NCBI RefSeq assembly: GCF_012396015.1
Contig: NZ_JAAXOQ010000002.1
Location: forward strand, 1 to 64,000
Direction of reading: 5' to 3'
DNA from: Tsukamurella spumae
GTDB lineage: Bacteria > Actinomycetota > Actinomycetes > Mycobacteriales > Mycobacteriaceae
Length of the DNA: 64,000 nucleotides
Shown here: in pieces, positions 1 through 64,000 of the stretch
How the letters are laid out: every line of letters begins with the position of its first letter
Position numbering within the stretch: position 1 is the first letter of the stretch
Translations under genes and position numbers: made by a program
Notes under the pieces: generated by a model
Database searches by the model: none
Seen by the model: only the letters and a program-made list of their open reading frames with translations
Told to the model about the DNA's origin: nothing

Positions 1-2383
1 CGGCGGCGGGGGCCGCGGCAGGCGCGGCGGGCGCAGCCGGGGCCGCGGCAGGGGCCTCGGCGAGGGCGGCGGCACCGTCGGACACCTTGCGGTTCGGGTT
101 GCCGACGACGATCCCCTCGGGGAGGCCGCGCCGGACCGACTCGAGGAGCATCTGTGCGACGTCGACGACCTCGGGCGCGGCGGCCTCGTCGTCGGCGGTC
201 TGCGCGGTCACACCGTCGGAGAGCATCACGCGGCAGAACGGGCAGCCGGTGGCGATCTTCTTCGGGGTTTCGGCGGGCGTCGAGGACAGCGTGTTCAGGG
301 CCTCGTCGACGCGGTCGATGTTGATGCGCTTGCCGAGCTGCTCCTCCATCCACATGCGCGCACCACCGGCGCCGCAGCACATGGACCGTTCGAGGTGCCG
401 CGGCATCTCCTTGAGGGTGGCGCCGGAGGCGCCGATGAGCTCGCGCGGGGCCTCGTAGACCTGGTTGTGCCGGCCCAGGTAGCAGGGATCGTGGTAGGTC
501 ACGTCCTCGCTCGGGGGCGCGACGGGGACGAGGCGCTTGTCGCGGACCAGCTTGTTGAGCAGCTGCGTGTGGTGGACGACCTCGTAGTCGCCGCCGACCT
601 GCGGGTACTCGTTGCCGAGCGCGTTGAAGCAGTGGGCGCAGGTCACGACGATCTTGCGCTGCTTCGCGGGCACGCCCTCGAAGACCTCGTCGAGCTGCTC
701 GATGTTCTGCTGCGCCAGCATCTGGAACAGGAACTCGTTGCCCGCGCGGCGCGCGGAGTCGCCGGTACAGGTCTCGCCCTGCCCCAGGACCAGGAAGTTC
801 ACGGCGGCCACGTCGAGGAGCTCGGCGACGGCCTTGGTGGTCTTCTTAGCGCGGTCCTCGAAGGCACCGGCGCAGCCCACCCAGAAGAGGTACTCGAAGC
901 CGTCGAAGGACTCGACGTCCTGGCCGTAGACCGGGATCTCGATGTCCATCTCGTCGATCCAGGCCGTGCGCTGGCTGGGGCTCTGGCCCCAGGGGTTGCC
1001 CTTGTTCTCGAGGTTCTTGAACAGGCCGGCCAGCTCGTGCGGGAACTCCGACTCGATGAGCACCTGGTAGCGGCGCATGTCGACGATGTGGTCGACATGC
1101 TCGATGTCGACGGGGCACTGCTCGACGCAGGCGCCACAGGTGGTGCAGGACCACAGGACCTCGGGGTCGAGGACGCCGCCCAGGGCGCCGTCCTCACCCG
1201 CGGGGCCCACGAGCGCGCGCTCGGCCTCAGCGCGGGCCTCGGCGGGGATCTTCTCGAGCGCCGCCTCGTCGACGGTGCCGTCCTTGCCGACCAGGCCGAT
1301 CTGCTCGCCGGCCGGATCCGTGCGGCCGCCGGCCAGGAGGTACGGGGCCTTGGCGTAGCCGTGGTCGCGCAGGCCCATGATGAGCAGCTTCGGGCTCAGC
1401 GGCTTGCCGGTGTTCCATGCGGGGCACTGGCTCTGGCAGCGACCGCACTCGGTGCAGGTGGTGAAGTCCAGCCAGCCCTTCCAGGAGAAGTCCTCGATCT
1501 TGCCGGCGCCGAGGTTGTCGACGTCGGGATCGGTGTTCTCCATGGTCAGGACCTTGCCGTTGGAGATCATCGGCTTGGCGGCACCCAGTGCGCGGCGGCT
1601 GCCCAGCTCGCGCTTGAAGTAGATGTTGAAGAAGGCCGAGAAGCGGTGCCACGCGACGCCCCACGTGAGGTTGCTGCCCACCAGGATGAGGAACAGGACG
1701 CCCGACATCAGCTTGACGAAGGCGAAGACGGTGATGAGCGCGGGGCTCGAGGGGAGCAGCGTCGCGACGTGGCGGGTGAAGAAGTCGGTGACGGGGTCCG
1801 ACTCGCCGTACGTGGCGATCTTGCCGGCCTTGACCAGGATCATGCCGACGCCCTCGGACAGGACGATGGCCTCGATCGTGTACGCGGGCAGGAACTTGCT
1901 GCCGGCGAAGCGGGAGAACAGCGCGGGGTTGCGCGGGTGCTTGACCTGGCGGACCACGATGAGCACGAGGATGCCGAGGAAGGTCGCGATGCCGAGGATC
2001 TCGTCCAGCAGGTGGTAGACCGGCCATGAGCCGACGACCGGCCAGTGGAACGACGGGTCGAAGGTCTGCGGCAGAGCTTCGAACCAGAACACCATGCCGG
2101 CGAGGAAGCCGATCATGACGAACCAGTGGGCGATGCCCACCGTGCGGTTCTTGATCATCTTGGTGTGGGCGAGGAACTCGACCACGACCTCCGCCGCGCG
2201 GGGGATGAAGGGGAGCCAGCGGTCCTTCGCGGACTGTCCCTGCGCGATGATCCGCACCATCCGGAATGCGCCCCGGAAGAAGATCGCCCAGGCGATCACG
2301 AAGGCGATCAGCCCGATCGTTCCGAGCGTGATGTTGAGCGGGGTGATGTCGGACTCGGCGGCGGCCAAATGGGTCTGGTCCAC
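1..2383 (-). CDS. etfD: Membrane Fe-S reductase, EtfD/Rv0338c-like (3' end cut by window)
   Basis: Open frame running leftwards off the window, about 794 codons visible. N-terminal half: several membrane helices in a heterodisulfide-reductase/NarI-like membrane domain, the first at about residues 17-36. Then two ferredoxin-type cluster motifs: CTECGRCQSQCP near residue 309 and CTTCGACVEQCP near 412. Then cysteine-rich CCG domains, with CAHCF, DPCYLGRHN and RSMCCGAGG near 590-675 and a GCPFCRVM segment near 715. The visible end is an Ala/Pro-rich tail. Family knowledge: the M. tuberculosis homologue Rv0338c (EtfD) passes electrons from electron-transfer flavoprotein of fatty-acid oxidation to the quinone pool. 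Start chosen is the GTG at 2383, which has AGAAAGG about 8 bases upstream; another GTG lies at 2392. Divergent from the DUF218 gene, with two similar inverted repeats between them. Confidence 0.85.
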   Translation of the reverse strand, partial: MDQTHLAAAESDITPLNITLGTIGLIAFVIAWAIFFRGAFRMVRIIAQGQSAKDRWLPFIPRAAEVVVEFLAHTKMIKNRTVGIAHWFVMIGFLAGMVFWFEALPQTFDPSFHWPVVGSWPVYHLLDEILGIATFLGILVLIVVRQVKHPRNPALFSRFAGSKFLPAYTIEAIVLSEGVGMILVKAGKIATYGESDPVTDFFTRHVATLLPSSPALITVFAFVKLMSGVLFLILVGSNLTWGVAWHRFSAFFNIYFKRELGSRRALGAAKPMISNGKVLTMENTDPDVDNLGAGKIEDFSWKGWLDFTTCTECGRCQSQCPAWNTGKPLSPKLLIMGLRDHGYAKAPYLLAGGRTDPAGEQIGLVGKDGTVDEAALEKIPAEARAEAERALVGPAGEDGALGGVLDPEVLWSCTTCGACVEQCPVDIEHVDHIVDMRRYQVLIESEFPHELAGLFKNLENKGNPWGQSPSQRTAWIDEMDIEIPVYGQDVESFDGFEYLFWVGCAGAFEDRAKKTTKAVAELLDVAAVNFLVLGQGETCTGDSARRAGNEFLFQMLAQQNIEQLDEVFEGVPAKQRKIVVTCAHCFNALGNEYPQVGGDYEVVHHTQLLNKLVRDKRLVPVAPPSEDVTYHDPCYLGRHNQVYEAPRELIGASGATLKEMPRHLERSMCCGAGGARMWMEEQLGKRINIDRVDEALNTLSSTPAETPKKIATGCPFCRVMLSDGVTAQTADDEAAAPEVVDVAQMLLESVRRGLPEGIVVGNPNRKVSDGAAALAEAPAAAPAAPAAPAAAPAA

Positions 2384-2424
2384 GTCGTGCACCTTTCTGC
2401 CTCGCGGGCTGGGTAGCGCCCATG

Positions 2425-2438
2425 TTACTTGTCGGTAA
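2425..2438. promoter_or_regulatory. Candidate operator copy 1 (TTAC-N6-GTAA)
   Basis: Inverted repeat TTACTTGTCGGTAA in the divergent promoter region of the etfD-like gene, about 45 bp upstream of its start. A near copy lies at 2515-2528. The shared core TAC(C/T)TG(G)TCGGTAA looks like a TetR-family operator. No regulator gene is adjacent, so the binding protein is unknown. Confidence 0.4.
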
Positions 2439-2514
2439 TATGGGCGCGAAACCACTGCGTCTGGCATTACCGTAGATCGCGGACCTGGGGCCTTCGCGCG
2501 AAGGATGACCTAAC

Positions 2515-2528
2515 TACCTGGTCGGTAA
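2515..2528. promoter_or_regulatory. Candidate operator copy 2 (TACC-N5-GGTA)
   Basis: TACCTGGTCGGTAA: a 13-bp inverted repeat with arms TACC/GGTA, matching the sequence at 2425-2438 except for one extra base and one substitution. It overlaps the ribosome-binding region (GGTAAGG) of the DUF218 gene, so a bound protein could block that gene while the other copy sits near the etfD-like promoter. Confidence 0.4.
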
Positions 2529-2537
2529 GGTGTGGTC

Positions 2538-3113
2538 ATGAGTTCTGTCGCATCGTCGAACGCCCGCCCGGCCGGGCGGCTGCGATCCATCGTGACGGGC
2601 ATCACGGGAATCGGACCCCTCCACCGCCCGGAGGAGGCACCGTCGGCACCCGTCGCGATCGCGTTCGGCGCGTCCGTGCGCGGTGGTCGTCCGGGCTCGT
2701 TCGTCGAGGGCAGGCTCGAGGCGACGTTGCAGCTCTACCGGCTGGGGAAGGTCGAGAGAGTCCTGGTCTCCGGCAACGCGGGCGGCACGTCCGGCGACGA
2801 GATCGCCGTCATGACGGCGTGGCTGCGCGACCGGGGCGTGCCGGCATCGGCACTGCTCACCGACGGTGCCGGCCTCGACACCTATCTCACCTGCCGGCGC
2901 GCCCGGGACGAGTTCGGGGTGGACCGTGTGCTCCTCGTCTCCCAGTTCTTCCACGCCCGACGGGCCGCCGCCCTCGCCCGGCACCTCGGCCTCGATGCCG
3001 TCGCCGTCCGCGCCGAGTGCGCCTGCTGCCGTCGCGCCTGGGTCCGCAACCTGGCCCGCGAGTACCTCCTGTCGCGCCCGAAGGCTGCGCTGGACATCGC
3101 TCGCGGGCGCTGA
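2538..3113 (+). CDS. DUF218 (SanA/YdcF-like) family protein
   Basis: 191-residue protein from the ATG at 2538, which has AAGG seven bases upstream; an in-frame GTG at 2532 is less well placed. Family features: a first strand VAIAFGASVRGG, a central RVLVSGNAGG motif, then RDRGVPASALLTDGAGLDTYLTCRRA and VLLVSQFFHARRAAALARHLGLDA, the usual order of the DUF218/SanA fold. SanA-like proteins are associated with envelope barrier function in enterobacteria, but no biochemical activity is settled for actinobacterial members. No convincing signal peptide or membrane helix. Divergent from the etfD-like gene; a perfect hairpin follows at 3213-3239. Confidence 0.75.
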   Translation: MSSVASSNARPAGRLRSIVTGITGIGPLHRPEEAPSAPVAIAFGASVRGGRPGSFVEGRLEATLQLYRLGKVERVLVSGNAGGTSGDEIAVMTAWLRDRGVPASALLTDGAGLDTYLTCRRARDEFGVDRVLLVSQFFHARRAAALARHLGLDAVAVRAECACCRRAWVRNLAREYLLSRPKAALDIARGR

Positions 3114-3212
3114 CCTCGGGCGGCGAAATTCGGGTGACAGCGCGCGTAGGGTGGAGTGCATGAACCGAGGAGGAGTGTCCGGCGCCCTGCGCCACGGCAG
3201 ATGATCCCGCCC

Positions 3213-3239
3213 CGCAGCCGATCCACCGGATCGGCTGCG
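3213..3239 (+). terminator. Perfect 12-bp hairpin, likely terminator or attenuator
   Basis: Arms CGCAGCCGATCC and GGATCGGCTGCG with loop ACC, lying between the DUF218 gene and the FBP-domain gene. There is no T-run. Just upstream is a 14-codon reading frame (3161-3205, MNRGGVSGALRHGR) preceded by TAGGGT, so a leader/attenuator role for the downstream gene is also possible. Confidence 0.45.
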
Positions 3240-3304
3240 CAGCTCTGCCCACACACCTCACCCCCGGAGCGCCTCGCCCGGGGACCACAGAACGGTTCTA
3301 TTCC

Positions 3305-3805
3305 ATGGATCCCGTATCCCAGCAGCAGATCATCGACGCCTTCCGCGGCGCCACCAAGAGCGAGATCAAGCGCGCGACCTTCCCCGCCGATTTCGACGAC
3401 CTCGACTTCGGCCGGCTCGAGTACCTCGGGTGGCGCGACAGGAAGATCCCGCGCCGCGCCTACGTCACCGTCCCGACCGACGGGCCCGACGGGCTGGTCA
3501 CCATCCTGCTCACCCAGGCCGAGGCCAAACCCAGGGCGAAGGCCATGTGTTCCTGGTGCCGTGACGTGAACATCACGAGCCAGGCGGTCCTGTACACGGT
3601 CCGACGGGGCGGCGCCGCCGGCCGCAAGGGCGACACCATCGGCATGCTCGTGTGCGAGGACTTCAGCTGCGCCGCGAACGCGCGCAAGCTGCCGCCCGCG
3701 TTCCACAAGGGCACCGATGTCGAGCTGATCCGCGAGCAGAACCTCGCCGAGCTACGGCTGCGCGTGCAGGGTTTCGTCGCCGAGGTGCTCAGCACCGAGG
3801 AGTAG
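3305..3805 (+). CDS. FBP-domain treble-clef zinc-finger protein
   Basis: 166 residues. The C-terminal half carries a zinc-binding pattern: CSWC near residues 81-84, then a later Cys in LVCEDFSCAANARKL near 116-121. This is the FBP_C treble-clef fold shared with the C terminus of fibronectin-binding/EF-G-binding proteins. The family is common in actinobacteria; binding to ribosome-bound EF-G is known for some relatives, so a translation-linked role is an inference. The stop codon abuts the stop of the convergent oxygenase gene with no intergenic base. Confidence 0.75.
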   Translation: MDPVSQQQIIDAFRGATKSEIKRATFPADFDDLDFGRLEYLGWRDRKIPRRAYVTVPTDGPDGLVTILLTQAEAKPRAKAMCSWCRDVNITSQAVLYTVRRGGAAGRKGDTIGMLVCEDFSCAANARKLPPAFHKGTDVELIREQNLAELRLRVQGFVAEVLSTEE

Positions 3806-5062
3806 TCACTTGTACTGCGGCTTACCGTAGTTCGGGTTGTTGCCGGTGGGGATGGCGATGTTGATCGGCCGGAAGCCGCCCAGGTACACGAGCTCGAAGG
3901 TGTTCGCGAGCTGGTCCATCTGGCGGTACAGCTCGGGAGGGAGGGCGGCCTGCGTGAGCCCTCCCTCGCGGATGGCCACGTAGGTCGGCCAGGTCGCGGT
4001 GAGCAGGCCCTGGTACAGCGGCTGCGGCGGCAGCTGCATCCAGTCGGTCAGCTTGTCGCCGAGGGAGTAACGGGTGAACGCCTCGATCGCCGGCCGCGAG
4101 ACGATCCGCCCGTCGAGGTCGCGACCGAGGTCCATCAGCATGTTCGCGATCTTGACCCCCTCGGGGGTCGGGCCCATGATCGTGTCGAGATCCCGCTGTG
4201 CCTGGCGCTCGGCCTGGTCCCAGCTCGACGGGATGTACTCGTCGCGGATGCCCAGCATGTGCCCGTTGACCTGCCAGGAGTGCAGCAGCCCGTCGACCTC
4301 GTCCTGCGGCAGGTGGACACCCCAGTTCCGCATGATCCGCATGCCCATGGTGGCGAGGGTGTGCCAGGTGACCATCATGTCGGCCTGCGAGATGGGCTTG
4401 GGCTGGTCGGCGACCTTGCGCCAGTGCGGTGACTGCGGCAGCAGGTGTCGCACGGCGCCGTGCGTGAGGCGGACCTTCACCGCGGTGGTGGCGGCCCGTC
4501 CGTTGGGGCCGTACGCGCCGACATTGATCTGGTCGTACACCAGGCGGTAGGTCTTCGCGATGCGGTCCTTCATGTCCGCTCCGCCGGCCGACCAGTAGAC
4601 GGCCCGCGACTCGCGCGGGATCACCGACATCATGATTCCGCCGCAGAGCCCGATGATCGTCGAGAGGTAGAAGCTGCGGGTGGTGTAGAACGTGTCGGCG
4701 CCCTTCATCAGGCGGGGGTCGAGCCACTCGGGGAGCTTGCGCGCCTCCTCGATGAAGTCCCGGACGTCCGACGGCATGCCGGCGGGAACGGGCTGCGAGT
4801 TCGTCGTCCACTGCGCGAGAGCGCGATTCGTGCGGTCGACATCACCGCGCTCGAGCACGGACTTCATGAGTGCGTCGCACTCGGGATCCCAAGTCGTGCG
4901 GGAGTCCGGGGTGGTGCTGCTGCGGACGCCGGGCTCGGCGGAGGCGAGTCCGGTGCCGAGGGTGCCCGCCAGTGCGGCGACGCCGGCTCCGGCTACTCCC
5001 ACGCCCGCCACGCGTAGCGCGTCGCGCCTGCTGATGCCGTCCTGTACCGCGGTCCTGTCCAC
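3806..5062 (-). CDS. TAT-exported oxygenase, MpaB/latex-clearing protein-like (DUF2236)
   Basis: About 418 residues from the GTG at 5062, which has GAGAGG 8 bases upstream; an ATG at 5110 would add 16 residues before the leader. The N terminus is a twin-arginine leader: SRRDALRVAG, then an Ala/Gly/Val-rich stretch ending ASAEP. The body matches the DUF2236 family (oxygenase MpaB; rubber oxygenase Lcp), with the characteristic KVRLTHGAVRHLLPQ helix, which supplies conserved polar residues at the b-type heme pocket in Lcp. Lcp enzymes cleave polyisoprene outside the cell; the substrate here is not deducible. Monocistronic, convergent with the FBP gene. Confidence 0.75.
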   Translation of the reverse strand: MDRTAVQDGISRRDALRVAGVGVAGAGVAALAGTLGTGLASAEPGVRSSTTPDSRTTWDPECDALMKSVLERGDVDRTNRALAQWTTNSQPVPAGMPSDVRDFIEEARKLPEWLDPRLMKGADTFYTTRSFYLSTIIGLCGGIMMSVIPRESRAVYWSAGGADMKDRIAKTYRLVYDQINVGAYGPNGRAATTAVKVRLTHGAVRHLLPQSPHWRKVADQPKPISQADMMVTWHTLATMGMRIMRNWGVHLPQDEVDGLLHSWQVNGHMLGIRDEYIPSSWDQAERQAQRDLDTIMGPTPEGVKIANMLMDLGRDLDGRIVSRPAIEAFTRYSLGDKLTDWMQLPPQPLYQGLLTATWPTYVAIREGGLTQAALPPELYRQMDQLANTFELVYLGGFRPINIAIPTGNNPNYGKPQYK

Positions 5063-5131
5063 GCTCACGTCCTCTCGCCTGTGATCCCGGCGAAGGGTAG
5101 CGAGCTCCATGTTGCTATTGCAACATGGGCA

Positions 5132-6019
5132 TCACTCCTTGGCGTGCGGCAGCTTCGCGCCCTTGGGCGAGACCCGCCCGGCCGACGGTGGCGGCACCAT
5201 CGGGCCGATGTCACCGTCGGGGGCGGCGTCGAGGTCTAGCATGACGGGAGCGTGGTCCGACGGACCCTTACCCTTGCGGGCCTGCCGGTCGATCCACGCG
5301 GCCGCGGTCCGGTCGGCGACGGTGCCACTGGCTAGGATCAGATCGATCCGCATGCCGAGGTTCTTGTTGAACATGCCGGCGCGGTAGTCCCAGTAGGAGA
5401 ACACCTGCTCGTGCGGCCAGCGCTCGCGGACGACATCGCGCAGGCCGAGGGCCTCGAGCGCGGCGATCGCGTCGCGCTCGGGGGCCGTGACGTGCGTGTG
5501 GCCGGCGAAGGCCGCCGGGTCGAAGACGTCCTCGTCGGTGGGCGCGATGTTCATGTCGCCGCAGACGAGCTGGGGGACGGCGTCGGCCTTCACCTGCGCG
5601 ACGAGCGCGGCGAGCCACTCGAGCTTGTAGGTGTAGTGATCGGAGTCGATCTCGCGACCGTTCGGCGTGTAGAGCGAGTGCACGCGGATGCCCGGGTCGC
5701 CGTCTCCGGCGCCGCAGACGCCCGAGATCGCGCGTCCCTCGACGATGCCCTCGTACTCGGGCGCGCCCGGGATCCCGACGACGACGTCCTGCAGGCCCAC
5801 CTTCGACAGCAGCGCCGAGCCGTTCCACTGCGGTTGCCCCGCGGTGGCGAACTCGTAGCCGCGTTCCTCGAGATCGGGGCCGATCAGCGTGGCGAAGGCG
5901 TCGTCGGTCATCTTGAGTTCCTGCAGGCAGACCACATCGGGCCGGCGCGAGTCGAGCCACTCCAGCAGCCGTCCGTGCCGCTGCTTGACCGAGTTCACAT
6001 TCCAGGTGGCGACGCGCAT
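5132..6019 (-). CDS. xthA: Exodeoxyribonuclease III family AP endonuclease
   Basis: 295 residues from the ATG at 6019 (MRVATWNVNS), the normal family start. Endonuclease/exonuclease/phosphatase fold: ATWNVNS at 4-10, catalytic Glu in CLQELKM near 34-40, NGREIDSD with a conserved Asn near 125, CGDMNIAPTDEDV near 157-169, and the terminal catalytic His in GPSDHAPVM near 260. Acts in base-excision repair on abasic sites and on 3'-blocked ends. Divergent from the phytoene synthase gene, with 61 bp between the two starts. Confidence 0.93.
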   Translation of the reverse strand: MRVATWNVNSVKQRHGRLLEWLDSRRPDVVCLQELKMTDDAFATLIGPDLEERGYEFATAGQPQWNGSALLSKVGLQDVVVGIPGAPEYEGIVEGRAISGVCGAGDGDPGIRVHSLYTPNGREIDSDHYTYKLEWLAALVAQVKADAVPQLVCGDMNIAPTDEDVFDPAAFAGHTHVTAPERDAIAALEALGLRDVVRERWPHEQVFSYWDYRAGMFNKNLGMRIDLILASGTVADRTAAAWIDRQARKGKGPSDHAPVMLDLDAAPDGDIGPMVPPPSAGRVSPKGAKLPHAKE

Positions 6020-6080
6020 GCCCCCACCGTATCGGGGTGTCCTGACAGGTCCGCGGAGGCGGTCGTCGAGACTGGACGGC

Positions 6081-6899
6081 ATGGACTCGAGCGAGCGGTA
6101 CCTCCACGCCGCGGTCGCGGCCTCGGCCGTGGTGATCCGCGAGTACTCGACATCGTTCTCGCTCGCCGCGCGGATGATGCCGCGTCGCGTGCGGAGGCAC
6201 ATCACGTCCATCTACGGGTTGGTCCGGGTGGCGGACGAGATCGTCGACGGTGCCTGCCCCACCGATCCGCGGGCCCACCTCGACGCGCTCGAGGTGTCCG
6301 TCGAGGCCGCGATGGCGGACGGGTTCAGCGCGGACCTCGTGGTGCACGCCTTCGCCGCGACCGCCCGCACGACCGGCTTCGGCACCGAGCTGACCAGGCC
6401 CTTCTTCGCATCCATGCGCGCGGACCTGACCCCCGCCCCGCATACGCCCGAGTCGCTCGCCGCGTACATCCACGGCTCCGCCGAGGTCGTCGGGCTGATG
6501 TGCCTGCGCGCCTACCTGGTCGGGGTGGCACCGTCGGACTACGAGCGCTTGGCCCCCGATGCCCTGCGCCTCGGCGCCGCGTTCCAGAAGGTCAACTTCC
6601 TGCGCGACCTCACCGACGACGAGCTCCGGCTCGGCCGCGCCTACCTGCCCGAGCTCACGCAGCAGGCGTTCGACGGTGCCCTCGACGACGCCGCCGCCGA
6701 CCTCGCCGCCGGCCGCGCCGGCATCGCGCAGCTTCCCCGGGACGTGCAGCGCGGCGTCCGCGCCGCCGCCGACCTCTACGAGGAGCTCGTGCGCCGCCTG
6801 CGGTCCGCCGGGCTCGACGGTGCCCGGTCCGGCCGGATCCGCGTCCCCGCGCCGGCGAAGGCCTCGGTCCTCGCCCGCTCGGTCCTCGCCCCGCGATGA
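6081..6899 (+). CDS. crtB: Phytoene/squalene synthase family protein
   Basis: 272 residues. Shows both aspartate-rich prenyl-synthase motifs: DEIVD (near 54-58, in GLVRVADEIVD) and DLTDD (near 178, in QKVNFLRDLTDD), plus the YSTSFSLAARMMP block near 22-34 that begins trans-isoprenyl diphosphate synthases. Predicted to condense two geranylgeranyl diphosphates to phytoene. A phytoene-desaturase gene lies 7.4 kb downstream on the other strand, so the carotenoid genes are split and not one operon. Slightly short at the C terminus compared with plant-type enzymes, which is normal for actinobacteria. Confidence 0.88.
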   Translation: MDSSERYLHAAVAASAVVIREYSTSFSLAARMMPRRVRRHITSIYGLVRVADEIVDGACPTDPRAHLDALEVSVEAAMADGFSADLVVHAFAATARTTGFGTELTRPFFASMRADLTPAPHTPESLAAYIHGSAEVVGLMCLRAYLVGVAPSDYERLAPDALRLGAAFQKVNFLRDLTDDELRLGRAYLPELTQQAFDGALDDAAADLAAGRAGIAQLPRDVQRGVRAAADLYEELVRRLRSAGLDGARSGRIRVPAPAKASVLARSVLAPR

Positions 6900-6919
6900 C
6901 GGTGTAGTCGCTCACGCAG

Positions 6920-6940
6920 GGTATGCGCCTGCTGCATACC
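6920..6940. promoter_or_regulatory. Inverted repeat GGTATGC-N7-GCATACC, operator 1
   Basis: Perfect 7-bp arms separated by seven bases, upstream of the PadR/membrane-protein operon. A second copy with the same spacing lies at 6978-7000, centres 59 bp apart. PadR regulators bind short dyads of this kind (ATGT-N8-ACAT in classic cases), so self-regulation by the PadR encoded downstream is likely. Confidence 0.6.
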
Positions 6941-6977
6941 CCCGTCATGCCTGGTCAAGGCATGTTTCACGGCTGGA

Positions 6978-7000
6978 GGCTATGCGTTGCTTGCATAACC
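6978..7000. promoter_or_regulatory. Inverted repeat TATGC-N7-GCATA, operator 2
   Basis: GGCTATGC, seven bases, GCATAACC: the same TATGC-N7-GCATA core as 6920-6940. It lies just upstream of a plausible promoter (TTGTGC at 7016-7021, 17 bp, TATATC at 7039-7044), in the place expected for a regulator-binding site of this operon. Confidence 0.6.
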
Positions 7001-7015
7001 TCGCGGCCAAAGGCG

Positions 7016-7044
7016 TTGTGCCCGGTCGTCACGACTGCTATATC
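7016..7044 (+). promoter_or_regulatory. Candidate promoter of the PadR/membrane-protein operon
   Basis: TTGTGC, 17-bp spacer, TATATC, in the most A+T-rich stretch of the area. A Shine-Dalgarno AGGAG follows at 7067-7071. Confidence 0.4.
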
Positions 7045-7076
7045 TAGATACAAATTCGATCTAGGTAGGAGTCGAG

Positions 7077-8075
7077 ACGAAGGCGAAGGACTTCGCTGAG
7101 CGGGACGAGAAGTGGGGCGCACGCTACCTCGTCACGCTCGCGTGGCAGGACGGCGTCGATCGTGACCTCGTCGTCGCTCGGCAGAACGAGCTCGTCGACT
7201 CGATCGAGGCCGCGGGGGTCCCCGCTGAAGAACTGTTCGGCGATCCAGTCGTTCTCGCCCGGTCCGACGCTCTTGAACTCGGTACCGCGGAGGCGGACGC
7301 GGACGCTGCTGAGAGTCTGGGCATGCGCGACGTCTTCGCCCTGTGTGCGGCGGTCCTGCTCGTGATGGGAATCGGGTTAGGCGGGATGTTCCTGTTCGAC
7401 GGGGGAGGCCCCGTCGACGTGGGTGTCGGTCCGCTCGCACTCGGGGCGGGCGTCGTGACGTGCCTGATCGCGGGTTCGGCGGCGGTGTCCTTCTACACCG
7501 CCGGGCGGGTGCGTACGGCGACGAGGCTGGCCGTCGGTGCCCTGGGCGCAGTGGCCGCCGGCGCAGTCGTCGCTGGAGTGGTGGGATCGGACGCCGTACT
7601 GATCACGGGCGCGCCCCGGTGGGCGGTCGCGGTCACGTTCCTACTTCCGAGCGCGTTTGCATTCGTGGCCTGGCGGCTCGTGCCGCCGCGGACGCCGCAG
7701 ACTGCGTGGACCGACGACGAATGGTTCGAGCGTTTCCGGGGAACCCTGCGTGCCAAGGGGGTTCATTGGAAGATCGCGGCGGACTACGAACGCAACCTGC
7801 GGGCGGAGCTGATGACCACCGCGTTCGACGACTTCGGGGCGCCCGGCGCGATCGCGCAACGACTCGCGGGTGATGCGTCCGGTGCATCGGGTCGCTACTG
7901 GTGGCGCGTGCCGGCGTTCTACCTCGTGCTGGCGGGTCTGTGGGGCCTCCTCGCGATCGATGCCGACGGCTTCACGCGATTCACGAGCGCGGTCCTCGGT
8001 GCTGCCTTTCTGTACCTCGCAGCCGTACAGCTGAAGCGGGCGCGGAAGGCCCGGTTGCGCAGGGCGACCGCATGA
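7077..8075 (+). CDS. Polytopic membrane protein with HAAS-like segments; apparent ACG start
   Basis: About 332 codons. The frame is open from the TAG at 7062, and codons 7077-7322 show strong third-position G+C bias, so the coding region begins well before the first ATG at 7323. No ATG, GTG or TTG exists in frame before 7323. AGGAG at 7067-7071 is spaced five bases from ACG at 7077, so this codon is either a rare ACG start or a mutated ATG. The N-terminal 80 residues (YLVTLAWQDGVDRD, EAAGVPAEELFGDP) and a second soluble segment near 210-265 (LRAELMTTAFDDFGAPGAIAQRL) resemble the helical sensor region of HAAS/DUF1700 proteins. Four helices lie between them and two follow. The stop overlaps the PadR gene by 4 bp. 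Confidence 0.7.
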   Translation, partial: TKAKDFAERDEKWGARYLVTLAWQDGVDRDLVVARQNELVDSIEAAGVPAEELFGDPVVLARSDALELGTAEADADAAESLGMRDVFALCAAVLLVMGIGLGGMFLFDGGGPVDVGVGPLALGAGVVTCLIAGSAAVSFYTAGRVRTATRLAVGALGAVAAGAVVAGVVGSDAVLITGAPRWAVAVTFLLPSAFAFVAWRLVPPRTPQTAWTDDEWFERFRGTLRAKGVHWKIAADYERNLRAELMTTAFDDFGAPGAIAQRLAGDASGASGRYWWRVPAFYLVLAGLWGLLAIDADGFTRFTSAVLGAAFLYLAAVQLKRARKARLRRATA

Positions 8076-8398
8076 GCAGCGCCGCGTGGCAGCGGGCGAC
8101 CTTGCCGCTCCTGATCCTCGGCGTGCTGGAGACCGCGCCGCGGCACGGGTACGGCGTCTCCGCCGCGCTGGTGGGGGTGGGGCTGCAGCCGATCAAGGGC
8201 GCGCAGCTCTATCCCGCGCTGGTGAAGTTGGAGAACGACGGGGCCATCGTCGCGGAGTGGGAGCAGAGCGAATCCGGTCCCGCGCGCAAGGTCTACCAGC
8301 TCACGGACAGCGGCCGCGCCGAGCTGGCCCGCCTACGCGAGGAGTGGCGCGAGTTCACAGCCGCCGCAGCCGCGCTCGGGGCCACGTCAGCGCGCTGA
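8072..8398 (+). CDS. PadR-family transcriptional regulator
   Basis: 108 residues, starting in an ATGA overlap with the membrane-protein gene. Winged-helix PadR signature: LPLLILGVLETAPRHGYGV at the start, GAQLYPALVKLENDGAIVAEWEQ recognition helix and wing, then KVYQLTDSGRAELARLREEW. It lacks a long C-terminal dimer domain, as in the small PadR-s2 class. Translational coupling with a HAAS-like membrane protein is a recurring arrangement in which the membrane protein is thought to modulate the regulator. The GGTATGC-N7-GCATACC dyads upstream are the likely operators. Confidence 0.85.
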   Translation: MSSAAWQRATLPLLILGVLETAPRHGYGVSAALVGVGLQPIKGAQLYPALVKLENDGAIVAEWEQSESGPARKVYQLTDSGRAELARLREEWREFTAAAAALGATSAR

Positions 8399-8452
8399 GT
8401 GCAGACCAGGTTCCGAAGGCGGCTGCATCAACGCTGTTGGGGCACTACGAGA

Positions 8453-8485
8453 ACGGAGGGGATGCGTTGGACGCATACCCTCCGT
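8453..8485. terminator. Bidirectional hairpin between convergent genes
   Basis: Arms ACGGAGGG-G-ATGCGT and ACGCAT-A-CCCTCCGT around a TGG loop: 14 paired bases per arm with a single G/A mismatch. It lies between the padR stop (8398) and the convergent hydrolase pseudogene stop (8519). Its centre also reads GATGC-N7-GCATA, resembling the operators at 6920 and 6978. Confidence 0.65.
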
Positions 8486-8518
8486 GAACGACTACCACCC
8501 CGCAGCGGGGCCGATGAT

Positions 8519-9390
8519 CTACTGCGACGCGGCCTGCGGCAGCTCGACCACAGGGTTCCGCTGCAGGAACGAGGTGATCAGCGCGGCGAACTCGCTCGCG
8601 CACTCGAGCTGCGGCATGTGGCCGACGCCCGGAATCAGGTGCGTCTCCGCGTGCGGGATCAGCTTCCGGGCGTTCTCCAGGTGCGCGGGCGGCAGCACCG
8701 CATCGCGCGAACCCCACAGCACCATCGTGGGGCGCGGGGTCGTCGCGATCGTCGCGTGCAGCTCGTCGCGCCAGCCCGGAAGGATGCCGCGGCGCACCGA
8801 GCCGAGGAGATCCGCGGTCTTCCACGCGGTGAGGCCGGCGTCGGTCTCGCGGGCGATGGCCATCGCGTGGTTGACCCGGGCGCGGGTGGCGTGCGACTTG
8901 TCGGCGAAGATCAGCCGCTCCTGCAGGATCGCACCCGGCCGGCTCGGCGTGGTCGCGATCAGCTTGCCCAGCACGGGAACCCCGAGCAGGCGCAGCAGCG
9001 GCGTGACCTCGGAACCGAAGCCCGCCGGGTCACGAGCGTCATCGATGCGACGAGTTCGGGGCGCTGGGCCAGCAGCGTCATCGTGACCGCGCCGCCCAGC
9101 GAGTTGCCCGCCACGTGCACGGGGCCGCTCACCTCGAGCGTGTCCAGCAGCTCGCCCACACCGCGGGCCAGTGCCGCGAGCCCGGCACCGTCGGGATGCG
9201 GCGCGGACCAGCCGTACCCGGACAGGTCCGGCGCGATGAGCCGGTACTGCCCGTTCAGCGCCTCGAAGGTCGGGTCCCAGTCCTCCAGGCTGCGTGTGAT
9301 GCCGTGCAGCAGAACCAGAGTGGGCAGCGACGCATCGCCGGACGTGCGTACTCGCACCCACCGGCCGCGCACGGGGATCCGAGAGATCAT
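8519..9390 (-). pseudogene. Alpha/beta hydrolase, frameshifted
   Basis: The N-terminal part from the ATG at 9390 reads LVLLHGITRSLEDWDP, APDLSGYGWS and the nucleophile elbow AGNSLGGA. After LVASMTLV the frame breaks near 9028-9031. The C-terminal part continues in another frame as DPAGFGSEVTPLLRLLG and on through VLWGSRDAVLPP and IPGVGHMPQLE with the catalytic Asp and His. Inserting one base restores a continuous hydrolase of about 290 residues. All catalytic residues survive, so the lesion is recent or a sequence error. The start overlaps the stop of the upstream hydrolase by 4 bp; last gene of a four-gene operon starting at 12323. Confidence 0.8.
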
Positions 9391-10283
9391 CGGTTCGACT
9401 CGATCCACTCGAAGGTCGCGTCGGCCAGCGGTCCGGGGTTCTGCGCCACCACCCAGTGTCCGCCGGGTACGGACACGTGCCGCGAGCGCGGCGACTTGTC
9501 CAGGCCGGCCAGCTGCAGCGGCGGCGTCACGAACAGATCGCCCTCGGGGGTGATCACCTGCACCGGAACGGAGGTCGTCGCCTCTGCGGGCTTGAGGAAC
9601 GGGCCGGGCATGTTGGCGCGGTACAGGTTCAGGCCGTTGGTGAAGTCACGCTCACTGCGGACGTACCCCTGCGCGACCTTGCCGCCGGTGCCACGCTTCT
9701 CCAGCGTCTCGATCAGCTTCTGGCCCCAGCCACGCTTGTACAGCGAATCGGCGAGCCCGGGCGCGAGGAAGAACGGGATGTACGTCGAGCCGGCGGCCTG
9801 GCGCAGCCGCGCCGGCACGTCCTTGAGCCCCCTGACCCCCTGCAGGTACTCGCCCGCGTGGTTGAGGTTCGGCCCGGAAACCGATGTGTACGACGCGGTC
9901 TTGTCCGCCACCGCCGGATCGACGACTGCGTGCCAGCCCTGGATGGAGCCCCAGTCGTGGCCGATCAGGTGCACCTTCGACCGATCACCGCTCACCTCGC
10001 GCACCGCGTCGATGACTCGCGAGATGTCGGAGATGAGGCGGTCGAACCGGTATCCGGACTTGCCCGCCGGTGCCTCCGATTCGCCCGCGCCGCGCACGTC
10101 GTAGCTGTACACGTTCGCGCGGCCGTCGAGCGCCGCGGCCACGCCGTCCCATACGTGGTGGTTGTCCGGGTAGCCGTGGATGGCGAGCACCGTCGGGCGC
10201 GCCGCGTCGTGGGTGCCGTAGCGGAAGCCCGCCAGGGTGAGGCCGTCGGACGTGGTCACGTCGAAGCGGTGCTGGTCAGTCAT
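9387..10283 (-). CDS. Alpha/beta hydrolase, epoxide hydrolase/dehalogenase-like
   Basis: 298 residues. HGYPD oxyanion region at 36-40, SYDVRGAGESE at 60-70, nucleophile elbow GHDWGS at 108-113 with Asp110 as nucleophile (the haloalkane-dehalogenase/epoxide-hydrolase type, not serine), ITPEGDLFV acid region and a C-terminal GGHWV histidine near 274. Cofactor-free soluble enzyme; substrate unknown. Follows the ferredoxin-type reductase by 10 bp and overlaps the next hydrolase, so probably a pathway partner of the oxidoreductase and metal-dependent hydrolase. Confidence 0.85.
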   Translation of the reverse strand: MTDQHRFDVTTSDGLTLAGFRYGTHDAARPTVLAIHGYPDNHHVWDGVAAALDGRANVYSYDVRGAGESEAPAGKSGYRFDRLISDISRVIDAVREVSGDRSKVHLIGHDWGSIQGWHAVVDPAVADKTASYTSVSGPNLNHAGEYLQGVRGLKDVPARLRQAAGSTYIPFFLAPGLADSLYKRGWGQKLIETLEKRGTGGKVAQGYVRSERDFTNGLNLYRANMPGPFLKPAEATTSVPVQVITPEGDLFVTPPLQLAGLDKSPRSRHVSVPGGHWVVAQNPGPLADATFEWIESNR

Positions 10284-10293
10284 GGTGTACGCC

Positions 10294-11430
10294 TTACAGA
10301 TCGATGGTCAGATGCGAGCCCGCCGCGCGCGAGACACAGGTCAGCATCTGGCCCTGCTCCCGCTCGAAGGGCGTCAGGGTCTTGTCACGGTGGTCGACGG
10401 TGCCCTCGGTCACCGTCATCCGGCAGGTGCCGCAGAAGCCCTGCTTGCAGGAGTACGGGGCGTCGGGCTTGGCCGCCAGGATCGCGGACAGCAGAGTCTC
10501 GTCCGCGGCCACCTCCAGCGTGATGTCGGAAGCCGACAGTGTTGCGGTGAATGGCTTTCCGTCGACCACGGGCGGTGCTGAGAAGCGCTCGTAGTGCAGC
10601 TCGACGTCGGTGCGGCCGATCAGGCCGACGCGCAGTGATTCCAGCATCGGGATCGGGCCGCACGCGTACAGCGCGGTGGGGCCGGGGGTGTCGCCGATGA
10701 GGATGTCAGCGGTGGGGATGCCGTGCTCGTCGTCGGTGCGGACCTCGACCTTGTCCCCGAAGGTGGCCACCTCGGCGATGAACGGGATGGTGTCGGTCGA
10801 GCGTCCGGTGTAGAGCATCGACCAGCTCAGGCCGAGGCGTTCCGCGGCGATCATCATCGGCAGGATCGGCGTGATGCCGATGCCGCCGGCGACGAACCGC
10901 AGGTGCTCGGCCGCCGATCCGTGGCCGGGCACGGCCATCGGCATGCCGTTGCGCGGCCCCTTCACGGTCACCGTCGAACCGACGTGCAGGGTCTCGTGCA
11001 CCTCGACGGAACCGCCTCCGCCGCCGGGGATCCGGCGTACGGCGATGCGGTAGGTGTCCGAGTCCGCGGGGTCGCCGCACAGGGAGTACTCGCGCATGCG
11101 GCCCGACGGGAGCAGCAGGTCCAGGTGAGCACCGGGCGTCCAGCGGGGGAGTGGGGAGTCGTCGGCGGAGACGAAGGTCAGTGCGACGACGTCCTTGTCG
11201 TGCGCGACGATCTCGCGGGAGACCACGCGCAGGTCGCGGGACGTGCTGGGCTCGGCCAGATTCCGTGGACGCATCAGGTGTGCGAACGCCGGGATGGTCA
11301 CGCCGAAGAAGGCGTTGGCGAAGCGCAGCAGCGGGTCGTGCTTCCAGCGGCCGTACAGGTGTGGGGGGACCTCGGTGACGGGCTCGCCCCAGGGGCGGAA
11401 GACCGACGGTGCCTTCTTCTCGCTGGTCAT
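10294..11430 (-). CDS. PDR/VanB-type oxidoreductase with C-terminal 2Fe-2S ferredoxin
   Basis: 378 residues from the ATG at 11430, overlapping the stop of the upstream gene (ATGA). Order of domains: about 60 residues of N-terminal extension; flavin-binding barrel with MREYSLCGDP near 110; NAD-binding domain with VAGGIGITPILPM near 170-182 and YACGPIPML near 265; and a plant-type ferredoxin with CKQGFCGTC at 328-336 and the fourth Cys in QMLTCVSR near 365. Such reductases pass electrons from NADH to an oxygenase. The partner could be the neighbouring diiron-like hydrolase-family protein or an oxygenase elsewhere. Confidence 0.88.
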   Translation of the reverse strand: MTSEKKAPSVFRPWGEPVTEVPPHLYGRWKHDPLLRFANAFFGVTIPAFAHLMRPRNLAEPSTSRDLRVVSREIVAHDKDVVALTFVSADDSPLPRWTPGAHLDLLLPSGRMREYSLCGDPADSDTYRIAVRRIPGGGGGSVEVHETLHVGSTVTVKGPRNGMPMAVPGHGSAAEHLRFVAGGIGITPILPMMIAAERLGLSWSMLYTGRSTDTIPFIAEVATFGDKVEVRTDDEHGIPTADILIGDTPGPTALYACGPIPMLESLRVGLIGRTDVELHYERFSAPPVVDGKPFTATLSASDITLEVAADETLLSAILAAKPDAPYSCKQGFCGTCRMTVTEGTVDHRDKTLTPFEREQGQMLTCVSRAAGSHLTIDL

Positions 11431-12323
11431 CCGTTCGCCGCCCGGGCGGCCGGCGAGGTGGCGAGGTAGGCCACGGCCTGTGCCGTCGAGCCGATCGAGG
11501 CCGGGTCGAAGCTCGGCTTGAAGTAGATGAGCGTGAACTTCACGACGTCCCGCAGCTTCGGCAGGATGTTCTTGTGCGAGCCCTTGAGGTACTCCCACCA
11601 CAGGCGCGGGTAGGAGTAGCTGAAGTTCGGGTCCTTGCGCAGCATGTAGCCGGAGGTGCGATGCAGCGCGAGGACGAGGAAGACGATGCCCACGATCATC
11701 GCGCGGCAGCGGTGGAAGTAGCCGGGGTCGAAGTAGTTCGCCACATCGTGGGCGACGGACCGGTGTTCGACCTCCTCGGCGCCGTGCCAGCGGCAGATGT
11801 CGGCCATCGTCGGGTCGACGTTGAACTCGTCCCAGGCGTTGTTGAGCGCGAAGACGCCGAGGATCGCGGTGTAGTGCTCGACGGCCGCGATCAGCCACAG
11901 CCGCTGCACCATGTCGTTGTACTGGGCGCGATCGGAGTGGTACGTCCGTGGCGCGAGGATCTTGCGGAAGATGTACTCGAACTGCCGGGCCACGGGCTGC
12001 GTGTCGATGCCGCACCGCTCCAGGTACTCGGAGAGCGCGCGGTCGTGCGACTCGGCGTGCATGGCCTCCTGGCCGATGAAGCCGCGCATCGTGCGGGCGA
12101 GGTTCTCGTCCTTCACGAAGGGCAGCGCCTCGGTGTAGACCTCGCAGAACCAGCGCTCGCCCTCGGGGAGGACCGAGTGCAGGATGCTGCTGATGATGTC
12201 GCTGGCCACGGGCTCGCCCGGGATCCATTCGAGCGGGACGTTCTCCCAGTCGAAGCTCACGTTGCGAGCGTGGATCTCGACCTCTGCGGGCTCGTGCTGT
12301 GCAGCCTTGGCGCGCGCACTCAT
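11427..12323 (-). CDS. Metal-dependent hydrolase family protein (PF10118-like)
   Basis: 298 residues, ATG at 12323 with GGAAGGAG eight bases before it. The His/Glu pattern of the family is visible: FIGQEAMHAESHD near 85-97, AVEHYTAILG near 150, and WHGAEEVEHRSVAHDV near 175-190, followed by membrane-like FLVLALHRTSGYML. Annotated widely as predicted metal-dependent hydrolase; the E...EH..E..EEVEH arrangement is also that of diiron carboxylate proteins, so a redox role with the coupled PDR-type reductase is plausible. First gene of a four-gene operon; a long inverted repeat precedes it. Confidence 0.8.
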   Translation of the reverse strand: MSARAKAAQHEPAEVEIHARNVSFDWENVPLEWIPGEPVASDIISSILHSVLPEGERWFCEVYTEALPFVKDENLARTMRGFIGQEAMHAESHDRALSEYLERCGIDTQPVARQFEYIFRKILAPRTYHSDRAQYNDMVQRLWLIAAVEHYTAILGVFALNNAWDEFNVDPTMADICRWHGAEEVEHRSVAHDVANYFDPGYFHRCRAMIVGIVFLVLALHRTSGYMLRKDPNFSYSYPRLWWEYLKGSHKNILPKLRDVVKFTLIYFKPSFDPASIGSTAQAVAYLATSPAARAANG

Positions 12324-12347
12324 CGGTGTGACTCCTTCCGCGGGTGT

Positions 12348-12374
12348 CTTGACATTCAACACCCTGGTGTCAAG
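12348..12374. promoter_or_regulatory. Inverted repeat CTTGACA-N13-TGTCAAG in divergent promoter
   Basis: Perfect 7-bp arms 13 bases apart, 25 bp upstream of the hydrolase operon start. On the minus strand the first arm also gives a consensus -35 hexamer (TTGACA). It could be an operator for a TetR-type factor or for the divergent ArsR-family protein. Confidence 0.5.
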
Positions 12375-12479
12375 TGGCGCCATCCTGCGGTGAGAGCGCT
12401 CGGCACGAAATCTATCACTTTCCTGCACCGGTGCAGAACTGCTTGCGCGGTCACTGTGACGGCCGTAACGTACAACGTG

Positions 12480-12830
12480 ATGGTTGTAGATGAATGGGCA
12501 CCGGACGAGGTGGACCGCCTCTTCCACGCCCTCGCGGATCGCACCCGGCGCGACATCGTCGTCCGGGTGATCGAGCGGGAGTGCTCCGTCTCGGAGCTCG
12601 CCCGCGGCTACGACATGAGCTTCGCGGCGGTGCAGAAGCATGTGGCGGTGCTGGAGCGGGCGGGCCTGGTCACGAAGCTACGACGGGGCCGCGAGGCCCT
12701 GGTCCGTCCCGACATCGAGACCATCGCGCGCGGTACCCGCCTGCTGCGCGGATACGAGGACCTCTGGCGGGGACGAGTCGCGCGGATGGATGCGCTGCTC
12801 GACCCGTCACCGTCCGAACCGATCGACTGA
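12480..12830 (+). CDS. ArsR-family transcriptional regulator
   Basis: 116 residues from the ATG at 12480. Winged helix: LFHALADRTRRDIVVRVIE opening helix, CSVSELARGYDMSFAAVQKHVAVLERAGLV helix-turn-helix, and the KLRRGREALV wing. No metal-binding Cys box, so not a metalloregulator by sequence. Immediately upstream of an AHSA1 protein, a very common ArsR/AHSA1 pair. Divergent from the hydrolase operon, which it may also control. Confidence 0.88.
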   Translation: MVVDEWAPDEVDRLFHALADRTRRDIVVRVIERECSVSELARGYDMSFAAVQKHVAVLERAGLVTKLRRGREALVRPDIETIARGTRLLRGYEDLWRGRVARMDALLDPSPSEPID

Positions 12831-12850
12831 CTCGACCAAGGAGTTCCGCC

Positions 12851-13330
12851 ATGCCCGTGCTCACCACCGGCGCCGATCGCGACGCGCTCACGTTCACTCT
12901 GGAGGCGGAGTTGGCCGCCCCGCCCGAGAAGGTCTGGCAGCTCTGGGAGGACCCGCGGTTGCTGGAGAAGTGGTGGGGTCCGCCCACCTGGCCGGCCACC
13001 TTCGTCCGGCACGAGCTCCGCCCCGGAGGCGAATCGCGCTACTTCATGACCGGTCCGGACGGGACGAGGGCGGCGGGGTGGTGGTCGACCGAATCCACGG
13101 ACGCCCCAGCAACGTTCACCTTCCGTGACGGCTTCGCCGGCGCGGACGGCGAGCCCGTCGACCCCGAGGACTACTCCGTGAACACCGTCGTCCTCACGGC
13201 CGCGGGCGGATCGACGCGGATGGAACTGGTCGCCGTGCACCGCACGCTCGAGCAGCTCGAGCGGGTGCTGGAGATGGGCATGGCGGAGGGGATGACCGAG
13301 GCGATGAACCAGATCGACGCTCTCCTCTGA
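12851..13330 (+). CDS. SRPBCC/AHSA1 domain protein
   Basis: 159 residues, AAGGAG well placed before the ATG at 12851. START-like/AHSA1 fold: FTLEAELAAPPEKVWQLWEDP at 14-34, LLEKWWGPPTWPATF near 36-51, HELRPGG, and a long C-terminal helix LERVLEMGMAEGMTEAMNQIDALL. Binds a hydrophobic ligand or client in family members; ligand unknown. Twenty bases downstream of the ArsR-family gene and surely cotranscribed with it. Confidence 0.85.
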   Translation: MPVLTTGADRDALTFTLEAELAAPPEKVWQLWEDPRLLEKWWGPPTWPATFVRHELRPGGESRYFMTGPDGTRAAGWWSTESTDAPATFTFRDGFAGADGEPVDPEDYSVNTVVLTAAGGSTRMELVAVHRTLEQLERVLEMGMAEGMTEAMNQIDALL

Positions 13331-13335
13331 GCGGT

Positions 13336-13374
13336 GTGGTGGATTGTGCCCGCTGGGCGGGCACAATCCACCAC
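13336..13374. terminator. Perfect 18-bp hairpin, copy 1 of a dispersed element
   Basis: Left arm GTGGTGGATTGTGCCCGC, loop TGG, exact complementary right arm to 13374. It sits between convergent genes ending at 13330 and 13391, and starts six bases after the AHSA1 stop. A related hairpin is at 62480-62510, with two compensatory base-pair changes. Confidence 0.75.
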
Positions 13375-13390
13375 GGGTGGAGAGCGGAAC

Positions 13391-14173
13391 TCACCACTCC
13401 CAGTGCGCGCGCTGAGCTGCGACCGCCCACGCGGTGATCCGGCCGGTATCGGCCCGCTCGGGCAGCGGGGTGCCGCGGTCGAGCAGCTCGCGCACCTGCC
13501 GCTCGAGCACCCCGATCGCCGCGGAGACCGCGCCGCGCGGGGCCTCGCCCCTCTTCACGGCGAGTACGTGCTCGCGCTGTTCGTCCGGCATCGGCAGGGT
13601 GAGCGTCCCGAATCGGGCGATCTCGTACCCCTGGTAGGCGAGCCGTAGGGCGTGGCTGCCGTACTTCACGTCCCACCCGTACCGCTCGATCAGCTCGGGC
13701 CGATTCGGAACGCCGCTCGCCCGGCCCAGCATCCGCTCGTGCTGGGCGTGCATGTATCCGAGGAATCGCTCGACCGCCTGCCGGGAGAGGAACGCCGCGC
13801 GCAGCTCCCGGAGCGACCGCCCGAGATCGGTTGCCGTGATCACCGATTCCTCGGGCGCGTACAGCGGCAGGAGCACCGTCGGGTTGCCCTTGACGGCCAG
13901 CCGCAGATACTTCCGCAACGAATACATGACCAGGTCGGTGTCGCCGGGGCCGCTGCGCACACCCTCGGGCTGCGTCCGCCAGATGTAGTCCGGACGGTGC
14001 TCCTCGACGCCGAGCAGGGACTCCGGCGGCTCGATGTACACACCGAGCTCGTCGTGGTCGTCGGTGCCCGCGATCGCGATGCCGTGCACGCCGGAACCCA
14101 CTACGGTGCGCAGGATCTCGCCCTGCAGCGCCACGTCGCGGTCCCCGTACTCGACATTCTTCCGATCGGTCAT
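13391..14173 (-). CDS. Predicted nucleotidyltransferase (RlaP/YcgL-like, pol-beta superfamily)
   Basis: 260 residues from the ATG at 14173. The pol-beta minimal nucleotidyltransferase pattern is present: VGSGVHGIAIAGTDDHDELGVYI near 24-47, with the paired acidic residues after the GS motif, then SLRKYLRLAVKGNPTVLLPLY and an all-helical C-terminal half (FLGYMHAQHERMLG, YGSHALRLAYQGYEIARFG). Matches the PF10127-type family, of which some members work in RNA repair or tRNA maturation pathways. No RNA-ligase partner is nearby, so the substrate is open. Converges on the AHSA1 gene. Confidence 0.75.
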   Translation of the reverse strand: MTDRKNVEYGDRDVALQGEILRTVVGSGVHGIAIAGTDDHDELGVYIEPPESLLGVEEHRPDYIWRTQPEGVRSGPGDTDLVMYSLRKYLRLAVKGNPTVLLPLYAPEESVITATDLGRSLRELRAAFLSRQAVERFLGYMHAQHERMLGRASGVPNRPELIERYGWDVKYGSHALRLAYQGYEIARFGTLTLPMPDEQREHVLAVKRGEAPRGAVSAAIGVLERQVRELLDRGTPLPERADTGRITAWAVAAQRAHWEW

Positions 14174-14336
14174 GCCGTGACGATAGATACGTCCGACGGT
14201 GTGCTCAACTGAATATCGCTTGGCCGCCGATCCGCGACAGCGCAGCATGGACGGGTGTACCCGACCGTCTCCACCACCCACCGAACGCGGAGGATGGCGC
14301 ACGAGTCGGAGCCAGTGGATCCGTGGCGGTAGTCGT

Positions 14337-15785
14337 TCACGAGGGGCCGAGCGCCTGCGCGGCCAGTCGGCCGGAGATGAGCGCCGGCGGAACTCCCACG
14401 CCGGGGTGCGTCATCGACCCGGCGAGCACCGCGTTCGCGAGGCCGGGGACGCGCTGCGGCCGGCGCAGCGGCCCGGTCTGGCGCAGGGTGTGCGCCGCGG
14501 CGAACGGGGTGCCGGCGGACATGCCCTGCCGCGCCCAGTCGGCGGGGGTGTCCACTCGGAGGATCTCCCCGGAATCGATGCCGCGGTAGCCGCGGCCGGC
14601 GAGCGTCCGGAGCACGTCGCGGGCGTAGTCGGCACCGATGGAATCCCAATCCAGCGGCGCGGATTCGAGGTTCGGGCAGGGTGCGAGCACGCTCACCGGT
14701 CCGGGCTCGCCCGTCGTGATCGACGGTCTGGTGATGAGGAACGACGGGTCGCTCATGAGCCGGCCGCGGCCCCGGGTGGCGGTGATCTCCGCGAAGGTCC
14801 GCTCCCACGCGGCGCCGAAGTCCAGCGTGTGGTGCGCCTGCGTGGGCCAGTGCTCCTGCTGGTCCGGATCCACGTCGAGGTGCAGCACCACCGCGGACGG
14901 CGAGTGCCGCACGCGGCGCGGGGCGCGGCCGCCCAGGGGTGCGATGAGTCGATCGGTGACCGGGGAGTCGGCGGTGAGCACGACCCCGTCGGCGGCGAGC
15001 TGCCGCACCCCGTCGTCCGAGCGGGCCCGCAGTCCGGTCACCCGCCCGCGCCGACCGTCGAGGCCGAGCACCTCGTGCCCGAGCAGGACGGTGCCGCCCG
15101 CCCGTTCGACCTGCTGGGCCATCACCGTGGCGACCCGTCCCATTCCGGCACGCGGGTACCAGACGCCCAGGCCGACGTCCATGTGCGAGATCACGGCGTA
15201 GATCGCCCGCGCCGAGGACGGCGCGACCCCTGCGTACAGGGCCTGGAAGGTGAGCATGCGGCGGGCGCGCGGGTCTCCGACACGGCGGTCCACCTGGTGC
15301 TGCATCGAGCGCAGGGCGCCGAGCCGCACCAGTCGGCCCAGCGCCGCGAGGTCGCGCGGGTTCGCGTAGGAGGACCACGCGGCGTCGCCGGCGATGAACC
15401 GCTCGAAGGCACCGTCGAACATCGCCTCCTGCCAGCGCATGTGCTCCTCGGCGGCGAGGTCGTCGGGCACGTGCAGCACGCCGGCGGGCAGGCCGTCCAG
15501 CGCCGGGAAGCGGCCCGCGTACGCGGGGGTGACGGGCAGCAGATCCAGTTCGTCCTCGGCCGCGGAGCGGTCCAGCCCCGCGGCGGCGAGGGCGTCGAAG
15601 ACCAGTTCCGGCATCGTCAGCACGCTCGCGCCCGGGTCGACGAGGTGCCCGCCGATCAGCTCCGTCCCGGCGCGCCCGCCGACCTGCGACGATCGCTCCA
15701 CGACGGTGACCCGGTGGCCCGCCCCGAGCAGGTGCAGCGCCGCCGACAGTCCGGACAGTCCCGCCCCGATGATTCCGATGTGCAC
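14337..15785 (-). CDS. crtI: Phytoene desaturase/carotenoid dehydrogenase family protein
   Basis: 482 residues. FAD-binding Rossmann start IGIIGAGLSGLSAALHL at 3-19, followed by ERSSQVGGRAGTE. The family C-terminal signature is PGLANAVLAGSMTHPGVGVPPALISGRLAA near 447-476. Predicted to desaturate phytoene made by the synthase encoded at 6081-6899. The gene stands alone on the minus strand and is divergent from lon, the start sites being 111 bp apart. Other CrtI-like amine oxidases (CrtD, CrtO) are possible alternatives. Confidence 0.85.
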   Translation of the reverse strand: MHIGIIGAGLSGLSAALHLLGAGHRVTVVERSSQVGGRAGTELIGGHLVDPGASVLTMPELVFDALAAAGLDRSAAEDELDLLPVTPAYAGRFPALDGLPAGVLHVPDDLAAEEHMRWQEAMFDGAFERFIAGDAAWSSYANPRDLAALGRLVRLGALRSMQHQVDRRVGDPRARRMLTFQALYAGVAPSSARAIYAVISHMDVGLGVWYPRAGMGRVATVMAQQVERAGGTVLLGHEVLGLDGRRGRVTGLRARSDDGVRQLAADGVVLTADSPVTDRLIAPLGGRAPRRVRHSPSAVVLHLDVDPDQQEHWPTQAHHTLDFGAAWERTFAEITATRGRGRLMSDPSFLITRPSITTGEPGPVSVLAPCPNLESAPLDWDSIGADYARDVLRTLAGRGYRGIDSGEILRVDTPADWARQGMSAGTPFAAAHTLRQTGPLRRPQRVPGLANAVLAGSMTHPGVGVPPALISGRLAAQALGPS

Positions 15786-15838
15786 GGGTCGAGTCTAGGA
15801 ACACCGACCGCGGGCGGATTCGCCGACGGCGAACGCCC

Positions 15839-15883
15839 GGAACAAGCCGCCGGGCGCGCGACGTTGAGCGGGGCAGACTGAAC
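15839..15883 (+). promoter_or_regulatory. lon promoter: ECF-type promoter overlapping a HAIR-like operator
   Basis: GGAACA at 15839-15844, 17 bp, CGTT at 15862-15865: the SigH/SigE-type promoter pattern of mycobacteria. It overlaps GTTGAGC-N7-ACTGAAC (15863-15883), a HAIR-like repeat with 10 of 14 matches to CTTGAGT-N7-ACTCAAG. HspR control of lon is known in Streptomyces. The SD TTTGGAGG follows at 15884. Confidence 0.65.
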
Positions 15884-15895
15884 TTTGGAGGTCCC

Positions 15896-18226
<2,331 letters not shown>

Positions 18227-18241
18227 CGGGGTCGACGGTAC

Positions 18242-18271
18242 GCGGGCGGGTCGCTTCGGCGGCCCGCCCGC
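18242..18271 (+). terminator. lon terminator hairpin
   Basis: Arms GCGGGCGGG and CCCGCCCGC around a 12-base loop, 15 bp after the lon stop and just before the convergent EthD gene. Confidence 0.65.
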
Positions 18272-18284
18272 TGTCGTGTCCGGA

Positions 18285-18596
18285 CTACAGCGAGACCTCG
18301 GTGACCTCGGTGAACACCATCGAGGCGCCGCCGGTGGCGAAGTTCGCGACATCCTGGCCCACTTCGCGGCCGATGTCCGAGCCGAGAGCCGCGAGGAGAT
18401 CGGCCTTGCTGTCGAAGTACAGCTCGGCGACCTGGTAGATCTCCGGGGTGCTGCCGTCGAGCGTGTCGCCCTTCGATACCGCCGCGCTCCGCAGTCCGGG
18501 GAGCTTCGCGGCCAGCGGCAGGTGCGTGCCCGTGTAGTACGCGTCGAACGCCGCGGCGTCGGTCGGCTGGTTGTAGAGCACGGTCAGTCGGTACAT
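18285..18596 (-). CDS. EthD-family small protein
   Basis: 103 residues, ATG at 18596 preceded by AGGAGA. Begins MYRLTVLYNQPTDAAAFDAYY, then HLPLAAKLPGL, with a second half ending in a GGASMVFTEVTEV strand: the dimeric alpha/beta-barrel EthD pattern. EthD proteins accompany degradation systems in Rhodococcus, but many copies, like this one, stand alone with no known partner. Converges on lon. Confidence 0.82.
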   Translation of the reverse strand: MYRLTVLYNQPTDAAAFDAYYTGTHLPLAAKLPGLRSAAVSKGDTLDGSTPEIYQVAELYFDSKADLLAALGSDIGREVGQDVANFATGGASMVFTEVTEVSL

Positions 18597-18763
18597 CGGA
18601 TCTCCTGGGTCTGGGACGCGGTCTCCCCCGACGCTACTGATCCGCCCGCGCGCCCGGGTCGCTTCCGCGTCCCACTGTCGTCGACCGGTGGTACCGGACG
18701 GCGCGTCGGTCTGTGAGTGAGGTCGCAGCGGACCGTCGGAGCCTGTGACCTGCACCGACCAGA

Positions 18764-18784
18764 GTTGAGCGGATCTGACTCAAG
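18764..18784 (+). promoter_or_regulatory. HAIR operator 1 upstream of dnaK
   Basis: GTTGAGC-N7-ACTCAAG, one arm exact and the other with two changes relative to CTTGAGT-N7-ACTCAAG, the HspR-binding HAIR element. First of three in the 371-bp gap between the EthD gene start and dnaK; that gap contains no gene. Confidence 0.85.
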
Positions 18785-18790
18785 AATTTC

Positions 18791-18825
18791 CGGGAATCGG
18801 GAACATTCCCGTCCGGGCGTCCGTT
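18791..18825 (+). promoter_or_regulatory. dnaK ECF (SigH/SigE-type) promoter
   Basis: GGAACA at 18800-18805, 16-bp spacer, CGTT at 18822-18825. The -35 lies inside an inverted repeat CGGGAAT-N7-ATTCCCG (18791-18811) that has the same N7 geometry as HAIR but a different sequence. In mycobacteria the dnaK operon is under SigH as well as HspR. Confidence 0.6.
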
Positions 18826-18840
18826 GGACAGGACGTACTA

Positions 18841-18861
18841 CTTGAGCGTGTCCCGCTCAAT
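18841..18861 (+). promoter_or_regulatory. HAIR operator 2 upstream of dnaK
   Basis: CTTGAGC-N7-GCTCAAT, 15 bp downstream of the ECF -10 element, so placed to block initiation. Confidence 0.85.
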
Positions 18862-18885
18862 GGGGTAGAACTGAAGTGTTCGCCC

Positions 18886-18906
18886 CTTGAGTCGGGGGCG
18901 CTGAAG
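18886..18906 (+). promoter_or_regulatory. HAIR operator 3 upstream of dnaK
   Basis: CTTGAGT-N7-GCTGAAG; left arm exact, right arm with two changes. It lies 60 bp upstream of the dnaK start, within the leader. Confidence 0.75.
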
Positions 18907-18967
18907 TCTTGTTCAGCAGGAAGAAACCATCGGCCGCGTGCGGCCGGCAACCAGGAGGCAAACAAAT

Positions 18968-20808
<1,841 letters not shown>

Positions 20809-20809
<1 letters not shown>

Positions 20810-21381
20810 TGACGAGCCCCGAGAATCCGGTGGAACCGGACGAGGTGACCCCCGAGGCCGTGGCGGAGGAATCCGCCACGGCCCCGGCCGGGCCGGACGA
20901 CGCGGCGCAGGCCGAGGTCGTGGACGGGGCGCCGTCGAGCAAGGAGGCGGAACTCACCGCCGACCTGCAGCGCGTCTCGGCGGAGTTCGCCAACTACCGC
21001 AAGCGCACGGCGCGCGAGGTCGTCGACGCGCGCGCCGCGGGCAAGGCCTTCGTCGTGGGCGAGCTGCTCGTGGTCCTCGACGATCTGGACCGGGCCCGGG
21101 GTCATGGCGACCTCGAGGCCGGACCGCTCAAGTCCGTGTCCGACAAGCTCGACGGCGTGCTCAAGGGCCTCGGACTCGAGCCCTTCGGTGCGGAGGGCGA
21201 CGAGTTCGACCCGGCGATCCACGAGGCCGTCCAGCACGAGGGCGACGGTGCCGACCCCGTTGTGGGGACGGTGCTGCGCCAGGGATATCAGATCGATGGC
21301 AGGGTGATCCGCAATGCGATGGTCGCCGTCACGGATCGTCCGGCGGATGCATCGGTTCAGTCCGCACCGGGCGACTCATAG
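20809..21381 (+). CDS. grpE: Nucleotide exchange factor GrpE
   Basis: 190 residues, start overlapping the dnaK stop by one base. Acidic, disordered N terminus of about 45 residues, long coiled-coil helix ([22 protein letters not shown] near 45-66), then the beta domain with the conserved [14 protein letters not shown]-like stretch near 138-151 and [24 protein letters not shown]. Releases ADP from DnaK. Translationally coupled to dnaK. Confidence 0.97.
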
Positions 21382-21398
21382 AAGGGAGGTGATGCCCA

Positions 21399-22649
21399 GT
21401 GGCACAGCGGGAATGGGTCGAACAGGACTTCTACAAGGAGCTGGGCGTCAGCTCCGGAGCGACCGCGGACGAGATCAAGAAGGCCTACCGCAAGCTCGCC
21501 CGTGAGCTGCATCCGGATGCGAATCCGGGGAACACGCAGGCCGAGGAGCGCTTCAAGCGGGTCTCGGAGGCGCACGCCGTGCTCTCCGACCCGGCCAAGC
21601 GCAAGGAGTACGACGAGACGCGGCGCCTGTTCGGCGGCGGTCGCTTCGGCTCCAGTGGGTCGGGCGGTTACGGCGGCGGCGCAGGCGGTTTCGGTACCGG
21701 CGGCTTCGGCAACGCGGGAGGCGGTTCGGGCGGGTTCTCCTTCTCGGACATCTTCGACGGTGCGGCATCCGGCAACGGCGGTGGTGGGGGCTTCGGGGAC
21801 ATCTTCGAGGGTCTCTTCAACCGTGGCGGCGCGGCGCAGGGCGGCCCCGGCCCCCAGGCCACGCGGCCCCGTCGGGGCAGCGATCTCGAGTCGGAGATCA
21901 CGCTCGGCTTCCGGGACGCGACGCTCGGCGTGACCACGCCGATCACGTTGACCTCGCCGTCGCCGTGCACCACCTGCCACGGTTCCGGCGCCAAGCCGGG
22001 AACCAGCCCGCGGGTGTGCCAGTCCTGCAACGGTTCCGGGCTCGTGAGCCGGAACCAGGGGGCGTTCAGCTTCTCCGAGCCGTGCCCGGACTGCCGCGGC
22101 ACCGGCTCGGTGATCGACGACCCCTGCACCGACTGCAACGGCACCGGTGTCACCGTGCGCACCCGCACGGTGAACGTCAAGATCCCGCCCGGGGTCAAGG
22201 ACGGCCAGCGCATCCGCCTGGCCGGCCAGGGGCAGGCGGGGATGCGCGGGGCACCGTCGGGCGACCTGTTCGTGACCGTGCAGGTGAAGGCCGACGAGGT
22301 CTTCAGCCGCAACGGCGACGACCTCCTGGTCACCCTGCCCGTCAGCTTCTCGGAGCTGGCGCTGGGCGCCACCGTCACGGTGCCGACGCTGACCCAGTCC
22401 GTGGGGGTGAAGATCCCGCCGGGTACCACCGACGGCCGCACTCTCCGGGTGCGCGGCCGGGGTGTGCCCAAGCGGGCCGGCGGACACGGCGATCTGCTCG
22501 TCAAGGTGCAGGTGGCGGTCCCGCCGTCGCTCGACGATCGGGCCCAGGAGGCGCTGCGCGCCTACACCGAGGCCGAGCGCGCGAGCGGATTCGATCCGCG
22601 CAGCGGCTGGGCCGGTGCAGCGCGCGGCGCGAGCGGCCCGGGGGCGTGA
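21399..22649 (+). CDS. dnaJ: Chaperone DnaJ (type I)
   Basis: 416 residues; GTG start at 21399 with GGGAGG before it. J domain with the HPD motif replaced in order as ELHPDANPG near 37-45, Gly/Phe-rich linker near 70-145, four CxxCxGxG zinc repeats ([32 protein letters not shown]) near 190-250, and the substrate-binding C-terminal domain with [19 protein letters not shown]. Full type I DnaJ, the DnaJ1 type that lies in dnaK operons of actinobacteria. Confidence 0.97.
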
Positions 22650-22651
22650 CG

Positions 22652-23047
22652 ATGAACGGCGACAAGCGGTTCCCCGACGATCCGGACGCACACGTGTTCA
22701 TGATCTCGGTGGCTGCGCAGCTCGCGGGGATGCACGCGCAGACCCTCCGCACGTACGACCGTCTCGGGCTCGTCACGCCCGAGCGGTCGGCGGGCGGGGG
22801 GCGGCGCTACTCCACGCGCGACGTCGATCTGCTGCGCGAGGTACAGCGACTCTCGCAGGACGAGGGCGTCAACCTGGCCGGTATCAAGCGGATCATCGAC
22901 CTCACCAATCAGGTCGACGCGCTGCAGCGCCGCGTGGAGGAGCTCACCGCTCAGGTCGAGACCGCGCACCGCACCGGCACCGAGCTGGTGCACGTGCCGA
23001 AGTCCTCGGCCATGGTGGTCTGGCAGCCCCGGAGCCGGCGCCGCTGA
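22652..23047 (+). CDS. hspR: Heat-shock repressor HspR (MerR family)
   Basis: 131 residues, two bases after the dnaJ stop. MerR helix-turn-helix: FMISVAAQLAGMHAQTLRTYDRLGLVTPER near 16-45, GGGRRYSTRDVDLL wing, then a coiled coil QVDALQRRVEELTAQVETAHR. Binds the HAIR element CTTGAGT-N7-ACTCAAG, found here before lon, dnaK and clpB, using DnaK as corepressor in studied species. Autoregulated through the dnaK promoter. Confidence 0.96.
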   Translation: MNGDKRFPDDPDAHVFMISVAAQLAGMHAQTLRTYDRLGLVTPERSAGGGRRYSTRDVDLLREVQRLSQDEGVNLAGIKRIIDLTNQVDALQRRVEELTAQVETAHRTGTELVHVPKSSAMVVWQPRSRRR

Positions 23048-23063
23048 ACCCGGTCCTCCGGGT
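23048..23063. terminator. Small hairpin between hspR and the flavohemoglobin gene
   Basis: ACCCGG-TCCT-CCGGGT directly between the two convergent stop codons; a short stem that may terminate both transcripts. Confidence 0.4.
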
Positions 23064-24211
23064 CACAGCGGGTCGTGCAGCACGTCCTCCGGGGCGGCCC
23101 CGCGGGCGATCGCCGCGTCGCGGGCGGCGCGCAGCAGGCCCTTCGGGCCGGCGATCAGCACCTGCCGCCCGGTGAGGTCGAGGTCGGCCATCGCGTCGAC
23201 CAGCGAGCCGTGGCGCAGCGGGAGGCTGCGATACGCCGTGGCGGGATGCTTGAGCCACCACGGATCCCGCCGCGCATCGGTCACCTGCGTCACCTTCAGC
23301 CACGGATTGGTGGCGGCCAGCGGCACCAACGAATCCGAGTCGTAGAGCAACCCCGGCGATCGCGCCCCCACCAGGAGGTGCACGTCGGGGTTGTCGGCGT
23401 TCATGCCCATGGCCAGCAGGATCGACTTCATCGGTGCGAGGCCCGTACCCCCGGCGATCATGGTGACCGGACGGTCACCGTCGGGCCGGAGGAGCCCGTG
23501 GACCTGCCCGAAGTGCCACAGGTCCCCGGCCCGGGTCTCGGCGAAGACCGTGCTCGAGACGTACCCGCCGTTGACCGACCGGATGTGGAACTCGACCTGG
23601 CCCTGCGTGTTGGGCGGTACGGCGATCGAGAGCGGGCGCCACTGCCGCGGGACCTGCGGGATCTGCGTCTCCACATACTGGCCGGGCCGGAACAGGAGGG
23701 GCTCGTCGGTGACGAGCCGAACCACGGCGAGCCCCGGGTGCGGCCGGAGCACCTCGACGACGCGGCCCGTGCGACGGGCGGGCGTGGGATCGGAGTGGGC
23801 GCCGCCGCGCATCACGCCGGTCAGCAGCCGCACCCCCTGCTCGAGCACGTCGGCGTCCTCGGGGTCCAGGCCGCCGTGCGGACGGTAGACCGCGTGCACC
23901 TCCGCGATGAGCGCGTCGGTCATCGTGTCGTAGTTCGCCTCGGTGAGCCCGTACTTGCGGTGGTCGCGGCCCAGCTGCGCGAGGAACTCGATCAGCTCGT
24001 CATGGCCCTCGGTCCGCGGGATCGCGGTGAAGACGTGGTCGAGCACCCGGTGGAACACGGCCCGGTGCGCCGTCATGCTGGCGGGGAACAGGTCGCGCAG
24101 CGACGGATCCATCGCGAAGAGCCGGGCGAACAGGTTCTTGGTGAACTCGTCGGCCTGGGGGCGGATGTCGGCCGCGATCTGCGCCAGACCGTGCCGTGAA
24201 TGCGACCCCAC
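23063..24211 (-). CDS. Globin-reductase fusion, type II flavohemoglobin-like
   Basis: 382 residues from the GTG at 24211. Globin domain at about 1-140 with the proximal heme His in LGRDHRKYGLTEANYD near 86-101 and FARLFAMDPSLRDLFP near 27-42. Then a FAD/NAD(P) reductase: RPGQYVETQIP near 183, QWRPLSIAVPP near 197 and VTMIAGGTGLAPMKSIL near 252-268. Resembles M. tuberculosis Rv0385 and other type II flavohemoglobins, whose role is debated (redox enzyme rather than nitric oxide dioxygenase). In M. tuberculosis it is next to clpB; here it abuts hspR, and the gene is convergent with the dnaK operon. Confidence 0.85.
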   Translation of the reverse strand: MGSHSRHGLAQIAADIRPQADEFTKNLFARLFAMDPSLRDLFPASMTAHRAVFHRVLDHVFTAIPRTEGHDELIEFLAQLGRDHRKYGLTEANYDTMTDALIAEVHAVYRPHGGLDPEDADVLEQGVRLLTGVMRGGAHSDPTPARRTGRVVEVLRPHPGLAVVRLVTDEPLLFRPGQYVETQIPQVPRQWRPLSIAVPPNTQGQVEFHIRSVNGGYVSSTVFAETRAGDLWHFGQVHGLLRPDGDRPVTMIAGGTGLAPMKSILLAMGMNADNPDVHLLVGARSPGLLYDSDSLVPLAATNPWLKVTQVTDARRDPWWLKHPATAYRSLPLRHGSLVDAMADLDLTGRQVLIAGPKGLLRAARDAAIARGAAPEDVLHDPL

Positions 24212-24350
24212 CTCGCGTCCGCTCCTGCCCGTCGGAACCCGTACCTGACCCGACCATCGTACGTGCAGGCGCAGGTCGAGCACGGGAAAGCGGATCGCAC
24301 GCGCCGGGGCGGGCCGGGGCGTGGGCGATCGAGTACATTCGTTGCAGGAG

Positions 24351-24371
24351 CCCGCGGCATCGCGCCGCGGG
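24351..24371 (+). promoter_or_regulatory. Leader hairpin before the first SGNH gene
   Basis: CCCGCGGC-N5-GCCGCGGG, an 8-bp perfect stem 70 bases upstream of the SGNH hydrolase start. Function unknown. Confidence 0.35.
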
Positions 24372-24440
24372 TTCGTCCTGTGCGAACCGCCTCGTCGGAT
24401 CGCCGCCGAATCGTTCGAGCTCGAGAGAGGGCCCGTCGCC

Positions 24441-25247
24441 ATGCTCGCCTTGCGGAACCGTCGTCACCTGCGTCGATTCGGATACGGCGTCGCGCTCGGC
24501 GCGGGTATCGCGATCGCCCCGTTCGCGATCGCGGCCGCCTCCGCGGACGCCGGCCCCGGGCACGGCGGTGGCGTGAACACGACCGGCGCGCAGCCGGTGG
24601 CCGCGCAGGGCATCGCGCACGCGCAGCAGGCGAAGCCGGTCGCCCTGGCGAAGCCCGCGGTCCGGGTGGCGCCCCGCGTCGCCCCCGCGGGCGGTAGCAG
24701 CGCGCCGCGCATCCAGGCGGCCGTCGATCGCCGACCGGTCGTCGTGATCGGCGCCTCGGTGTCCGCGGGCAAGGAGGTCCCGAGCGTCGACGCCTACCCC
24801 CGCCAGGTCCGGGCGATCTCCGGTCGCCCCGTGCTGGTCAGTGCTCGCAGCGGCGCCGGCTACGCGGACGGCTCGATGGCGCAGCTCACCCGCGCCGCCG
24901 ACCTGCCGCGCGCCAACCCGTCGCTGGTCGTGCTGCAGGCCGGCACCAACGACGTGGGCGCGTCGCCCGGCGTCGTCGCGGGCCAGGTGCGGCAGGTCGT
25001 GTCGACGGTGCGCCGGCAGGCGCCCGGTGCCAAGATCGCCGTGGTCACGGTGTTCCCGTCCATCCACAACGGGGCCGCCGCCCGCAGCACCGACGCCGCG
25101 ATCATCGGTGCCGCGCGCGCGGTCGATCCGTCCGTCGCCGTGATCTCGCCGTTGAACGAGGGCTGGACCTACCGCGCTGCGGCCGACGGCCACCCGGGTA
25201 TCGCCGCGCACGAGCGCCTCGCCGAACGGGTTTCTGCACTCGCCTGA
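24441..25247 (+). CDS. Secreted SGNH-type hydrolase, paralogue 1
   Basis: 268 residues, GAGAGG before the ATG at 24441. N terminus is a signal peptide with a basic start (RNRRHLRRFGYG), hydrophobic core and ASADAGPG cleavage region, then an Ala/Pro/Gln linker to about residue 95. The catalytic domain has VVVIGASVSAGKE where GDSL enzymes have GDS, then LQAGTNDVGAS (block III) near 169-179 and a C-terminal ADGHPGIAAHERL carrying Asp and His. Likely an envelope esterase. Highly similar to the protein encoded at 26598-27221; the pair flanks a lipase gene. Confidence 0.78.
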   Translation: MLALRNRRHLRRFGYGVALGAGIAIAPFAIAAASADAGPGHGGGVNTTGAQPVAAQGIAHAQQAKPVALAKPAVRVAPRVAPAGGSSAPRIQAAVDRRPVVVIGASVSAGKEVPSVDAYPRQVRAISGRPVLVSARSGAGYADGSMAQLTRAADLPRANPSLVVLQAGTNDVGASPGVVAGQVRQVVSTVRRQAPGAKIAVVTVFPSIHNGAAARSTDAAIIGAARAVDPSVAVISPLNEGWTYRAAADGHPGIAAHERLAERVSALA

Positions 25248-25268
25248 ATCCGGCGTTAGCCTGAGGCG

Positions 25269-26546
25269 ATGACGTCCAGGATCCCGCGACCGCCTCTTCC
25301 CGAGGACGATGCCTTCCTCGTTCCGGCCGCGGGGTGGGCGGACGCGGCGCCCGGCGCGATCCTGCGGAGCCGCCGGGGCGAGCTCGGCGTCTTCGGCGGC
25401 GTCCGGATCCCGCATCGTGCCTGGCAGGTCCAGTACCGCACCGCCGACCACAGCGGCGCGCCGCAGACCTCCGTCGCCACGCTGATCCTCCCCGCCGGCG
25501 CCGCCGACGGTCCGCGGCCCCTGCTCTCCTTCCAGTGCGCGATCGACTCGCTCTCGCCGCGCAGCTTCCCCTCGTACGCGCTGCGGCGCGGCGCCCGCGC
25601 GTACGGCTCGGCGACCCGGTGGGAATTGCTCGTCATCGGGATGGCACTGTCCCGCGGCTGGGCGGTCGTCGTGCCCGATCACGAGGGCACGTCCGGGAAC
25701 TGGGGCGTGCCCCGCGAGTCCGGGTACTGCACGCTCGACGGGATCCGCGCCGCCCGCGCCTTCGCGCCCTTCGGTGTCCGCCCGCAGGACCCGACGGTGC
25801 TGTTCGGCTACTCCGGCGGCGGCCTCGCGACGGCCTGGGCCGCGGAGCTGCAGCCCACCTACGCGCCGGAGATCGCGCTCGGCGGTGCCGTGCTCGGCAG
25901 CCCCGTCGGGAATCTCCGCAGCACCTTCCTGCGGCTCGCGGGCGGCCCCTTCGGCGGCCTCGCACTCGCCGTCGTCGCGGGCCTCTACCGCGCCTACCCG
26001 GACTTCCGCACCGACCTCGACGCGCACAGCACGCCCCGGGCGCGGGAGCTGCTCACGAGCGCCGCGGAGTTCAGCACGATCGGGGCGGTGGCGCGGTTCC
26101 GCGGCTTCGACGTCGGATCGGTCCTGACGATGCCGCTCGAGGAGTTCCTGGCGCGGCCCGCACAGGTGGCGATGTTCGCCGATATCGAACCCGGGCGGGC
26201 GGCACCGTCGTGCCCCCTGCTGGTGGTGCAGGCCGTCCACGACCCGATCATCTCCGTCGACGATGTCGACGGCCTGGTCGCGACCTACCGGGAGCTGGGG
26301 GCCACCGTCGACTACCTGCGCGACGGGGCGTCCGAGCACCTCACGGCCCTGGTGCTGTCCGTGACGCCGAGCCTGGACTGGCTCGCCGCGCGGATCGCGG
26401 GGGTGCCGGCGCGGGACCGCACCCGTTCGACGGTGCTCGCCGCGCGCCCGGGCGTCTGGGGCGGCCTGCTCCGGCACGGCGCGGTCGTGGCGCGGATGGC
26501 CGGTGGTCGGGTGCTCGGGGCGCGGCGGATCAGCCCCGCCGCGTAA
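25269..26546 (+). CDS. Lipase (secretory-lipase/LIP family)
   Basis: 425 residues. Nucleophile elbow FGYSGGGLATAWAAEL near 179-194, with preceding VVVPDHEGTSGNWG and CTLDGIRAARAF, all characteristic of the LIP family (PF03583). Acid and His near the C terminus: VQAVHDPIISVDDVDG and GASEHLTALV. There is no evident signal peptide from the ATG at 25269, so it may be cytoplasmic or exported another way. Lies between two SGNH hydrolase paralogues, 21 bp after the first, suggesting a lipid- or ester-processing cluster. Confidence 0.82.
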   Translation: MTSRIPRPPLPEDDAFLVPAAGWADAAPGAILRSRRGELGVFGGVRIPHRAWQVQYRTADHSGAPQTSVATLILPAGAADGPRPLLSFQCAIDSLSPRSFPSYALRRGARAYGSATRWELLVIGMALSRGWAVVVPDHEGTSGNWGVPRESGYCTLDGIRAARAFAPFGVRPQDPTVLFGYSGGGLATAWAAELQPTYAPEIALGGAVLGSPVGNLRSTFLRLAGGPFGGLALAVVAGLYRAYPDFRTDLDAHSTPRARELLTSAAEFSTIGAVARFRGFDVGSVLTMPLEEFLARPAQVAMFADIEPGRAAPSCPLLVVQAVHDPIISVDDVDGLVATYRELGATVDYLRDGASEHLTALVLSVTPSLDWLAARIAGVPARDRTRSTVLAARPGVWGGLLRHGAVVARMAGGRVLGARRISPAA

Positions 26547-26597
26547 CGTGAGTTGCGGAAGTTATGCATGTGGCGGGTGTTGTGTCAAGATGTCGGC

Positions 26598-27221
26598 ATG
26601 AGCGTGTCGCGTTTAGGGGCAATCGTCGGGATCGGTGTCGTCGTGGCGGCCGTCGGTGCGGCACCGGTGGCCGCCGTGCCCGCCGCGCAGGGCTCCGACG
26701 GCCGCCCGATCGTGGTGATCGGCGCGTCGATCTCGACGGGGTACGAGGTGGCCGGCGTCGTGGCCTACCCGCGGATGATCAGCGCCATCGCCGGCCGCTC
26801 GGTCTACCTCAGTGCCCGCAGCGGTGCGGGGTACAACGACGGTGCGATCGCCGGGCTCACGCAGGCCGCGAACCTGCCCGCGCACGACCCGTCGCTGGTC
26901 GTGGTGCAGGCGGGGTCCAACGACGTCGGCGCCTCGACCTCCGCGATCGACGCCCAGGTGCGGCAGGTCATCACGACGGTGCGCCGGCAGGCGCCGAACG
27001 CCAAGGTCGCGCTGATCACGGTGTTCCCGACGGTCCGCGGTAGCGGCCCCGACGCCCGCGCCACCGAGGCCGCCATCGTGGGCGCGGCCCGGTCCGTCGA
27101 TCCGACGGTGTCCGTCATCTCGCCGCTCAGCGAGGGCTGGGTGTACGGGGCCAGCGCCGACGGCCATCCCGATGCCGCGACCCATCAGAAGCTCGCGGAG
27201 CGCGTCGCCGCGCTGGCCTGA
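26598..27221 (+). CDS. Secreted SGNH-type hydrolase, paralogue 2
   Basis: 207 residues. Signal peptide at 1-28 (MSVSRLGAIVGIGVVVAAVG, then APVAAVPAAQG). VVVIGASISTGYEV replaces the GDS block; VVQAGSNDVGAS is block III; SADGHPDAATHQKL supplies the Asp-His pair. It closely matches the product of 24441-25247 over about 165 residues but lacks that protein's 60-residue Ala/Pro linker. The GAS in place of GDS is shared by both. Ends 143 bp before clpB. Confidence 0.78.
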   Translation: MSVSRLGAIVGIGVVVAAVGAAPVAAVPAAQGSDGRPIVVIGASISTGYEVAGVVAYPRMISAIAGRSVYLSARSGAGYNDGAIAGLTQAANLPAHDPSLVVVQAGSNDVGASTSAIDAQVRQVITTVRRQAPNAKVALITVFPTVRGSGPDARATEAAIVGAARSVDPTVSVISPLSEGWVYGASADGHPDAATHQKLAERVAALA

Positions 27222-27248
27222 GCGACGAGGATCACAGTAAGCTCCTGA

Positions 27249-27281
27249 CTTGAGTGGAACAGACTCAAGGCTATGGCGGTT
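27249..27281 (+). promoter_or_regulatory. clpB promoter: exact HAIR overlapping an ECF-type promoter
   Basis: CTTGAGT-N7-ACTCAAG at 27249-27269, an exact consensus HAIR. Its spacer contains GGAACA (27256-27261), which with GGTT at 27278-27281 (16-bp spacer) forms a SigH/SigE-type promoter, so HspR binding would cover the -35 element. Confidence 0.85.
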
Positions 27282-27300
27282 GAATCTGTCAGTAGGCATA

Positions 27301-27321
27301 CTTGAGTGGACAGCGCTCAGG
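27301..27321 (+). promoter_or_regulatory. Second HAIR-like element before clpB
   Basis: CTTGAGT-N7-GCTCAGG, left arm exact. A lone half-site ACTCAAG follows at 27359-27365, overlapping the start codon. Confidence 0.7.
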
Positions 27322-27364
27322 TTGCACGCCATGTTCCGTCCCCGACCGCAGGAGGTCTACTCAA

Positions 27365-29917
<2,553 letters not shown>

Positions 29918-29941
29918 CGCCGAGCGATCCGCGCACGGCAC

Positions 29942-29974
29942 GGTCCCGTCCTCCTTCCGGAGGGCGGGACCTTT
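29942..29974 (+). terminator. Rho-independent terminator of clpB
   Basis: 13-bp stem (GGTCCCGTCCTCC / GGAGGGCGGGACC, one G-U pair) with TTCC loop, followed by TTT. The best intrinsic terminator in the window. Confidence 0.85.
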
Positions 29975-30043
29975 CGCTGTCCGGGGGCGGATTGGGGGCT
30001 TGCTAAGCAGGGAGGCACGACCTACTGTGAACGGCGTTCAGAA

Positions 30044-30062
30044 TTAGATATGGCTCACCTAA
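30044..30062 (+). promoter_or_regulatory. IdeR/DmdR-like iron box
   Basis: TTAGATATGGCTCACCTAA, 15 of 19 positions matching the mycobacterial iron box TTAGGTTAGGCTAACCTAA. It ends 11 bases before the first ABC-transporter start, so the transporter pair is probably repressed by iron-loaded IdeR. Confidence 0.75.
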
Positions 30063-30073
30063 GTAGGAGTCCT

Positions 30074-31930
30074 ATGGCGACCGACCCGTCCACATCCGCT
30101 CTCGACGCCCCGCCCGCGACGGCACCGACGACCCCGCCTCAGGCGGAGCCGGCGTCGGCGAAGGCGCAGCACCGCGCGGGCGCCGCCGCGCTGAAGGACC
30201 TCACGCGACCGGTGGCCGGTGGGCTGGTGCTGGGCCGCGCCATGGCGGTGGTCTCGGCGGTGCTCGCCGTGGTGCCCTACATCGCGCTGGTCCGGATCGG
30301 CGCGCTGCTCCTCGATGCGGCGGCGACCGGTGCCGCGGTCGATCGGGCCGCGGTCGACCGCTGGCTGCAGATCCTCATCGTGAGCTTCGCCGCCCGCCTC
30401 GGGATCTACCTGGCGGCCCTCGCGGTCACGCACGTCGCCGACCTGCGGTTCGGGCACCACGTCCGGCAGCGGATGGTGGACCGGATCGCGCGCGTGCCTC
30501 TGGCCTGGTTCACCGCCACCAACTCGGGCCGTGTCCGCAAGTCCCTGCAGGACGACATCGGGACGGTGCACCAGCTGATCGCGCATCAGCCGGTGGACGT
30601 CACGAATGCCGTCGTGATGCCGCTCGCCCTGATGGTCTACGCCTTCGTCATCGATTGGCGCCTGGGCCTGCTGTCGATCGGGACGCTTCCGCTCTACGCC
30701 CTCGCGATGGCGTTCTCGGCTCGTGGCATGGGTGAGATGACCGTCCAGATGGACCGCCGCCTGTCGACGGTGTCCGCGCGGACCGTCGAGTTCGTGACCG
30801 GGATCGCCGTGGTCAAGGCCTTCGGCCGGGTCGGACGGGCGCACCGCAACTATCAGGAGGCGGCCGACGAGTTCCACACCTTCTACGCGGACTGGGTGCG
30901 GCCGCTCGTCCGGATCTCCGCCGTGGGCTCGTCGTTCCTCGCGGTGCCGTTGATCCTCCTCGTGAACGTGGGCGGCGGCGCCGTCCTGGTGCACGGGGGA
31001 GCGGTGACGGCCGCCGATGTCCTCGCCACGTCGCTCATCGCGCTCCTGGTCCCGTACACGCTGGAGGTGATCATGCACTCCACGTGGTCGCAGCAACTCG
31101 CCGGGGCCGCGGCCCTGCGGTTGCAGGAGGTGCTCGAGACGCCGGTGCTCCCGGACGTGGCGGCCGCCGCGCGGCCGGAGGGGCACGACGTGGTGTTCGA
31201 GAACGTCGCCTACTCGTACGGGGGCGACGACGGTGCGCTCGCCGTCGACGACGTGAGCTTCACCCTGCGGCAGGGCACCGTGACGGCGTTGGTGGGTCCG
31301 TCGGGATCCGGGAAGTCGACCATCGCGACGCTGCTCGCCCGGTTCGACGATCCCCGGTCCGGCACGATCCGCATCGGCGGCGTCCCGGTCGACCGCATCG
31401 CGGACCTGTACGCGCACGTCGGTTTCGTGCTGCAGGACCCGCAGCTGCTCTCGATCAGCATCCGCGACAACATCGCCCTCGGCCGGCCCGACGCCGACGA
31501 CGAGCAGGTGCGCGCGGCGGCACGTGCCGCCCGGATCCTCGACGAGATCGAGCGTCTCCCAGAAGGTTTCGACACGGTCTACGGCGCCGGTACGGGACTC
31601 TCCGGCGGGCAGGCCCAGCGGATCGCCATCGCCCGCGCACTCCTCGTCGACGCGCCCGTGCTCGTGCTCGACGAGGCGACCGCACTCGCCGACCCCGAGG
31701 CGCAGGCCGAGATCCAGCAGGCCCTGTCGGCGCTCGTGCGCGGCCGCACCGTGCTCGTGATCGGACACCGGCGGGAGACCATCAGCGGCGTCGACCAGAT
31801 CGTCCTCGTGGACGAGGGCCGGGTCGTCGCCACCGGCACCCATGACGACCTGCTCGCCGAGCCCCGCTACGCCCGGCTCTGGCGCCGCGGCGCGACCCCG
31901 TCCGCCTCGACCGAAGGAACCCGGCGATGA
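30074..31930 (+). CDS. ABC half-transporter, siderophore/iron type (subunit 1)
   Basis: 618 residues, ATG at 30074 with TAGGAG before it. Pro/Ala/Thr-rich N terminus of about 40 residues, six-helix exporter-type membrane domain (about 45-340), then the nucleotide-binding domain with Walker A GPSGSGKST near 407, signature LSGGQ near 511, Walker B VLVLDEAT and H-loop GHRRE. Pairs with the next gene (ATGA overlap) as in YbtPQ/IrtAB, which import iron-siderophore despite the exporter fold. It lacks the siderophore-interacting domain of mycobacterial IrtA; a separate SIP gene is at 60625. The iron box just upstream supports an iron role. Confidence 0.85.
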   Translation: MATDPSTSALDAPPATAPTTPPQAEPASAKAQHRAGAAALKDLTRPVAGGLVLGRAMAVVSAVLAVVPYIALVRIGALLLDAAATGAAVDRAAVDRWLQILIVSFAARLGIYLAALAVTHVADLRFGHHVRQRMVDRIARVPLAWFTATNSGRVRKSLQDDIGTVHQLIAHQPVDVTNAVVMPLALMVYAFVIDWRLGLLSIGTLPLYALAMAFSARGMGEMTVQMDRRLSTVSARTVEFVTGIAVVKAFGRVGRAHRNYQEAADEFHTFYADWVRPLVRISAVGSSFLAVPLILLVNVGGGAVLVHGGAVTAADVLATSLIALLVPYTLEVIMHSTWSQQLAGAAALRLQEVLETPVLPDVAAAARPEGHDVVFENVAYSYGGDDGALAVDDVSFTLRQGTVTALVGPSGSGKSTIATLLARFDDPRSGTIRIGGVPVDRIADLYAHVGFVLQDPQLLSISIRDNIALGRPDADDEQVRAAARAARILDEIERLPEGFDTVYGAGTGLSGGQAQRIAIARALLVDAPVLVLDEATALADPEAQAEIQQALSALVRGRTVLVIGHRRETISGVDQIVLVDEGRVVATGTHDDLLAEPRYARLWRRGATPSASTEGTRR

Positions 31931-33687
31931 TGAATCTGCCTCTGCTCGACATCGTTCCGCGGGTGCGACGCATGCTCTCGCGCCCCGAGGCGTTGGGCGT
32001 CGTCGTCGCGCTCGCGGTGCTCGCGGGCCTCGTCGAGGGGCTCGCGCTGGCCGCGTTGCTCCCCGCTGTCTCCGCGCTCGCGAGCGGCGGGCCGGTGTGG
32101 GGGATGGGACTGGCGGGGTGGCTCTGGGTGCTCGCCGTACTCGCCGGCGCCAGCTTCGGCGTCAACTACCTCTCCAGCCGCCGGTCCTACGCCGCGGCCC
32201 TCGACTTCCTCGCCAGCATCCACCGCCTCGTCGGCGACCAGGTGGCCAAGCAGCCCCTGGGATGGTTCGCACGGCCGCGGGCGGGCGCGCTGTCCCGGGT
32301 GGTCTCGACCGAGCTGATGATGGCCGGAGAGATCCTGGCGCACATGCTCTCCCCGATCGTGGCGCGCTCGGTCGCGGCGGCGGTCGTGGTCGTGGCGGCC
32401 TGGCTGTGGAATCCCGCGCTCGGCCTCGTCCTCACGATCGCGGTGCCCGCCTTCGTCGCCATCACCCTGGTGTCGACGGCGCTGCTGCGGAAGGGGCGCT
32501 CGATCCACGAGCCCGAGGAGACGGTGCTCGCGCACCGGATCGTCGAGTACTCGCAGTGCCAGGGCGCACTGCGATCATGCGGCCGCAGTGATGATTTCGT
32601 GCCTTTGACCGATGCGATGAACGGGGCGACGGCGGCCAAGAAGCGTGCGCTGTGGTTCGAGATCGCCGGACTGCTCACCAGCGGGATGGTCTCGCAGGGC
32701 GTGATCGTCGTGCTCATCACGGTCACCGGAAGCCTCGCCGTATCCGGCGGACTCGCGCCGATCCCCGCGCTCGCCTTCATCGGTCTCGCGCTCCGCTTCA
32801 CCTCCACTCTGTCCGAGATCACCAGCAGCGCGATGGCGCTCGAGTCCCGCCGGCCCCTGCTCGATCAACTCGACGAGGTCTTGACGGCCGTGCCCCTGCC
32901 GGAGCCCGGCGCACCGTCGGACCTGCCCGAGCCGGGGGCGATCGCGTTGGAGGGCGTCACCTTCGGGTACACGCCCGACGGTCCGCCCGCGCTCCGCGAT
33001 GTCTCGCTGCGGGTGCCGGCCGGGAGCATGGTCGCGCTCGTCGGGCCGTCCGGCAGCGGCAAGACGACGGTGGCGAAGCTCGTCAGTCGCTTCTACGACA
33101 CGACCTCCGGGCGCGTTCTCGTGGGCGGGACTCCGGTCACCGAGCAGACGACCGAGCAACTCATGGGGCAGCTGTCGATGGTCTTCCAAGACGTCTACCT
33201 CTTCGACGACACGCTCCGCGCGAACATCGCCGTCGGGCGCGAGGACGCGACCGACGACGAGATCCGGCGCGCCGGCGAGACCGCCGGCGTCGCGGAGATC
33301 GCGCGCCGGCTGCCGTTGGGCTGGGACGCGCCGGTCGGCGAGGGTGGCCGCGCACTGTCGGGCGGGGAACGGCAGCGGGTGGCGATCGCCCGTGCACTGC
33401 TCAAGCGTGCCCCGGTCGTGCTGCTCGACGAGGCCACCTCCGCGCTCGACGTGGAGAACGAGGCCAACATCGTCGCGGCGGTGGAGCAGCTGCGGCGCGA
33501 GGCCACGGTCCTGATCATCGCGCACCGGCTGAACACGATCGCCGACGCCGACCTCATCGTTGCGCTCGCCGCCGACGGATCGGTCGAGGCGGTCGGCACG
33601 CACGACGAGCTCCTCGCGGCCGGCGGCACGTACGCCGCCTACTGGGAGCACCTGCGGACCGCACAGGGATGGCGACTGACGAATTAG
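31927..33687 (+). CDS. ABC half-transporter, siderophore/iron type (subunit 2)
   Basis: 586 residues. Membrane domain about 20-300, nucleotide-binding domain with Walker A GPSGSGKTT near 373, Q-loop VFQDVYLFDD, signature LSGGERQR near 476 and H-loop IAHRLNTIADAD. Overlaps the upstream half-transporter by 4 bp, so the pair is made in equal amounts and surely forms a heterodimer. Its canonical NBD complements the slightly degenerate D-loop region (TALADPEAQ) of subunit 1. Confidence 0.86.
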   Translation: MMNLPLLDIVPRVRRMLSRPEALGVVVALAVLAGLVEGLALAALLPAVSALASGGPVWGMGLAGWLWVLAVLAGASFGVNYLSSRRSYAAALDFLASIHRLVGDQVAKQPLGWFARPRAGALSRVVSTELMMAGEILAHMLSPIVARSVAAAVVVVAAWLWNPALGLVLTIAVPAFVAITLVSTALLRKGRSIHEPEETVLAHRIVEYSQCQGALRSCGRSDDFVPLTDAMNGATAAKKRALWFEIAGLLTSGMVSQGVIVVLITVTGSLAVSGGLAPIPALAFIGLALRFTSTLSEITSSAMALESRRPLLDQLDEVLTAVPLPEPGAPSDLPEPGAIALEGVTFGYTPDGPPALRDVSLRVPAGSMVALVGPSGSGKTTVAKLVSRFYDTTSGRVLVGGTPVTEQTTEQLMGQLSMVFQDVYLFDDTLRANIAVGREDATDDEIRRAGETAGVAEIARRLPLGWDAPVGEGGRALSGGERQRVAIARALLKRAPVVLLDEATSALDVENEANIVAAVEQLRREATVLIIAHRLNTIADADLIVALAADGSVEAVGTHDELLAAGGTYAAYWEHLRTAQGWRLTN

Positions 33688-33688
33688 A

Positions 33689-34336
33689 GTGCCGGGTGTG
33701 GCACAGGGCGATGGGATCACGCGGAAGGTCGGGCGGAAGCCCGCCTTCGACGCCGACGACGTGATCGACGCGGCATTCGCCGAGGGCGTCGACCGGTTCA
33801 CGATGGCGGCGGTCGCGGACCGGCTCGGCGTGGTCACCCCGGCGATCTACCGCGTCTTCAGGTCGCGGGACGAGATCGAGGCCGCCGCACTGCGAAGGGC
33901 CGCCGCGAGCATCGCGCTCCCCGCTCCCGGATCCGATTGGCGCGCGGTTCTGCGGATGTGGGCCGACGAGTGTTGGAAGGTCTGCGAGGACCACCGCGGG
34001 CTGACTCGCGCCGTGTTCGCGAATCCGATCGCGTTCAACCACATCGAGCACGTCGCCGCCGCGTACGCCGGCGCGCTCGCCGCGGACGGCTGGACCGTCG
34101 GGCAGTCGGCGTTCGCCCTGGACTTCCTCGGCGACACCGTCTTCGCCTCGCACCTGGGCATCCAGGCCATGCGCGCGGTGGACGACTCCGGCGAATCCGG
34201 GTACGACCGGGCGCGCCGGGCCGCCGCGGACGACGCCGTCTTCCGGCCCGAGCCCGCCTGGATCGACCGGACCGCGCTCGACGCCAAGGTCGACTTCATC
34301 ATCGCCGGACTCGCGGACCGCCGCCCCGGCCTGTAG
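33689..34336 (+). CDS. TetR-family transcriptional regulator
   Basis: 215 residues from the GTG at 33689; another GTG at 33698 is possible. N-terminal helix-turn-helix: AFAEGVDRFTMAAVADRLGVVTPAIYRVFRSRDEIEAAAL near 30-69. Ligand domain unclassified. Starts two bases after the second transporter gene, so it is cotranscribed with the iron-type ABC pair and may sense a siderophore or related ligand. Confidence 0.83.
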   Translation: MPGVAQGDGITRKVGRKPAFDADDVIDAAFAEGVDRFTMAAVADRLGVVTPAIYRVFRSRDEIEAAALRRAAASIALPAPGSDWRAVLRMWADECWKVCEDHRGLTRAVFANPIAFNHIEHVAAAYAGALAADGWTVGQSAFALDFLGDTVFASHLGIQAMRAVDDSGESGYDRARRAAADDAVFRPEPAWIDRTALDAKVDFIIAGLADRRPGL

Positions 34337-34340
34337 CTGC

Positions 34341-35804
34341 CTACTCGGCGCGCAGGATCCCGGCGTGGAAGTCCTCGACCAGGGCGTCGACGGTGCCGCG
34401 GGCGTCGAACCGGTTCGTGCCGATCACCCCCGTCGGCCCGCGCTTGCACCAGCCGGCGACGTACACGCCGGGGAGGGCGGCACCGTCGGGCCCGAGGACG
34501 CGACCGTCCGTGTTGGGGATGGTTCCGGTGGCCTCGTCGTAGGGGACGCCGGGCACGGACGTGCCCCGCAGTCCGATCGACGCGAGCACCATGCCGCAGT
34601 CCAGGCTCCCCGGCGCTCCGTGGTCGTCGAAGGCGACGGACAGCGCACCGTCGGAGACGGTGATGCCGGTGGGCGGCGTGCCGAACCGGAGCACCACCCT
34701 GCGCTCGCCGGACCCCGCGGAAGCAGGCGGAAGCGCCCGCAGCAGAGCCAGTTTCTGCGTGCGATAGAACCGCGTCTGCTCGTCGGCGTCGTCGTCGGAG
34801 GGCTCGACGAGGTCCTCGGGCTCGACGACGACCGGCACGGTGCGGGCGAGTCCCACCAGCTCCGGCGACGTGAACGCCGCGTGCTCCGGGCCGCGCCGGC
34901 CGAGCACCACGACCTCCCGCACCTGCGAATCCCGCAGGGCGACAAGGGCCTCGTCGGTCATATCGGTACCGACGAAGGTCTCGGGGTCGGCGGTGAGGAT
35001 CCGCGCGACATCGAGCGCGACGTTCCCGTTGCCCAGGACCACCACCCGTTCGTGCGTGAGATCGACGGAGAGACCGGCGAAATCGGGATGGCCGTTGTAC
35101 CAGGCCACGAGGTCCGCGGCGGCGATCACGCCCGGCAGCTCCGCGCCCGGCAGGTCCAGCGTGCGGCCGTGCAGCGATCCCACCGCGTAGACCACGGCGT
35201 GGTGCGTGCGCGCCAGGTCCTCGTGCGAGACCTCCTCGCCGACCCGCACCCCGAGGTGCGTCGTCACGCCCTTCTGCGCACGGGATTTCGTGAACTGCTC
35301 TTGGACCTTCTTGGTGTCGGCGTGGTCGGGTGCGACGCCGAACCGGACCAGCCCGCCCGGCTCCGCCAGGCGTTCGTACACGTCGATCTCGGCGCGGACG
35401 TCGATCCGGCTCTGGAGCTCGCTCACCACGTAGTGCCCCGCCGCGCCGGCGCCGACCACGGCGATCCGCAGCGTCGCGGCGTCCGAGGCGGGGCGTTTGC
35501 GGCCCAGCCGCGGGTCGGCGTACGGGTGGTCGCGATCCGCCGACGAGCCCACCGCCCGGTAGTACTCGGCGTTCATGGCCTCGAACGGCGCCATCTCCGT
35601 CGTCAGCTCGTAGTCGGTGGTGATCGCCGAGACGGGGCACGCGTCGATGCAGGCGCCGCAGTCGATGCACACGTCCGGGTCGATGTAGAGCATCTCCGCG
35701 GTGGCGTACTCCGGCTCGTCGGGCGTGGGGTGGATGCAGTCCACCGGGCACTCCGGCACGCACGACCCGTCGTTGCAGCAGTTCTGGACGATCACGTGGG
35801 GCAT
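34341..35804 (-). CDS. fprB: Ferredoxin-NADP reductase with N-terminal ferredoxin domain (FprB-like)
   Basis: 487 residues. A 7Fe/8Fe-type ferredoxin at 1-60, with CCNDGSCVPECPVDC near 9-23 and CIDCGACIDACP near 46-57. Then an adrenodoxin-reductase-like flavoprotein with FAD motif AVVGAGAAGHYV near 115, NADP motif VLGNGNVALD near 253 and AGWCKRGPTGVIG near 445. Matches the domain order of mycobacterial FprB. Shuttles electrons between NADPH and ferredoxins, for instance for P450s. The stop is 4 bp from that of the convergent TetR gene. A second reductase of this family, FprA-like and without the extra domain, is at the right end of the window. Confidence 0.88.
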   Translation of the reverse strand: MPHVIVQNCCNDGSCVPECPVDCIHPTPDEPEYATAEMLYIDPDVCIDCGACIDACPVSAITTDYELTTEMAPFEAMNAEYYRAVGSSADRDHPYADPRLGRKRPASDAATLRIAVVGAGAAGHYVVSELQSRIDVRAEIDVYERLAEPGGLVRFGVAPDHADTKKVQEQFTKSRAQKGVTTHLGVRVGEEVSHEDLARTHHAVVYAVGSLHGRTLDLPGAELPGVIAAADLVAWYNGHPDFAGLSVDLTHERVVVLGNGNVALDVARILTADPETFVGTDMTDEALVALRDSQVREVVVLGRRGPEHAAFTSPELVGLARTVPVVVEPEDLVEPSDDDADEQTRFYRTQKLALLRALPPASAGSGERRVVLRFGTPPTGITVSDGALSVAFDDHGAPGSLDCGMVLASIGLRGTSVPGVPYDEATGTIPNTDGRVLGPDGAALPGVYVAGWCKRGPTGVIGTNRFDARGTVDALVEDFHAGILRAE

Positions 35805-35868
35805 ACCTCGATAGTGGGCCTCGGGCCGCGCCGGAGCAAGGAATCGGGCCGCGTGTCAGGCTGGATTC

Positions 35869-36897
35869 ATGACCACGCTCACCCCGCACATCGCCCGGTC
35901 CCCGCGCCACACCACCGCGTACCTCGCGTCCGGGCCGGTCGACGGTCCGCTGCTCGTCTTCGTGCACGGCTGGCCCGAGCTCGGGTACTCCTGGCGGCAC
36001 CAGCTCCGCGCGCTCGGCGCGCTGGGCTTCCGCTGCGTCGCGCCGGACATGCGCGGCTACGGATCGTCGACGGTGCACCCGGACAGGACGGCCTACCGTC
36101 GGGAGGAGGCGGTGGCCGACATGCTGGAGCTGCTCGCCGCGCTCGGCCGGAGTAGCGCGATCTGGATCGGGCACGACTGGGGCGGGCCCGTGGTCTGGAA
36201 CATCGCGACCCATCACCCCGAGGCCGTCGACGCCGTGGCCTCGCTCAACGTGCCGCACTTCCCGTCGACCGGGCCCACTCCGTTCGACCTCATCGACCGC
36301 GACAAGTACCCCGCCGACGAGTACCCGTACGGCCAGTGGGACTACCAGGTGCACTACCTCAAGGCCTTCGACGAGGCGACGGCCCAGTTCGAGAGCGATC
36401 TGCCCGGCCTGATCGCGGCGCTGTTCCGCAGTGGCGACCCGCGGCATCTCGACGGTCCCGCGCCCACCGCGCTCGTGACCCGCAACGGCGGCTGGTTCGG
36501 CGGCGGCCCCGTGCCGCAGCTGCCGCTGGACCCGGCGGTGCTCACCCCCGAGGATCACGCCGTCTACGTCGCGGCCTTCGAGCGGAACGGGATGGCCGGC
36601 CCCAACTCCTGGTACGTCAACACCCCCGCCGACATGGAGTACGCCGCGACCGAGATCGACGGCGGCCGCATCGACAAGCCCGCCCTGTTCCTGCACGGCC
36701 GCTACGACGCGACCCTGGACACCGTCGGGACCCGTCTCGCCGACCCGATGCGGGCGGCGTGCACCGACCTCACCGAGGTGATCGTCGACTCCGGGCACTG
36801 GATGGGCGAGGAGAAGCCCGCCGAGGTCAACGCGGCGATCGCGGGCTGGATCGCGCGCAGCGTGCCCGGGTCCTGGCCGGTTACGCTGCGTGCATGA
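35869..36897 (+). CDS. Epoxide hydrolase-like alpha/beta hydrolase
   Basis: 342 residues. FVHGWPELGYSWRHQ near 31-45 carries the HGxP oxyanion motif; DMRGYGSS near 60; nucleophile elbow GHDWGGPV with Asp near 103; cap domain with paired tyrosines (GQWDYQVHYL near 157-166); C-terminal FLHGRYDATLD and DSGHWMGEE with the catalytic His near 306. Same family as Mycobacterium Eph proteins. Substrate unknown. Overlaps the PPOX gene by 4 bp. Confidence 0.86.
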   Translation: MTTLTPHIARSPRHTTAYLASGPVDGPLLVFVHGWPELGYSWRHQLRALGALGFRCVAPDMRGYGSSTVHPDRTAYRREEAVADMLELLAALGRSSAIWIGHDWGGPVVWNIATHHPEAVDAVASLNVPHFPSTGPTPFDLIDRDKYPADEYPYGQWDYQVHYLKAFDEATAQFESDLPGLIAALFRSGDPRHLDGPAPTALVTRNGGWFGGGPVPQLPLDPAVLTPEDHAVYVAAFERNGMAGPNSWYVNTPADMEYAATEIDGGRIDKPALFLHGRYDATLDTVGTRLADPMRAACTDLTEVIVDSGHWMGEEKPAEVNAAIAGWIARSVPGSWPVTLRA

Positions 36898-37268
36898 GCA
36901 GTGTTGCTGATGTCGCGGATGCCAAGTACGTCCTGCTGACCACCTTCCGCAAGGACGGCACGCCCGTCGCCACGCCGATCTGGGCCGTGCGCGACGGCGC
37001 CGATCTCGTGGTGTGGACCGTCGCCGATTCCTGGAAGGTCAAGCGGCTGCGGCGCAACCCGTCGGTCCTGGTCCAGGCCTGCGACACCCGCGGGAAGAAG
37101 ACCTTCGGGCCCGAGGTCGCGGGCACCGGCGAGGTCATCGACGGCGGCGAGGCCGGGGCGAAGATCGCGAAGAAGTACGGCGTCCTCGGGTGGCTCACCG
37201 TCACCGGGTCCAAGATCCGACGGGGCGCGGGCGGCACCGTCGGGATCCGGGTCCGCGACGCCGCCTAG
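36894..37268 (+). CDS. PPOX-class F420-dependent enzyme family protein
   Basis: 124 residues. Flavin-reductase-like split barrel: KYVLLTTFRKDGTPVATPIWAV near 11-32, DLVVWTVADSWKVKRLRRNP near 37-56, and KKTFGPEVAGTGEVI. Typical of the Rv1155/PPOX group that binds F420 or FMN, although the cofactor cannot be proved from sequence. Coupled to the epoxide hydrolase (ATGA). The stop codon shares CTAG with the convergent phosphotransferase gene. Confidence 0.82.
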   Translation: MSSVADVADAKYVLLTTFRKDGTPVATPIWAVRDGADLVVWTVADSWKVKRLRRNPSVLVQACDTRGKKTFGPEVAGTGEVIDGGEAGAKIAKKYGVLGWLTVTGSKIRRGAGGTVGIRVRDAA

Positions 37269-38203
37269 GCGTCCGCGGATCGCCACTGCTCGACGACGGG
37301 CTGCAGGTACCCCGCGAGCTGCGGTAGCTGCGGGACCAGCGCCAGCGCGGTGATCGCGCGGAGTACGCCAACGGCACTGACGAACTCCAGCACGTCGGGG
37401 CGCAGGCCGCGGATGCCGGCGGCCGCCGCGCCGCGGTCGTACGCGGCCTCCAGCTCGCCGCCCAGCGTCGCGAGATCCCACTCGACGGGGCCCAGCGTGA
37501 CCAGCTCGAAGTCCGCGTACCTCAGGCCGTCGACGCCGGCGAACATGTTTGCCGGCGGGCAGTCGCCGTGCACCGGCTGCAGTTCCACGCCGGGGAACCT
37601 GGCCTCGAAGGCGGCGCGGGAGCGGACTGCGGGCTCGAGCGCCGCCCACTCGGCGCGGGCACGTGCTACGTCCGCGGCGGGCAGCAGGTCGGGGCGGCCC
37701 GCGAGGAGATCCAGGCCGGCCGCGACGCCGTCCGGATCGGCCGTCGTGAGGAAGCCCAGCTCACCCGGGTAGTCGCGCAGCGCGGCGTGCAGCCCGGCTG
37801 TGCTCTCGGCGTTCGCGGTGTAGTCGGGCTCGGCGGCCTCGTCCTCCTCGACGTACTCCCAGAAGGTCATCGAGAAGCCGTCGCGTTGCACCGGCCGCGC
37901 GGGCACCAGCGGCGACGGCACCAGGACCGGGACGCGGCGCGCGGCGAGCCACGCGGTCACGGCCAGCTCGTCGGCCTGCCTGCGCGCGAGCGTCTCCGGG
38001 GTCTCGGTCGACGGCAGCACCGTCGGGATGCGGACCACCACGGGCGCCGGCTCCAGCCGCACCACCACGGAGAACAGGTCGTGCAGCACCGTCGCGCCGC
38101 TGACGTCGAGGCCCAGCTCGCGGGCGGCGCCGATCGCGGCGTCGACGGCGGCGGCCGTGCGGGCGGCGCGTTCGGTGTCGGTCATGTCGTTCACGCGGGC
38201 CAT
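37265..38203 (-). CDS. Phosphotransferase (aminoglycoside phosphotransferase fold)
   Basis: 312 residues from the ATG at 38203; an in-frame ATG at 38185 is an alternative. Kinase-like fold with the catalytic loop HGDCPPANMF near 218-227 (usually HGDLxxxNxL), metal-binding YADFELVTLGPVEWDLA near 235-251, and an N-lobe RIPTVLPSTETPETLARR. Such proteins in actinobacteria phosphorylate varied small molecules; resistance is not implied. Convergent with the PPOX gene, stop codons sharing CTAG. Confidence 0.78.
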   Translation of the reverse strand: MARVNDMTDTERAARTAAAVDAAIGAARELGLDVSGATVLHDLFSVVVRLEPAPVVVRIPTVLPSTETPETLARRQADELAVTAWLAARRVPVLVPSPLVPARPVQRDGFSMTFWEYVEEDEAAEPDYTANAESTAGLHAALRDYPGELGFLTTADPDGVAAGLDLLAGRPDLLPAADVARARAEWAALEPAVRSRAAFEARFPGVELQPVHGDCPPANMFAGVDGLRYADFELVTLGPVEWDLATLGGELEAAYDRGAAAAGIRGLRPDVLEFVSAVGVLRAITALALVPQLPQLAGYLQPVVEQWRSADA

Positions 38204-38246
38204 GATGTCCGATTCTTCGTGCGAAGTCGAAGGATTTGTCGAACCT

Positions 38247-38495
38247 TCAGCGCGTCGTGGCGAGGAGCCCGACCATCGCGAGCACGACCACACACCCCGC
38301 GAGCACCAGGTGCGATACGGGCGGCCGCGTCCGCAGGGTGAACACAGCGGCGGCGGCCACGGCGAGGCACGCGATCGCCGCGGGCGCGCTGGGCACCGCC
38401 CGCGCGACGATCGCGCAGGTCAGCACCAGTGCAACGGCGGTGCGCACGCGTGCCAGCAGGGTCCGCTCGGCCGCCTGGGTCGACGGTGCGCTCAC
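38247..38495 (-). CDS. Small membrane protein, DUF202-like
   Basis: 82 residues, GTG start at 38495. Three predicted helices: about 18-36, 40-54 and 63-79. N-terminal QAAERTLLARVRTAVALVL fits the ER-T--A--R-A motif of DUF202. Ten bases after a second DUF202 gene; DUF202 proteins often come in such pairs. Function unknown. Confidence 0.72.
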   Translation of the reverse strand: MSAPSTQAAERTLLARVRTAVALVLTCAIVARAVPSAPAAIACLAVAAAAVFTLRTRPPVSHLVLAGCVVVLAMVGLLATTR

Positions 38496-38505
38496 GTCAC
38501 GGCCC

Positions 38506-38892
38506 TCACGTCACCAGGAGCGAGACGGCGAGGACGGCGCCGGCGAGGACGATCAGCGCGGCGAGGACCAGCGTCGCGGGGGTGCCGCGCAACTCGCGAC
38601 GGGTGCGCATCGCGCCCTCCACCGACAGCCAGCGGACGAAGGCGTAGCCCGCCAGTGCGGCCGCGACGAGGAGCAGCGTCACGACCAGGGGCGTTCGCAC
38701 AGGCTCGGGCACGACGTGCGGCGCGAACGCCTCCAGTCCCACCGCCGCGGCGATCAGGCCCAATGAGGTCCGGATCCAGGCGAGGAAGGTGCGCTCGTTG
38801 GCGAGAGTGAAGCGCACGTCCGGCGGCTCGCCCTCGGTGAGGTCGCGCGGCGGCCACAGATGTCCCACGCCGACAACGCTAGCGGGGGTCAT
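38506..38892 (-). CDS. YidH/DUF202 membrane protein
   Basis: 128 residues. Contains the family signature RFTLANERTFLAWIRTSLGL near 27-46, followed by three helices (about 45-62, 68-88, 105-127). YidH family, inner membrane, function unknown. Start uncertain: the ATG at 38892 has no clear SD, and a GTG at 38868 is possible. Precedes the shorter DUF202 gene by 10 bp. Confidence 0.82.
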   Translation of the reverse strand: MTPASVVGVGHLWPPRDLTEGEPPDVRFTLANERTFLAWIRTSLGLIAAAVGLEAFAPHVVPEPVRTPLVVTLLLVAAALAGYAFVRWLSVEGAMRTRRELRGTPATLVLAALIVLAGAVLAVSLLVT

Positions 38893-39005
38893 AGAGATTC
38901 GCCCGCCACATTCACAGGTAGGTCTCAGACATGCCGAATAGGTTCGCGCTTGGTGTCGTCGAGGCGCTGTGTCGGTACGGAACGGACGTCAGGGAGGTGG
39001 TCGCC

Positions 39006-39449
39006 GTGGGTGGTGACTCTCGCTCCCGCAGCCCGTGGCCCGCGGTGCTGCTGTGCCTGCTCGGCATCGGCGTGGTCGGTGCGGGCATCGCGTACGCGCT
39101 GCACGTGTCGTCCGAGCTGGGCGGGTCCCGGCGCGTCATGCCGGCCGCGCAGTCCGCCGGCGTCCCGGTGAGCGACTCGAAGACCGTGGCCATCACGCCC
39201 GGCCGCGAGGTGATCGGCGCCGTGCTGTCGGTTGGCGATGATGCGATCGTCGTGCGCTCCGCGCCGGGTGGGCAGACCGTGGCGCTCAAGACCGGCCCCA
39301 CCACCCAGGTGACCACGACGCACGGCAGCAGACTGACCGACATCGAGGTCGGTGATGTCGTGATGATTCAGGTGAGCGCGGACGGCAGGGCGGCGCTCGC
39401 GATCTACTCCGGCCAGATCTCCGTCGCCGGTACCCCATCGGTCGGGTGA
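39006..39449 (+). CDS. Single-pass membrane protein with a DUF5666-like outer domain
   Basis: 147 residues from the GTG at 39006, preceded by AGGGAGG at eight bases. One helix at about 11-32 (PWPAVLLCLLGIGVVGAGIAY), then an extracytoplasmic beta-rich part: GREVIGAVLSVGDDAIVVRS, QVTTTHGSRLTDIEVGDVVMIQV. This resembles DUF5666 repeat proteins but is only one unit. Unknown function; probably a separate transcript from the next gene. Confidence 0.65.
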   Translation: MGGDSRSRSPWPAVLLCLLGIGVVGAGIAYALHVSSELGGSRRVMPAAQSAGVPVSDSKTVAITPGREVIGAVLSVGDDAIVVRSAPGGQTVALKTGPTTQVTTTHGSRLTDIEVGDVVMIQVSADGRAALAIYSGQISVAGTPSVG

Positions 39450-39481
39450 ACTCCCCGGTCGACCCGCTACTGTAGGTGTCG

Positions 39482-40174
39482 ATGTCGTACGTAGTGTTCC
39501 TGATTCTCGCGGTGGCGTGCGCGGCGCTCGCAGCCGCGCTCATCTGGTATGAGCGCACCCATTCGCCCAACATGCACTCCGAGCGCGCCGATTGGGCCGC
39601 GGCGAGGGAGTTCGTCTACACGGCGGCGGACCCGTCGCTGCACGACGAGTTCCACCGCGGCGGCATGGCGGTCGCCGGCGATCCCGCGATCATCGACGTG
39701 GCCCACGGTGCCTACTTCGGAGCCGCCGCCTACGTCTTCGACCTGCAGGACGTGGTCACGGTCGCGGCCGTCAACCGGGGCGCGTCGTCCGGCGCGTTCC
39801 TGGACCTGCGGCCCGGGAACGCGCTCCCGCCCACCGAGCCGGGCATGGAGCCGCTGGGCTCGCTCGGCCCACGGGTGCTGTACACGAACAACGCCGAGGT
39901 CGCGCGCCGCGTGGCCGACCGCCGGATGATCACCTTCGCCGAGCAGGTGCCCGAGCACATCGAATCGCTCTGGAACGAGGGGGAGTGGACGCTGGCGGCG
40001 ATGCCGACCACCGACGATCCCGAGGACCTCGATGAGGCGCTCGAGGCCGTCCGCCGGTTCGGCGACCTGCTGCGCGTCCTGCCGCCGGAGGGCCACGCCC
40101 GCGTGCTCGCCTCGGGCGGCCCGCGGGATCCGGGGCAGCCGGAGCCCGTCCGTTCGGAGGGTCGACGACGGTGA
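39482..40174 (+). CDS. Rv0383c-like secreted or membrane-anchored protein
   Basis: 230 residues. N-terminal helix VVFLILAVACAALAAALIWY at about 4-23, then a globular domain (ADWAAAREFVYTAADP, GAYFGAAAYVFDLQDVV, MITFAEQVPEHIESLWNE). No known domain; in M. tuberculosis the homologue Rv0383c lies directly before pyrE as here. Its stop overlaps the pyrE start (GTGA), so the two are translationally coupled. Confidence 0.72.
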   Translation: MSYVVFLILAVACAALAAALIWYERTHSPNMHSERADWAAAREFVYTAADPSLHDEFHRGGMAVAGDPAIIDVAHGAYFGAAAYVFDLQDVVTVAAVNRGASSGAFLDLRPGNALPPTEPGMEPLGSLGPRVLYTNNAEVARRVADRRMITFAEQVPEHIESLWNEGEWTLAAMPTTDDPEDLDEALEAVRRFGDLLRVLPPEGHARVLASGGPRDPGQPEPVRSEGRRR

Positions 40175-40710
40175 CCGCCGGGGCAGACAAGGCGCGGCTC
40201 GCCGAGCTGGTGCGTGAGCTGGCCGTGGTGCACGGCAGGGTCACACTCTCCAGCGGCCGCGAGGCGGACTACTACGTGGACCTGCGCCGCGCGACGCTGC
40301 ACCACGAGGCCTCGCCGCTCATCGGAGCGCTCCTGCGCGAGCTCACCGCGGACTGGGACTACGCCGCCGTCGGCGGGCTGACCCTGGGCGCGGACCCCGT
40401 CGCGACCGCCGTGATGCACGCGCCCGGCCGGCCGATCGACGCGTTCGTGGTCCGCAAGGCCGCGAAGGCGCACGGCATGCAGCGCCAGGTCGAGGGGCCT
40501 GATGTGGTGGGCAAGCGCGTCCTCGTCGTCGAGGACACGACCACCACCGGCAACTCGCCGCTCACGGCGGTGCGTGCGCTCCGGGAGATCGGCGCCGAGG
40601 TGATCGGCGTCGCGACCGTCGTCGACCGCGCCACCGGCGCTGCCGATGTCATCGCCGCGGAGGGCCTCGAGTACCGCTCGGTGCTGGGCCTTTCCGACCT
40701 CGGGCTCTGA
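40171..40710 (+). CDS. pyrE: Orotate phosphoribosyltransferase
   Basis: 179 residues, GTG start overlapping the previous stop. FTLSSGREADYYVDLR-type substrate loop near 24-39, GGLTLGADPVATAV near 67-80, and the PRPP-binding motif VLVVEDTTTTGNSP near 113-126. Makes OMP from orotate and PRPP in pyrimidine synthesis. Followed after 7 bp by the SpoU methylase gene, as in mycobacteria. Confidence 0.95.
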   Translation: MTAGADKARLAELVRELAVVHGRVTLSSGREADYYVDLRRATLHHEASPLIGALLRELTADWDYAAVGGLTLGADPVATAVMHAPGRPIDAFVVRKAAKAHGMQRQVEGPDVVGKRVLVVEDTTTTGNSPLTAVRALREIGAEVIGVATVVDRATGAADVIAAEGLEYRSVLGLSDLGL

Positions 40711-40717
40711 CGGGCCG

Positions 40718-41428
40718 GTGACCGGCGAGGAGCCCGGGCCGGTTCCCGAGCACGATCCCGACCTCGGGCCGACCGAGTGGGTGACGGGCCTGCCCGGGCC
40801 GCACACCGTCGGGCTGGGGCCGTGGGAGACGGAGAACCCCGGGGTCCCGGCGCCGGTCGATCCCCGCTACGACCCGCAGCTGCTCGCCGAGGGCGACCGC
40901 CGCAATGTCGTCGACGCGTATCGGTACTGGACGCGCGAGGCGATCGTCGCCGACCTCGACGCCCGCCGGCACCCCTTCCATGTGGCGATCGAGAATCTGG
41001 GCCACGACGCGAACATCGGCACCGTCGTGCGGACCGCGAACGCCTTCGGGGCGCAGGCGGTGCACATCGTGGGGCGTAAGCGGTGGAACCGTCGGGGCGC
41101 CATGGTGACCGACCGCTATCAGCACCTGCACCACCATCCGGACACCGAGGCGCTCGCGGCCTGGTGCGCCGCCGAGGGCCTGCCCATCATCGCCGTCGAC
41201 AATCTGCCGGGCTCCGTGCCGCTGGAACGCGCGTCCCTGCCCCGACGGTGCCTCCTCCTCTTCGGGCAGGAGGGCCCGGGCGTCTCCGGGGGCGCGCGGC
41301 ACGTGGCGGGTTCGACGGTGTCCATCGCCCAGTTCGGCTCGACCCGCTCGATCAACGTGGGGGTGGCGGCCGGCATCGCCATGCACGCCTGGATCCGCGA
41401 GCACGCGGACCTCGACGCGTCCTGGTGA
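40718..41428 (+). CDS. SpoU/TrmH-family RNA 2'-O-methyltransferase
   Basis: 236 residues from the GTG at 40718. SPOUT knot motifs: NLGHDANIGTVVRTANAFGA near 91-110, RCLLLFGQEGPGVSG near 175-189 and SIAQFGSTRSINVGVAAGIAM near 200-220. N-terminal 70 residues are an extension rich in Pro/Glu. Transfers methyl from SAM to a ribose of rRNA or tRNA; target unknown. Cotranscribed with pyrE. Confidence 0.9.
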   Translation: MTGEEPGPVPEHDPDLGPTEWVTGLPGPHTVGLGPWETENPGVPAPVDPRYDPQLLAEGDRRNVVDAYRYWTREAIVADLDARRHPFHVAIENLGHDANIGTVVRTANAFGAQAVHIVGRKRWNRRGAMVTDRYQHLHHHPDTEALAAWCAAEGLPIIAVDNLPGSVPLERASLPRRCLLLFGQEGPGVSGGARHVAGSTVSIAQFGSTRSINVGVAAGIAMHAWIREHADLDASW

Positions 41429-41441
41429 CGCCTATCGGGCC

Positions 41442-41567
41442 CTACTCGCTGTACCAATCGGCCAGGTCGCCGTCCGTCAGTTCGAAATCGTCCACGACGG
41501 TCACCAGGCCACTCCATGCCCCAGGGGTACGTGTCTGCGCCATGCCTTCGATCCCCGAATCACCCAT
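41442..41567 (-). CDS. Possible small protein (41 residues)
   Basis: Short frame with high third-position G+C and an acidic C terminus (TVVDDFELTDGDLADWYSE). Lies in the 228-bp gap between the SpoU gene and the following membrane-protein gene. No recognised homologue and no strong SD, so weakly supported. Confidence 0.35.
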   Translation of the reverse strand: MGDSGIEGMAQTRTPGAWSGLVTVVDDFELTDGDLADWYSE

Positions 41568-41656
41568 GCACCCACGGTAGGCCTTATGGCCGTGTTCCGC
41601 GCCTGAGTTGTCGGTGCCCCGTCGTAGCCTGCGGAATCGGGGGGAAGGAGTTCGAC

Positions 41657-41962
41657 ATGCAGGCACAGGCATGGATCGCGTTGGGTGCAGCGCTGGCGGC
41701 ATTCGTCATCGCGATCGTCACGCTCGCGCAGAAGCATCGTGCGGACAATCGGAAGGAATGGTGGGTCCGGTTCCAGTGGGCGCTGGCTCTGGCGTTCAGT
41801 GGAACCGAGGCGGAACAGTCGTTCGGGTGGCGGATTCTCGAGGATCTCACAGCGTCGCCGCTCATCACAGGTACCGAGTCGGGGCTGGTGACAATGGTGG
41901 GTGACATGCGTACCGTGGACGAAAACGACATGGATCCAGAAGGTCAGGAGGGGATGGAATGA
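41657..41962 (+). CDS. Small single-pass membrane protein of unknown function
   Basis: 101 residues; AAGGAG six bases before the ATG at 41657. Helix at about 5-24 (AWIALGAALAAFVIAIVTLA), basic stop QKHRADNRKEWW, then a soluble part (FQWALALAFSGTEAEQSFGWRILEDL) with an acidic C terminus. Codon use is less G+C-biased than in its neighbours. Coupled (ATGA) to the repeat-protein gene downstream, suggesting joint action. Confidence 0.7.
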   Translation: MQAQAWIALGAALAAFVIAIVTLAQKHRADNRKEWWVRFQWALALAFSGTEAEQSFGWRILEDLTASPLITGTESGLVTMVGDMRTVDENDMDPEGQEGME

Positions 41963-42300
41963 CGAACGTGGAGGAGGGCACTCGTCATGATCTCCGGATC
42001 CGTCGCCTCGCCGCACGGGTGTCGATCGCGGGTCGGCGGCGGCAGAAGCTTCCGGTCCCACAGCAACTCATTGATTTCGCCGATGGCAAGGCCGATGAGC
42101 CCGGTATCTCAGCACCTGCGGGATGGATGCTACCGAGCCCCGGGATGACTCAGAGGGAGCGGTCCGAGTTGAGGACGATGAACGTCCGACGGGCTGCCGC
42201 GAGGGTGTCGATCGCCGGCCGGCGGCGGCAGAAACTGTCTGTTCCGCAGCAGCTCATCGACTTCGCTGACGGCAAGGTGGATGATCCGGGTCCCTTCTGA
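41959..42300 (+). CDS. Basic protein with a duplicated 38-residue motif
   Basis: 113 residues, starting in an ATGA overlap with the small membrane protein. Two copies of the motif: residues 12-49 and 74-111, 31 of 38 identical, core ARVSIAGRRRQKL(P/S)VPQQ followed by LIDFADGK. They are joined by ISAPAGWMLPSPGMTQ and neighbouring residues. Many codons differ at synonymous sites, so the duplication is old and constrained. No known domain; the RRRQK patch could bind nucleic acid or acidic lipid, by inference only. Confidence 0.65.
   Translation: MTNVEEGTRHDLRIRRLAARVSIAGRRRQKLPVPQQLIDFADGKADEPGISAPAGWMLPSPGMTQRERSELRTMNVRRAAARVSIAGRRRQKLSVPQQLIDFADGKVDDPGPF
41992..42105 (+). repeat. Intragenic repeat unit A
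   Basis: Encodes residues 12-49 of the duplicated-motif protein. Its partner is 42178-42291. Confidence 0.8.
42178..42291 (+). repeat. Intragenic repeat unit B
   Basis: Encodes residues 74-111. Relative to unit A, 16 of the 31 conserved residues use a different codon, so protein sequence is conserved while DNA has diverged. Confidence 0.8.
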
Positions 42301-42346
42301 CCTGCCGAGGCGCACACCTGTCGGCCGGTCGTGATGTGATGTCACC

Positions 42347-43462
42347 ATGACGGTGGTCGAGTGGAATCAACGCGCCGCCGCGGCGCAGGCGGCGGTGGTG
42401 GAGCGGCACCTGCGGCCCGTCTGGGGGATCCCCGCTACGCGCCTCGGTATGCCCGCCTATCCCGCCTCGCGGCGGGACGCGCTGTTCGTCAGCTGGAACT
42501 ACTGGTGGCAGGCCCACCTACTCGACGTCGCCGTGGACGCGTACGTGCGGGACGGCGCACCGTCCACCAGGAAGCTGGTGCTGCGGATCGCCCGTGGGCA
42601 CAGGCTGCGGAACCTGTTGCGCGTCACCAACTCCTACTACGACGATATGGCGTGGATGGGGCTGGCGCTGGAGCGGGCCCAGCGGCACGCGGGCCTGAAC
42701 GCCGCGCGGCGGCTGCGCGTCCTGCGTGACGAGCTGTACGACGCGTGGGTACCCGAGGCGGGCGGCGGCATCACCTGGCGCACGAAGGGGCTGTTCCTCA
42801 ATGCCCCGGCGAACGGTCCCGCCGGCATCTTCCTGGCCCGGATGGGCCGCTTCGAGCGTGCCGAGGAGACCTCGGACTGGCTGCAGCGCCGGCTCCTCGA
42901 CCCGGCCACCGGGCTGATCGACGACGGGGTCGACGGCGACTACGCGGATCCCGAGGGCGGGAAGCGCTACCCGGAGAAGTACTCGTACAACCAGGGCGTC
43001 ACGATCGGGTTGGACACGGAGCTCTCGTCGGACCTGGCGCCGCGCCACGCCGAGCGCACCGCCGCGCTCATCGCCGCGGTCTCCGAGCACATGACCGAGG
43101 ACGGAGTCGTCACGGGCGGCGGCGGGGGCGACGGGGGCCTGTTCAACGGCATCCTCATCCGCTACCTGGCGCTTGCGGCGCTGCAGCTTCGCGGCCCGGG
43201 GGCCGACGATGCCCGCGAGGCTGCGGCCGAGATCGTCCTCGCCTCGGCCGAGGCCGCGTGGCACGGCACCCGCGAGATCGACGGGCGGGTCATCTTCTCC
43301 GCGGACTGGACCCGCGACGCCCGGATCCCGGGCTCCACGGACACCCCCGCCTACTTCACAGGCGGCACCGTCCGCGGCAGCAGCACCCCCGAGCGGGACC
43401 TGTCCGTGCAGATCGGCGGCTGGATGGCGATGGAGGCCGCCGCGGCGCTGGCGCGGAACTGA
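42347..43462 (+). CDS. Glycoside hydrolase family 76 protein
   Basis: 371 residues. Alpha/alpha-barrel enzyme with the adjacent catalytic acids in TNSYYDDMAWMGLAL (Asp99-Asp100), plus SWNYWWQAHLLD near 48-59, GGITWRTKGLFLNAPANGPAG near 140-160 and YSYNQGVTIG near 213. GH76 enzymes cleave alpha-1,6-mannan, present in mycobacterial lipomannan. No signal peptide, so probably cytoplasmic. In M. tuberculosis a GH76-like protein (Rv0365c) lies by fba and a DedA gene, also close here. Confidence 0.87.
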   Translation: MTVVEWNQRAAAAQAAVVERHLRPVWGIPATRLGMPAYPASRRDALFVSWNYWWQAHLLDVAVDAYVRDGAPSTRKLVLRIARGHRLRNLLRVTNSYYDDMAWMGLALERAQRHAGLNAARRLRVLRDELYDAWVPEAGGGITWRTKGLFLNAPANGPAGIFLARMGRFERAEETSDWLQRRLLDPATGLIDDGVDGDYADPEGGKRYPEKYSYNQGVTIGLDTELSSDLAPRHAERTAALIAAVSEHMTEDGVVTGGGGGDGGLFNGILIRYLALAALQLRGPGADDAREAAAEIVLASAEAAWHGTREIDGRVIFSADWTRDARIPGSTDTPAYFTGGTVRGSSTPERDLSVQIGGWMAMEAAAALARN

Positions 43463-43488
43463 GAGCCGGCCTCCGAGGGCCTCGGCGG

Positions 43489-43505
43489 ATACCAATAATT
43501 GGTAT
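43489..43505 (+). promoter_or_regulatory. ParD operator
   Basis: ATACCAAT-A-ATTGGTAT, a perfect 8-bp inverted repeat 10 bases before the parD start, unusually A+T-rich for the area. Likely the autoregulatory site, overlapping the -10 region. Confidence 0.75.
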
Positions 43506-43514
43506 TCTCTCGCC

Positions 43515-43748
43515 ATGGCGTCGAACACTTCGATCAGTCTGGACGATCACTTCTCGGAGTTCCTCGCTCGTGAAGTGGCAACGGGGCGATACCGATCCGC
43601 GAGCGAGGTCGTGCGCGCCGGCCTACGGCTGCTGGAGGATCAGGAAACGCGGATGTCTGCGCTCCGTGCTGCATTGGTCGCGGGCGAGGAGAGTGGCCCG
43701 CCCGAGGACTTCGACTTCGACGCGTTCATCGCGGACAAGAAGGCATGA
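43515..43748 (+). CDS. parD: ParD-family antitoxin
   Basis: 77 residues. Ribbon-helix-helix N terminus SISLDDHFSEFLAREVATGRYRSASEVVRAGLRLLEDQE (about 6-44), the standard CopG/ParD DNA-binding fold, then an acidic toxin-wrapping tail (SGPPEDFDFDAFIADKKA). Represses its own promoter at the dyad upstream and neutralises ParE. Overlaps parE by 4 bp. Confidence 0.92.
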   Translation: MASNTSISLDDHFSEFLAREVATGRYRSASEVVRAGLRLLEDQETRMSALRAALVAGEESGPPEDFDFDAFIADKKA

Positions 43749-44035
43749 GCAGGTATCGGCTCACCCCCGGCGCGCGAAGTGATCTCTCCTCCATCTGGGA
43801 CTTCACGGAGGAACGCTGGGACCTTGGTCAAGCGGAGACCTACCTGTCCGAGATCAGGGCCGCTCTCGAACGCATCGCTGCAGAGCCGAGTAGGGGCCGA
43901 CGGTGTGATGAGGTGCGCGACGGCTATCGCCGCTACGGAATCGGGAGTCACCTGATCTACTACCGCGAGCGCGATCACGGGGTGGATGTCATCCGGATTC
44001 TCCATCAGCGTATGGATCCCTCGCGCCACCTCTGA
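43745..44035 (+). CDS. parE: ParE-family toxin
   Basis: 96 residues. RelE/ParE fold: YRLTPGARSDLSSIWDFTEERWG-like opening (LTPGARSDLSSIWDFTEERW), LERIAAEPSRGRRCDEVRDGYRRYGIGSHLIYYRE, and the C-terminal DVIRILHQRMDPSRHL, with the conserved arginine and the HxRMD end typical of ParE. ParE toxins inhibit DNA gyrase. Full length and intact, so the pair should be functional. Confidence 0.92.
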   Translation: MSRYRLTPGARSDLSSIWDFTEERWDLGQAETYLSEIRAALERIAAEPSRGRRCDEVRDGYRRYGIGSHLIYYRERDHGVDVIRILHQRMDPSRHL

Positions 44036-44063
44036 TCTCCGTCACGAGCGAACCGTTGCGACG

Positions 44064-44315
44064 ATGCTCCATGATGAACATGTGGATGCAGGGATTGTTG
44101 TCATCGTCGGGCTCGCCGTCGCGGTGACCTTTGTTCCGATCGTTCTCATGGTCGTCGTGCGCCGACGGCAGAAGCGGGGCGAATGGTCAGGGGGCTTCAC
44201 CCCGGGCTTCCGCAAGTGGACGCTCGGAGACGAGGACGAATGGCGGAACGTGCCGCCGTCCGGTTACGACATCGGCAACGTTGACCACGAGCCACCGTCC
44301 GACGGTAAGCGTTGA
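44064..44315 (+). CDS. Putative small membrane protein
   Basis: 83 residues, 28 bp after parE. One helix at about 10-31 (AGIVVIVGLAVAVTFVPIVL), stop-transfer VVVRRRQKRGEW, then a soluble tail ending DHEPPSDGKR. No recognised family and weak SD; support comes from the clear membrane topology and the open frame. Confidence 0.5.
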   Translation: MLHDEHVDAGIVVIVGLAVAVTFVPIVLMVVVRRRQKRGEWSGGFTPGFRKWTLGDEDEWRNVPPSGYDIGNVDHEPPSDGKR

Positions 44316-44366
44316 CCGGTATTCATGTATGCCCCCCGCGCCGCCGGGTCGCCCGAAACGATGTCC

Positions 44367-46016
<1,650 letters not shown>

Positions 46017-46047
46017 CGTCGGGCCACCGGACGTCCGAGCGCGGCCA

Positions 46048-46683
46048 TCAGTGCTCCAAATCGACGGTGACGTTCTGCTTGGACATCTCCCGCCGGTAGC
46101 CGACGATCCCGATGATCGTCCCGACGACGAGCATGACGATCATCCCGCGCAGGGCCCAGTCCAGGACGTACTTGTAGTCCTTGAACGCGGAGGACGCGTA
46201 GTACCCCACGAGCAGCAGGAAGGGCGCCCAGATCAGCGAGCCGAGGACCGACGCGAGGGTGAAGGTGCGCTTGTTCATCCCGACCGCGCCGGCGACCAGC
46301 GGGCACAGCGTCCGGACCCACGGGATCCAGCGCGCGATGAGGACCGAGAAGAAACCGTGCTTGTCCATCAGCTCTTTGACGCGGTGCAGGTTGTGCGCGT
46401 TGAGGTAGCGTCCGTCCTTCTTGGCGAGCACGTGGTCGCCCATCCGCACGCCGATCCGGTAGCCCACGTTGTTGCCGGCGATCGCCGCGAGGAACGCCGC
46501 CACCGCGAGGCCCCACACCGACATCGAGGAGTGGCCCGTCGTAGCCATCGCGAGGCCTGCGGTGAGGAGCAGGGAGTCGCCGGGCAGGAACAGCCCGATG
46601 ATGAAGGCGCACTCGCAGAAGACGAACCCGGCCACGATGAGCCAGATCATCACCGGCCCGGCGCTCTGGACGAACTCGAGCAC
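46048..46683 (-). CDS. DedA/SNARE-associated-type membrane protein, copy 1
   Basis: 211 residues. DedA signatures: FLPGDSLLLTAG near 32-43, AIAGNNVGYRIGVRMG near 67-82 and ARWIPWVRTLCPLVAGAVGMNKRTF near 117-141, with flanking helices. DedA proteins are undecaprenyl-phosphate or lipid flippases/transporters in studied bacteria. Nine bases after the second DedA gene, so cotranscribed. Confidence 0.88.
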   Translation of the reverse strand: MLEFVQSAGPVMIWLIVAGFVFCECAFIIGLFLPGDSLLLTAGLAMATTGHSSMSVWGLAVAAFLAAIAGNNVGYRIGVRMGDHVLAKKDGRYLNAHNLHRVKELMDKHGFFSVLIARWIPWVRTLCPLVAGAVGMNKRTFTLASVLGSLIWAPFLLLVGYYASSAFKDYKYVLDWALRGMIVMLVVGTIIGIVGYRREMSKQNVTVDLEH

Positions 46684-46692
46684 GTTACGGGC

Positions 46693-47409
46693 CTACGCGG
46701 CCGCGTCGGCGCGGCGGCCCGCGAGGTACTTCCTCGCCGCGCCCAGGGCGATGGGGAGCACCGAGACCAGGACGATCACGATGAAGATGATGTCGATGTG
46801 GTTGCGGATGAATTCCACCTTGCCGAGCCAGAAGCCGAGCAGCAGGATGCCGTCACCCCAGACCACGGCGCCGATGACCGTCCACATCATGAACTTCGCG
46901 AAGTTCATCTGCGCCGCTCCCGCGGCGAGCGGAGCGAAGGTACGGACGAACGGGACGAAGCGAGCCAGCACCAGCGTGGCGGGACCGTACTTCTCGAAGA
47001 ACGCGTGCGACTCGTCGAGGTACTTGGTCTTGAGGAAGCGCGCGTCGGGCTTGAAGAAGGTTGATCCACCGAAACGGCCGATGAAGTAGCCGACGACGCC
47101 TCCGAGCACAGCGACCACTGGCACGCTGATCAGGAGCCACGGGAGAGTCATCGCCTTGCCGGTGTAGGTGGCGTCACCCACTGCGACGCCAGTCGCGCCG
47201 GCTGAAGCGAGGAGGCCCGCGACGAACAGCAGCGAGTCACCCGGGAGGACCGGGAAGAGGACGCCGGACTCGATGAACACCACCAGCAGCAGGCCCACGA
47301 GAGCGATGCTGCCGAAGGCGTTGAGGACGGCGATCGGATCGGTGATGTCCTTGAGGGCGAACGCCTGCATGGTGGTCGAGGCGGCCAGAGTCAGGTCGTG
47401 GAGGTGCAC
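46693..47409 (-). CDS. DedA family membrane protein, copy 2
   Basis: 238 residues. FIESGVLFPVLPGDSLLFVAGLLAS near 45-69, VVGYFIGRFGGSTFF near 105-119, ARFVPFVRTFAPLAAGAAQMNFAKF near 147-171, then C-terminal helices. Both DedA copies keep the conserved Arg of the FxPxxR segment. Corresponds to M. tuberculosis Rv0364, which lies next to fba and the GH76 gene. Confidence 0.88.
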   Translation of the reverse strand: MHLHDLTLAASTTMQAFALKDITDPIAVLNAFGSIALVGLLLVVFIESGVLFPVLPGDSLLFVAGLLASAGATGVAVGDATYTGKAMTLPWLLISVPVVAVLGGVVGYFIGRFGGSTFFKPDARFLKTKYLDESHAFFEKYGPATLVLARFVPFVRTFAPLAAGAAQMNFAKFMMWTVIGAVVWGDGILLLGFWLGKVEFIRNHIDIIFIVIVLVSVLPIALGAARKYLAGRRADAAA

Positions 47410-47440
47410 GTCGACCAGAATACCGGCACGAACCCCGGTC

Positions 47441-49312
47441 CTACTTCAACAGTTCGTCGATGTAGCACCAACGCCAGGACTCACCGGGCTCGAAGCTGCG
47501 GATCACGGGATGGTTCGTCGTCTCGTGGTGTGCGGTCGCGTGCTTGCCCTCGGATGAGTCGCAGCACCCGACGTGCCCGCAGGTCAGGCACAGTCGGAGG
47601 GCGACGGGGTCGTCCCCGTCGGCGACGCACTCGAGGCAGGTCTCGCTGAGCGGCACCGGGTCGGCGAAGGCGTCCGCGACGCGGAGATGGTCACACTCCT
47701 CGTGCGACCACGGCGGAGTGAGCAGTTCCGCCACCGCGACGCGTTCGGTGCGCACCGCGGACACCGTGTGCATCGCCTCCTCCACGTCGAGACTGCTGAG
47801 AACCTGCTCGAGCACCTCGTGGTCGCCCTGGCCCGTATCGCGCAGCCGCAGCACCTCCTCGCGCTCCGCTCCGATCATCTGCAGCCGGATCTCGCGGACC
47901 TGGGCCGCGGGCGTGTTGTTCGCCTCCGGGCCGAGACGTTCCCAGAACGACCGTTCGCGGGTGATCGCGAGCTCCCGGATCCGCTCGATCATCGGCGCGG
48001 GGACGGTGTTCTGCGGGCTCGCGGCGATCCGGTCCAGCCGCTCGAGGCCCGCCGAGATCGCCGCCCGCATGACCACCGCCTGCTGCAGGGCGTCGGTCCG
48101 TGCGTTCGGCCCCCGGACCCCCAGCAGCTTGGCCAGCCCGGGCAACGTCGACCCCTGGATCAGCAGGCTTCCGGCGACGACGACCATGGCGGCGAACACG
48201 AGGACCTCCCGGTCCGGACAGTCGGCCGGGAGGATGAACGCGGCGGCCAGCGTCACCACGCCGCGCATGCCGGCCCAGGAGAGCACCACCATCTCGCGGG
48301 CCGAGAGACGCTCGCTCTGCTCGCCCATCCGGATCGAGAGGAGGGCCGACGGGGCGCACCACACCACCCGCGCGACGATCACCGTCGCCATCACGGCCAC
48401 GCAGGTCGTGATGATCAGCGGCCACCCGACCGAGGACTTCGCGGCTCCCTCGAAGATCGTCCGCATCTGCAGGCCGATGAGGAGGAACACCGAGTTCTCC
48501 AGCAGGAACTGCAGGGTGTTCCAGTTGATCCGCGCGGACATGCGGCCGATCGCGGTCTGGTCGGTGGGCGCCTTGTAGGCGACGATCAGCCCGGCGACGA
48601 CCACGGCGACCACACCCGAGCCGTGGATGTGCTCGGCGGGCAGGTAGGCGAGCCACGGGCTGATCAGAGTGATGCCGGTGGTCAGCACGGGGTCGACGAC
48701 GCGCCGCAGCAGGAAACGCAGGACCAGCGCGATGACCACGCCCACGAACGTGCCGCCCACAGCGCTCAGCGCGAACGAGCCGAGGACCTGCCAGAATCCG
48801 ACGGTGCCGGCGATCGCCGCGATGGCGGTGCGGAGCAGCACGATCGACGTGGCGTCGTTGAACAGCGACTCGCCCTCGAGCAGCGTGGTCACCCGTCGCG
48901 GCAGGCCGATCCTGCGCCCGACCGCCGTGGCGGCGACCGCGTCCGGGGGACCGACGATCGCGCCCAGCGCGAGACCCGCGGCGAACGGGATGTCGAGCAG
49001 CCACGCCGCCACCGCCCCCACCGTGACCGCGGTGAACAGCACGAGCCCGACCGACAGCATGCCGATCGGGCGGATGTGTTCCTTGAAGTCGACCAGCGAG
49101 GCCTTCGACGCGGCCGCGTAGAGCAACGGCGGCAGCAGCCCGAGCAGCACGACGTCGGGATGCAGCGGAACGTCGGGGATCTGCGGGATGAAGGACACGC
49201 CGATGCCCACGACCGTGAGCACGAGCGGCGACGCCAGCCCGAATCGATCGCACAGCGCACTGACCACGAGAACGGTGGCCACGAGCGCGACCAACCCGAC
49301 TGCGAGCTCCAT
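47441..49312 (-). CDS. Na+/H+ antiporter with C-terminal UBP-type zinc finger
   Basis: 623 residues from the ATG at 49312. NhaP/CPA1-type transporter: LLPPLLYAAASKASL near 60-74, conserved GAIVGPPDAVAATAV near 117-131, LLEGESLFNDATSIVLL near 143-159, about 12 helices to residue 400. After a cytosolic helical stretch the last 65 residues are a UBP-type zinc finger: ECDHL, CLECVADGDDP, CLTCGHVGCCDSSEGKHATAHHETTNHPV. The UBP finger binds ubiquitin C termini in eukaryotes; its role in bacteria, which lack ubiquitin, is unknown. Divergent from fba. Confidence 0.88.
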   Translation of the reverse strand: MELAVGLVALVATVLVVSALCDRFGLASPLVLTVVGIGVSFIPQIPDVPLHPDVVLLGLLPPLLYAAASKASLVDFKEHIRPIGMLSVGLVLFTAVTVGAVAAWLLDIPFAAGLALGAIVGPPDAVAATAVGRRIGLPRRVTTLLEGESLFNDATSIVLLRTAIAAIAGTVGFWQVLGSFALSAVGGTFVGVVIALVLRFLLRRVVDPVLTTGITLISPWLAYLPAEHIHGSGVVAVVVAGLIVAYKAPTDQTAIGRMSARINWNTLQFLLENSVFLLIGLQMRTIFEGAAKSSVGWPLIITTCVAVMATVIVARVVWCAPSALLSIRMGEQSERLSAREMVVLSWAGMRGVVTLAAAFILPADCPDREVLVFAAMVVVAGSLLIQGSTLPGLAKLLGVRGPNARTDALQQAVVMRAAISAGLERLDRIAASPQNTVPAPMIERIRELAITRERSFWERLGPEANNTPAAQVREIRLQMIGAEREEVLRLRDTGQGDHEVLEQVLSSLDVEEAMHTVSAVRTERVAVAELLTPPWSHEECDHLRVADAFADPVPLSETCLECVADGDDPVALRLCLTCGHVGCCDSSEGKHATAHHETTNHPVIRSFEPGESWRWCYIDELLK

Positions 49313-49362
49313 GGGCGATAGTCTTTCACCTGGAACCGCAGAACCGCTCAGGAGGACACACC

Positions 49363-50391
49363 ATGCCCATTGCAACCCCCGAGGCCTACCGCGAGATGCT
49401 CGATCGTGCTCGTGAGGGTGGGTTCGCCTATCCGGCGATCAACTGCACCTCCAGTGAGACGATCAATGCGGCGATCAAGGGTTTCGCTGATGCCGGTAGT
49501 GACGGGATCATTCAGTTCTCCACGGGTGGTACGGAGTTCGGGTCGGGTTTGGGTGTCAAGGACATGGTCGTCGGTGCGGTGGCGTTGGCGGAGTTCGCGC
49601 ATGTGGTGGCGGCGCAGTACGACATCACCGTCGCCCTGCACACCGACCACTGCCCCAAGGACAAGCTCGATGGCCTGGTGCGGCCGTTGCTGGAGATCTC
49701 CGCCGAGCGTGTCCGTAACGGGCGGAATCCGTTGTTCCAGTCGCACATGTGGGACGGGTCGGCGATCCCGCTCGACGAGAACCTCGAGATCGCCAAGGAG
49801 CTGCTCGCCAAGTGCAAGGCGGCGAACATCATTCTGGAGATCGAGATCGGTGTGGTCGGTGGTGAGGAGGACGGCGTCGAGAACGAGATCAACGACAAGC
49901 TGTTCACCTCGGACGAGGATTTCGCGAAGACCGTCGACGCGCTCGGCACCGACGGCTACCTGCTGGCCGCGACGTTCGGGAACGTCCACGGCGTGTACAA
50001 GCCGGGCAATGTGAAGCTGCGGCCCTCGGTGTTGGGGGATGGTCAGAAGGTGGCGTCGGAGAAGCTGGGCCTGCCGGCGGGCAGCAAGCCCTTCTCGTTC
50101 GTCTTCCACGGTGGCTCCGGCTCGTTGAAGTCGGAGATCGAGGAGTCCCTCTCGTACGGCGTGGTGAAGATGAACGTCGACACCGATACGCAGTACGCGT
50201 TCACTCGTCCGGTGGCGGGGCACATGTTCGCCAATTACGACGGTGTGCTCAAGGTCGATGGTGAGGTCGGGAACAAGAAGACCTACGACCCCCGCTCGTA
50301 CCTGAAGAAGGCCGAGGCGTCGATGGCCGAGCGGGTCGTCGAGGCGTGCAACGACCTCCACTCCGCCGGGAAGTCCGTCAGCACCAAGTGA
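49363..50391 (+). CDS. fba: Class II fructose-bisphosphate aldolase
   Basis: 342 residues, essentially the mycobacterial length. Zn ligands in ALHTDHCPKDK (near 90-100) and FVFHGGSGSLKSEIE (His near 250), SHMWDGSAIPLDENLEIAKELL near 126-147, IEIGVVGGEEDGVENE near 164-179 and VKMNVDTDTQYAFTRPV. Glycolysis/gluconeogenesis. Blocks of its codons favour T in the third position (GGT, TCG, GTG) more than in neighbouring genes, consistent with high expression or a distinct history. Confidence 0.97.
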   Translation: MPIATPEAYREMLDRAREGGFAYPAINCTSSETINAAIKGFADAGSDGIIQFSTGGTEFGSGLGVKDMVVGAVALAEFAHVVAAQYDITVALHTDHCPKDKLDGLVRPLLEISAERVRNGRNPLFQSHMWDGSAIPLDENLEIAKELLAKCKAANIILEIEIGVVGGEEDGVENEINDKLFTSDEDFAKTVDALGTDGYLLAATFGNVHGVYKPGNVKLRPSVLGDGQKVASEKLGLPAGSKPFSFVFHGGSGSLKSEIEESLSYGVVKMNVDTDTQYAFTRPVAGHMFANYDGVLKVDGEVGNKKTYDPRSYLKKAEASMAERVVEACNDLHSAGKSVSTK

Positions 50392-50416
50392 TTCCGCTTC
50401 CTGGGGCGATCCGGCC

Positions 50417-50901
50417 TCAGGCCAGGGCCAGCCCCACGATCACGGCGAGGACCAGCACGATCATGGCCGCGGCCGCCGCCCACTCCGGGCCGGTGAGCCG
50501 CGGTCCCGTGCGTTTCGGGGCAGGTGCAGGTGCAGGTGCAGGTGCGGGGCCCATCGCCTGCCGCTGTCCGGCGGACCGGTGTTCCGCCGGGGCGGCGGGA
50601 TGCGCGCGGCCCGGCTGCGGCGCAGCGCGGTGGGCCTGCGCTGCGGGCGCGGGAGCCGCCGGCCGCTGCTGCGGCTGACCGTGCTGATGGTGCGGTCGGG
50701 GCGCCATGTGGTGCGGGGCCGCCATCGGCGGTGTGGCGGTGCGACGGGGCGGAGTGACCCGCCCGGCGCCGCGTGCGATCCGATCGGTGCGCGGCGCGGG
50801 CGGGTTCGCGACCTCCGAGTACGCGAGCTTGGGCTCCGACGGTGCTGAGGCCGGCTTGAGGGGCTTCCCGTTCCGGAGCGTCGGCTCCTCGGACGGCGAG
50901 G

Positions 50902-50905
<4 letters not shown>
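50417..50905 (-). CDS. Pro/Ala/Gln-rich membrane-anchored protein
   Basis: 162 residues, ATG at 50905 overlapping the upstream stop by 4 bp. Basic, low-complexity, proline- and histidine-rich body (PRPHHQHGQPQQRPAAP) with a (PA)n tract encoded by a GCAGGT hexamer repeat, then one C-terminal helix at about 143-161 (WAAAAAMIVLVLAVIVGLAL). No known domain. Coupled to the large acidic membrane protein upstream, with opposite charge, so the two may associate; that is inference. Confidence 0.7.
50520..50543 (+). repeat. GCAGGT hexanucleotide repeat, four units
   Basis: Four exact tandem copies within the Pro/Ala-rich gene. A multiple of three, so slippage would change the length of the (PA)n tract without a frameshift. 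Confidence 0.85.
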
Positions 50906-52722
<1,817 letters not shown>

Positions 52723-52873
52723 CCCCTCGTTCGTGAACCGTCGTCCTCCGCCGCGGTGCGCCGCACACGGAACACGTGACAGCCTAGCGGGCGCGCACCC
52801 GCCGCGACCGGTACGTCGTGCGGGCACGCACGTCGTCCACCCTTAGCCGGGCGCAGCATGGAAGACTGGAGCA

Positions 52874-53293
52874 ATGACGTCCTTCGGAGATCTCCTCGGC
52901 CCGCCCCCGGTCCTGCTCGACATCGACGAAGAGCCGGAACTGCAGCTGAACCAGGGCCGTCCGGCCCTCGAGGTCGCCGCGGACTTCCCCACGTCCTCGC
53001 TGGCCTGGGCGACCCTCGCGGAGGCCGCGCTCGACGAGGGCCAGGCCGTCACCGCCTACGCCTACGCCCGCACCGGCTATCACCGCGGACTGGACCAGCT
53101 GCGCCGCCAGGGCTGGCGCGGCTTCGGCCCGGTGCCCTACAGCCATGAGAACAACCGCGGCTTCCTGCGCGCCGTCGCCGCGCTGGCCCGTGCCGCGCAG
53201 ACGATCGGTGAGGAAGACGAGTACCTGCGCTGCCTCGACCTGGTGAACGATTGTGACCCCGAAGCCGCGGGTGCTCTCGGACTCGGCGCGTAA
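52874..53293 (+). CDS. DUF3151 family protein
   Basis: 139 residues. Conserved actinobacterial family (M. tuberculosis Rv0360c): PPVLLDIDEEPELQLNQGRPALEVAADFP at the start, SLAWATLAEAAL, GYHRGLDQLRRQGWRGFGPVPYSHENNRGFLRAVAAL. Helical, TPR-like by appearance. Function unknown. Divergent from the acidic membrane protein. Its 3' end overlaps the FUSC-type gene by 41 bp if the GTG at 53253 is used. Confidence 0.88.
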   Translation: MTSFGDLLGPPPVLLDIDEEPELQLNQGRPALEVAADFPTSSLAWATLAEAALDEGQAVTAYAYARTGYHRGLDQLRRQGWRGFGPVPYSHENNRGFLRAVAALARAAQTIGEEDEYLRCLDLVNDCDPEAAGALGLGA

Positions 53294-54440
53294 GCGCCTG
53301 CTGCGGCGGCACAACGCGCTGCCGCAGACGCTCCAGAGCCGGACCAGGCGGCTCTGGAACGCGAAACTACCGGTCCTGCAGTGCGCGGTCGCCGCGGCGG
53401 TCGCCTGGTACATCGCGCACGACGTGGTCGGGCACGTCTCGCCCTTCTTCGCGCCGATCGCGGCGATCATCTCGCTGGGCCTGTCGCTGCAGCAGCGGCT
53501 GCGGCGATCCCTGGAACTGGTCGGTGGCGTCACCCTCGGCATCGGTGTCGGCGATCTGCTGATCAGCGCGATCGGCACCGGGCCGTGGCAATTGGGCCTG
53601 GTCGTCGCCATCGCGATGTCGGTCGCGCTCCTGGCCGACCGGGGGCCGCTGGTGCCGATGCAGGCGGCGTCGTCGGCGGTGCTCGTCGCGACGCTCATTC
53701 CGCCGGGGTCGACCGGCGGCTGGACCCGCATGGTCGACGCGCTCATCGGTGGCCTCGTCGGCGTGGTGGTCGCCGCGATCATCCCGAACAGCCCGGCGCG
53801 TCGCCCCCGCAAGGACGCCGCGAAGGTGCTGGACACGATGCGGCGGGTCGTGGCGTCGATCGCCGCGGGCCTGACCGACCGCGACATCTCGTCCCTGGAG
53901 TGGGCGCTGGAGACCGCCCGGGCGACCCAGCCGGACCTGGACCAGCTCTCGGCGGACCTGGCGGGCGGCGTGGAGATCACGAAGGTCTCGCCGATGTTCT
54001 GGAGCTCGCGGCCGCGGATGGACAAGCTGCAGGCCATCGCCGATCCGCTCGACAACGCGGTCCGCAACGTGCGGGTGATGTCGCGCCGGGCGGTCGCGTC
54101 GAATCAGAACGGCGAGCGGATCGACGCGGACCTGGTCCGCGAGATCGGCCGGTTGGCGGAGTCCTTCAAGATCCTGCGCGACGTGGTGCTGGCCGAGCCG
54201 GGTGCGCAGCCCGACCAGGCCGAGGCGGCGCGGGTCCTGCGCTCGGCGGCGCGGCGCGCGAACAAGCTGCCGATGCACGACGACATGGCCGACAGCGACT
54301 CGCTCAACGAGGTGATGATCTACGGCCAATTGCGTTCGACCATCGTCGACCTGCTGCAGGTGGCGGGCCTGTCGCGGACCTCGGCCGTCGCGCAGATGCA
54401 CGACGTGCCGAAGAAGCCCCGGACGTCAGCTGATGAGTAG
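53253..54440 (+). CDS. FUSC/aromatic-acid-exporter family membrane protein
   Basis: 395 residues from the GTG at 53253; a GTG at 53271 would shorten the overlap with the DUF3151 gene. Membrane region about 38-180, with paired helices around LPVLQCAVAAAVAWYIAHDVVGH and VSPFFAPIAAIISLGLSLQQRLRRSLELVGGVTLGIGVGDLL, the FUSC/ArAE signature. C-terminal cytoplasmic helical region (about 190-395). Probable exporter of aromatic or other organic acids; substrate unknown. The 3' end overlaps the convergent gene by 15 bp. Confidence 0.82.
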   Translation: MTPKPRVLSDSARKRLLRRHNALPQTLQSRTRRLWNAKLPVLQCAVAAAVAWYIAHDVVGHVSPFFAPIAAIISLGLSLQQRLRRSLELVGGVTLGIGVGDLLISAIGTGPWQLGLVVAIAMSVALLADRGPLVPMQAASSAVLVATLIPPGSTGGWTRMVDALIGGLVGVVVAAIIPNSPARRPRKDAAKVLDTMRRVVASIAAGLTDRDISSLEWALETARATQPDLDQLSADLAGGVEITKVSPMFWSSRPRMDKLQAIADPLDNAVRNVRVMSRRAVASNQNGERIDADLVREIGRLAESFKILRDVVLAEPGAQPDQAEAARVLRSAARRANKLPMHDDMADSDSLNEVMIYGQLRSTIVDLLQVAGLSRTSAVAQMHDVPKKPRTSADE

Positions 54441-55061
54441 CCAGTCGTCGGTGTTGCGGTAGAAGGTCGCCCGGGTCACGACGCTGGGGTCGGTGCGGCC
54501 GTCGCGGGTCACCACGAGCTCGAGGCCACCGGTCTGCGCGGCGCGGCCGGTCAGCCACTTGCGCCGCAGGCCCTTCCCGATCCGCGCCCGCACCCCGTCG
54601 CCCTCGCCGGTCGGCTCGACGATCACGGCCTTCGCCTGGCCCGTGAACAGCTTCTCCGAGTCGACGAAGGTCTCCCCGGTCAGGGGGCCGCCGTCGGGCC
54701 CGGTGATCCGCGCCTTGCCGACGAGGACGAAGCCGCGGTCGTCGCGGACGAGCGGCACGGCGCGCGGCGTGCCGGTGAGGGGGTCGCCGGGCGGGTAGAT
54801 CGCCGAGGCGTGCGAGTTCTCGGTGGGCGTGTACGCCACTTCCACATCGAGCCGTTCCGATGCCATCAGCCGGGCGATCACCGCCGCGAGCAGGTCATCG
54901 GGACCTGCGACGACGATCCGCCGGGGGAACGTCAGCTTCTGCTTCAGTTCCGTCTTGGCGGAGTCGAGGTCGACGGTGATCGTTTCGAGGTCGCGGAGGC
55001 TGCCCGGGATACGGACATCGGGGGCGCGCACCACGACGGTGCTCTGGGTCACGGAGCTCAC
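54426..55061 (-). CDS. Conserved hypothetical protein, Rv0358-like
   Basis: 211 residues. No recognised domain. VVVAGPDDLLAAVIARLMASERLDVEVAYTP near 48-78 gives an alpha/beta start, similar to diacylglycerol-kinase-like folds, and RKWLTGRAAQTGGLELVVTRDG lies near the end. Located beside purA as in mycobacteria (Rv0358 next to Rv0357c). Divergent from purA, starts 87 bp apart. Confidence 0.75.
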   Translation of the reverse strand: MSSVTQSTVVVRAPDVRIPGSLRDLETITVDLDSAKTELKQKLTFPRRIVVAGPDDLLAAVIARLMASERLDVEVAYTPTENSHASAIYPPGDPLTGTPRAVPLVRDDRGFVLVGKARITGPDGGPLTGETFVDSEKLFTGQAKAVIVEPTGEGDGVRARIGKGLRRKWLTGRAAQTGGLELVVTRDGRTDPSVVTRATFYRNTDDWLLIS

Positions 55062-55075
55062 CGCACCTACTGTAA

Positions 55076-56434
<1,359 letters not shown>

Positions 56435-56454
56435 TTCGCGCCCCGCGCACAAGC

Positions 56455-57432
56455 TCAGCGCAGCGAGCGGTCCCGGGCCCGAACGGCCTCGACCTCGTCC
56501 ATGGACGGTGCGTACGCGCCGGCCCGGCTCACGGTGAGCGCCGAGCTGATCACTGCGCGGTGCAATGCGGGCTGGACGTCGCTCCACTGGGCGGCCCGGA
56601 GCCGTCGGGCGGCGTACCGCGAGCCGAGGTACCCGGCATCCAGGAGACCGGAGACCAGTCCGGCCATGAAGGAGTCGCCGGCCCCGACGGTGTCTCCGAC
56701 CTCGACGGTCAGCTGGTCCACGTGCAGCATGTCGCGGTTCCCGGCGAGGAGGGCGTACGCGCCCCACGGTCCGCGGGTGACCACGACCATGGCGGGTCCC
56801 GCCGCGATCCAACGACGCATGACGTCCTCGACCGGCTCGTCGGGGTGCAGCCAGGCGATGTCCTCGTCGCTGGCCTTGACCACGTCGGACATCGCGATCA
56901 TCTCCGTCACCCGCGGCAGGACCTCCGTCGGCGTGCTCATCAGCGCGGGCCGGATGTTGGGATCGTAGGAGACGGTCGCGTGATCGTGGATCCGGGACAC
57001 CACCTCGTGCACGCGGTCGGCGCCGGGAGCGAGGGTGGCGGCGAAGCTGCCGGTGTGCAGGTGGCCGTAGCGCTCCAGATCGTCGCCGACGGGGCCGACG
57101 TCCCAGGTCAGGTCGAATTCGTAGGTGGCGCGCCCCTCCGCGTCGAGGTGCGCGTAGGCGAGCGGCGTGTTGGCGGCGCTGTCGCTGCCGGCCACGACGT
57201 CGACGCCGGCTCGTGCGGCGGTCTCCGCGATGCGGTGGCCGCGCACGTCGCGGCCCCACCACGACAGGATCGATGTGGGATCGCCGAGCGAGGCCAGACC
57301 GCACGCCACGTTGAACAGGCTCCCGCCGACGTGCTCGGTGGCGGCAGCGGTGGAATCCGGTCCGCTCCCGGCACCGTCGCGCAGCACGACGTCGATGAGG
57401 GCCTCGCCCAGGCACAGGGTGCGGTCGGTCAT
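56455..57432 (-). CDS. PfkB-family sugar kinase (fructokinase-like)
   Basis: 325 residues. CLGEALIDVVLRDGAG at the start, HVGGSLFNVACGLASLGDP near 34-52, and the anion-hole motif DTVGAGDSFMAGLVSGL near 246-262 with catalytic Asp. Reads as fructokinase by overall pattern. The start is one base after the stop of the upstream sugar-transporter gene, so uptake and phosphorylation form one operon. Confidence 0.9.
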   Translation of the reverse strand: MTDRTLCLGEALIDVVLRDGAGSGPDSTAAATEHVGGSLFNVACGLASLGDPTSILSWWGRDVRGHRIAETAARAGVDVVAGSDSAANTPLAYAHLDAEGRATYEFDLTWDVGPVGDDLERYGHLHTGSFAATLAPGADRVHEVVSRIHDHATVSYDPNIRPALMSTPTEVLPRVTEMIAMSDVVKASDEDIAWLHPDEPVEDVMRRWIAAGPAMVVVTRGPWGAYALLAGNRDMLHVDQLTVEVGDTVGAGDSFMAGLVSGLLDAGYLGSRYAARRLRAAQWSDVQPALHRAVISSALTVSRAGAYAPSMDEVEAVRARDRSLR

Positions 57433-57433
57433 G

Positions 57434-58846
57434 TCAATGTCCCTTCGGGGCCAGCGGGTCGGTGGAGCCCACGGTCTCGGACTCGAGGCCCAGCCGTTCG
57501 GCCATCTCCTCGAGCGGAATGCCCTTGGTCTCGGGCATAACCTTTATCACCCAGAGCAACTGCAGCACCATGAACCCGAAGAAGATGGAGAAGGCGACGC
57601 CGCCGCCGAAGGCCCCGATGATCGGCGGGAAGGCGAAGCTCGTGATGGCCGCCCACACCCAGTGCGTGAGGCTCCCGAGCGACTGCCCGCGCGCGCGGAT
57701 GCGGTTGGGGAAGATCTCCGACAGGAACACCCAGATCACGGCGCCCTGACCGAAGGCGTGCGAGGCGATGAACACCATCAATCCCAGTAGGACCAGGATC
57801 GACGACGTGCTGTCGAACGAGCGGTCGCCGCTCTCATAGTAGAACATCACGGCGGCCATGAAGCCGAGCGAGACCAGATAGCCCACCGAGCCGATGAGCA
57901 TCAGGCGGCGTCGGCCGAGCCGGTCGATCACGGTCAGCGCGGCCATCGTCGCGATCAGGTTCATCACGCCCACCGCGACGGACATCAGATAGGCGGCATT
58001 GGTGCTCGCGCCGGCGTCCTGCATCACGCGCGGCGCGTAGTAGAGGATCGCGTTGATGCCGGACATCTGGTTGAAGAAGGCGATCGCCACGGCCAGCAGG
58101 ATCACCTTGCGGTGACCGCGCGTGTAGAACCGCTCCCTCGTCCGCCCCTGTTCAGCGGCGAGCGACTCCTGGATCTCGGCCATCTGCGCGTCGGCCTCCT
58201 CCGTCGTGGAGCAGAGCCGTTCGGAGGTGGCGCGCGCCGCCGCGAGGTCGCCGTGTCCGGCGAGCCATCGCGGGGTCTCCGGCACCGTCGGGAGCAGGAC
58301 CAGGAACACCACGGCGGGCACGAGCATCACGCCGAGCATCCAGCGCCACGCGTTCGCGTCGTCACCCATGATGGTGCGGATGACGGCGTTCGACGCGTAG
58401 GCGACCAGGATGCCCAGCACGATGTTGAACTGCACCAGTCCGACGAGCCTGCCGCGGAACTTCGGTGGCGCGATCTCGGCCGTGTAGATCGGGGCGCACA
58501 CGCTCGATGCGCCGATGCCGAGGCCGCCGAGGAACCGGAACGCCTGGAGTACCTCCACCGATGACGTGGGCGCGAGCGAGCACCCGATCGCGCTCACGAC
58601 GTACAGCACGCCGATCGCGTACAGCACCTTCTTGCGTCCGAAGACGTCCGCGAGCCTGCCGGAGACGAGGGCGCCGACGATGGTGCCGATGAGGGCGGTG
58701 GTCACCGTGAAGCCGAGTGCTGGATCGGACAGGTGGAACTGGTCCTGGATCTGCTTCTCGGCGCCGGAGATCACCGCCGTGTCGAAGCCGAAGATGAGCC
58801 CGCCGGTCGCAGCGACGACGGCGCTCCGGATCACGAGTGCTTTCAT
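57434..58846 (-). CDS. MFS sugar porter family transporter
   Basis: 470 residues from the ATG at 58846 (MKALVIRSAVV); a GTG at 58864 adds six residues. Twelve helices, with sugar-porter signatures: GGLIFGFDTAVISGAEKQI near 15-33, GRLADVFGRKK near 62, RFLGGLGIGASS near 106, PETPRWLAGHG near 188, NQMSGINAILYY near 258, VIDRLGRRRL near 307 and PETKGIPLEEMAERL near 443. Proton-coupled monosaccharide uptake (glucose, fructose or similar), consistent with the coupled sugar kinase. Confidence 0.92.
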   Translation of the reverse strand: MKALVIRSAVVAATGGLIFGFDTAVISGAEKQIQDQFHLSDPALGFTVTTALIGTIVGALVSGRLADVFGRKKVLYAIGVLYVVSAIGCSLAPTSSVEVLQAFRFLGGLGIGASSVCAPIYTAEIAPPKFRGRLVGLVQFNIVLGILVAYASNAVIRTIMGDDANAWRWMLGVMLVPAVVFLVLLPTVPETPRWLAGHGDLAAARATSERLCSTTEEADAQMAEIQESLAAEQGRTRERFYTRGHRKVILLAVAIAFFNQMSGINAILYYAPRVMQDAGASTNAAYLMSVAVGVMNLIATMAALTVIDRLGRRRLMLIGSVGYLVSLGFMAAVMFYYESGDRSFDSTSSILVLLGLMVFIASHAFGQGAVIWVFLSEIFPNRIRARGQSLGSLTHWVWAAITSFAFPPIIGAFGGGVAFSIFFGFMVLQLLWVIKVMPETKGIPLEEMAERLGLESETVGSTDPLAPKGH

Positions 58847-58988
58847 GCGTCGGAACACGGGCACGGTTGTCTGAGGCCCGCGCGATAACGAATGAAACGC
58901 TCACCACCACAGAACGATCGGAAACAAACACGAATCGACTGGTCGGCGGCCGCACCGAAGGGCGTGCGGGTTTGCCATGATGGACACC

Positions 58989-60602
58989 ATGACGAACCTC
59001 AGCGAGACCGGTGGCAACCCGCGGATCGGCACGGCGCTCACCCCCGGCGCCACCAAGGCGTTGCTGCTGGGGTCGGGCGAGTTGGGCAAGGAGGTGGTGA
59101 TCGCGTTCCAGCGCCTCGGCGTCGAGACGATCGCCGTCGACCGCTACGCCGACGCGCCCGCGATGCAGGTCGCGCACCGCAGCCATGTCATCGACATGAC
59201 CGACGCCGCGGCGGTCCGCCGGATCATCGAGGAGGAGAAGCCGGACTTCGTCGTTCCCGAGATCGAGGCGCTCGCCACCGACGCGCTGGTCGCGGTCGAC
59301 GAGGCGGGTCTCGCCGAGGTCATCCCCACTGCGCGAGCGGTCTCGCTGACGATGAACCGGGAGGGGATCCGCAGGCTCGCCGCCGAGGAGCTGGGCCTGC
59401 CGTGTTCGCCCTACGCCTTCGCGTCCTCGCTCGAGGAGGTGCGCGCCGCCACTCGGGAGGTCGGCTTCCCGTGCGTGATCAAGCCGGTGATGTCCAGCTC
59501 CGGCAAGGGGCAGTCCGTGGTCCGGTCGGCGGAGGAGCTGGAGGCCGCGTGGGAGTACGCGGTCGAAGGGGCGCGGGTGCGCAACGAGCGGGTCATCGTC
59601 GAGGGCTTCGTCGACTTCGACTACGAGATCACGCTGCTCACGGTGCGCGTCTACGACGCGGAGCGCGGCAGGGTGGTCACCCGGTTCTGCGAGCCGATCG
59701 GGCATCGGCAGTCCGACGGTGACTACGTCGAGTCGTGGCAGCCGCAGGCGATGAGCCAGTCCGCCTACGACGCGGCGACCTCGGTCGCGGGCCGGATCGC
59801 CACGGCGCTCGGCGACGGCGGCACCGGTGGCCGGGGCGTGTTCGGCGTGGAGTTGTTCGTCAAGGGCGACGACGTGTACTTCTCGGAGGTCTCGCCGCGC
59901 CCGCACGACACCGGTCTCGTGACGCTCGGCTCGCAGCGGCTCTCGGAGTTCGAGCTGCACGCCCGCGCGATCCTCGGCCTGCCGGTGGATACCTCGTTGA
60001 TGTCGCCCGCCGCGTCCGCGGTCATCTACGGCACGAAGGACAGCAGCTCCGTCGCCTTCGACAGCGTCGCCCGCGCCCTCGACGTGCCCGAGAGCGATCT
60101 GCGCCTGTTCGGCAAGCCGCGCGGCTACGCGAAACGCCGGCTCGGCGTCGCGGTGGCGACCGCGGACACCGTCGAGGTCGCCCGGGCGAACGCCGCGGAG
60201 GCCGCGGGGCGCGTGGTCGTCGTGGACAGCGCCGATCCGCTGGAGCAGGGCACGCCGGAGACCGCAGCGGTGCCGATCCAGCGGCCGCAGCAGCCGGAGG
60301 ACCTGTCCACCCGCGCGATGCCGATGCAGCGGCCGGCCCCGCAGTCGCGGGTAGCGCCGCCGCAGCAGGGCCCCGGGCAGCCGCCCTCGCCGGGCAAGCC
60401 CGTGCCGCCGAAACAGGGCGCATCGGGCGGCCGCCCGGAGCCGACGGGACAGCGTCCCGCCGCGCCGCGTCCGATTCAGCCGGCGTCCCGCCAGCCCGCG
60501 AATCAGCCGCCCGCGCAGCAGAACCCGCCGGAGCAGGAGGACTACGACCACAACCCGCCCACGTCCCTGGGGCTTGCTCCGCAGCGCCCCGATCAAGGCT
60601 GA
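58989..60602 (+). CDS. purT: Formate-dependent phosphoribosylglycinamide formyltransferase with Pro/Gln-rich tail
   Basis: 537 residues from the ATG at 58989; an ATG at 58977 is also in frame. Core to about residue 415 matches PurT closely: [45 protein letters not shown]-type opening, [55 protein letters not shown]-grasp enzyme that makes formyl-GAR from formate. After [10 protein letters not shown] comes a tail of about 120 residues, Pro/Gln/Ala-rich, absent from the E. coli enzyme (392 residues). Divergent from the sugar transporter gene. Confidence 0.93.
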
Positions 60603-60624
60603 GTGATCGGGATCGACCGGATGG

Positions 60625-61347
60625 TCAGGCGCGATCGAGCCAGTACGCCTGCGACTTGATCCGGTCCTTCGGCACGCCGAGGTCCCGCTTCGCGGCGCGG
60701 GTGATCTCGCGCGTCGCCCTCGTCTCGGCGACGACGAACAGAAAGGCGTCGGAAGGGATTCCGGCCGCGAGGACCGCCGATACCAGTGCGGCGCCGCGGT
60801 TCTCCCGCGCGATCCAGGTGACCTCGTCGGCGTGCACCGGTAGGTCGCGTTCACCGTCGTGCTGATACTCGAGGAAGACACGGCACGGCACCTCCGCGGT
60901 GCCCAGGATGCTGTTGATCGCGGGGATCGACGCGGGGTCGCCCACCAGGACGTACTCCGACGGTGCCGGGTCCTCGGGGACTGTCAGGTCGGCGCCCATC
61001 ATGGTGGCCGCGATGCGGTCGCCGGGTGCCGCGTCGAGGGCCCAGCGCGGCGCGGGGCCGTCGTGGATGGCGAACTCGATGGTGAAGGCGGTGCCGCGGG
61101 GATCGACGATCGTGTAGCCGCGTTGGACCAGTGAGCCCTCGTCCTCGTCGGGAGTCGCGTTGCCGCTCTTGGGGATCCATAGTCGCACCCACATGGTGGG
61201 GAACCAGGGGTTGCGGGGCAGGAATTCGCCGCCGTCGAAGTGCACGCGGTGGTAGTGCTCGCTGACGGTCTCCGTTCCGAGGACCGTGAACACGTAGTCG
61301 TCCGCCCGCATGGCCCTGAGGATCAGGCCGGTCACTCCTCTACCCAT
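60625..61347 (-). CDS. Siderophore-interacting protein (FAD-binding ferric reductase)
   Basis: 240 residues. Ferredoxin-reductase-like SIP fold: VSEHYHRVHFDGGEF near 28-42, RGYTIVDPRGTAFTIEFAIHDGPAPRWALDAAPGDRI (FAD site) near 75-110, VLVGDPASIPAINSIL near 128-143, YWLDRA at the C terminus as in ViuB/SIP proteins. Reduces Fe(III)-siderophores with NAD(P)H. Here free-standing, whereas mycobacterial IrtA carries it fused to the transporter; an iron-box-like site lies right before its start. Start ATG 61347; ATG 61311 is an alternative. Confidence 0.88.
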   Translation of the reverse strand: MGRGVTGLILRAMRADDYVFTVLGTETVSEHYHRVHFDGGEFLPRNPWFPTMWVRLWIPKSGNATPDEDEGSLVQRGYTIVDPRGTAFTIEFAIHDGPAPRWALDAAPGDRIAATMMGADLTVPEDPAPSEYVLVGDPASIPAINSILGTAEVPCRVFLEYQHDGERDLPVHADEVTWIARENRGAALVSAVLAAGIPSDAFLFVVAETRATREITRAAKRDLGVPKDRIKSQAYWLDRA

Positions 61348-61353
61348 GAAATG

Positions 61354-61365
61354 AGGCTATCCTAA
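61354..61365 (-). promoter_or_regulatory. Iron-box-like half site before the SIP gene
   Basis: Minus-strand TTAGGATAGCCT, close to the left half of the IdeR box TTAGGTTAGGCT; the right half is degenerate (13 of 19 overall). It starts seven bases before the SIP start codon and overlaps the end of the SDR gene, suggesting a leaderless or nearly leaderless transcript. Confidence 0.5.
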
Positions 61366-62070
61366 GTAGTCGGCGCCGCCCACGTAGGTCGTCTCGCCCG
61401 ACGGCGCCGTCGACTCGACGGCGTCGGCGATCGCCGACGCGAACTCGGCGATCGTGGGCAGTGGTCCGTGCGCCCGTCGGGCCTGTACCGCGGCGGGATC
61501 GCGGCGCTCGAGGAGGCGAACCACGATGGTGCCGTCGATCATGTCGCCGGAGACGACGCGGAGGTTCAGGCCGCTCGCCGCCGCCAACGCACGCAGCGCC
61601 TGCTCACCGGCGAGCTTGCTCGCCGCGATCGGCTGGTATCCCTCCGGTACGGCGTGGGTCCGGGAGAAGTGCGCCTGGTGGCTGGTCACGAAGACCACCC
61701 GGCCGCCGGGGGACAGCCGCTCCGCGGCCGCCCGCGCGGCCGCGACCTGAGCGTCCCGGTTCAGGCGCATCGCGTACCCGTCGTCGGCCCCCAGTTCGAG
61801 CCCTCCGGAGGCGTTGAGCACCACCGCGTCGAGTCGGCCGAACTCGGCGATCGCGGCGTCGAACAGTGTGGCCGGCCCGTCGTCGGTGGTCACATCCGCT
61901 CCGACGGCGATCGCGCGCCCGCCGGCGGCGCGGACCCGCTCGCACACCTGCTCGGCCCGGCGCACCTTCTCGCGGTAGTTCACGACCACGTCGTGGCCGC
62001 GGGCGCCGAGCGCCACCGCCGTCTCCGCACCCGATCCGCGGGATGCGCCCGTCACGACCACAACAGCCAT
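61357..62070 (-). CDS. Short-chain dehydrogenase/reductase
   Basis: 237 residues, ATG at 62070 with GGAGG six bases upstream. TGASRGSGAETAVAL near 7-21 (normally TGxxxGIG, here GSG), VGADVTTDDGPA near 58, LNASGG near 90 where NAG is usual, and YQPIAASKLAGEQAL near 148-162 with YxxxxxxK spacing in place of YxxxK. Probably NADP-dependent, though the catalytic YxxxK is altered, so activity is uncertain. Divergent from the HxlR regulator gene. Confidence 0.8.
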   Translation of the reverse strand: MAVVVVTGASRGSGAETAVALGARGHDVVVNYREKVRRAEQVCERVRAAGGRAIAVGADVTTDDGPATLFDAAIAEFGRLDAVVLNASGGLELGADDGYAMRLNRDAQVAAARAAAERLSPGGRVVFVTSHQAHFSRTHAVPEGYQPIAASKLAGEQALRALAAASGLNLRVVSGDMIDGTIVVRLLERRDPAAVQARRAHGPLPTIAEFASAIADAVESTAPSGETTYVGGADYLG

Positions 62071-62083
62071 CGTCGACCTCCGT

Positions 62084-62132
62084 GCTTCTGATTTCGAACT
62101 GCGGCCAGCATGACGCTTCTGATTCAGAAGCG
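62084..62132. promoter_or_regulatory. HxlR operator candidates
   Basis: CGCTTCT-GATTC-AGAAGCG, a 7-bp-arm inverted repeat at 62114-62132, and a second half-like copy GCTTCTGATT at 62084-62093, in the 78-bp divergent promoter region of the SDR and HxlR genes. Likely binding sites of the HxlR protein. Confidence 0.65.
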
Positions 62133-62148
62133 CAAGTAGGCTCGGGTC

Positions 62149-62457
62149 GTGCCAGTGCGCGATGTGGTGCCCCAGCGGCGTGAGGAATCTGAGCCCGAGG
62201 TGCTCGCGGCGATGGATCTGCTCGGTCAGCGGTGGGTGCTGCGGATCGTCTGGGAGCTGGAGCCCGGATCGCTCGGCTTCCTCGAATTGCGCAGGCGCAT
62301 GGGCAATTGCAGCTCGAGCGTGCTCGCGAGCCGGCTCGCGAACCTGGTCGAGAAAGGGATCGCCCGCAAGCTCCCGGACAAGCAGTACGAACTCACATCG
62401 CGCGGCGAGGCGCTCGGCCGGGCGCTCTGGCCGGTCTGGGACTGGGCACGGGGGTAG
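62149..62457 (+). CDS. HxlR-family transcriptional regulator
   Basis: 102 residues, GTG start. Winged helix: AAMDLLGQRWVLRIVWELEPGSLGFLELRRRMGNCSSSVLASRLANLVEKGIARKL is the whole HxlR domain (about 20-75), then YELTSRGEALGRALWPVWDWA. No conserved sensor cysteine in the usual N-terminal position; one Cys lies in the domain. Divergent from the SDR gene with a dyad between them, a classic aldehyde- or redox-responsive arrangement. Confidence 0.88.
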   Translation: MPVRDVVPQRREESEPEVLAAMDLLGQRWVLRIVWELEPGSLGFLELRRRMGNCSSSVLASRLANLVEKGIARKLPDKQYELTSRGEALGRALWPVWDWARG

Positions 62458-62479
62458 TACTCCGTCGCTGCCCGCCCCC

Positions 62480-62510
62480 GTGGTGGATAGTGCCCACTGG
62501 GTGGGCACTA
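62480..62510. repeat. Hairpin element, copy 2 of the 13336 repeat
   Basis: GTGGTGGATAGTGCCCAC, loop TGG, GTGGGCACTA: 16 of 18 left-arm positions match the copy at 13336, and the two changed bases in the inner stem are compensated on the other arm. The outer stem has decayed. It lies in the 130-bp gap after the HxlR gene. Confidence 0.7.
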
Positions 62511-62587
62511 CCGAACGCAGTTCGAGCCAGTGCGGAGTCCGTCCGAGTATGCCGTTAGTGGAGAGAACATCGCCTACGATGTAGCGC

Positions 62588-62968
62588 ATGCAGAACTGGA
62601 CGATCCGGACGTCTCGTGTCGCCGCAGCAGCGGCCACCGCAGCCCTGGTTGTGCCCGCGCTCGTGCCGCTCGGCGCGGCCGGCGCTGATCCGTCTCAGCC
62701 GGAGTGCCGGATGTTCGAGACCAGGCCCGGCTACGAGTGCAGATCCGGGAAGTGGGAGCGCGATTTCACGCCGCCCCATCCGGGGAAGTCCTGTTCGATC
62801 GGCGAGACCGCGCCGCCGCTCCAGCGACTCACCTGTTCCGGTGGGGTCTGGACGGTCAAGCCCGCGGACCCCAACGGCGAGCGGTGCACCGCGGTCGGCG
62901 CTCAGCGCGTGGCCCCGGGCGGACTTCAGACCTGCACGCACGGGCCCTACGGATTCACCTGGGAATGA
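62588..62968 (+). CDS. Secreted small cysteine-rich protein
   Basis: 126 residues. Signal peptide at 1-33 (TSRVAAAAATAALVVPALVP, then LGAAGAD). The mature part of about 93 residues has cysteines in CRMFETRPGYEC, GKSCSIG, RLTCSGG, GERCTAVG and LQTCTHG, enough for three disulfides. No recognised domain. Forty bases upstream of the Thr-rich secreted protein gene. Confidence 0.72.
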   Translation: MQNWTIRTSRVAAAAATAALVVPALVPLGAAGADPSQPECRMFETRPGYECRSGKWERDFTPPHPGKSCSIGETAPPLQRLTCSGGVWTVKPADPNGERCTAVGAQRVAPGGLQTCTHGPYGFTWE

Positions 62969-63008
62969 TCGCGTCGGCCCGTCGAGGCCGGCGAGGAGGA
63001 GGAGAACG

Positions 63009-63326
63009 ATGAAGCGAGCCATAGCGGGGATTGGCGTGTGCGCCGGGCTGCTGTCCGTCGGCGCGGTGCTCACGGCGGCACCCGCCGGGGCCGACTGCAC
63101 AGATGCGTCGATGCGCGCCGGCTGCGCGTCGGCGGAGAAGGTCGCGAGCACGGAGACCGTGACCGTCACCCGGACCAGGACGACCACCAGCACGACCACC
63201 ACGACCACGACCCGGACCAAGACCGTCACTGCGACGGTGACCCGAACCAGGACGGCGGCCTCCGGCGTTGTGGGGGACTACCGCGGCACTCCGGACGGCC
63301 CGGCCGTCGTGGAACGTCCGAATTAG
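63009..63326 (+). CDS. Secreted threonine-rich protein
   Basis: 105 residues, GGAG before the ATG at 63009. Signal peptide at 1-28 (MKRAIAGIGVCAGLLSVGAV, then LTAAPAGAD). A 35-residue tract of Thr with regularly spaced Arg/Val follows near 49-83 (TVTVTRTRTTTSTTTTTTTR), then a short GVVGDYRGTPDG tail. Thr-rich exported tracts are typical O-mannosylation targets in actinobacteria. Function unknown. Confidence 0.7.
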   Translation: MKRAIAGIGVCAGLLSVGAVLTAAPAGADCTDASMRAGCASAEKVASTETVTVTRTRTTTSTTTTTTTRTKTVTATVTRTRTAASGVVGDYRGTPDGPAVVERPN

Positions 63327-63344
63327 AATCATCGTGAGCGAAAA

Positions 63345-63378
63345 GTGCCGCCGCCCCGAGAAATCGGGACGGCGGCAC
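63345..63378. terminator. Hairpin between the Thr-rich gene and fprA
   Basis: 14-nt arms from GTGCCGCCGCCCCG with one C/A mismatch around the loop AGAAAT. Lies in the 72-bp gap between the two convergent stops, so it could serve both. Confidence 0.7.
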
Positions 63379-63398
63379 CGTCGTACGAGGGGGCGGGA

Positions 63399-64000
63399 CT
63401 AGTCCTGCGCGACCTTGCTCGGCTCCGAGGCGGCGAGCATGTCGTCGCGCTCGACGACCTTCACGCGCTCGCGGCCCTCGGCCTCCCCGAGGCTGCGCTC
63501 GTGCTCGTCGAGGCGGTACCAGCCGTCCCAGGTGGTGTACGGGGTGGAGTGGTCGTCCAGCCAGTTCGTGACGCCCTCGGCCGACGGGTCCGACGGTGCG
63601 TTCAACTTGCCGGCGTGGAAGTCCTCGAGCAGGCAGGCGATGGTCTCGTTGGCGTCGCCCTTGGTGTGGCCGATGAGGCCGACGGGGCCGCGCTTGATCC
63701 ACCCGGTGGTGTAGACGCCGGTGATGTGCTGACCTGCGTCGATGACGCGGCCGGCCTCATTGGGGATGACACCCGCCTGGTCGTCGAAGGGGATCTCCGG
63801 CAGGTCGTTCGAGAGGTAGCCGACGGCCCGGTAGACGGCGCCGATCTCCCAGTCGGTGAACTTCCCGGTGCCGCGCACGTTGCCGGTGCCGTCCAGCTCG
63901 GTGCGCTCGGTGCGCAGGCCCGTGACCTTGCCGTTCTCGCCCAGGATCTCCACCGGCGACTCGAACAGGTGGATGAACAGCTTGTGCGGGCGGTTGTTCG
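63399..64000 (-). CDS. fprA: Ferredoxin/ferredoxin-NADP reductase, FprA-like (5' end cut by window)
   Basis: The last 200 codons are visible; the frame is open to the window edge (NNRPHKLFIHLFESP upstream of VEILGENGKVTGLRTERTELDG). It carries the C-terminal flavoprotein parts of the adrenodoxin-reductase family: AVYRAVGYLSNDLPEIPFDD, IDAGQHITGVYTTGWIKRGPVGLIGHTKGDA and the long C-terminal tail (DDHSTPYTTWDGWYRLDEHE) found in FprA. Transfers electrons from NADPH to ferredoxin. Whether an N-terminal ferredoxin is present cannot be seen; the tail favours FprA over FprB. Confidence 0.87.
   Translation of the reverse strand, partial: NNRPHKLFIHLFESPVEILGENGKVTGLRTERTELDGTGNVRGTGKFTDWEIGAVYRAVGYLSNDLPEIPFDDQAGVIPNEAGRVIDAGQHITGVYTTGWIKRGPVGLIGHTKGDANETIACLLEDFHAGKLNAPSDPSAEGVTNWLDDHSTPYTTWDGWYRLDEHERSLGEAEGRERVKVVERDDMLAASEPSKVAQD

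Follow-up and report, generated by a model that had tools for sequence, protein, structure and literature searches.

Genes and features at the locus

The stretch of DNA analysed here (the window) comprises 64,000 nucleotides, positions 1 to 64,000 of contig NZ_JAAXOQ010000002.1 of Tsukamurella spumae. It carries a gene for a probable membrane protein, probably a sensor and termed HAAS-like below, and a gene for a PadR-family regulator, with four bases (ATGA) shared between the HAAS-like stop and the ATG of the regulator. The HAAS-like frame is open from 7065 to its stop at 8073-8075 and is preceded by an in-frame TAG at 7062-7064, and its first in-frame ATG, GTG or TTG is the ATG at 7323. The place of a start codon behind a Shine-Dalgarno sequence is occupied by ACG. 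The features are as follows.

7016-7044, forward strand: probable promoter, read by eye, TTGTGC (7016-7021), 17 nt, TATATC (7039-7044)
7041-7064, no strand assigned: operator-like inverted repeat, CTAGAT (7044-7049) and ATCTAG (7059-7064), putative PadR site
7067-7071, forward strand: Shine-Dalgarno sequence AGGAG, kept in six of seven leaders and changed in that of genome G010
7077-7079, forward strand: ACG at the start-codon place, with ATG in the same column of six of six orthologues
7077-8075, forward strand: gene for the HAAS-like probable membrane protein, 332 codons and a stop, defined by the open frame and by orthologues
7077-7322, forward strand: N-terminal HAAS-like domain and linker, indicated by dN/dS and fold matches and missing if the gene is called from 7323
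7323-7325, forward strand: internal ATG, the first in frame, common only to T. pseudospumae
7704-7910, forward strand: second, C-terminal HAAS-like domain with a GxP motif at residues 254-256, indicated by profile comparison and model helices
8072-8398, forward strand: gene for the PadR-family regulator (Pfam PadR, E 2.2e-20; dN/dS 0.165)

Coding signal upstream of the first usual start codon

The earlier note had described 82 codons free of ATG, GTG and TTG from 7077, a well-spaced AGGAG in front of ACG, and coding bias from the same position, and all three descriptions hold. A run of 82 codons lacking a start-type codon has a probability of 0.6% at this codon usage, and the gap between AGGAG and ACG is 5 nt. 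Scored by the codon usage of the genes of this contig, codons 7077-7322 reach +0.28 bits/codon, against −0.26 for the best of 2,000 base shuffles, −0.39 and −1.59 for the other forward frames, and −1.45 for the same frame upstream (6900-7064); the best reverse frame, likewise without stops, gives +0.17, nearly as high as the coding frame. The signal is strong at ∼7077-7226 (about the first 40 to 50 codons) and weak at ∼7197-7290, the linker. The predicted folding of the leader (−12.2 kcal/mol here and −11.6 to −15.2 kcal/mol elsewhere) does not set it apart.

Start codons were compared in 56 gene pairs from one contig (GC3 and identity filters retained 95 of 472 reciprocal matches); the true number of genes is slightly below 56, because at least one row (8520-8891, forward strand) is an antisense frame. 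Every pair shares some ATG, GTG or TTG column, which for the HAAS-like gene is the internal ATG 7323. An unshared upstream start was flagged in six of the 56 rows. Conserved residues ahead of the first shared start number 65 of 82 in the HAAS-like gene, and 15 of 64, 31 of 77, 21 of 59, 0 of 2, and 4 of 7 in the other flagged rows. The HAAS-like gene is therefore the only one of the 56 pairs in which a conserved stretch has a Shine-Dalgarno sequence and a start in one species and no start in the other, and there is no general use of ACG starts within this one-contig sample.

Orthologues and the ancestral start

The search set consisted of 16 Tsukamurella genomes, this one and 15 others, with one genome per species, and the HAAS-like gene was found in seven of them. 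The six other orthologues have ATG at exactly the column of ACG, in closely similar leaders; that of T. pseudospumae shows no difference between −45 and the start codon. The protein is 74% identical to its counterpart in T. pseudospumae JCM 13375. Over codons 2-82, dN/dS against this species is 0.194, with 10, 5, and 29 differences at the three codon positions, and because of this low ratio and the third-position excess, the segment is regarded as protein kept by selection. Further along the gene, dN/dS is 0.33 for codons 83-200, 0.17 for codons 201-290, and 1.02 for the last 42 codons. The latter (7947-8072) appear replaced or scrambled relative to T. pseudospumae, their differences being equal across codon positions.

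Since ATG occurs in six of six orthologues and codons 2-82 are conserved as protein, the alignment identifies ATG at 7077 as the ancestral start. It was this alignment that the earlier note had proposed as a check, naming as contrary evidence orthologues that start at 7323 and lack conservation of 7077-7322; the alignment gives the reverse, ATG at 7077 and conserved codons (dN/dS 0.19). The statement that a call from 7323 would lose the N-terminal domain is likewise borne out, both by conservation and by a predicted DUF1048-like fold. Gene finders restricted to ATG, GTG and TTG would call the gene from 7323 and so hide both the lost start and the domain, which orthologue alignment recovers.

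Use of ATG 7323 as the start of the gene, whether now or from the beginning, is very unlikely. This codon is the first usual in-frame start, it occurs in T. pseudospumae too, and it may be the best start left in this genome, yielding a truncated product. As the ancestral start it is excluded, there being no Met in this column in the five orthologues outside T. pseudospumae; two further points against it are that 69 of the first 85 alignment columns are identical in T. pseudospumae when the first residue is taken as M, and that codons 2-82 are under purifying selection.

Beyond Tsukamurella, no full-length match to the HAAS-like protein was obtained in 61 relatives or in 298 genomes of the order. 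Seven of the 61 relatives matched, all of them Tsukamurella. Matches in three of the 298 genomes, a draw that did not include every Tsukamurella genome and in which seven candidates were scored per listed genome, were to this genome, G010, and a 59-residue C-terminal fragment (E 7e-4). A plasmid search gave no match.

Distribution of the operon in Tsukamurella

The squalene/phytoene synthase gene upstream of the operon is kept in all 16 Tsukamurella genomes, and the hydrolase-region sequence downstream was matched in all 16. Between them, the operon is present in seven genomes, and at the sensitivity used eight show no trace of it, the synthase gene being followed closely by the hydrolase region. 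The remaining genome, G003, holds a remnant (L040 ∼3870-4040, on contig C50) in which the operator-like site, ATG, and the last part of padR surround a deletion of ∼1.2 kb. With eight of the 16 genomes lacking it and no more than a remnant left in G003, the operon is, on the evidence of these genomes, dispensable in the genus. In G010, the squalene/phytoene synthase match (L086, C1:498761-499432) contains one in-frame TGA.

Domain identity of the HAAS-like protein

The N-terminal part of the protein, folded alone, is predicted to form helices at residues 2-22, 29-46, 50-54, 57-68, and 71-80 (mean pLDDT, 80.7). Its best two structural matches, with Z scores of a size that helical bundles can reach by chance, are DUF1048 entries: 2o3l (Z 7.3, rmsd 2.8, 67 residues) and 2o4t (Z 6.3, rmsd 5.3, 66 residues); the next row, which is unrelated, has a Z of 5.1. 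The paper that defined HAAS unifies it with DUF1048 (2O3L) and describes a three-helix domain, kinked at a GxP motif, that is always accompanied by a PadR-like regulator (PMC11237479). The predicted fold of the N-terminal domain has three helices with the third kinked at GxP, here G55-D-P57, of which G55 and P57 are invariant in all seven orthologues, and a standalone PadR-like wHTH gene is adjacent in all seven. The model and these features support the assignment of the N-terminal part as a HAAS-like domain. Profile comparison relates a second, C-terminal domain, located after the central helices, to the first (E 2.7e-5; probability, 74.5%). The model of the full protein (pLDDT 72.2, pTM 0.44) contains long helices at residues 83-107, 117-141, 145-169, 181-201, 277-294, and 299-331, and the product is probably a membrane protein.

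The Pfam HAAS profile (PF22564) stays below its curated cut-off, which none of the 16 genomes reaches; the lowest E values come from one C-terminal member (0.066) and one full protein (1.6), and the seven N-terminal domains give none. For this reason, the protein is called HAAS-like and is not filed under PF22564. The label given in the earlier note thus agrees with the predicted fold, the GxP motifs, and the PadR neighbour but not with the Pfam profile. Scans of the HAAS-like protein against Pfam and NCBIfam placed no family above cut-off. Searching the PDB by sequence with the profile of the N-terminal part returned methyltransferases (E 0.0012, ∼49 residues), which were judged unrelated on the fold search. 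The long-helix and transporter chains returned by a fold search with the full-length model, in whose best 50 rows DUF1048 did not appear, were taken as uninformative.

Organization and putative regulation of the operon

The junction of the HAAS-like and padR genes is ATGA or GTGA in all seven operons, and an overlap of four bases is a typical sign of translational coupling (PMC10666635). The TTG and TAT of the candidate promoter are kept across the seven aligned leaders; a consensus promoter scan found nothing at this place. The inverted repeat CTAGAT/ATCTAG extends into the probable −10 region. When at most two mismatches are allowed, the pattern of the repeat is found at the operon in six of 16 genomes and at no other place, and the reversed-pattern control gave none; in the seventh operon (G013), both halves are altered together. 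From its position and pattern, the repeat is a probable PadR operator. A literature search for PadR with the repeat TATCTAGATA returned no match. Self-repression by PadR-type proteins has been reported for LltR, LstR, and LftR of Listeria (PMC6624303), and by analogy the HAAS-like and PadR genes probably form a small self-repressed operon. As its operator-like site was found nowhere else in its genomes, the operon offers a handy case of how feedback and coupling might buffer a damaged start.

Two further observations concern the operon and its flanks. First, dS between this operon (7065-8398) and that of T. pseudospumae is 0.50 and 0.48 for the two genes, about twice that of the adjoining synthase gene (0.24); in the 56-row table only 75339-76055 approaches this value (0.499). 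The operon was possibly exchanged by recombination. Second, three GC-rich hairpins lie on either side of the operon, at 6910-6950, 6970-7008, and 8444-8494, and share the core TATGCN7GCATA, in one case with a mismatch. Compared with shuffled sequences, folding is better for two of them (z −3.9 and −6.4) and only weakly so for the first (z −1.5); they are without a T tract and may be terminators.

Nature and timing of the codon change

Among the seven orthologues (one genome per species), ACG is private to this genome. The earlier note had offered a T-to-C mutation as one option, and the difference goes beyond a lone T-to-C, as codon 2 also differs at two positions: relative to T. pseudospumae, the bases at +1, +3, and +5 (numbered from the A) differ, and they are the only ones to do so in a run of 87. 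For three differences to fall within 5 bases of this run, which is bounded by the nearest difference on either side, the probability is ∼0.005, the interval having been chosen post hoc. Together, the three differences make an exact tandem, CGAAGGCGAAGG; exact tandem hexamers are found at 0.19% of window positions. This pattern suggests that the start was changed in one local copying (templated) event. It stays a suggestion because the ancestral state at +5 is uncertain: three of the five other orthologues have G there, and the difference may be derived in T. pseudospumae.

An error of sequencing or assembly, with ATG in the real chromosome, is unlikely but carries appreciable weight. ACG occurs in a single genome, a draft in 79 contigs, and is one of two private lesions no more than 2 kb apart. 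The other is in the hydrolase-like gene (∼8519-9420, reverse strand), which is a single frame in T. pseudospumae and other relatives and is broken here where one base near 9032 has been deleted, a lesion seen in none of the seven aligned relatives. The coincidence of frameshift and ACG can be due to chance, to local decay, or to a poor stretch of sequence, and it was because of the frameshift that we raised the odds of an error to this level. The site, in contrast, lies outside long homopolymers; with codon 2 differing at two further positions, an error must either adjoin true changes or have hit several bases; and the absence of any other lost start among the 56 pairs also counts against it. 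A frameshift survey of the contig found nine genes of relatives that lie in two frames here and three reverse cases, as well as 97 indels, each with a length that is not a multiple of 3, in coding-like frames, many of which look spurious, compensating, or due to paralogue matches; among these candidates, the hydrolase case alone was checked against the seven relatives.

The HAAS-like frame contains no stops and has the same length as in T. pseudospumae. Over codons 2-290, 17 residues are derived on this branch and 13 on the sister branch (25 ambiguous; P = 0.58). From the stops and indels expected, with an indel rate of 0.043 per substitution outside the filtered genes of the contig, any inactivating change would fall within the last ∼18 to 37% of the branch (95%; branch lengths of 0.25 to 0.12). 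We infer that the start was lost late on this branch if the change silenced the gene. So late a loss would leave no trace of relaxed selection and no further lesions.

Probable consequences for expression of the operon

The reading that we favour, with a probability of roughly 0.55, is a recent loss of the start by change of ATG to ACG, leaving a weakly expressed or dying gene; of the three options in the earlier note (use of ACG, a mutation weakening the gene, or a sequence error), a real mutation that weakens the gene fits best. All six relatives keep a start codon at the site, no other such loss was seen among the 56 gene pairs, and purifying selection on codons 2-82, the lack of an excess of derived residues, and a frame without stops or length change are as expected of a recent event. 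Against this, an intact frame and an unaccelerated protein are equally expected from a start that is still used, and the second private lesion 2 kb downstream makes a stretch of poor-quality sequence thinkable.

In the proposed sequence of events, the ancestral ATG would have turned into ACG late on the branch, as one of a few closely spaced changes. Ribosomes would start at ACG rarely at best, so that full-length protein would be scarce or absent, and initiation at 7323 may supply some of a truncated form. PadR, with a start codon that overlaps the HAAS-like stop, would lose part of its coupled translation and, as its level falls, its own promoter would be relieved of repression. The operon, being dispensable, may be on its way out, as has apparently already happened in a sister species (G003).

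The same circuit admits another outcome, in which ACG is a used, attenuating start: a drop in PadR would open the repressed promoter, and the extra transcript would offset the weak start, so that function is kept. We consider this distinctly unlikely. ACG is found in none of the six orthologues, so that the conservation of an odd codon among relatives that marks a functional start is lacking, and the operon is dispensable in the genus. To our knowledge, there is no established natural ACG start in bacteria, and a literature search for bacterial ACG start or initiation codons, as far as the text of the records was available, yielded none that we recognised, the matches being mostly organelle, viral, eukaryotic, or engineered constructs. 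Nevertheless, the Shine-Dalgarno sequence is strong and at a good spacing, the gene is intact and unaccelerated, silencing (if any) is confined to the last ∼18 to 37% of the branch, and both the operator-like site and the overlap of four bases are consistent with feedback and coupling. Weak natural starts are also tolerated elsewhere: AUU and AUA starts of Staphylococcus aureus give ∼10% of the AUG reporter output in poor medium and, for one such start, up to 30% in rich medium (PMC13009471). If ACG is used, the overlapping autorepressor would buffer the damage, and the circuit would tolerate a start codon as weak as ACG.

Comparison with known systems

The locus resembles the described dyads of HAAS and PadR-like wHTH proteins in its predicted three-helix GxP domain adjoining a standalone PadR-like regulator, in predicted long helices that resemble membrane spans, and in the predicted match to DUF1048 entry 2O3L; it differs in having two HAAS-like domains per protein, below the Pfam HAAS cut-off (PMC11237479). 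The lltR operon of Listeria likewise joins a PadR-type repressor and a membrane protein of the HAAS-related DUF1700 family (PMC6624303). Feedback on its own promoter has been shown for lltR (PMC6624303) and is proposed here by inference. Unlike lltR (PMC6624303), the operon described here has the reverse order, with the probable membrane protein first and the genes overlapping.

Among non-canonical starts in S. aureus are AUA in infC, AUU in cvfC1, and AUA in ccpN, and the available part of that study does not mention ACG (PMC13009471). As in these three genes, a non-ATG codon stands here behind a good Shine-Dalgarno sequence at the head of an intact frame. infC, cvfC1, and ccpN, however, keep the odd codon across species, whereas ACG is private to this genome and six relatives have ATG; citZ has its odd codon, AUA, within one S. 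aureus lineage only (PMC13009471).

Compared with other losses of genes through start mutation, the likeness is that relatives keep the start, this genome is without it, and the gene is dispensable, and the difference is that the HAAS-like gene carries no second lesion as yet and that its silencing is putative. Bacterial genes are known to be lost through mutation of the start codon. The instance is new, and its kind, the loss of a start codon in a HAAS-PadR-like operon, is ordinary.
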